A stretch of DNA of 33,113 nucleotides, taken from Acidimicrobiia bacterium (lineage in GTDB: Bacteria; Actinomycetota; Acidimicrobiia; Acidimicrobiales; MedAcidi-G1). Of this stretch, positions 1-33,113 are shown piece by piece. Numbering within the stretch: position 1 is the stretch's first letter; each line of letters starts with the position of its first letter. A program made the position numbers and the translations under genes. The stretch spans positions 1 through 33,113 of the forward strand of contig DQOF01000139.1 in assembly GCA_015658775.1 (NCBI GenBank), read 5' to 3'. A model generated the notes under the pieces. The model was not told where the DNA came from. It saw nothing but the letters and a program-made list of their open reading frames with translations, and made no database searches.

Positions 1-578
1 CCACCGATGAACCCGACGGTTCCGGTCTGGCTCTTAAGGCCTGCCGCTGCGCCGACGAGGAAGGAACCCTCATGTTCGGCGAACCCCAGGGAGGCGACGT
101 TGGGTGCCTCGACCCAGCCGTCGATGATGCCGAAGGCCGTGTCCGGGTACTCTGCTGCGACCTCAGTCATCGTGTCGGCGAACAAGAAGCCGACACCGAT
201 CACCAGGTCGTTCTCGTCAGCCTGGAGGCGCAACAACTCGGCGCGGTTGGAACCATCACTGTTGGGTGAAGCATCAGAGATCGACGCACCCAACTCGTTC
301 TGACCTTGCTCAAGGCCCATGTACGCAGAGTCGTTGAAACCCCCGTCGCCACGACCACCGATGTCGAATACGAGACCCACACTCACGGACTCGATAGGCG
401 CAGCCGTCGTAGCCGCAGGGGCAGCCGTCGTAGCCGCAGCAGGTGCGGCCGTGGTGGCCGCAGCAGGTGCCCTTGTCGTGGCAGCAGGCGCCGCCTCTTC
501 GGCTTCGCTGCCGCATGCCGAGAAGACCAGGATCGACCCCAGCAGTACGGCTAGCAGTCCTTGTACTCGCTTGCTCAT
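1..578 (-). CDS. BMP-family (basic membrane protein) ABC transporter substrate-binding lipoprotein, C-terminus truncated by window start
   Basis: Own translation of minus strand from ATG at 578: [35 protein letters not shown]...[36 protein letters not shown]...[45 protein letters not shown]. Lipobox (FSAC), Ala/Thr/Pro linker, then BMP-family motifs. SD-like ggagggg upstream. Not in ORF track because the stop lies outside the window. Confidence 0.88.
   Translation of the reverse strand, partial: [192 protein letters not shown]
398..493 (-). repeat. Degenerate ~21-bp tandem repeat encoding (A)AATTAAP linker of the lipoprotein
   Basis: Repeated cagccgtcgtagccgcag / cggccgtggtggccgcag units; encodes [15 protein letters not shown] on the minus strand just after the lipobox. 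Confidence 0.75.
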
Positions 579-810
579 GAACCCCTCCAGGTAACTTGTC
601 GTTACGTAGTGTCACTATGGTCGCGGCAGACCGAGGCCTCGTCGCGGGGGCGTCACAGTAGCGCACGTAACGGTCCTGCGCACGTGGGTCCTGCAGAAAC
701 GGGGTTCTACGTGCCGGGTGTCGGCGGGGCAGTAGCCACGACCGTGGTGAGGATGCCGCCGCGGACGATGGTCGGCAACGGGCGGTAGGGCGCTCCCGGC
801 GGAACCAGGC

Positions 811-900
811 TCAGCTGTTGCGGCCCACGTTGGGCTTGCGGCCGTGGTTTGCCTTCTTGCGCCTGGCGTTGACGCGCTTCTTGCTGGTGTGCTTCGACAT
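811..900 (-). CDS. Small ribosomal protein bL37-like (29 aa)
   Basis: Minus-strand translation MSKHTSKKRVNARRKKANHGRKPNVGRNS*. Basic mini-protein with KANHG(R/K)(K/R)PN core as I recall for actinobacterial bL37; TAGCCT -10-like box 7 nt upstream of ATG. Confidence 0.75.
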   Translation of the reverse strand: MSKHTSKKRVNARRKKANHGRKPNVGRNS

Positions 901-907
901 GCAGGTG

Positions 908-913
908 AGGCTA
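908..913 (-). promoter_or_regulatory. Candidate -10 box (TAGCCT) of leaderless bL37-like transcript
   Basis: TAGCCT-CACCTGC-ATG on minus strand (7-nt spacer). Confidence 0.5.
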
Positions 914-1036
914 TCGGCCCCACCGCCGGGGACCGCCCGTACGCCCCTAGCCTGCTGTGCCGGCCCGATCCACCGGCCACATGTCGGCACATCCCGGCCG
1001 ACACCGGAGGATCGACGGGTCCCGCTAGGAGCGACG

Positions 1037-2110
1037 TTGGAGCGATTCGGGTTCGTAGGACTACCAAATGCCGGAAAGTCCTCCCTCTACAACGCCCTGG
1101 CAGGCGGCGGTGCGCTGGCAGCCCCCTACGCCTTCGCCACCACCGATCCGAACATCGGCGTGGCCAGGGTGCCCGACGACCGCCTCTACCGGCTCGCCGA
1201 GATGAGCAGTTCGGCCAGGGTCGTTCCTGCCACCGTGCAGTTCGCCGACATCGGCGGCCTGGTCGAGGGAGCGGCGCAGGGCGAGGGCCTCGGAAACAAA
1301 TTCCTGGCCGGGATCCGTGAGGTGGATGCCATCGTGTTCGTGCTGCGGGCGTTCAGGGACGACGACGTCCCGGGCCCGTGTGATCCGTTGGAGAACCTCC
1401 GGATCGTCGAGATCGAGTTGGCGTTGGCCGACCTCGACACCGGCGAGCGGCAACTGGACAAGCTGCGTCGGGCGTCCAAGGGCGACCCCTCGATGGTGCC
1501 GGCGGTCGATGCCCTGGCCGGTGCGGTCGACCTGCTAGCCGAGGGTGTGCCGATCTACCGCAGCGACATGTCCGACGAGGACCGGGAGCGGCTCTCCCCC
1601 TTCTTCCTTTTGACCGACAAGCCGGTGCTCGCCGTGGTGAACCTGGACGAGGAGCAGGTCGCCGACCCGGACCCGGTGACTGATCCGGTGGTCTCGGAGT
1701 TGGACGGTGCGGATGTGATCGGAATGTGCGTCCAGTTGGAGGCCGAGGCGGCGATGCTGGAAGAGGCGGACCGGACCGAGATGCTCGAGGGCCTGGGGCT
1801 CGGTGAGGGCGCACTACCGAGGTTCGTGCGGGCCGCGTACCACCAACTGGGCCTCCGGACGTTCCTGACCACGGGCGAGAAGGAGAGCCGCGCATGGACG
1901 TTCCGCGCCGGTTCGACTGCGCCCGAGTGCGCCGGGCGGATCCACACGGACTTCCAGCGCGGCTTCATCAGGGCGGAGACGATCAACTGGGACGTCCTGC
2001 TGGAACAGGGGTCCTGGGCCAAGGCCCGCGGTGCCGGCCTCGTGCGCAGTGAGGGCAAGGACTACCACCCGGTGGACGGCGACGTCATGGAGTTCCGCTT
2101 CAACGTCTGA
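1037..2110 (+). CDS. ychF: Redox-regulated ATPase/GTPase YchF (OLA1/Obg family)
   Basis: GFVGLPNAGKSSLYNAL, DIGGLVEGAAQGEGLGNKFLAGIREVDAIVFVLRAF, C-terminal TGS-like region ending EFRFNV. TTG start at 1037 preceded by aggagcga; the ORF-track start at 818 is over-extended. Confidence 0.95.
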   Translation: MERFGFVGLPNAGKSSLYNALAGGGALAAPYAFATTDPNIGVARVPDDRLYRLAEMSSSARVVPATVQFADIGGLVEGAAQGEGLGNKFLAGIREVDAIVFVLRAFRDDDVPGPCDPLENLRIVEIELALADLDTGERQLDKLRRASKGDPSMVPAVDALAGAVDLLAEGVPIYRSDMSDEDRERLSPFFLLTDKPVLAVVNLDEEQVADPDPVTDPVVSELDGADVIGMCVQLEAEAAMLEEADRTEMLEGLGLGEGALPRFVRAAYHQLGLRTFLTTGEKESRAWTFRAGSTAPECAGRIHTDFQRGFIRAETINWDVLLEQGSWAKARGAGLVRSEGKDYHPVDGDVMEFRFNV

Positions 2111-2132
2111 GCCGCGGCGGCAGCCTCCCCAC

Positions 2133-2160
2133 TACATGATCGTGTCAGTACATGATCGTG
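2133..2160. repeat. Short direct repeat tacatgatcgtg (2133-2144, 2149-2160) at 3' end of qng1-like gene
   Basis: Two exact 12-bp copies 16 bp apart spanning the Qng1-like stop codon between convergent genes. Confidence 0.8.
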
Positions 2161-3155
2161 CGGGTGAGGTGGTGTGGCCGCAGCGTGGGGAATGCCTTGT
2201 GGTAGGTGCTCCACAGCCTGTAGTCGAGTTGCGGAATGACGATCTGCCTGTCGGCCGGCCTGATCAGGTTGATGGCGTCGGTGAGCAGGGCGGTCGCGTA
2301 GATCGTGTGCGAGCGGATCTCGACCTCCTCGTCGGAGTCCCTCTCCAGGAGTATTCCTCGGGTGATCTGGTCGTCGAGTTCCGCTGTGTACTCGAGTACT
2401 CCCATCATCTGGAGGGCGACCGGCAGTATGTAGTCGGCGAACGCGGTCATGTCGGCCAGGTCACGTATGGCCAGTGCTCCCGTCGCACATAGCGAGACGT
2501 GCAGCGACCAGAGGCAGAGCTGCCCGAGCTTGTAGAACCTGACGGGTTGGCCGTTGTAGTCGCTGACGTCGGCGAATCGCGGGAACTCCTGCACCAGTCG
2601 TTCGAGCAGACCGTTTCCGTCTGCGTAGTTGGCAGGTTCACACGATCGGACGAAGTTGTGGAAGCGGCCGTCGTACCTCTCGACAAGGACTGCGCCGATC
2701 TCGTTCAGGATCTGCGCACGCTCCTCGAGCATCGGCATCTCCATGTTGCCCCGGAAGATCGAGGCAAGGTCATCTGCCGTGACCGTGGCCAGGAACCCGC
2801 CATCGAGGACGGGGGTGCCGCTGTGGGCGGCGTTATGGATTCCGGCGAACATGGCCTCGGCGTCAGCCCACCTACGCCCCTGGTAGTCGGTCTCGAACCT
2901 CTTGCCCGATTCGAAGTCCGTGTAGGCGAAGTTGACAGACGAGGTAAGCATGGAAGCGTCGATGATCGTGTCCGGGTCGGAGCCGAAGTCGAAGGGCCCC
3001 TCGACCGACCCGTCCGGCATGGTGAACTCCTCGTAGGCCATCCACCGGGCGACCCGGTCGACAGCAGCCTCCGAGGTGCGGACGTGCCCCGATGCTTCGA
3101 CTACCGGGATGACGGACCGGAGCACGGGCTTCTCCCAGGCACTGATTCTCGGCAT
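2145..3155 (-). CDS. Queuosine salvage protein, DUF2419 / Qng1-like queuosine-5'-phosphate N-glycosidase
   Basis: Family-like segments FDFGSDPDTI, FRGNMEMPMLEERAQILNEIGAVLVERYDGRFHNFV, FPRFADVSDYNGQPVRFYKLGQLC, MTAFADYILPVALQMMGVLEYTAELD, EEVEIRSHTI. Likely start MPRISAWEKP at 3155 (SD-like cggag upstream). Confidence 0.85.
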   Translation of the reverse strand: MPRISAWEKPVLRSVIPVVEASGHVRTSEAAVDRVARWMAYEEFTMPDGSVEGPFDFGSDPDTIIDASMLTSSVNFAYTDFESGKRFETDYQGRRWADAEAMFAGIHNAAHSGTPVLDGGFLATVTADDLASIFRGNMEMPMLEERAQILNEIGAVLVERYDGRFHNFVRSCEPANYADGNGLLERLVQEFPRFADVSDYNGQPVRFYKLGQLCLWSLHVSLCATGALAIRDLADMTAFADYILPVALQMMGVLEYTAELDDQITRGILLERDSDEEVEIRSHTIYATALLTDAINLIRPADRQIVIPQLDYRLWSTYHKAFPTLRPHHLTRTIMY

Positions 3156-3321
3156 GGCAGTTCTCCGCTGGTGGTGGGGACGGCGGGTCGAGTGTCGTCC
3201 ATCCACCGGGCCGGTTCCAAGACGGGCCTGTTGGCCGTGCAGACGGCCTGATGCCAGCGGAGGTCCCGGGCCCTCGTTACCCTCGGGCGGAGAGATTCCC
3301 GAGATTCACCAGGACGCGCAC

Positions 3322-4254
3322 GTGGCAGTCGAACCGGCCGAGTCGACCGGCCTTGTGATCGTCGTCGGCTCCACCATGATCGATCTCGTCGCGTACTCCC
3401 AGCGGGTTCCAGAAGCCGGGGAGACGATCATCGGGGACCGGTTCCAGATGGGCTTCGGAGGCAAGGGTGCCAATCAGGCCGTCATGGCGTCGCTCCTGGG
3501 CGCGAGGGTCGCGATGGTCAACTGTGTCGGAGACGACTCATACGGGCAGTTGACGAGGGACAACCTCGGGTCCTTCGGGATCGATACCGATCATGTCCAC
3601 ACCGTTCCCGGGGCCAGCGGAGTCGCACCCATCTGGGTCGAACCCGACGGGACCAACAGGATCATCATCGTTCCCGGCGCCAACAACGGGCTGACCGGCG
3701 AGATGGCCGTCGAGGCCGTCAGGTCGTTCGACGACCTCTCCGTCGTCGTCGGCCAGTTGGAGGTTCCCCAGGCCGCGACGACAGCGGGTTTCGCCGAGGC
3801 GAGGTCGAAAGGGGTGATGACGGTCCTCAACCCGGCGCCGGCAGCGGTCCTGGAGCCCGACCTGCTGGCAGTGACCGACTGGCTCATTCCCAACGAGGTC
3901 GAGTTCTCGATCCTGGCCGACGGCGCAGATCCCGAAGACGGGGCCCTTGTCGCGTACGCGGAGCGGACCGGCGCCAGGTTGCTGGTGACCCTGGGCGGGG
4001 ACGGGGTCGCCCTCCTGGAGGAGGACGGCACGGTCTCGAGGCATCCCGCCGATCGGGTGGAACCGGTCGACACGACCGGAGCGGGCGACGCGTTCGTAGG
4101 TGCCTTCGTTGCCGGGTTGGCTGCCGGCCTCGGTGAGATGACGGCCGTTCGACTCGGGACTTCATGTGCCGGGGAGAGCGTCACCCGTCCGGGCACCCAG
4201 ACCTCCTTCCCGTCCCGGGAACGCTGCAGGGAGATTCTGGCCACCTGTTCCTGA
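3322..4254 (+). CDS. rbsK: PfkB-family carbohydrate/nucleoside kinase (ribokinase-like)
   Basis: VVGSTMIDLVAYSQRVPEAGETIIGDRFQMGFGGKGANQAVMASLLGA...DTTGAGDAFVGAFVAGLAAG, PfkB signatures. Probable GTG start at 3322. Confidence 0.85.
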   Translation: MAVEPAESTGLVIVVGSTMIDLVAYSQRVPEAGETIIGDRFQMGFGGKGANQAVMASLLGARVAMVNCVGDDSYGQLTRDNLGSFGIDTDHVHTVPGASGVAPIWVEPDGTNRIIIVPGANNGLTGEMAVEAVRSFDDLSVVVGQLEVPQAATTAGFAEARSKGVMTVLNPAPAAVLEPDLLAVTDWLIPNEVEFSILADGADPEDGALVAYAERTGARLLVTLGGDGVALLEEDGTVSRHPADRVEPVDTTGAGDAFVGAFVAGLAAGLGEMTAVRLGTSCAGESVTRPGTQTSFPSRERCREILATCS

Positions 4255-4271
4255 GCCGTGTCGACGGCATC

Positions 4272-4277
4272 TACGCT
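4272..4277 (+). promoter_or_regulatory. Candidate -10 box (TACGCT), leaderless start of DUF192 gene
   Basis: TACGCT-GCCGCC-ATG (6-nt spacer). Confidence 0.45.
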
Positions 4278-4283
4278 GCCGCC

Positions 4284-4613
4284 ATGGCTTGGTTGGTCTG
4301 CGGTGATCGGGTGTTGGCCAGTCTGGAGATAGCCGACTCGTCAACGGCGCGGAGGCGCGGGCTGCTCCGCCGCGACGGGATCGAGGGCGCGCTGCTTCTC
4401 CGGCCTGCGAACTCCGTGCACACGGTGGGAATGCGGTTCGCCATCGACGTAGCCCACCTCGACGCCGACCTGCGGGTGCTGCGCACGTCGACCATGGCGC
4501 GTCATCGCGTGGGCCGTCCCGTGCCGGGTGCCCGGGCGGTGGTCGAGGCCGATGCCGGATCGTTCGAACGATGGGGTCTGGCCGTCGGCGACGAACTCGA
4601 GGTGAGGGAGTGA
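4284..4613 (+). CDS. DUF192 family protein
   Basis: STARRRGLLRRDGIEGALLLRPANSVHTVGMRFAIDVAHLDADLRVL: DUF192 pattern. Confidence 0.85.
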   Translation: MAWLVCGDRVLASLEIADSSTARRRGLLRRDGIEGALLLRPANSVHTVGMRFAIDVAHLDADLRVLRTSTMARHRVGRPVPGARAVVEADAGSFERWGLAVGDELEVRE

Positions 4614-5476
4614 GCGACGGGTCGGTCGGGGGCAGGCTGATCCTCGTGGCGACCCCGATCGGCAACCTGGGCGACCTCTCGCAGCGGGCTGTCGAGGTCC
4701 TGGCCGCCGCCGACCTCATTGCCTGCGAGGACACCCGCAGGACCGGCAGGCTCCTCCAGCACGCCGGGATAACAGGAGCGTCGCTGGTGCGTGTCGACCA
4801 GCACACGGAGGATCGGGCGTCCGGGAGGATCGTGGACCGGTTGGCCGGGGGTGGAACGGTCGCTGTGGTCACCGACGCCGGCACACCCGGCATCTCGGAC
4901 CCGGGTGAGCGGCTAGTTCGGCGTGTTTTGGGCGAGGGGTTCGAGGTGTCGGTGGTTCCCGGGCCGTCGGCACCGGTCGCCGCCCTGGTTGTCAGCGGCC
5001 TGCCCACCGACCGCTGGTGCATGGAGGGGTTCCTGCCCCGGAAGGGGGCTGCGCGGACCGACCGGCTGGCGGAACTGGCGGTCGAGGAGCGCACGATGGT
5101 GTTCTTCGAGTCGCCGAACCGTCTTGCCGTGACCCTGGCCGACATGGTCGGGGCGTTCGGGGCGGGTCGGCAAGTGGCGGTGGCCCGGGAACTCACCAAG
5201 CTCCACGAGGAGGTCTGGCGCGGAACCCTTGCCGATGCGGTCTCCTGGGTGCAGGACCCGCCGAGGGGTGAGGTCGTGGTCGTGGTAGGAGGTGCGTCGC
5301 CGGCCGCCGGGGCGGGCGACGACCGCATCCGTGCATTGGTGGCCGATGCCAGGAGCGCCGGCTCGTCGACCCGTGACGCCGCCGACGAGGCAGCCCGCCG
5401 GCTCGGGGTGTCACGCCGACGCGCCTATCGGCTGGCCCTGGAGGCCCATGCTCCGGAGAATGGGGCCCAGCGGTAG
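4610..5476 (+). CDS. rsmI: 16S rRNA (cytidine1402-2'-O)-methyltransferase RsmI
   Basis: LILVATPIGNLGDLSQRAVEVLAAADLIACEDTRRTGRLL...VTDAGTPGISDPGERLVRR...VPGPSAPVAALVVSGLPTDRWCMEGFLPRKG; GTGA overlap with DUF192 stop. Confidence 0.95.
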   Translation: MSDGSVGGRLILVATPIGNLGDLSQRAVEVLAAADLIACEDTRRTGRLLQHAGITGASLVRVDQHTEDRASGRIVDRLAGGGTVAVVTDAGTPGISDPGERLVRRVLGEGFEVSVVPGPSAPVAALVVSGLPTDRWCMEGFLPRKGAARTDRLAELAVEERTMVFFESPNRLAVTLADMVGAFGAGRQVAVARELTKLHEEVWRGTLADAVSWVQDPPRGEVVVVVGGASPAAGAGDDRIRALVADARSAGSSTRDAADEAARRLGVSRRRAYRLALEAHAPENGAQR

Positions 5477-5479
5477 CCT
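5474..5479 (+). promoter_or_regulatory. Candidate -10 box (TAGCCT) upstream of metG
   Basis: TAGCCT-CGGAGGCC-ATG (8-nt spacer). Confidence 0.35.
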
Positions 5480-5487
5480 CGGAGGCC

Positions 5488-7152
5488 ATGTCCATCCCGA
5501 TCCTGGTCGCCGTGGCCTGGCCGTACGCCTCGGGGTCCCGCCACCTCGGCCACCTTGCAGGTGCCTACCTGCCGGCCGACGTCTTCGCCAGGTACCAGAG
5601 GCTGGCCGGCAACCGGGTTCTCATGGTCAGCGGCTCGGACGTGCACGGCACGCCCATCACGGTCCGGGCCGATGCCGAGGGCGTGACGCCGGCGGAGATC
5701 GCCGACCGCTACCACGCAGAGTTCGTCGGCGACTGGGAACGCCTTGGAATCAGCTGGGATCTCTACACCTCGACCGGCACGGCGAACCACGCTGTGGTGA
5801 CCCACGACCTCTTCCTGACGTTGCTCCAGAACGGCCACATCGACAAGCGCACCAGCGAGCAGTACTTCGACGTCGACGCCGCCAGGTTCCTTCCCGACCG
5901 CTACATAGAGGGCACCTGCCCACACTGCGGCTACACAGAGGCTCGGGGGGACCAGTGCGAGGACTGCGGGCGCACCCTGGATCCAGACGAACTGGTGGAT
6001 CCCCGGTCCAGGATCACCGGCACTGTGCCGGAGTTGCGCGAGACGGAGCACTTCTTCCTGCGGCTGTCGGACTTCGGTGAGGAGTTGGGCGGTTGGCTCG
6101 ACACGCGGGAGGGCTGGCGCAGGCACGTCCTGAACTTCTCGAGGGGCTGGATCGAGGAGGGCCTCCAGGACCGCGCCATAACCCGCGACCTGGAGTGGGG
6201 CGTCGACGTGCCCGTCGACGACCTGGGTCCGGGCAAGCGCATCTACGTGTGGTTCGAGGCGGTCATCGGCTACCTGTCGGCGTCGAAAGAGTGGGCGCAG
6301 CGGCAGGGCGACCCCGAGGCCTGGCGCGAGTGGTGGGAGGGCGACGCCAGGTCCGTCTACTTCATCGGCAAGGACAACATCCCGTTCCACACCATCATCT
6401 GGCCGGGGATGCTCCTCGGCTATGGCGGTCTGAACCTGCCGACCGACGTGCCGGCCAACAACTACGTCACCTTCAAGGGGGGTAAGGCGTCGGCCAGTCG
6501 GGGTGTGGGCCTCACCATCGGCGAGGCGCTCGGGTTGTTCGAGGCCGACGCCATCAGGTATGCGCTGGCCGCTTCGCTGCCGGAGCAGAGCGACACGGAC
6601 ATCTCGGTCGAGGAGATAGGCCGTCGGGTCAACGAGGAGCTGGTGGCCACCTGGGGGAACCTGGTGAACCGGGTGCTGTCCATGGTGCACAGCACCTGCG
6701 GCGCCGAGGTGCCGGGTCCCGGCAGCCGCACCGGGGACGACCTCGCCCTGCTGGACCGGATAGACGAGGCGCTGGTCCGGGTGGGTGGCCAGATCGACCG
6801 GGTCGAGTTGCGGGCCGGCCTGCGGACGGGAATGGAGGCTGCCGCCGCGGTCAATGCGTACCTGAACGCCACCGAGCCGTGGAGGCTGGCGAAGGTCGAT
6901 CCGGAGCGCGCCAGCGTCGTGCTCGGTACCGCCCTGGCGGCTGTCAGCGGGGTGCGCCTCGCGTTGGCGCCCTACCTGCCGTTCTCGTCGTCTGCCCTCG
7001 ACGATGTGCTGGGCGAGTTGCACGCCTGGCGTCGGATAGAGCCGGAACCCGGCACGCCTGTGCCCAAGCCTACGCCGCTGTTTCTGAAGGTGAATCTCGA
7101 AGAACTACTGGCCGACGGGGCTGATGGGGGCCGTGGAGGCACCGTGGGGTGA
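5488..7152 (+). CDS. metG: Methionyl-tRNA synthetase
   Basis: VAWPYASGSRHLGHLAGAYLPADVFARYQRL, CPHCGYTEARGDQCEDCG zinc knuckle, IYVWFEAVIGYLSASKEW, FKGGKASASRGVG (KMSKS-equivalent). Confidence 0.96.
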   Translation: MSIPILVAVAWPYASGSRHLGHLAGAYLPADVFARYQRLAGNRVLMVSGSDVHGTPITVRADAEGVTPAEIADRYHAEFVGDWERLGISWDLYTSTGTANHAVVTHDLFLTLLQNGHIDKRTSEQYFDVDAARFLPDRYIEGTCPHCGYTEARGDQCEDCGRTLDPDELVDPRSRITGTVPELRETEHFFLRLSDFGEELGGWLDTREGWRRHVLNFSRGWIEEGLQDRAITRDLEWGVDVPVDDLGPGKRIYVWFEAVIGYLSASKEWAQRQGDPEAWREWWEGDARSVYFIGKDNIPFHTIIWPGMLLGYGGLNLPTDVPANNYVTFKGGKASASRGVGLTIGEALGLFEADAIRYALAASLPEQSDTDISVEEIGRRVNEELVATWGNLVNRVLSMVHSTCGAEVPGPGSRTGDDLALLDRIDEALVRVGGQIDRVELRAGLRTGMEAAAAVNAYLNATEPWRLAKVDPERASVVLGTALAAVSGVRLALAPYLPFSSSALDDVLGELHAWRRIEPEPGTPVPKPTPLFLKVNLEELLADGADGGRGGTVG

Positions 7153-7955
7153 GAGGTTTCGACGAACGTGGGTCCGGCGAGCAGAACTCCCCGGAACGGG
7201 TCGACCTCACCTGGTTCGACAACCACTGTCACCTCGGTGACGACGCGGAGGATGTGATCGCCCGGGCACGGGTGGCCGGGGTGTCCGGCATGGTCAACGT
7301 CGGAACCGATCTGGAGGGCAGCCGTGCCGCCATCGCCCTCGCTCGCTCCCATCCCGACGTCTGGGCAACCGTCGGCGTCCATCCCCATGAGGCCAGGCAC
7401 GGCATGGACGGCATTGCCGAACTGCTCGGTGACGACACGGTGGTGGCGGTGGGAGAGGCCGGCCTGGACCACCACTACGACTTCTCGCCCCGCCGACAGC
7501 AGGCAGACGTGTTCGCCGCCCAGATCGCCCTGGCGAACGAGCGGAGCATGCCGTTGGTCATCCACACTCGTGAGGCCTGGGAGGAGACCTTCGCTGCGCT
7601 CGATGTCGAAGGCGTTCCCGCCCGCACGGTGTTCCACTGCTTCACCGGTGGTGTCGACGAGGCCGGTGCCTGCCTCGAGCGGGGTGCCCTGCTCTCGTTC
7701 AGCGGCATCGTCACGTTCGGTGCTGCCGACGACCTACGTGCGGCAGCGGCCGCATGTCCGTTGGACCGCGCGATGGTGGAAACCGACTCCCCGTACCTGG
7801 CACCGGTGCCCCACAGGGGCCGCGCCAATGAGCCTGCGTACGTGGCGCTGGTGGGTGCGGCCGTCGCTGCTGCGATGGGGAGGGACGTGGCGGAGGTGGC
7901 GACCGCGACGTCGGCCAATGCACGCCGGTTCTACGGATTGGATCAGGATTCCTGA
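7149..7955 (+). CDS. tatD: TatD family hydrolase/DNase
   Basis: FDNHCHLGD, VGVHPHEARHG, VAVGEAGLDHHYDFSPRRQQADVFAAQIALANERSMPLVIHTREA, FHCFTGG, VETDSPYLAPVPHRGRANEPAYV; GTGA overlap with metG. Confidence 0.94.
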   Translation: MRGFDERGSGEQNSPERVDLTWFDNHCHLGDDAEDVIARARVAGVSGMVNVGTDLEGSRAAIALARSHPDVWATVGVHPHEARHGMDGIAELLGDDTVVAVGEAGLDHHYDFSPRRQQADVFAAQIALANERSMPLVIHTREAWEETFAALDVEGVPARTVFHCFTGGVDEAGACLERGALLSFSGIVTFGAADDLRAAAAACPLDRAMVETDSPYLAPVPHRGRANEPAYVALVGAAVAAAMGRDVAEVATATSANARRFYGLDQDS

Positions 7956-8025
7956 CCAGCCGAACTGTAAAGGCCGTGGATTCGACGCGTGCCCGGTGGT
8001 GAGTTGACCGTCACCAAGCTTCGGG

Positions 8026-8054
8026 TTGCGCTGATCCGTCTTCTTCCGTAACTT
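8026..8054 (+). promoter_or_regulatory. Candidate promoter of rpf-like gene: TTGCGC-17-TAACTT, 6 nt before GTG
   Basis: TTGCGC at 8026-8031, 17-bp spacer, TAACTT at 8049-8054, tcccgg, GTG at 8061. Confidence 0.5.
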
Positions 8055-8060
8055 TCCCGG

Positions 8061-8891
8061 GTGGCGCGACAACCGCGCGCGGTCGTCCTCCGAGGGAAGA
8101 GGGATGGGGTCCTGGTGGCCGATTTCACCGTTGAGCGATGGAGGGTAGTCGTCGTGGCCCTGGCCACGGTCGCCGCACTGCCGTTGTTCGTCCTCGAGGA
8201 CCCTGGTTCGATCGGCGCCCTGACCGGTGTCGCCGATGCGACTGGCGGAGCGTCTGTCATGATCGTCGAACCAGTCGCCACGGCGTCCGCTGCCTCGACG
8301 ACGGTGCCGACGGTCGATGTGGCCGCGCTCAGCCGGCGTGCCGACGCCTGGCATGTCGCCCGCTCGAATGCGCCGACGATCGCCCGTCTCGCCGAGGCAG
8401 CCCGTCTGCACGAGGCGGAGGCACTGGCGCTGGCACGGGAGATCGCCGACACCGAGTACGAGGACCGCGAGAGCCTCGACGCGCTGCTGAAGGCCAAGAA
8501 GGAGGAGTCGAATCGGCAGGCCCTGCGGGAGCGGCTGCGGGCAGCGGAAGACGAACGGAGGGCCACTGCCCTGACGACCCCCGGCCCGACGACCACCATC
8601 CCCTGGGATACCGCGCCAGCCGACGGTGGGCCGTCCCGCGAGCAGTGGGAAGCGCTCAGGTATTGCGAGGCCACCGGCGACTACACGGCCCTCAGCCCGA
8701 CTGGCATGTACCGGGGCGCCTACCAGTTCAGCGTCACCACCTGGGACTGGATCGCCGGGCTCTACTACGAGCACCTGATCGGCGTGGATCCGGCGGCCGC
8801 CGCACCGGGCGACCAGGACGCCATGGCGCATTCCCTCTACCACCTGCGTGGTCGTGGCCAGTGGCCGGTCTGCGGCCGCTACCTGCCGTAA
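8061..8891 (+). CDS. Resuscitation-promoting-factor-like transglycosylase, N-terminally membrane-anchored
   Basis: N-terminal hydrophobic segment VVVVALATVAALPLFVL, coiled-coil-like middle, C-terminal WEALRYCEATGDYTALSPTGMYRGAYQFSVTTWDWIAG...GDQDAMAHSLYHLRGRGQWPVCGRYLP (Rpf fold). Confidence 0.88.
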   Translation: MARQPRAVVLRGKRDGVLVADFTVERWRVVVVALATVAALPLFVLEDPGSIGALTGVADATGGASVMIVEPVATASAASTTVPTVDVAALSRRADAWHVARSNAPTIARLAEAARLHEAEALALAREIADTEYEDRESLDALLKAKKEESNRQALRERLRAAEDERRATALTTPGPTTTIPWDTAPADGGPSREQWEALRYCEATGDYTALSPTGMYRGAYQFSVTTWDWIAGLYYEHLIGVDPAAAAPGDQDAMAHSLYHLRGRGQWPVCGRYLP

Positions 8892-8894
8892 TCT
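8889..8894 (+). promoter_or_regulatory. Candidate -10 box (TAATCT), leaderless start of rsmA
   Basis: TAATCT-CGCCCGG-GTG (7-nt spacer). Confidence 0.45.
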
Positions 8895-8901
8895 CGCCCG
8901 G

Positions 8902-9750
8902 GTGACACTCACCCGGACCCAGGTCCGGTCGCTGCTGGATCGCCACGGCATCAGCCCGAAGCGTTCGCTCGGGCAGAACTTCGTAGTCGAGCCCAACACC
9001 GTCCGGCGAATCGTCGAGTTGGCGGGCGTGGCGCCCGGCGACCGGGTGCTCGAGATAGGTCCGGGGATCGGCTCGCTCACGCTGGCCCTACTAGAGGCGG
9101 ATGCCGACGTGGTCGCCGTCGAGATCGATGACGTGCTGGTGGGCGTGCTGGCCGAGGTGACGGGGGAGTACCCGCCCGAGCGGATACGGATCGTCCACAG
9201 CGACGCCATGGCGGTCGACTGGGATGACCTGCTGGGTGACGGTCCGTGGGCTCTTGTAGCCAACCTGCCGTACAACATCTCGGTGCCGTTGGTCTGCGAC
9301 CTGCTCGACGCTGTGCCGGCGATCCACCGGATGGTGGTCATGGTGCAGCGCGAGGTGGGCGAACGCCTGGTCGCGGCACCGGGCGACGACGCCTATGGCC
9401 TGCCGTCCCTGAAGGTGGCATTCCATGCCGAGGCCCGACTCCTCGGCCGGGTACCGCCATCGGTGTTCCTTCCCCGCCCGCGTGTCGACTCGGCTCTGGT
9501 CGAGATTGTGCGCCGCCCGTCGCCCGTGGTCGACGCCGATCCGGCGGTGCTCTTCTCGCTGGCCCGTGCCGGATTCGGGCAGCGACGCAAGATGCTGCGG
9601 CGGTCGCTGCGGGCCCTGGTCGACGAGGGCGGCCTGGAGGCTGCGGGCGTGGAGCCGACGGCCCGTGCCGAGGAACTGGGCCTCGCACAGTGGGCGGACC
9701 TGGCCAGACAGGTGTCAGGGGCGGGTACGGCTGGCGGAGCAGGCGGTTGA
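8902..9750 (+). CDS. rsmA: 16S rRNA (adenine1518-N6/adenine1519-N6)-dimethyltransferase RsmA/KsgA
   Basis: ISPKRSLGQNFVVEPNTVRRIVELAGVAPGDRVLEIGPGIGSLTLALLE...VANLPYNISVPLVCDLL...VQREVGERLVAAPG. GTG start at 8902. Confidence 0.95.
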   Translation: MTLTRTQVRSLLDRHGISPKRSLGQNFVVEPNTVRRIVELAGVAPGDRVLEIGPGIGSLTLALLEADADVVAVEIDDVLVGVLAEVTGEYPPERIRIVHSDAMAVDWDDLLGDGPWALVANLPYNISVPLVCDLLDAVPAIHRMVVMVQREVGERLVAAPGDDAYGLPSLKVAFHAEARLLGRVPPSVFLPRPRVDSALVEIVRRPSPVVDADPAVLFSLARAGFGQRRKMLRRSLRALVDEGGLEAAGVEPTARAEELGLAQWADLARQVSGAGTAGGAGG

Positions 9751-10472
9751 GCGCCGTCCTGCTCGCACCGGCGAAGTTGACACTCTCATTGAGGGTTGTG
9801 GGGGTCCGAGACGACGGCTTCCACCTCATCGACGCCGAGATGGCCACCGTCGACCTGGCCGACCGGCTGACCATCGACCCGGGTGACGGCCTCGAGGTCC
9901 TCGGGGTCGACGGCGGTCCGGAGGTGGATGACGGGGACGACAACCTGGTGCGGCGTGCCCTGGCGCTGGCCGGCCGGACCGCGCAGGTGAGGGTCGAGAA
10001 GGTGATCCCGGCCGGTGCCGGCCTGGGCGGCGGGTCGGCCGACGCTGCAGCCGTCCTGCGGTGGGCGGGTTTCGACGACCTGGTCGCAGCTTCGGCCATC
10101 GGAGCCGATGTCGCGTTCTGCCTGGTCGGAGGGCGGGCCCGGGTCACCGGCATCGGTGAGGTGGTCGAGTCGCTTCCGTTCGAGGAGCGGACGTTCACGC
10201 TGCTGACCCCACCGGTCGGTTGCCCGACACCGGCCGTCTACCGGCGTTGGGACGAGATGGGTGGACCGTCGGGCGGTCGCGGGAACGACCTGGAGCAGGC
10301 CGCTGTGGACCTGGTTCCGGACCTGGCCCGTTGGCGCGACTCGCTCGCCGAGGCGTCGGGGCTGCAACCGAGGCTCGCCGGGAGCGGCAGTACCTGGTTC
10401 GTAGAGGGGGAGTTCCCGGGTGGTGGTAGGCGGGTCGTTCGGACCCTTCCGCCGACGTTTCCGTTGGCCTGA
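9747..10472 (+). CDS. ispE: 4-diphosphocytidyl-2-C-methyl-D-erythritol kinase IspE
   Basis: LAPAKLTLSLRVVGVRDDGFHLIDAEM, IPAGAGLGGGSADAAAVLR, IGADVAFCLVGGRARVTGIGE. TTG start overlaps rsmA stop (TTGA). Confidence 0.93.
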   Translation: MSAVLLAPAKLTLSLRVVGVRDDGFHLIDAEMATVDLADRLTIDPGDGLEVLGVDGGPEVDDGDDNLVRRALALAGRTAQVRVEKVIPAGAGLGGGSADAAAVLRWAGFDDLVAASAIGADVAFCLVGGRARVTGIGEVVESLPFEERTFTLLTPPVGCPTPAVYRRWDEMGGPSGGRGNDLEQAAVDLVPDLARWRDSLAEASGLQPRLAGSGSTWFVEGEFPGGGRRVVRTLPPTFPLA

Positions 10473-10479
10473 GACCTGG

Positions 10480-10578
10480 CTACTTGCCCCTCATCCGCTG
10501 GGCCCGGGTGCGCTTGAGCATCTTGCGGTGCTTTTTCTTGCGCATGCGCTTGCGGCGCTTCTTGATCAGTGATCCCAT
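10480..10578 (-). CDS. Small ribosomal protein bS22-like / AURKAIP1-COX24 domain protein (32 aa)
   Basis: Minus-strand translation MGSLIKKRRKRMRKKKHRKMLKRTRAQRMRGK*, matching the MGSxIKKRRKRMxKKKHRKxLxRTRxQRRxxxK pattern as I recall it for actinobacteria. Absent from ORF track (too short). Confidence 0.9.
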   Translation of the reverse strand: MGSLIKKRRKRMRKKKHRKMLKRTRAQRMRGK

Positions 10579-10676
10579 GACGGCCCGCAGGGTACCGGCC
10601 AGAACCGACGTCGCGTCCCGACATGCCCCGGGACTACGCTCGGACGCGTACCGGGCGGAGTCCCAGTGCCCGCCAG

Positions 10677-10752
10677 TGGCCGGTAGTTCAACTGGCAGAA
10701 CGCCTGACTTTGGATCAGGAGGTTGCAGGTTCGAGACCTGCCCGGCCAGCCA
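10677..10752 (+). tRNA. tRNA-Gln (anticodon TTG), CCA encoded
   Basis: TGGCCGG...acceptor pairs with CCGGCCA; anticodon stem CCTGA-CTTTGGA-TCAGG (TTG); T-arm GCAGG-TTCGAGA-CCTGC; G-CCA 3' end. Confidence 0.95.
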
Positions 10753-10782
10753 GTAGCACCTGTGGGGATCGGCCTGAAGGGG

Positions 10783-11712
10783 TCACCCGGCGTCGGGGTA
10801 GCCGGGCCAGGAGTCCTTGAAGACGCCCTGGTGGAGGAGGACTTCTGCCGTGGCCCGGTCGGTCTGGTCGTCGGTGAGCGTCGTACGGGTCCAGTACGAC
10901 TCGGTGCGACGGCTCTCGCCGAGTGCCACGATCTCGCGGTCGATCCGGTAGGTGCGGCCCACCAGGACCGGGTCGCCGAGGAGCCGGACCTCCATGTCGA
11001 TGAACAGCCCTATCGACGGCTGGCGGGCCACGAACCCGGCGTGCTTCGACCCTGCGTTGGTGAGGACGCTGAGCATCTCGATGGGCAGGATCGGCGCGCC
11101 CCACGGCGTGTCGGCCCCGGGCAGGTACCAGTCCAGCGGCTCGGTGATGCGGTCCAGCTTGTCGGCGAGCGAGAAGGGGTACATCTCGCCCAGGTCGTCG
11201 TCGAATCCCACCGTGATGGTCTCGTCTCCGGGCCCTGTCTGGCCCACCGACAACTGATCGAGGACGTGGAGCCGATCGGGGGGCGCGCTGAGGGCCCGTG
11301 CCAGGCGGGGTGCTAGCGCCGTCTCGGGGTGGTCGGGGCCGACCGAGGCCGTGCCGGTCAGGACCGGCGTGCCATCGGCCTTGGCTGAGTCGATCCGCAC
11401 GCCTGTGGCGCCCGGTCCGGAGACGGTGACGGTGGCCCGTACCTCCTCGCCCTCGACGACCATTGTCTGGAAGTGGGCGCTGAGGCAACCGTGGGCGAAC
11501 CAGCGGTCGCCCCTGAGGATGGCCAGGAGCGGGTCGAACTGGCTGAAGTGGGTCGGCCCCTCGATCGGTGCGCCGGCCAGACCGAGGCTCGCAGCGGTCT
11601 CCTCGTCGTGGACGCTCGTGTGGCCGCCGTAGGACTGCTCGGCCAGCATCTGTCGAGGCTGCCGAAGTGGTCCGGTGAGCGTGGTCGGGGTGTCGGATGT
11701 CGGGTGCTCCAC
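10783..11712 (-). CDS. MaoC-like / hotdog-fold protein
   Basis: AEQSYGGHTSVHDEETAASLGLAGAPIEGPTHFSQFDPLL: MaoC/hotdog dehydratase-like. C-terminal half GLFIDMEVRLLGDPVLVGRTYRIDREIVALGESRRTESYWTRTTL resembles a second hotdog. Confidence 0.7.
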   Translation of the reverse strand: MEHPTSDTPTTLTGPLRQPRQMLAEQSYGGHTSVHDEETAASLGLAGAPIEGPTHFSQFDPLLAILRGDRWFAHGCLSAHFQTMVVEGEEVRATVTVSGPGATGVRIDSAKADGTPVLTGTASVGPDHPETALAPRLARALSAPPDRLHVLDQLSVGQTGPGDETITVGFDDDLGEMYPFSLADKLDRITEPLDWYLPGADTPWGAPILPIEMLSVLTNAGSKHAGFVARQPSIGLFIDMEVRLLGDPVLVGRTYRIDREIVALGESRRTESYWTRTTLTDDQTDRATAEVLLHQGVFKDSWPGYPDAG

Positions 11713-11718
11713 ACGGCG

Positions 11719-11724
11719 AACCTA
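11719..11724 (-). promoter_or_regulatory. Candidate -10 box (TAGGTT), leaderless start of MaoC-like gene
   Basis: Minus strand TAGGTT-CGCCGT-GTG (6-nt spacer). Confidence 0.5.
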
Positions 11725-11770
11725 GCCAGTCGGGAGGTGGGCCTCGGAACCCGGGCTGCCGGGATTCGCG

Positions 11771-13048
11771 CTACTCGAGGGTCGCGTACTCGACCGCCGC
11801 GCCGGTGGCTCCGCCCCTGACCTCGTCTGAGGCCTCCTCCAGGTCGACCAGGAAGTCGTCGACCGCCATGGCGTTGCCTGCGCTGACAGTCAGGTGCAGG
11901 CTCGGCGGGGGGCCCAGCCGGTCGAGGTGCCAGCCCCGGGCAGCCAGGGCCTCGCCCAGGGCGTAGGGGTCGATACGCCGACCGGCCTGTTCGCCGGTCG
12001 GATCGACGGCCGGGTCGGCCGAGATGGCCAGGAGGTGGTGTACGGGATCACCCAGCACGGTGAGCCCCTCGATGGTCTCCACGCACGCCCTGATGCGGTC
12101 GGCCGTGTCGAGTGTCGTGCGCACCAGCCGCCTGTAGCCGTCTACGCCCAGGTACTGGAACACCGCCCAGGCGGCCGCCATCGGTAGGCCGGACCTGGTG
12201 CCCTGCAGGTTCGGGGTGACGTAGCGGCCGCCCAACCAGCCGTCGAAGTCGAATGTCTGCCAGCGCCGAAGATCACGGGACCCGTGCAGGATCACTGACA
12301 CGCCCTTCGGCGCGTATCCCAGCTTGTGCAGGTCGGCCGAGATCGATGTGACACCCTCGACCCGGAAGTCCCACAGCGGCGCGGGCCGCCCCTCCATCTC
12401 GGCGAACGGCAGGACGAATCCGCCCATGCAGGCGTCGACGTGGCAACCGGCTCCGACGCCGGCGGCCATGGCGGCGATCTCGGCGACCGGGTCGACGAGG
12501 CCCTGGGGGTACTGCGGGGCGGAGGCCACGACCAGTGCCGTGTCGGGTCCGATGGCGTCGGCCATGGCATCCAGGTCGGCGGTCCAGTCGGCGGTGACCG
12601 GAACGGTCCTGGTTCGCAGGCCGAACAGGTGGGCGCCCTTGTGGAACGCCGCGTGGGCGCTGATCGGCAGAACCAGTTCGGGGTCGGTGACCCCCCGCTC
12701 GTGGCGTGCCCTCTCCCTCGCCGCCTCGACTGCGCACAGGATGCTCTCGGTGCCACCGCTGGTCAGGAAGCCGGCGGCGTCGGGGCCGTTCAGCAGTTCT
12801 GCCGTCCAGCTACAGACCTCGGCCTGGATCGAGCCCAGTGAGGGGAAGGCCAGGGTGTTGAGGGCGTTCTCGTGGAGGTACATGATGGCGGCCTCCTCGG
12901 CGACCGCCCTCACATCCTCCCCTCCGTCGAAGACGAGGGAGAAGGTGCGCCCATCGGCCCACCTGACGTCGCCGCCCCTCTTCTCCCTCAGGTCGGCGAG
13001 GATCTCGTCGGGGGTGCGGCCGACCATCGGCAGGGGGAGAGTTCCCAT
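11771..13048 (-). CDS. PLP-dependent group II decarboxylase/aminotransferase-fold enzyme, sphingosine-1-phosphate lyase-like
   Basis: FLTSGGTESILCAVEAARERA, HAAFHKGAHLFGL, HVDACMGGFVLPFAEM, SISADLHKLGYAPKGVSVILHGSRDLRRWQTF (PLP Lys). Start MGTLPLPMVGR at 13048; the ORF-track 602-aa extension is not supported. Confidence 0.85.
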   Translation of the reverse strand: MGTLPLPMVGRTPDEILADLREKRGGDVRWADGRTFSLVFDGGEDVRAVAEEAAIMYLHENALNTLAFPSLGSIQAEVCSWTAELLNGPDAAGFLTSGGTESILCAVEAARERARHERGVTDPELVLPISAHAAFHKGAHLFGLRTRTVPVTADWTADLDAMADAIGPDTALVVASAPQYPQGLVDPVAEIAAMAAGVGAGCHVDACMGGFVLPFAEMEGRPAPLWDFRVEGVTSISADLHKLGYAPKGVSVILHGSRDLRRWQTFDFDGWLGGRYVTPNLQGTRSGLPMAAAWAVFQYLGVDGYRRLVRTTLDTADRIRACVETIEGLTVLGDPVHHLLAISADPAVDPTGEQAGRRIDPYALGEALAARGWHLDRLGPPPSLHLTVSAGNAMAVDDFLVDLEEASDEVRGGATGAAVEYATLE

Positions 13049-13055
13049 CGGGCCG

Positions 13056-13065
13056 ATATTAGGGT
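13056..13065. promoter_or_regulatory. Overlapping divergent -10 boxes: TAATAT (minus, 13061-13056) and TAGGGT (plus, 13060-13065)
   Basis: 24-bp gap between divergent ATGs at 13048(-) and 13073(+); each -10 lies 7 nt from its ATG and the two share 2 bp. Confidence 0.6.
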
Positions 13066-13072
13066 TCGACCC

Positions 13073-13576
13073 ATGGCTGAGATGAACCGGCGCACCAGAG
13101 TATTCAGTTTCCCCAACCCCGTCGACGAGGTGTCGGCCCGGTTGGTCGCTGCGGGTGTGGTCGGCCTCTGCCTGCTCTACCTGGTCACCGGATGGGGACC
13201 GCTGCTCCTCGTGCTGTCCTACGGCTTCCTGGCGAGGGTGGCTTCCGGGCCGACCCTCAGCCCGCTGGGCCAGGTCGTGACCAGGGTGATCCGCCCGCGT
13301 CTGGCCTGGGCGGTACGTGACGCTCCCGGGCCACCCAAGCGGTTCGCCCAGGGAATCGGAGCCGCACTCTCGACCGGTGCGGTCGCGGCTTGGCTGCTGG
13401 GCCAGACGGGGACGGCCCAGGTCCTGGTCTCGGCCATCCTGGGCGCCGCCTCGCTGGAGGCATTCGTCGGTTACTGCATCGGTTGTCGCCTGTTCCGACT
13501 GCTGATGGGAGCCGGCCTCATAGACGACGCCATCTGCGAGGCCTGCAATGACATATGGGACAGAAGCCGGGTCTGA
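13073..13576 (+). CDS. DUF4395 family membrane protein
   Basis: PNPVDEVSARLVAAGVVGLCLLYLVTGWGPLLLVLSYGFLARVASGPTLSPLGQVVTRVI...FVGYCIGCRLFRLL: DUF4395-like with CxxC motifs (CIGC, CEAC). Confidence 0.8.
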   Translation: MAEMNRRTRVFSFPNPVDEVSARLVAAGVVGLCLLYLVTGWGPLLLVLSYGFLARVASGPTLSPLGQVVTRVIRPRLAWAVRDAPGPPKRFAQGIGAALSTGAVAAWLLGQTGTAQVLVSAILGAASLEAFVGYCIGCRLFRLLMGAGLIDDAICEACNDIWDRSRV

Positions 13577-13598
13577 CACCGATTCCCGTCTACATCGG

Positions 13599-13619
13599 CT
13601 GAGAGGCAGGATCTCTCAG
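13599..13619. other. Perfect 7-bp inverted repeat CTGAGAG-GCAGGAT-CTCTCAG upstream of prs
   Basis: Exact inverted repeat with 7-nt loop in the prs 5' region; possible terminator/attenuator or operator. Confidence 0.55.
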
Positions 13620-13703
13620 AACCCGTGTGCCCGGTCGGTAGCGGGGGTCGTACACTCGGTTCTCGGCACGTTCAACGGACCTACCACGAGGGATCGCCGA
13701 CGC

Positions 13704-14684
13704 ATGCAACTGGTCACGCACAAGAAGCTCTATCTCGTGTCAGGCCGGATCAGCCGACCGCTCTCCGAGGCCATCGCCGACGAGATGGGCGAGACCCTCG
13801 GTGAGCCGAACATTACCGAGTTCGCCAATGGGGAGATCCACTGCAGGTTCTCCGAGTCCATCCGCGGCAGCGACGTGTTCATCATCCAGACCCACGCCCA
13901 CCAGAACGGCTCGTCCATCAACGATGCTCTGATGGAGCAGTTGATAATGATCGATGCCGCACGCCGGGCATCCGCCAAGCGCATAACCGTCGTGTGTCCC
14001 CACTACGGCTACGCCCGTCAGGACAGGAAGGCGTCGGGCCGCGAGCCGATCACGGCGAGCCTGGTCGCCAACCTCTTCAAGGTGGCGGGGGCCAGTCGCC
14101 TGGTTGCCATCGACCTCCACTCGGGCCAGATCCAGGGCTTCTTCGACGGCCCCGTCGACCACCTCACAGCCATGCCTGTACTGGTCGAGGGGCTCAGCTC
14201 GTTGAAGGGCGACCTGTCCATCGTGTCGCCCGACGCCGGTCGGGTGAAGGTCGCCGAGCGCTACGCGATGCAACTCCATGCCGACCTGGCCATCGTGCAC
14301 AAGAGGCGCAGCCACACGGGGTTCAAAACGGTCGAGGCCAAGGAGGTGGTGGGCGACGTCGCCGGCAGGGTGTGCGTCATCGTCGACGACATGATCGACA
14401 CGGCAGGCACAGTCTGCGCCGCAGCGGAGCAACTCGTAGACCGGGGTGCGGAGAGGGTCATAGCCGCAACCACCCACGGCCTCTTCTCCGGACCTGCCCT
14501 CGAGCGCTTGACAGCCTCGCCGATCGAGAAGGTCATCGTCACAGACACCCTTCCGCTACCCGACGGCATCGACCCCGATTTCATCGAGGTGCTCTCCGTG
14601 GCACCTCTCATCGCCAGGGCCATCGGTGCAGTGTTCGCCGACACATCGGTCAGCGAGATCTTCGGCGGCGAGAACCTCTCCTGA
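13704..14684 (+). CDS. prs: Ribose-phosphate pyrophosphokinase
   Basis: LYLVSGRISRPLSEAIADEMGETLGEPNITEFANGEIHCRFSESIRGSDVFIIQTHA...VVCPHYGYARQDRKASGREPITASLVANL...VIVDDMIDTAGTVCAAAEQL. Confidence 0.96.
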   Translation: MQLVTHKKLYLVSGRISRPLSEAIADEMGETLGEPNITEFANGEIHCRFSESIRGSDVFIIQTHAHQNGSSINDALMEQLIMIDAARRASAKRITVVCPHYGYARQDRKASGREPITASLVANLFKVAGASRLVAIDLHSGQIQGFFDGPVDHLTAMPVLVEGLSSLKGDLSIVSPDAGRVKVAERYAMQLHADLAIVHKRRSHTGFKTVEAKEVVGDVAGRVCVIVDDMIDTAGTVCAAAEQLVDRGAERVIAATTHGLFSGPALERLTASPIEKVIVTDTLPLPDGIDPDFIEVLSVAPLIARAIGAVFADTSVSEIFGGENLS

Positions 14685-14813
14685 GCCACCCCGCCCCGGG
14701 CAGCCGCGCCGGTTGTGGTGGTCCGGCCCGAGACATCAGGCGGTAGACTCGCCCGTCGGTCCGGAGATCGCCCGGCCCCACATCCCCCTCTGATCCGCGC
14801 AGGAAGCGTTCCC

Positions 14814-15506
14814 ATGGACGACATCGTTCTCACCGCCAGCACCGGCCGACCCATCGGCACCCGACCCAGTCGCCGGAGCCGCAACGGGGGACACATCCCC
14901 GCCGTCCTCTACGGCCTCGGCAAGGACTCGATACCGGTGACGGTCGAGTGGACCGAACTGCGTCGCACCATCACGACCGAGGCAGGCCTCAACGCCGTCA
15001 TCCACCTCGAAGTCGAGGGCAAGAGGCACATGTCGATCATCAAGGACATCCAGCGCCATCCGGTGCGCCGGGACGTGCTGCACGTCGACTTCCTCCGCAT
15101 CGATCCGAAGAAGGACGTCACCGTCGACGTCTCGATAGTCATGGTGGGCGATGCCAAGGCGGTCACCGACAGCGACGGCATGGTTGACCAGAACCTCTTC
15201 ACGCTGACCATCAATGCGGCGCCCAGCAGCATTCCCAACGAGATCCAGATCGACATCTCAGGCCTGACCATCGGCGACTCCCTCCGGGTCGGCGACCTGA
15301 TGCTGCCCGACGGCGTCACCACCGACGTCGATCCCGACGAGACGGTTGCAGTGGGCACGATCACCCGTTCGACGCTCGAGGCCATGGCAGCCGACGAAGC
15401 CGCCGAAGCCGAGGCCATGGCAGCCGAGGTCGGTGAGGATGGCGAGCCGATCGCCGACGCCGACGCCGACGAGGCCTCGACCGAGGGCGACGGCGACGCC
15501 GAGTAG
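14814..15506 (+). CDS. rplY: 50S ribosomal protein L25/general stress protein Ctc (bL25)
   Basis: SRNGGHIPAVLYGLGKDSIPVTVEWTELRR...HMSIIKDIQRHPVRRDVLHVDFLRIDPKKDVTVDV, acidic C-terminal tail; SD-like aggaagcg. Confidence 0.94.
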   Translation: MDDIVLTASTGRPIGTRPSRRSRNGGHIPAVLYGLGKDSIPVTVEWTELRRTITTEAGLNAVIHLEVEGKRHMSIIKDIQRHPVRRDVLHVDFLRIDPKKDVTVDVSIVMVGDAKAVTDSDGMVDQNLFTLTINAAPSSIPNEIQIDISGLTIGDSLRVGDLMLPDGVTTDVDPDETVAVGTITRSTLEAMAADEAAEAEAMAAEVGEDGEPIADADADEASTEGDGDAE

Positions 15507-15521
15507 GCACAGGGCCGGTCG

Positions 15522-16145
15522 ATGATCCGGCGGCCCCACAGAGAGCCCCGTAGAGAGCGACGCGGCGAGCCCGCGGCCCTGCTGGTCGTGGGGCTCGGCA
15601 ACCCGGGTTCCGAGTTCGCCGGCACCCGGCACAACGTGGGTGCCGAGGTGGTGGGCCTGCTGGCCGACAGGCACGGCGGTGCCCTCAGGAAGTCCAGGGA
15701 ACTGGCCCTCGTGGCAGAGGTCCGCATCGGCGGTGAGCGGGTGGCCCTGGCGTTCCCGCAGACCTACATGAACGAGTCGGGCCAGGCGGTAGGCAGGTTG
15801 GCCCGGCGCCACGGCATCGACGATCCTGCCCGCGTCGTGGTCGTGCACGACGAGCTCGACCTGCCCGTGGGCTACCTAAGGGTGAAGGCGGGTGGAGGCC
15901 TGGCCGGCCACAACGGCCTCAAGTCGATCACCGCACACCTGCGGACCCAGGACTACCTGCGGGTACGGATAGGTGTGGGTAGGCCGCCCGGGAGGCAGTC
16001 GGGCGCCGACCACGTGCTGCGCAGGCCCGGTAGGGCCGAGGCCACAGAGTTGGCGATCGTCGTCCAGGAGGCGGCCGATGCCGTGGAGGCGATACTCGCG
16101 GACGGTGTCGATGCGGCCATGGGCCGCTTCAACTACCGCTCGTGA
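15522..16145 (+). CDS. pth: Peptidyl-tRNA hydrolase
   Basis: LLVVGLGNPGSEFAGTRHNVGAEVVGLLADR...FPQTYMNESGQAVG...VVHDELDLPVGYLRVKAGGGLAGHNGLKSI. Confidence 0.95.
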   Translation: MIRRPHREPRRERRGEPAALLVVGLGNPGSEFAGTRHNVGAEVVGLLADRHGGALRKSRELALVAEVRIGGERVALAFPQTYMNESGQAVGRLARRHGIDDPARVVVVHDELDLPVGYLRVKAGGGLAGHNGLKSITAHLRTQDYLRVRIGVGRPPGRQSGADHVLRRPGRAEATELAIVVQEAADAVEAILADGVDAAMGRFNYRS

Positions 16146-16197
16146 CCGACGCCCTCCACGTTCGTCATGGCGGGTTCGGCCCGACCGGCCCCTTCCG

Positions 16198-19100
16198 ATG
16201 ACCGGGTCGTTGCTGCAGGCCCTTCCCGACCTGCTGGACGACGAGCCGGCTCTCACCGGTGTGATGGGTCGACGGCATGCGGTCCTCGCCGTGCCGGAGG
16301 CGGCCAGGGCGATCGTGTTGGCAGCCATCGCCCGCCAGACCGGGCGGCGACCGGTGATAGTCGCCGTTCCCACGGGCACCGAGGCCGAGTTCCTGGCCGC
16401 TGACCTGCGCCAGTACATGGGTCCCGACCAGGTCGAGTTGTTCCCCGCATGGGAGACGCTGCCGTTTGAGCGGGTCAGCCCGGGTGTCGAGACTATGGGT
16501 CGTCGTCTGCACGTGCTGCACCGCCTGAGCGACCTGGCCGACCGTCCCCGGGTCGTCGTGGCATCCGGTCGGGCGCTCGTGCAGCGGCTGGGCCCCGGAG
16601 CGGGTGACAGCCCCCCGCTCCGACTCGGCCCCGGCGACGTCATAGACCAGACGTCGCTGGTCGCCGACCTGGTGGCTACGGGCTACCGCCGTGAGTACCA
16701 GGTGGAGCACCGTGGCGAGGTGGCCGTGAGGGGATCAATCGTCGACATCTGGCCTTCCACCGCCGACGCACCGGTCAGGCTGGATCTGTGGGGCGACGAG
16801 ATCGACAGGCTCTGCGAGTTCGGCGTCGCCGACCAGCGTGCGACCGTGCCCCGGGCCGAGGTGGAGATCCATCCGTGTCGTGAGCTGATCCCCGACGAGG
16901 AGGTGCGCGCCCGCGCAGCGGAACTGGTCGCCGAGCAGCCGTGGGGCCGCGAGCAGTGGGATCGCCTAGCCGAGGGCGAGTTGTTCGACGGGATGGAGTC
17001 ATGGCTGCCGTGGCTCTCGGGCGATGAGCGGGTCCTCTTCGACCTGGTGGACGACGATGCCCTGGTCGTTGTCGTCGAACCGAGGCGCCTGCGGGACCGC
17101 ATCGCCGACCTGCAGGCGGAAGAAGAGGCGTTGGCGGACTCGTTGGCCACGACCTGGGGTGCCGATGTTGCCGCCTTCCCCCGCCTGCACACCGGCTGGG
17201 ACCGCCTGCTGCTCCACACGGACGCGCCGGTGTGGGCCATCGATTCGGTCCCGGAGGGCCCCCAGGTGGACACCGTCCCCGCTTCGGGATGGCACACCGG
17301 GCCGGGTGCGGCAGCCGGCGAGGGCAGACAGGGGGTCGGCGGGCGCCTCGCCCGGTTGCTCGCAGAGGACCACCGGGTGGTTGTCGTAGCCGACGGCGAG
17401 GGCAGCGTCGATCGGCTCACCAGGCTGCTCCTGGAGGACGGCGTGGAGGTGGTCCGCGCCACCGCCGACACCGATCCGACAGCCCCCGGAGCCCACCTCG
17501 TCGTGACGCCCATCGAGCGCGGCTTCGTCATGCCGTCGGTCCGCCTAGCCGTCGTCACCGAGGCCGAGATTACCGGTCGCAGGCGAACCCGTCGGCGCTC
17601 CAGGCCGCGGCGCCCGGCCGCGGTGCGGGTGTTCGAGGACCTGGCTCCCGGCGACCACGTGGTCCACGAACAGCACGGTGTGGCCAGGTTCGCCGGGTTG
17701 GTGACCCGCACCCTCGGCGGCGTGGAGCGCGACTACCTGCTGCTTGAGTACCGGGGCGACGACAGGCTGTACCTGCCGACCGACCAGATCGACGTCATCC
17801 GACCCCACAAGGGCGGGGAGACGCCGACACTCAGCCGGATGGGCGGCTCCGACTGGCAGAAGACCAAGGCCAGGGTCCGGTCGGCCGCTGCCGAGATCGC
17901 CCAGGAACTTGTCCTCCTCTACCAGGCACGCGTCGCCACAACGGGCCACGTGTTCGCCGAGGACACGCCGTGGCAGCGCGAGTTGGAGCAGTCCTTCCCC
18001 TTCCAGGAGACACCCGACCAGCTGCAGGCCATCGAGGACGTGAAGTCCGACATGGAGAGTGCCGTGCCGATGGACCGCCTCGTCTGCGGAGATGTCGGCT
18101 TCGGGAAGACCGAGGTCGCGGTTCGGGCTGCGTTCAAGGCCGTGCAGGACGGCCGCCAGGTGGCGGTCCTGGTACCGACCACGCTTCTCGCACAGCAACA
18201 CGGCCAGACGTTCCGGGACCGGTATGCGGCCTTCCCCGTGCGAGTCGAGGTGCTGAGCAGGTTCCTGACGACCAGAGAGGCCCGCAGGGTCATCGGCGGG
18301 CTGGCCGACGGAACGGTCGACGTCGTCATCGGCACCCACCGGCTGCTGTCCAAGGACATCCGCTTCAAGGACCTGGGGCTCCTCGTGGTTGACGAGGAAC
18401 AGCATTTCGGGGTCAGCCACAAGGAGGCCATCAAGGCTCTCAGGACCGACATAGACGTGCTCACGCTGACCGCCACGCCGATTCCGCGCACGCTTGAGAT
18501 GTCCCTGACCGGCATCCGGGACCTCAGCCTCCTGAACACCCCTCCGGCCGACCGGCAGCCGATCCTGACCTACGTGGGCGGGTACGACGAGCGGGCCGTC
18601 TCGGAGGCCATCCGCCGCGAGATGCTGAGGGACGGCCAGGTGTTCTTCGTGCACAACCGGGTCTACGACATCGATCAAATCGCAGCCGGCGTGCGTGAGC
18701 TGGTGCCCGAGGCCAGGGTGGCCGTGGCCCACGGGCAGATGGACGAGGTGAGCCTCGAGACGGTGGTCCTGGACTTCTGGGAGGGCCACTACGACGTTCT
18801 CGTCTGCACGACGATCATAGAGTCAGGTATCGACATGCCGACCGTCAACACGCTCGTCGTCGACCGGGCCGACCTGCTGGGGCTGGGGCAGCTGCACCAG
18901 TTGCGCGGTCGGGTCGGCAGGGCGGGCCAGCGGGCCTACGCATACCTGTTCACGCCGCCAGACCGGATTCTCACCGAGGAGGCCCACGAGCGGCTCCGTA
19001 CGATCGGTGAGACCACGGAACTGGGTTCAGGCTACAGGATCGCAATGCGCGACCTCGAGATCCGCGGGGCGGGCAACCTGCTCGGCACCGGTCAGACAGG

Positions 19101-19695
19101 TCACATCGCCGCGGTCGGCTACGACCTCTACTGCCAGATGGTGACAGAGGCGGTGGACGAGCTGGCCGGCCGGGTGCCCGAGCCGGTGGCGGACGTCAGG
19201 GTCGAGGTGCCGGTCGATGCCCACCTGCCCGACACCTACGTCTCCCGCAACGACCTCCGACTCGAGGCCTACCGCAAGCTGGCCACCGCAGGGGCGTCTC
19301 CCGATCCGTCGGCGGTGGAAGCGGTCCGGACCGAGTGGGAGGACAGGTACGGGCCACTGCCGCCACCCGCACAGGCGCTGATCGAGGTGGGTCGCCTGCG
19401 CTCGATGTGCGCGGCACGCGGGATCACAGAGGTCGTGGTCAACAGGGGCCCCGGCCTGGGCGGCCCCGAACGGGTCGCCCGGTGCTCGCCCGTGGACCTG
19501 CCGCTCAGCAGGCAGACCAGGCTCGCCCGCCTCTACCGGCACGCCGTGTACAAGCAGGGACCCCGGCACCTGCTGCTGCCCATCGGCGAAGGTGACCTGA
19601 TGGCCCAGTTGGCCTCGATGCTGGACGACCTTGTGCCCCTGGCCGACGGGCCTGCCGGACCCATCGTGGCGTCGCGTAGCATTCAGGGCTCGTGA
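16198..19695 (+). CDS. mfd: Transcription-repair coupling factor Mfd
   Basis: APGDHVVHEQHGVARFAGLV, DRLVCGDVGFGKTEVAVRAAFKAVQDGRQVAVLVPTTLLAQQH, DEEQHFGVSHKEAIK, LTATPIPRTLEMSLTGIRDLS, ESGIDMPTVNTLVVDRADLLGLGQLHQLRGRVGRAGQRAYAYL. Start MTGSLLQALPDLL at 16198. Confidence 0.97.
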   Translation: MTGSLLQALPDLLDDEPALTGVMGRRHAVLAVPEAARAIVLAAIARQTGRRPVIVAVPTGTEAEFLAADLRQYMGPDQVELFPAWETLPFERVSPGVETMGRRLHVLHRLSDLADRPRVVVASGRALVQRLGPGAGDSPPLRLGPGDVIDQTSLVADLVATGYRREYQVEHRGEVAVRGSIVDIWPSTADAPVRLDLWGDEIDRLCEFGVADQRATVPRAEVEIHPCRELIPDEEVRARAAELVAEQPWGREQWDRLAEGELFDGMESWLPWLSGDERVLFDLVDDDALVVVVEPRRLRDRIADLQAEEEALADSLATTWGADVAAFPRLHTGWDRLLLHTDAPVWAIDSVPEGPQVDTVPASGWHTGPGAAAGEGRQGVGGRLARLLAEDHRVVVVADGEGSVDRLTRLLLEDGVEVVRATADTDPTAPGAHLVVTPIERGFVMPSVRLAVVTEAEITGRRRTRRRSRPRRPAAVRVFEDLAPGDHVVHEQHGVARFAGLVTRTLGGVERDYLLLEYRGDDRLYLPTDQIDVIRPHKGGETPTLSRMGGSDWQKTKARVRSAAAEIAQELVLLYQARVATTGHVFAEDTPWQRELEQSFPFQETPDQLQAIEDVKSDMESAVPMDRLVCGDVGFGKTEVAVRAAFKAVQDGRQVAVLVPTTLLAQQHGQTFRDRYAAFPVRVEVLSRFLTTREARRVIGGLADGTVDVVIGTHRLLSKDIRFKDLGLLVVDEEQHFGVSHKEAIKALRTDIDVLTLTATPIPRTLEMSLTGIRDLSLLNTPPADRQPILTYVGGYDERAVSEAIRREMLRDGQVFFVHNRVYDIDQIAAGVRELVPEARVAVAHGQMDEVSLETVVLDFWEGHYDVLVCTTIIESGIDMPTVNTLVVDRADLLGLGQLHQLRGRVGRAGQRAYAYLFTPPDRILTEEAHERLRTIGETTELGSGYRIAMRDLEIRGAGNLLGTGQTGHIAAVGYDLYCQMVTEAVDELAGRVPEPVADVRVEVPVDAHLPDTYVSRNDLRLEAYRKLATAGASPDPSAVEAVRTEWEDRYGPLPPPAQALIEVGRLRSMCAARGITEVVVNRGPGLGGPERVARCSPVDLPLSRQTRLARLYRHAVYKQGPRHLLLPIGEGDLMAQLASMLDDLVPLADGPAGPIVASRSIQGS

Positions 19696-20582
19696 TGGCC
19701 GCCTCCCGCTTTGTCGCACCCCTCCTTCTCGTCGCACTCGTCGCATCGGCGTGCGGCTCCTCGGTGCCGGCGCTCGAGATCGGTGAGATCACCATCGACC
19801 GTGCCGCGCTCGCCGAGTGGATCGAGGACGCCGCAGGTCCGGGAGCCGTCGGAGTCACCTTCGACACCGCCGTGGCCGTCAGCCACCTTGACCAGTTAGT
19901 CCGCTACGAGGCGCTCGTGGACCTGCTCGCCGAGCACGGAACATCGGCTACCGCCGACGACCTGGACAGCGCCCGTGACCGCCTGCTGGCGGCCGGCCTG
20001 GACTCTGAAGCGCCGGGTCTGGAGACCCTCACAGGGTGGCAGGCGGCCCTGGACCTGACCGTGGCGGCGGGCGACGGTGTCCGGAGTGCGTACGAGGCCA
20101 ACTCCGACCTGCTCGGCCACGAGCTCTGCGCCAGCCACATCCTGGTCTCCCTCGAGGAGGACGCCGGTGTCGTGCATCGACTCGTCGAGTCCGGAAGGGA
20201 CTTCGCCGGGTTGGCGGGCGCTCTCTCGCAGGACCCCGGCTCGGCGGGCATCGGCGGTGCGCTGGGCTGTGTGTCCATAGGTATGTTCGTGCCCACGTTC
20301 GAGAGGGCGGTGCTGGGCGCGCTGCGCGCCGGAGTGACGCTGGTCGGACCGGTACCGAGCCAGCTCGGCTTCCACGTGATCCGGATCGACGAGGTCCGAA
20401 GGGTCGACCCAGTCCCGTTCGACGCGCTGGGTGATCGGGTCCTAGGGGCCATGCTTCACCTGGCGACCCTCACGCGCCCGATCGACCTGGATTCCAGGTA
20501 CGGCACCTGGGATCCAATCATCGGGCGCGTCGTGGCGCCGGCCGGCCCGGTCGAACCCGGAGCGGCCCGGCCGGGGTCCTGA
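19692..20582 (+). CDS. SurA/PpiC-like peptidyl-prolyl isomerase lipoprotein
   Basis: N-terminal lipobox LLLVALVASACGSS; parvulin motif LCASHILVSLEEDA...SQDPGSAGIGGALGCVSIGMFVPTFERAVLG...GPVPSQLGFHVIRIDEVR. Confidence 0.85.
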   Translation: MMAASRFVAPLLLVALVASACGSSVPALEIGEITIDRAALAEWIEDAAGPGAVGVTFDTAVAVSHLDQLVRYEALVDLLAEHGTSATADDLDSARDRLLAAGLDSEAPGLETLTGWQAALDLTVAAGDGVRSAYEANSDLLGHELCASHILVSLEEDAGVVHRLVESGRDFAGLAGALSQDPGSAGIGGALGCVSIGMFVPTFERAVLGALRAGVTLVGPVPSQLGFHVIRIDEVRRVDPVPFDALGDRVLGAMLHLATLTRPIDLDSRYGTWDPIIGRVVAPAGPVEPGAARPGS

Positions 20583-20588
20583 CCCGCG

Positions 20589-21980
20589 GTGAGACCGACG
20601 GTCACGATCGTGGGCCTGGGCCCGGCAGGACCAGACCTCTGCACCTCGGGGACGCTCGGTGCGATTGCCGCCCACGAGCACCGCTTCGTCCGGACAGCCA
20701 GGCATCCGGCCGTGTCCGTGCTCGGAGACGTCGTCGCCCTCGACCACCACTACGTCGGGGCAGGCTGCTTCGACGACGTCTACGCGGGCATCGTCGACGA
20801 GGTCGTCGCTGCGGCTGTCGAACACGGAGCGGCCCTCTACGCCGTGCCCGGGTCTCCGATGGTCGCCGAGCGGAGCGTCGAGCTCCTCCTCGCCGATGAC
20901 CGCGTCGACACAGTCCTGGTGCCGGCCCTCTCGTTCGCCGACCTGGCGTGGGTCCGCCTGGGGATCGATCCACTGGCCGAGGGCGTCCGGATCGTCGACG
21001 CCCGCCGGTTCGTCGTCGAGGCGGCCGGTGAGCGGGGTCCGATGCTGGTCGCCCAGGTCGACTCGCCGGCGGTGCTGGCGGAGATGGTGGCGGCGGTTCC
21101 CGATCCGCCCCCGACGCCCGTCACCGTGCTGCATGGGCTCGGCACGGCCGATGAGAGGCTGGTCCGTGTCGCATGGGACGACCTCTGCGATGTGGTCGAG
21201 CCCGACCACCTGACCTCCCTCTACATACCCGGGTTGGCGGCGCCGATCGCCGTCGAGATGCAGCGCTTCGTCGAGTTGGTGGCGACGCTCCGCCTGCAGT
21301 GCCCGTGGGACGCGGAGCAGACGCACGCCTCGCTGCGTCCCCACCTGCTGGAGGAGGCCTACGAGGTCATAGAGGCCCTCGACTCGTTCGACGAGGCCAC
21401 CGGTGCCGGCAGCGAGCACCTCGAGGAGGAGTTGGGCGACCTGTTGTTCCAGGTCGTGTTCCACTCACGGATCGCCGCGGACGACGGCCGCTTCGACCTG
21501 GCCGACGTGGCCCGGGGCATCCACGACAAGCTCCGGCATCGGCACCCGCACGTGTTCCCCGGACCGGACGGGACCGCCACGGCCGCCGCCGATTCCGAGG
21601 CCGTGCTCACCAGCTGGGACCGGATCAAGCAGGCCGAGAAGGGGCGGGCGTCGGTGCTGGACGGAATCCCGACCGCCCTGCCGGCACTGGCAGCGGCCCA
21701 GAAGACCGTCCGTCGCGCCGGTGGCGTGGGCCTCTCTCCCGTCGACGGTCCCGTCGACGGCCCGATCTCGAACGAAGGCCTGGGAGAGGCGCTGCTGTCG
21801 CTGGTGGTCTGGGCCCGTCGACACGACCTCGACGCCGAGGACGCGCTGCGCGGCGCCGTGGCCCGATTCGCCGAATCGGTGCGGGCCGTGGAGGCCCTGG
21901 CTGCCGCCGAGGGCATCGACCTGGTGGAGGCGGACGCGCCCACCCTGACAGGTCTGTGGCAGAAGGCGACCGGGGGCTGA
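20589..21980 (+). CDS. mazG: YabN-like fusion: tetrapyrrole-methylase-fold N-terminus plus MazG nucleoside triphosphate pyrophosphohydrolase
   Basis: N-terminus VTIVGLGPAGPDLCTSGTLGAIAAHEH...LYAVPGSPMVAERSVELL; C-terminus LVATLRLQCPWDAEQTHASLRPHLLEEAYEVIEAL...LEEELGDLLFQVVFHSRIA (MazG). Confidence 0.92.
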   Translation: MRPTVTIVGLGPAGPDLCTSGTLGAIAAHEHRFVRTARHPAVSVLGDVVALDHHYVGAGCFDDVYAGIVDEVVAAAVEHGAALYAVPGSPMVAERSVELLLADDRVDTVLVPALSFADLAWVRLGIDPLAEGVRIVDARRFVVEAAGERGPMLVAQVDSPAVLAEMVAAVPDPPPTPVTVLHGLGTADERLVRVAWDDLCDVVEPDHLTSLYIPGLAAPIAVEMQRFVELVATLRLQCPWDAEQTHASLRPHLLEEAYEVIEALDSFDEATGAGSEHLEEELGDLLFQVVFHSRIAADDGRFDLADVARGIHDKLRHRHPHVFPGPDGTATAAADSEAVLTSWDRIKQAEKGRASVLDGIPTALPALAAAQKTVRRAGGVGLSPVDGPVDGPISNEGLGEALLSLVVWARRHDLDAEDALRGAVARFAESVRAVEALAAAEGIDLVEADAPTLTGLWQKATGG

Positions 21981-23710
<1,730 letters not shown>

Positions 23711-23812
23711 CCCCCGGCCCACCGGTCTCCTGCCGGACTGAAGCCCGAACGCCTGCCACGGCTAGTTTCGCCCCACGCCCGACCGGGCATGATCGCCGAC
23801 GGAGGTGGGACC

Positions 23813-24763
23813 TTGACGGCAGTGATCGAGGCAACGGGACTGGAACGTCGATTCGGCGACATAGTCGCCGTCGACGGCATCGACCTGCGTGTCGACAGCG
23901 GCGAGATCTTCGGGTTCCTGGGGCCCAACGGTGCCGGCAAGTCGACCGTGGTGCGGATCCTCACCACGCTCCTGCGCCCCACGGCCGGCTCGGCCAGCGT
24001 GGGTGGGTTCGACCTGGCCACGCGTCCGGGCGACATCCGCCGGCTGATCGGTGTGGCGCTGCAGGACGCTGCGATCGATCCCCTGATGACCGGTCGGGAG
24101 CTGATACGACTCCAGGCCGTCCTGCACGGCATCTCCCGCAACGCGGTCAGGACCCGGGGGCCCGAACTGCTGGAGCGCGTCGGCCTGACCGGCGCTGCGG
24201 ACCGCCGGGTGGCCACCTACTCGGGTGGCATGCGCCGACGCCTCGACCTGGCCCTGGCCCTGGTGCACGAGCCGGAGATCCTGTTCCTGGACGAGCCCAC
24301 CACCGGCCTCGACCCGACCAGCCGACAGGCACTCTGGGAGGAGGTCCGGCGCCTCAACGGCGAGCACGGCACCACGGTGTTCCTGACCACCCAGTACCTC
24401 GAGGAGGCCGACCAGCTGGCCGACCGCATCGCCATAATCGACCAGGGAAGGCTCGTCCGGGAGGGTACGCCGACCGAGCTCAAGGCGACGGTCGGTGCAC
24501 CGACCCTGCGCGTCGAGGTGGGGCGGGACAATGTCGGAACGGCCCGCACAGTGCTGGCCGAGTTCGGTTCCGAGCGACCTGCACTCGAGGGACGGGCGGC
24601 TATCGGACTGCTCGACGGTGCAGCACGCGTGGCCGACGTGGTACGTGCGTTGGACGCCGCAGGCGTGCCGCTGGTCCACCTCGAGCTGGACGCTCCGAGC
24701 CTCGACGACGTCTTCGCAGACGCCACGGGCCGCCGACTCGAAGGCGCAACGGACCAGGTGTGA
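23813..24763 (+). CDS. ABC transporter ATP-binding protein (DrrA-like, ABC-2 exporter)
   Basis: LGPNGAGKSTVVRILTTLLRPTAGSASVGGFDL...YSGGMRRRLDLALALVHEPEILFLDEPTTGLDPTSRQALWEEV. TTG at 23813 has GGAGG 7 nt upstream; the track's ATG at 23789 is an alternative. Confidence 0.92.
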   Translation: MTAVIEATGLERRFGDIVAVDGIDLRVDSGEIFGFLGPNGAGKSTVVRILTTLLRPTAGSASVGGFDLATRPGDIRRLIGVALQDAAIDPLMTGRELIRLQAVLHGISRNAVRTRGPELLERVGLTGAADRRVATYSGGMRRRLDLALALVHEPEILFLDEPTTGLDPTSRQALWEEVRRLNGEHGTTVFLTTQYLEEADQLADRIAIIDQGRLVREGTPTELKATVGAPTLRVEVGRDNVGTARTVLAEFGSERPALEGRAAIGLLDGAARVADVVRALDAAGVPLVHLELDAPSLDDVFADATGRRLEGATDQV

Positions 24764-25545
24764 GCGGCCTGCGCCTCATGGGCGTCCAGACCCTCGAGCT
24801 GGCCCGGCGATCGGTGGTGAACGAGCGGAGGCAGTTGCTCTCGGTGACCCCCGGCCTGGTGTTCCCGCTCCTGCTCGCAGCCGTCTACAGCCAGCAGTTC
24901 CGGCGTGTGCTGGCCCTGCCGGGCTTTCCCGAGGTCGATTCCTTCCTGGACTTCGTCCTTCCGGCGTGCGTGATCCAGGCCGTCTCGTTCGGTGCCACCG
25001 CCGCCGGCTCCGAGTTGGCCCTCGACATCGAGAACGGGTTCCTGGACCGCCTCCTGGCCTCGCCGGTGGCCAGGGTGCCGATCCTGTTGGGCCGGCTGGG
25101 CGGTTCCTCGGTGGTGGCGGCGATCAAGACGGTGATCATCATCGCCGTGTTCCTGTTCTTCGGCGCCGAGGTGGCAGGTGGACCGGCAGCGATGCTCGTC
25201 ATCGTGGGGATGTCGTCCCTCCTGGTGCTCGCCATAGGTGGCATCGCCCAGGTGATGGCCATCAGGACGGGTTCCCAGGAGGCGGTCAATGCCAGCTTCC
25301 CCCTCATCTTCGTGACCATCTTCATGAGTTCGGCCTTCTTCCCGACGAACCTCATGAGCGGCTGGTTCCGCGTGGTCGCGGAGAACAACCCGTTGACATG
25401 GGTGATCGACCCGGTCCGCCGACTGGTCATCGAGGGCTGGGCCACGGGCGATGCCGTCCAGGCCCTGGGCCTGCCGGCGATCCTGGCCGCGGCGACCATA
25501 GGGGCGGCGTTGCTGTCCCTCCGGCGCCGGCTGGCCGCCCCGTGA
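24760..25545 (+). CDS. ABC-2 type transporter permease (first)
   Basis: Multi-span hydrophobic protein; ALDIENGFLDRLLASPVARVPILLGRL; GTGA overlap with ATPase. Confidence 0.87.
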   Translation: MSGLRLMGVQTLELARRSVVNERRQLLSVTPGLVFPLLLAAVYSQQFRRVLALPGFPEVDSFLDFVLPACVIQAVSFGATAAGSELALDIENGFLDRLLASPVARVPILLGRLGGSSVVAAIKTVIIIAVFLFFGAEVAGGPAAMLVIVGMSSLLVLAIGGIAQVMAIRTGSQEAVNASFPLIFVTIFMSSAFFPTNLMSGWFRVVAENNPLTWVIDPVRRLVIEGWATGDAVQALGLPAILAAATIGAALLSLRRRLAAP

Positions 25546-26336
25546 CCAGGGCGACGAGGGCGACCGGATGGGGCCACGGTTGGGCGGTGGCCCGGGCGGT
25601 CTGCGTGCGTGGGCTGCGACGGGTCATGGCCAGGCCGATCCTGATCATGCCCACCATCGTCATGCCCGTGTTCTTCGTGGTCAGCTTCACCGGGGCCTTC
25701 AGCGCCCTGACGAGGATCGAGGGCTACGGCACCGACAACGTCTACAACTGGATGGCGCCCTACGCGGCACTCCAGGGTGCGGTGTTCGCCGGAGTCGGCG
25801 GTGCCGCCTCGGCGGCCGACGACCTCGAGAACGGGTTCTTCGACCGCCTGCTGCTCACCCCCGGCGGTCGGTTCCCGTTGCTGGCGGGAACCATCGGATA
25901 CAGCGGGGTGCGGTCCCTGATACCGACGACAGCGGTGCTGGTCGTCTCGTACTTCGGTGGCCTGGCCCTTCCCGGAGGCCCCGTGGGGCTGGTCAGCCTC
26001 TACGTGGCGACGGTCGGCATGGCGGTCGTGTTCTGCCTGATCGGCCTGGCCATCGTCTACCGGATGCGGACAATGCGCTCGATGATGATCGTCCAGGTAC
26101 TCGGGTTCAGCCTCATGTTCCTGTCCATAGGCCAGGTTCCGATCCGGTTCCTGGACAGCTGGCTGCACACGGCGGCACGCGTCAACCCGCTCACCAACGT
26201 GCTGCGCCTGGCGCGGCAGGGGTTCATCGGCGACCTCTCCTGGTCGGTCACCTGGCCCGGTCTCGTCGCCGTCGCGGCGATGACGCTCGGCGCCGGGTTC
26301 GCCGCCCACCGCGGCTTGGTGAAGATGGCGCCGTGA
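25542..26336 (+). CDS. ABC-2 type transporter permease (second, paralogous to first)
   Basis: VMARPILIMPTIVMPVFFVVSFTGAF...AADDLENGFFDRLLLTPGGRFPLLAGTI; GTG start at 25542 overlapping previous stop. The track's start at 24495 is an artefact. Confidence 0.87.
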   Translation: MTRATRATGWGHGWAVARAVCVRGLRRVMARPILIMPTIVMPVFFVVSFTGAFSALTRIEGYGTDNVYNWMAPYAALQGAVFAGVGGAASAADDLENGFFDRLLLTPGGRFPLLAGTIGYSGVRSLIPTTAVLVVSYFGGLALPGGPVGLVSLYVATVGMAVVFCLIGLAIVYRMRTMRSMMIVQVLGFSLMFLSIGQVPIRFLDSWLHTAARVNPLTNVLRLARQGFIGDLSWSVTWPGLVAVAAMTLGAGFAAHRGLVKMAP

Positions 26337-26342
26337 GTGCTG

Positions 26343-26360
26343 CCCGGGGTCGCCCCCGGG
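26343..26360. terminator. GC-rich hairpin CCCGGGG-TCGC-CCCCGGG after ABC operon (no U-tract)
   Basis: Perfect 7-bp stem with tetraloop immediately after the permease stop and before the cox set. Confidence 0.4.
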
Positions 26361-26459
26361 GCTAGAGTCGCCCCCTGCCTGCCGTGGGGGGGCGATCAAC
26401 CGGAAGCCCCGATTCCGGATGGACCTGACCGGCCCGGACGAGCGAGAGAGAGACTGCCG

Positions 26460-26921
26460 ATGCGGGTGTCGATGACGATCAACGGGAACCCGGTGTCCCA
26501 CGACGTGGAGCCGCGGACCCTCCTCGTGCACTATCTGCGGGACCGGGCCGGGCTAACGGGCACCAACGTGGGTTGCGACTCGTCGTCGTGTGGCGCCTGC
26601 ACCATCCACCTCAACGGCGAGGCGGTGAAGTCCTGCACGGTCCTCGCCGTGCAGGCCGACGGACAGGACCTGACCACCATCGAGGGTCTGGCCGACGGCG
26701 ACACCCTGCACCCGATGCAACAGGCGTTCCACGAGTGCCACGCCCTCCAGTGCGGGTACTGCACGCCCGGAATGATCATGGCTGCGGTGTCACTGCTGGA
26801 CGAGAACCCGGATCCCACGGAGTCCGAGGTGCGTGAGGGGCTCGAGGGCAACCTCTGTCGCTGCACCGGCTACCACAACATCGTGAAGGCCGTCCTCCAG
26901 GCGGCGGGGGGCGCGAGGTGA
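26460..26921 (+). CDS. (2Fe-2S)-binding small subunit of xanthine-oxidase-family molybdenum hydroxylase (CoxS-like)
   Basis: [35 protein letters not shown] and [20 protein letters not shown]...[18 protein letters not shown]: two 2Fe-2S motifs. Confidence 0.95.
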
Positions 26922-27742
26922 TCCCCGTCGCCTTCGACTACGAGAGGGCCGAGTCGACCGACCACGCACTGTCACTGCTCGCAGAGCATGGCGACGACGC
27001 GAAGGTGCTGGCCGGAGGACACTCCCTGCTGCCGCTCATGAAGTACAGGCTCGCGGCACCGGCGGTCCTCGTCGACATCGGTCGGCTCGACGAGCTCTCC
27101 TACATCCGCGACGACGGCGACCTGCTGGCCATCGGGGCCCTGACCCGTCACCGCGACGTCGAGACCAGCGACCTGGTCCTCGCCAACGCCGGGCTCCTGG
27201 CAGGGGCCACGGCCCAGGTGGGCGATCCCCAGGTCCGCCACCGGGGCACCCTCGGCGGGGCGCTGGCCCACGGCGACCCGGCGTCCGACCTGCCGGCGGC
27301 TCTACTGGCGTTGCGGGGCAGCATGGTCATACGGGGCCCGGGCGGGACCCGCGAGGTGGAGGCCGACGACTTCTTCACGGGCTTCCTCGAGACCGCCCTC
27401 GGTGAGGACGAGTTGCTGGTCGAAATCCGGGTGCCGAAGATGCCTGATGCCACCTGGTCGTTCCAGAAGTTCAACCGTCGGGCCCAGGACTGGGCGATCG
27501 TCGGTGCCGCGGTGGTCGTGAACGGGGGAGTATGCGGTGTCGGCCTCGTGAACATGGACTCGCAACCGGTCCGGGCCGCAGCCACCGAGGCCTCGGTCGA
27601 TTCGGGTGGTACGGCCGCAGAGGCGGCCGCCCTCGCAGCCGATGGGCTGGAACCGTCGGCCGACCTGAACGCCTCGGTCGAATACCGTTGCCACCTCGCC
27701 CGGGTGCTGACGCGTCGGGGCCTCGAGGAGTCGGGCCTCTGA
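26918..27742 (+). CDS. FAD-binding medium subunit of molybdenum hydroxylase (CoxM-like)
   Basis: [34 protein letters not shown]...[37 protein letters not shown] overlap with CoxS-like. Confidence 0.94.
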
Positions 27743-27763
27743 GCCACTGACGCCGCGTCCGCC

Positions 27764-27769
27764 TAGCCT
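27764..27769 (+). promoter_or_regulatory. Candidate -10 box (TAGCCT), leaderless start of MoxR/CoxD-like gene
   Basis: TAGCCT-TGGGAC-ATG (6-nt spacer). Confidence 0.5.
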
Positions 27770-27775
27770 TGGGAC

Positions 27776-28687
27776 ATGAGCATCCATGACGTAGCCACCG
27801 TGGAAGAGGTGATCGACGCCCTCAGGGAGCGCGACTACCTGGCCGACGAGGGGCTCGGCACGGCCATCTACCTGGCCCTGCGGATGCGCCGCCCGCTGCT
27901 GCTCGAGGGCGAGGCCGGCGTCGGCAAGACCGAGGTCTCCAAGGCGCTGGCCGCCTGGTCAGGTGGACGCTTCATCAGGTTGCAGTGCTACGAGGGACTC
28001 GATGCGGCACAGGCCGTCTACGAGTGGGACTACGCCAAGCAGCTCCTGCACCTGCGTGCCGCCGAGGCGACCGGCGTGACCGTCGGCGCCGACACGGTGG
28101 CGCTTGAGGACGAGCTCTACCAGGAGCGCTTCCTGGTTCGCCGACCCCTGCTCCAGGCGCTGGCGGTGACCGAGGGGCCGCCTCCCGTCCTGTTGATCGA
28201 CGAGGTCGACCGTGCCGACGACGAGTTCGAGGCGTTCCTTCTCGAGATCCTGTCCGACTTCGCTGTGACAGTGCCCGAACTGGGCACCTTCACCGCCGTC
28301 GTCCCTCCGGTCGTGGTCATCACCTCGAACCGCACCCGCGACGTGCACGACGCCCTCAAGCGTCGCTGCCTGTACCACTGGGTCGAGCATCCCGATGTGG
28401 ACCGTGAGGTCGACATCCTCCGGGTGCGTGCCCCACACGTGCCGGTCTCGCTGGCCCGCGACGTGGCCCTCGTGGCGGCCCAGTTGCGGGACATGGGTCT
28501 GTACAAGCCGCCGGGCGTGGCCGAGAGCCTCGACTGGGCGGAGGCCCTGCTCCTGGTCGGGGTCGACGACCTGGATGCGAGCGCCATCGACACCACGCTC
28601 GGCACGCTGCTCAAGTACCGCGAGGACCAGGACCGGGTCCGCTCCCGCGGCTTCGGCGACCTGCTCGCAACTGCCCGCCAGGGCTGA
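27776..28687 (+). CDS. MoxR-family AAA+ ATPase (CoxD-like)
   Basis: PLLLEGEAGVGKTEVSKALAAWSGGRFIRLQCYEGLDAAQAVYEWDYAKQLLHLR...VLLIDEVDRADDEFEAFLLEILSDFAVTVPELG...VVITSNRTRDVHDALKRRCLYHWVEHP. Confidence 0.93.
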   Translation: MSIHDVATVEEVIDALRERDYLADEGLGTAIYLALRMRRPLLLEGEAGVGKTEVSKALAAWSGGRFIRLQCYEGLDAAQAVYEWDYAKQLLHLRAAEATGVTVGADTVALEDELYQERFLVRRPLLQALAVTEGPPPVLLIDEVDRADDEFEAFLLEILSDFAVTVPELGTFTAVVPPVVVITSNRTRDVHDALKRRCLYHWVEHPDVDREVDILRVRAPHVPVSLARDVALVAAQLRDMGLYKPPGVAESLDWAEALLLVGVDDLDASAIDTTLGTLLKYREDQDRVRSRGFGDLLATARQG

Positions 28688-28691
28688 GGTC

Positions 28692-29810
28692 GTGGCGGCA
28701 GTGGCAGAACGCACCCTCGACCGCCACCTGGTCGGGTTCGTGGACGCCCTCCGACGGGCGGGCGTTGCGGTACCTGTGGGCAGCACCCTGGACTTCGGTC
28801 GAGCGGTTGCCGAGGTTGGTGCCGACACCCGCGGCGGCGTCTACTGGTCGGGTCGTTCCACCCTCATCACGCGGCCGGAGGACATCGCCACCTTCGACGA
28901 GGTGTTCGAGCTCCACTGGGTCGGCGGTGTGGCCAGTTTGCGCGATGTGTCCGAGCCACCGGCGCTGACCGTCCTATTGGACGATGGACCCGACGCAGCC
29001 GATTCCGGTGACGAGCCGGACGATGTCCGTGACGACGTGGTCAGCGTGAGGTATTCGCGCATCGAGGTGCTCGGCGCCAAGGACTTCGCCGAATGCAGTG
29101 ACGACGAGTTGGCCGAACTCCACGCCATGATGCTAGAGATGCGCCTGAGCGGTCCGACACGTCCCTGTCGGCGGCGGCATCCGTCGCGTCGCCGGGGGCG
29201 CCCCGACCTTCGGCGCACCGTCCAGGCCGCCCTCCGGACGGGTGGCGAGCCGATGCGTCGGGTGTTCGCCGACACGGGCGTGCGGCCCCGACGCCTGGTG
29301 CTGCTTCTGGACGTCAGCGGCTCGATGGAGCCGTATACGCGTGCGCTCCTGCGGTTCCTGCATGCGGCGATGGTCGGCCGCCGCGATGTGGAGGTCTTCG
29401 CTCTGGGAACCCGGCTCACCAGGCTCACCCGCGAACTCTCCACCCGTGACCCCGATGCTGCGCTCGGCCGTGCGGCCCTGGCGGTGGCCGACTGGTCCGG
29501 AGGTACGAGGCTCGGTGACGGAATCGGGGAGTTCAACGACCGGTGGGGGGTCCGGGGAATGGCGAGGGGTGCGACCGTGGTGGTGCTCTCCGACGGTTGG
29601 GATCGCGGCGAACCGGCGGTGATGGACGAGCAGATGACCCGCCTCGGCCGGGTGGCCCACGAGGTGGTCTGGGTGAACCCGTTGAAGGCCACGCCGGGGT
29701 ATGCGCCGCTGGCCCGGGGCATGGCCGCCGCTTTGCCGCACGTGGACCGGTTCCTGGAAGGCCACAGCCTCGACTCCCTGAAGGCCCTGGCGGCGGCGAT
29801 AGCCGAGTAG
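28692..29810 (+). CDS. VWA-domain protein, CoxE-like
   Basis: FVDALRRAGVAVPVGSTLDFGRAVAEVG...RRLVLLLDVSGSMEPYTRALLRFLHAAM (MIDAS)...FALGTRLTRLTREL...DWSGGTRLGDGIGEFNDRWG. GTG start at 28692; the track's start at 28395 is over-extended. Confidence 0.92.
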   Translation: MAAVAERTLDRHLVGFVDALRRAGVAVPVGSTLDFGRAVAEVGADTRGGVYWSGRSTLITRPEDIATFDEVFELHWVGGVASLRDVSEPPALTVLLDDGPDAADSGDEPDDVRDDVVSVRYSRIEVLGAKDFAECSDDELAELHAMMLEMRLSGPTRPCRRRHPSRRRGRPDLRRTVQAALRTGGEPMRRVFADTGVRPRRLVLLLDVSGSMEPYTRALLRFLHAAMVGRRDVEVFALGTRLTRLTRELSTRDPDAALGRAALAVADWSGGTRLGDGIGEFNDRWGVRGMARGATVVVLSDGWDRGEPAVMDEQMTRLGRVAHEVVWVNPLKATPGYAPLARGMAAALPHVDRFLEGHSLDSLKALAAAIAE

Positions 29811-29829
29811 TTCGCATCCCCTCAGATCA

Positions 29830-29972
29830 CCGGCGCCCGAGCGAGCACGGTGGGTGGGTAGTGGGATTCGGTCGGCTCCGAGAGCGCAGCGACCTGCGAT
29901 GAGCCGGCGCCCGACCGAGCACGGTGGGTGGGGGCGGGACTCTGCGGTGTCTGACTGCGCAGCGACCTGCGA
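29830..29972. repeat. Two-copy ~70-nt intergenic direct repeat with conserved hairpin
   Basis: CCGGCGCCCGASCGAGCACGGTGGGTGGG (29 nt, 1 mismatch), 24-25 nt variable, GCGCAGCGACCTGCGA (16 nt identical) at 29830 and 29904; the 16-nt block contains CGCAG-CGAC-CTGCG. Confidence 0.85.
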
Positions 29973-30034
29973 AGTCCGAGCAAGCTTCGGGGCCGGCCGA
30001 AGCCCCGTGTGGATCAACAGCGCGCAGGGAGGGA

Positions 30035-32749
30035 TCAGCCGGTGTTCCTCATGCCGGCTGCGATTCCGTTGATGCTGAGAAGCAGGGCCCTCTTGGCCTC
30101 CGGGGAGTCGTCGCCCCTGCGAGAGCGGGCCAGCAACTCCACCTGGAGCACGTTGAGGGGATCCAGATAGGCGTCGCGCACGGCGAGGGTGCGACGCAGC
30201 ATCGGCTTCTCGGCGAGCAACCCCGCACCGGTGACGGTCGCCACCTCATGGGCGGTCCGTCGGTTCTCGTCGACGACCATCTCGAACAGGTGGTGCAGTT
30301 CCGGGTCCACGAGGCTCTCCACGTAGTGGCGGGCAATGGCCAGGTCGGTCTTGGCGAGCGTCATCTCGACGTTGGATATGAACGTCCGGAAGAAGTGCCA
30401 TTCGTCGTACATGCGTCGGAGTTCGTCCCCCATCCCGGCCTGTCGGGCAGCGGCGAGGCCCGTTCCGACACCGAACCAGCCGGGGATGATCTGGCGTGAC
30501 TGGGTCCAGCCGAACACCCAGGGGATGGCCCTCAGGTCCGCGATGCCCGAGGTGGACGACGCCCTCCTCGATGGTCGGGAGCCGATGTTCATGCCGCCCA
30601 ACTCCTCGACCGGGGTCGACGATCCGAAGTACTCGACCAGGCCCGGGGTCTCGATGAACTCCCGGTAGGCGTTGTAGGAGGCGTCCGAGACGTCGTCCAT
30701 GATCTGGTACCAGAGCGTGATCGTGCCGTCGTCGTGGCGCGGCGTGCGGTGGGCCAGCGAGCTCTCTATCAGGGCGCTGAGGGCCAGGTCCAGGTTCCTG
30801 TTGGCGATCTCGGGAAGGCCGTACTTGTCGGCGATGACCTCGCCCTGCTCGGTGAACTTGACCTCGCCGTCGAGCACGCCGCTGGGCTGGCTCAGGATCG
30901 ACGCATGGGTCGGACCGCCGCCCCTGCCGATGGTGCCGCCCCTGCCGTGGAACACCCTTATGTCCACCCCGGTCTCCTCGGAGACCTCGTTGATCTGGCG
31001 GAGGGCCTTGTGGATCTCCCACTGCGAGGTGGTGATGCCGCCGTCTTTGTTGGAGTCCGAGTAGCCGACCATGACCTCCTGTGTGCCGCCACGGATCTCG
31101 ACTAGGCGCCTGTACGGTTCGACGGCGAACAACGCCCTCAGCACGGGGCCGATCGACCTGAGGTCGTCGATGGTCTCGAAGAGCGGCACGAATCCCAGCC
31201 TGGCGACCCCGCTTCCGAGGTCGATGAGGCCCACCTCGCGGGCCAGGAGCACCGGTGCCAGGACGTCGTCGACGCCCCTTGTCATCGAGATGATGTAACT
31301 CTCGATGACGTCGTCGCCGTCGCGGTCGAGGATCGTCCGGAGGGTGCGGAACAGGGCGAGGGCGTCGGTCGGGTCGGCCTGGTGGGGAGGGGCCAGCGGC
31401 CGTCGGCTCTCGAGTTCGGCCGCCAGCAACTCGCTGCGCTGGTCGGGGGTGGCGTCGGCGTAGTCGGTTCCCACGGCGTCGAAGAGGCCGGAGAGCGTCT
31501 CGTGGTGTCGGTCCGTGTGCTCCCGGATGTCCAGGATCGCCAGGTGGAAGCCGATCATCGCCAGGGTGCGCCTCACGCGTGTGAGGCGTCCGTCGGCCAG
31601 GAGTGCGCCGCCGTTGGCCCTTAGCGACCTGTCGAAGACCGCCAGGTCGGCGTCCATCTCGGTCGGCGACCCGTAGGCCCTTGTGCCCGGCGGCGTCTCG
31701 GCGGTCTCGGCCAGGCGCTGCCTCATCGCCGTGCAGCGGATCCGGTATGGCTCCGCGGGGTCGTGGCGGTCCAGCAGGCCTACGAACGCGTCCTGGTCGG
31801 CGAGGGCTGCGGAGGCGAGCTCGTCGGTCACCCCGTGGACCCTCGTGCTCACGCTCAGGTCGTTCTGGAGGTCGGTGACCTCGGCGACCAGCAACTGGAT
31901 CGCCCGCTGCCGCTGCAGGCCGAGCACCGCCTCGGTGGTGGCGGGGGAGACGTTGGGGTTGCCGTCCCGGTCACCGCCCACCCAGGTGCCGAACCGGATC
32001 GGCGCATGGGTGGGGTCCATCTGCCCGCCGATGGATTCCAGGGCGGCCGCTATGTCGTCGAACAGGTCGGGCACGGCCTCCCTGACCGTTTGGCCGATGT
32101 AGTAGAGGACGGACCGTGCCTCGTCGAACGGGTCGGGTCGCTCGTGGCGGATCTCGTCGGTCTGCCAGATCGCCTCGATCAGTTCCTCGACCCTCCTGTC
32201 CATGCGGCGGAGGTCTCCCTCGGTACGACGGTGCTCGCTGCGCTTCTCGATGAGCTCGGCGATTCCAGCCAACTTCTCCAGGATCGCCCGCCGGGATGCC
32301 TCGGTGGGGTGTGCGGTGAATACCGGCCGTAGCTCCGTGCGGTTGACGAGGTCGGCGATCTCGACGGGGCTGACCCCGTGTTCCACGAGGGAGCGGACCG
32401 TCTCGTCGATGCGGTGCGCCTGCCGTGGGGCACCTGTGTTGAGGTCTTCGATTCGATGAACCTGTTCGGCCACGTTGGCGAGGTGGAAGTAGACCGTGAA
32501 CGCCCTGACCAGGAGGATGGCCTCGTCGGTGTCGGCGTCGCCGAGCAGGTCGGCCAACTCCCAGGAGATGTCGGTGCCGTCGCCCTTCTGGCGCAGGCGG
32601 CGGGCGAGCATGCGCACCTGCTCGACGTTGTCGAGCAGGTGCTGGCCGTGCTGGCGCACCAGGGTGTTGCCGAGTTGGTGGCCGAGGCGTCGGATGTCGG
32701 ACCGGAGTGCGGCATCGGTCGTCTCGTGGGCGGTGGACGGTGGAGGCAT
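30035..32749 (-). CDS. ppc: Phosphoenolpyruvate carboxylase
   Basis: VFTAHPTEASRRAILEKL, WVGGDRDGNPNVSPATTEAVL, MVGYSDSNKDGGITTSQWEIHKAL, VFHGRGGTIGRGGGPTHASILSQPSG, C-terminal LLSINGIAAGMRNTG. Confidence 0.97.
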   Translation of the reverse strand: MPPPSTAHETTDAALRSDIRRLGHQLGNTLVRQHGQHLLDNVEQVRMLARRLRQKGDGTDISWELADLLGDADTDEAILLVRAFTVYFHLANVAEQVHRIEDLNTGAPRQAHRIDETVRSLVEHGVSPVEIADLVNRTELRPVFTAHPTEASRRAILEKLAGIAELIEKRSEHRRTEGDLRRMDRRVEELIEAIWQTDEIRHERPDPFDEARSVLYYIGQTVREAVPDLFDDIAAALESIGGQMDPTHAPIRFGTWVGGDRDGNPNVSPATTEAVLGLQRQRAIQLLVAEVTDLQNDLSVSTRVHGVTDELASAALADQDAFVGLLDRHDPAEPYRIRCTAMRQRLAETAETPPGTRAYGSPTEMDADLAVFDRSLRANGGALLADGRLTRVRRTLAMIGFHLAILDIREHTDRHHETLSGLFDAVGTDYADATPDQRSELLAAELESRRPLAPPHQADPTDALALFRTLRTILDRDGDDVIESYIISMTRGVDDVLAPVLLAREVGLIDLGSGVARLGFVPLFETIDDLRSIGPVLRALFAVEPYRRLVEIRGGTQEVMVGYSDSNKDGGITTSQWEIHKALRQINEVSEETGVDIRVFHGRGGTIGRGGGPTHASILSQPSGVLDGEVKFTEQGEVIADKYGLPEIANRNLDLALSALIESSLAHRTPRHDDGTITLWYQIMDDVSDASYNAYREFIETPGLVEYFGSSTPVEELGGMNIGSRPSRRASSTSGIADLRAIPWVFGWTQSRQIIPGWFGVGTGLAAARQAGMGDELRRMYDEWHFFRTFISNVEMTLAKTDLAIARHYVESLVDPELHHLFEMVVDENRRTAHEVATVTGAGLLAEKPMLRRTLAVRDAYLDPLNVLQVELLARSRRGDDSPEAKRALLLSINGIAAGMRNTG

Positions 32750-32895
32750 CAGAACGGAAACCTAGTCGAATCTACCTTGTGCTTCTATCTACTTGAATAC
32801 CAGGAAATATTCTGGCACACTGTCATGGTTCGACGCAGAGGTCCCACCGTATCGCCCTCCCGAACCGGGGCTGGGCCGACATCCTGGAAACAGCC

Positions 32896-33113
32896 GTGAG
32901 CCACACTCGCTATCCCCCCGCCCGCCAGCGCCTCCAACGCAGCGAACTCGCCGTGCCGGGGTCCAACCCGAGCCCGTTCGAGAAGGCCGCGGCCAGCGAC
33001 GTCGACTATGTGTTCCTCGACCTCGAGGATGCCGTAGCCCCGGGCGACAAGGAGGCCTCCCGCACCAACATCATCGAGGCCCTCGGTGACATCGACTGGC
33101 GCGGGCTGGGCAA
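32896..33113 (+). CDS. HpcH/HpaI aldolase-family protein, malyl-CoA lyase-like (3' truncated by window end)
   Basis: Own translation from GTG at 32896: VSHTRYPPARQRLQRSELAVPGSNPSPFEKAAASDVDYVFLDLEDAVAPGDKEASRTNIIEALGDIDWRGLG; RSELAVPGSNP and FLDLEDAVAPxxKExAR motifs as in Mcl/citrate-lyase-beta-like. Not in ORF track. Confidence 0.88.
   Translation, partial: MSHTRYPPARQRLQRSELAVPGSNPSPFEKAAASDVDYVFLDLEDAVAPGDKEASRTNIIEALGDIDWRGLG

Follow-up and report, generated by a model that had tools for sequence, protein, structure and literature searches.

The 24 bp lying between a divergent pair of genes, one for an enzyme of the sphingosine-1-phosphate (S1P) lyase family and one for a DUF4395 protein, very probably form a conserved bidirectional promoter from which both genes are transcribed as leaderless mRNAs, with hardly any further regulatory DNA, judging from the arrangement of the sequence and its conservation. 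The locus was analysed within a 33,113-nucleotide stretch of an Acidimicrobiia bacterium genome (the window). The lyase ATG occupies 13048-13046 on the minus strand and the DUF4395 ATG 13073-13075 on the plus strand, and the TA at 13060-13061 is common to both -10 boxes, read on opposite strands (Table 1). The gap, both hexamers, the 7-nt spacers and the shared TA had been described in an initial annotation of this DNA, and the description is exact to the base.

Table 1. Features of the lyase/DUF4395 locus (positions in the window).
Feature	Position	Strand	Basis or remark
PLP-dependent enzyme, sphingosine-1-phosphate lyase family, 425 aa	11771..13048	-	Pfam Pyridoxal_deC 1.2e-18; 3mad
Whole intergenic gap, read as a single putative bidirectional promoter	13049..13072	both	Inference from -10 positions
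-10 box TAATAT, lyase gene	13061-13056	-	Sequence; 7 nt before ATG, spacer CGGCCCG
-10 box TAGGGT, DUF4395 gene	13060-13065	+	Sequence; 7 nt before ATG, spacer TCGACCC
DUF4395 protein, 167 aa, hydrophobic, CxxC motif (YCIGC)	13073..13576	+	PF14340, 2.5e-31
prs, ribose-phosphate pyrophosphokinase	13704..14684	+	Conserved neighbour downstream of DUF4395; start set by homology

The gap and its flanking genes

The gene calls of the initial annotation, S1P-lyase-like and DUF4395, hold by the matches to 3mad and PF14340. The best solved relatives of the lyase are S1P lyases (e.g. 3mad, E 1e-92), and the only named relative found is an uncultured Ilumatobacter protein with 66% identity. To the right of the gap the gene order is DUF4395, prs, rplY and an mfd-type gene. 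Between DUF4395 and prs lies a perfect 7-bp inverted repeat (CTGAGAG-gcaggat-CTCTCAG, 13599-13619), possibly a terminator or a leader element of prs.

Inspection of both sides of the gap revealed no TTGACA-like -35 element at 17-bp spacing (GAGAGT at 13037-13042; CATCTC at 13084-13079 on the minus strand), and neither spacer holds a convincing Shine-Dalgarno sequence. Given the first -10 box, the reverse box costs one extra base, an A four positions upstream; because that one base suffices, the overlap by itself is weak evidence, and the case rests on conservation together with dependence on the partner gene. Two other readings of the gap were rejected. The T-arm-like GGGTTCGACCC suggested a tRNA or other RNA, but the sole ARAGORN hit is a tRNA-Gln at 10677-10752, and 12800-13900 gave no Rfam match; as a palindromic operator, GGGTTCGACCC is not conserved in G015 or G010.

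Leaderless signal and conservation of the two boxes

TANNNT before ATG or GTG was scored near coding starts in 0.75 Mb of the host genome, with genes called by codon usage; the host-genome statistics as a whole cover 0.75-0.94 Mb of the 2.0-Mb draft assembly. In-frame starts preceded by TANNNT at spacings of 6, 7 and 8 nt numbered 57, 44 and 23, against 0-4 out of frame per spacer, so that 124 of 629 genes, roughly one in five, carry a leaderless-type box. The in-frame enrichment is confined to ATG and GTG and does not extend to TTG, CTG, ATC or ATT, and TAGGGT ranks second in frequency among the leaderless hexamers. TANNNT located 6-8 nt before a start is thus a real signal of leaderless genes in this genome, and it matches the TANNNT published for leaderless genes of Actinobacteria, some 12 bp ahead of the start (PMC3160421). 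Leaderless candidates stand on both sides in nine of 84 divergent pairs sampled from the host genome, and the lyase/DUF4395 pair is the only one in which the boxes overlap.

An A at -16 or at -6 of a leaderless promoter creates a reverse -10 box sharing the TA. Such an A was found at -16 in 7/156 and at -6 in 1/156 of the host promoters (loci L062-L141 and L193-L212 and the window), compared with 7.7% and 2.5% of all TANNNT of the genome. Avoidance of reverse boxes at leaderless promoters was considered and set aside as not clearly specific, since all TANNNT show a similar, milder deficit.

The divergent pair is present in nine genomes of two genera, namely the window genome and eight members of genus g5 in the same family. 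In all nine, reading towards DUF4395, exactly 7 nt separate ANNNTAGGGT from an ATG or GTG, a lyase box (TATTGT, TATGGT or TAATAT) precedes the lyase start position by 6-7 nt, and both boxes with the shared TA are kept. The box is still there in G031, where the DUF4395 frame looks broken. These genomes are related and three of the eight g5 members are near-identical, so the counts are not independent and no combined probability is given.

The alignment of the gap in relatives, proposed in the initial annotation as a check, was run and revealed an invariant shared element beside diverged four-fold sites of the lyase. Identity at those sites is 41-56% when the window is compared with the eight other genomes with the divergent pair, and among seven distinct ortholog sequences only 19 of 150 four-fold columns are invariant, none of them A or T. 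Among seven distinct gap sequences, the columns of the A and of TAGGGT (seven defining bases, four of them A/T) are invariant, and the box interior and the spacer vary, as -10 elements would lead one to expect. This conservation against saturated four-fold sites, together with the positional enrichment in the host genome, weighs against the view that chance TA-containing motifs fell into a short gap and that the true promoters lie inside the flanking genes; each motif has only three fixed bases, which favours chance, yet we consider that explanation highly improbable. When the g5 gap sequence was searched for in 298 genomes of the order, scattered matches turned up in 111 of them at up to two mismatches, and zero-mismatch matches were confined to the loci already known in G010 and G015.

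One observation at the lyase side is awkward for leaderless initiation. Five g5 genomes (L040/G031, L042/G027, L050/G041, L052/G043 and L055/G023) have ATC at the position of the expected lyase ATG, 6-7 nt after TATTGT, and two of them, G027 and G031, possess the divergent pair. No ATG, GTG or TTG was found between the promoter and the conserved lyase core in these five loci; in G023 a canonical start is first reached 63 codons further on, and there is a TGA in the same frame just upstream. Translation of leaderless mRNA may begin at a non-canonical AUC at these five loci.

The two putative promoters with and without their partners

Each side of the gap was also compared with loci where the partner gene is missing or different. 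Of 30 DUF4395 loci, 20 have a leaderless box, and the reverse box occurs in 7/7 of those paired with the lyase versus 0/13 of the other leaderless DUF4395 promoters. DUF4395 genes elsewhere in the order, lacking a lyase neighbour, display TA(G/A)GGT-N7-GTG. The lyase box is found in 28 of 30 lyase loci; lyase genes elsewhere have their own TANNNT without overlap, and the reverse box appears in three of 17 lyase promoters lacking an overlapping leaderless partner (G041, G042 and G011). Centred on the lyase promoter of G011 (L038, about position 1486) is an inverted repeat of 42 bp, perfect but for one pair: GGTTGCCCATCCGACGAACCTAGGCTCGTCGGATGGGCAACC.

These comparisons bear on the idea that only one of the promoters is real, the other -10 box being there through symmetry alone, with its gene expressed by other means. 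A single extra A makes the reverse TANNNT, and the reverse box exists without DUF4395 in G041 and G042, which favours this idea. The non-paired DUF4395 and lyase genes, however, each use their own box, so each direction is independently supported, and TAGGGT-N7 is invariant in the nine genomes; we therefore regard a single promoter as unlikely. In four genomes (G041, G042, G043 and G023) prs adjoins the lyase gene and DUF4395 was not found; the reverse box is kept in G041 and G042, and the T at -7 is lost in the other two. Its persistence in G041 and G042 after loss of DUF4395 may mean that the conservation is partly inheritance or serves another transcript (prs).

A second partner was found in genus g2 (L056/G012 and L058/G007), where the lyase TAGGCT-N6-ATG shares its TA with the TAGGTT-N7-ATG of a lipoprotein-like gene, and the shared-TA configuration has therefore probably arisen more than once.

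The initial annotation had proposed face-to-face leaderless promoters, the upstream DNA of each being the coding sequence of its partner, and the genome-wide signal and the conservation bear this out. On the bidirectional reading, the gap would be a promoter of the sigma-70/SigA type with a central TA common to both -10 elements, and the housekeeping RNA polymerase (the presumed holoenzyme) would load in either orientation. If the initial T of each box is -12, transcription is predicted to start near 13072 on the plus strand and near 13049 on the minus strand, a separation of 23 bp, or else at the A of each ATG. Two outward leaderless mRNAs would result, leftward for the S1P-lyase-like enzyme and rightward for DUF4395, with putative starts and translation from the 5' end. 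At ordinary basal rates simple joint expression would be most likely, with no switch, and our default reading is that two weakly transcribed genes are expressed together.

The initial annotation went further and proposed mutual exclusion working as a compact either/or switch. Polymerase exclusion follows from the geometry; the switch is held unsupported, because no activator was found and competition at basal activity is absent in the E. coli precedent. In a switch, polymerase bound in one orientation would silence the opposite gene, the balance being tipped by a regulator or by physiological state. Simultaneous binding to overlapping boxes is sterically impossible, and strong activation of one direction represses the other at E. 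coli bidirectional promoters (PMC12825309); the overlap is, moreover, kept in nine genomes. In all five E. coli promoters tested, on the other hand, basal activity was too low for competition: a weaker promoter in one direction brought no gain in the opposite one, and repression appeared once one side was activated (PMC12825309). Here coding sequence occupies both upstream sides, and a search that was not exhaustive found no operator, no adjacent regulator gene and, in the gap alignment, no conserved motif beyond the boxes. No functional opposition of the two genes is known, and DUF4395 is often lost where the lyase stays. We thus consider a switch improbable and retain joint expression.

Comparison with known systems

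A search of the open-licence literature found no description of such a shared-TA promoter with two leaderless genes, which is weak evidence of novelty. We put forward, as a tentative and rather doubtful extrapolation, that minimal bidirectional promoters joining two leaderless genes through a common TA make up a class of their own, with about 24 bp as all the DNA between two proteins; the lyase would have joined it at least twice (with DUF4395 and with the g2 lipoprotein-like gene), and polymerase exclusion would set the product ratio. A conserved pair with two leaderless messages and only two fused -10 boxes between the genes would be near the smallest possible divergent promoter, and a clean test case for the effect of polymerase exclusion where regulators are absent; should joint expression be all that results, the locus would still extend a known promoter type neatly.

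Leaderless genes of actinobacteria (PMC3160421; M. tuberculosis map, PMC3898074) resemble the predicted ones described here in box, spacing and share of genes, but they are usually described singly, whereas here two boxes are fused. The lysG/lysE divergon of M. tuberculosis (PMC5648196) is likewise a divergent pair with overlapping promoters and has one leaderless transcript; unlike the present locus, it has a 108-bp gap, an inverted repeat and a LysR-type regulator, and a second promoter, separate from the first, gives its leaderless start.

In its likely working the gap resembles the bidirectional promoters worked out in E. coli (Warman et al.; PMC12825309), which share with it a pseudo-symmetric -10 region read on both strands, with mRNA on both sides (predicted here). 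Their start separations are 7-25 bp, with 18, 10 and 23 preferred (PMC12825309), and the separation of 23 bp predicted here from the -10 positions is one of these preferred three. To judge by its sequence features, the gap belongs among bidirectional promoters. The E. coli promoters are described with -35 elements and regulators, whereas no -35-like sequence is present here; the predicted features of this variant are two leaderless mRNAs and a promoter that fills the whole gap, leaving no other intergenic DNA.
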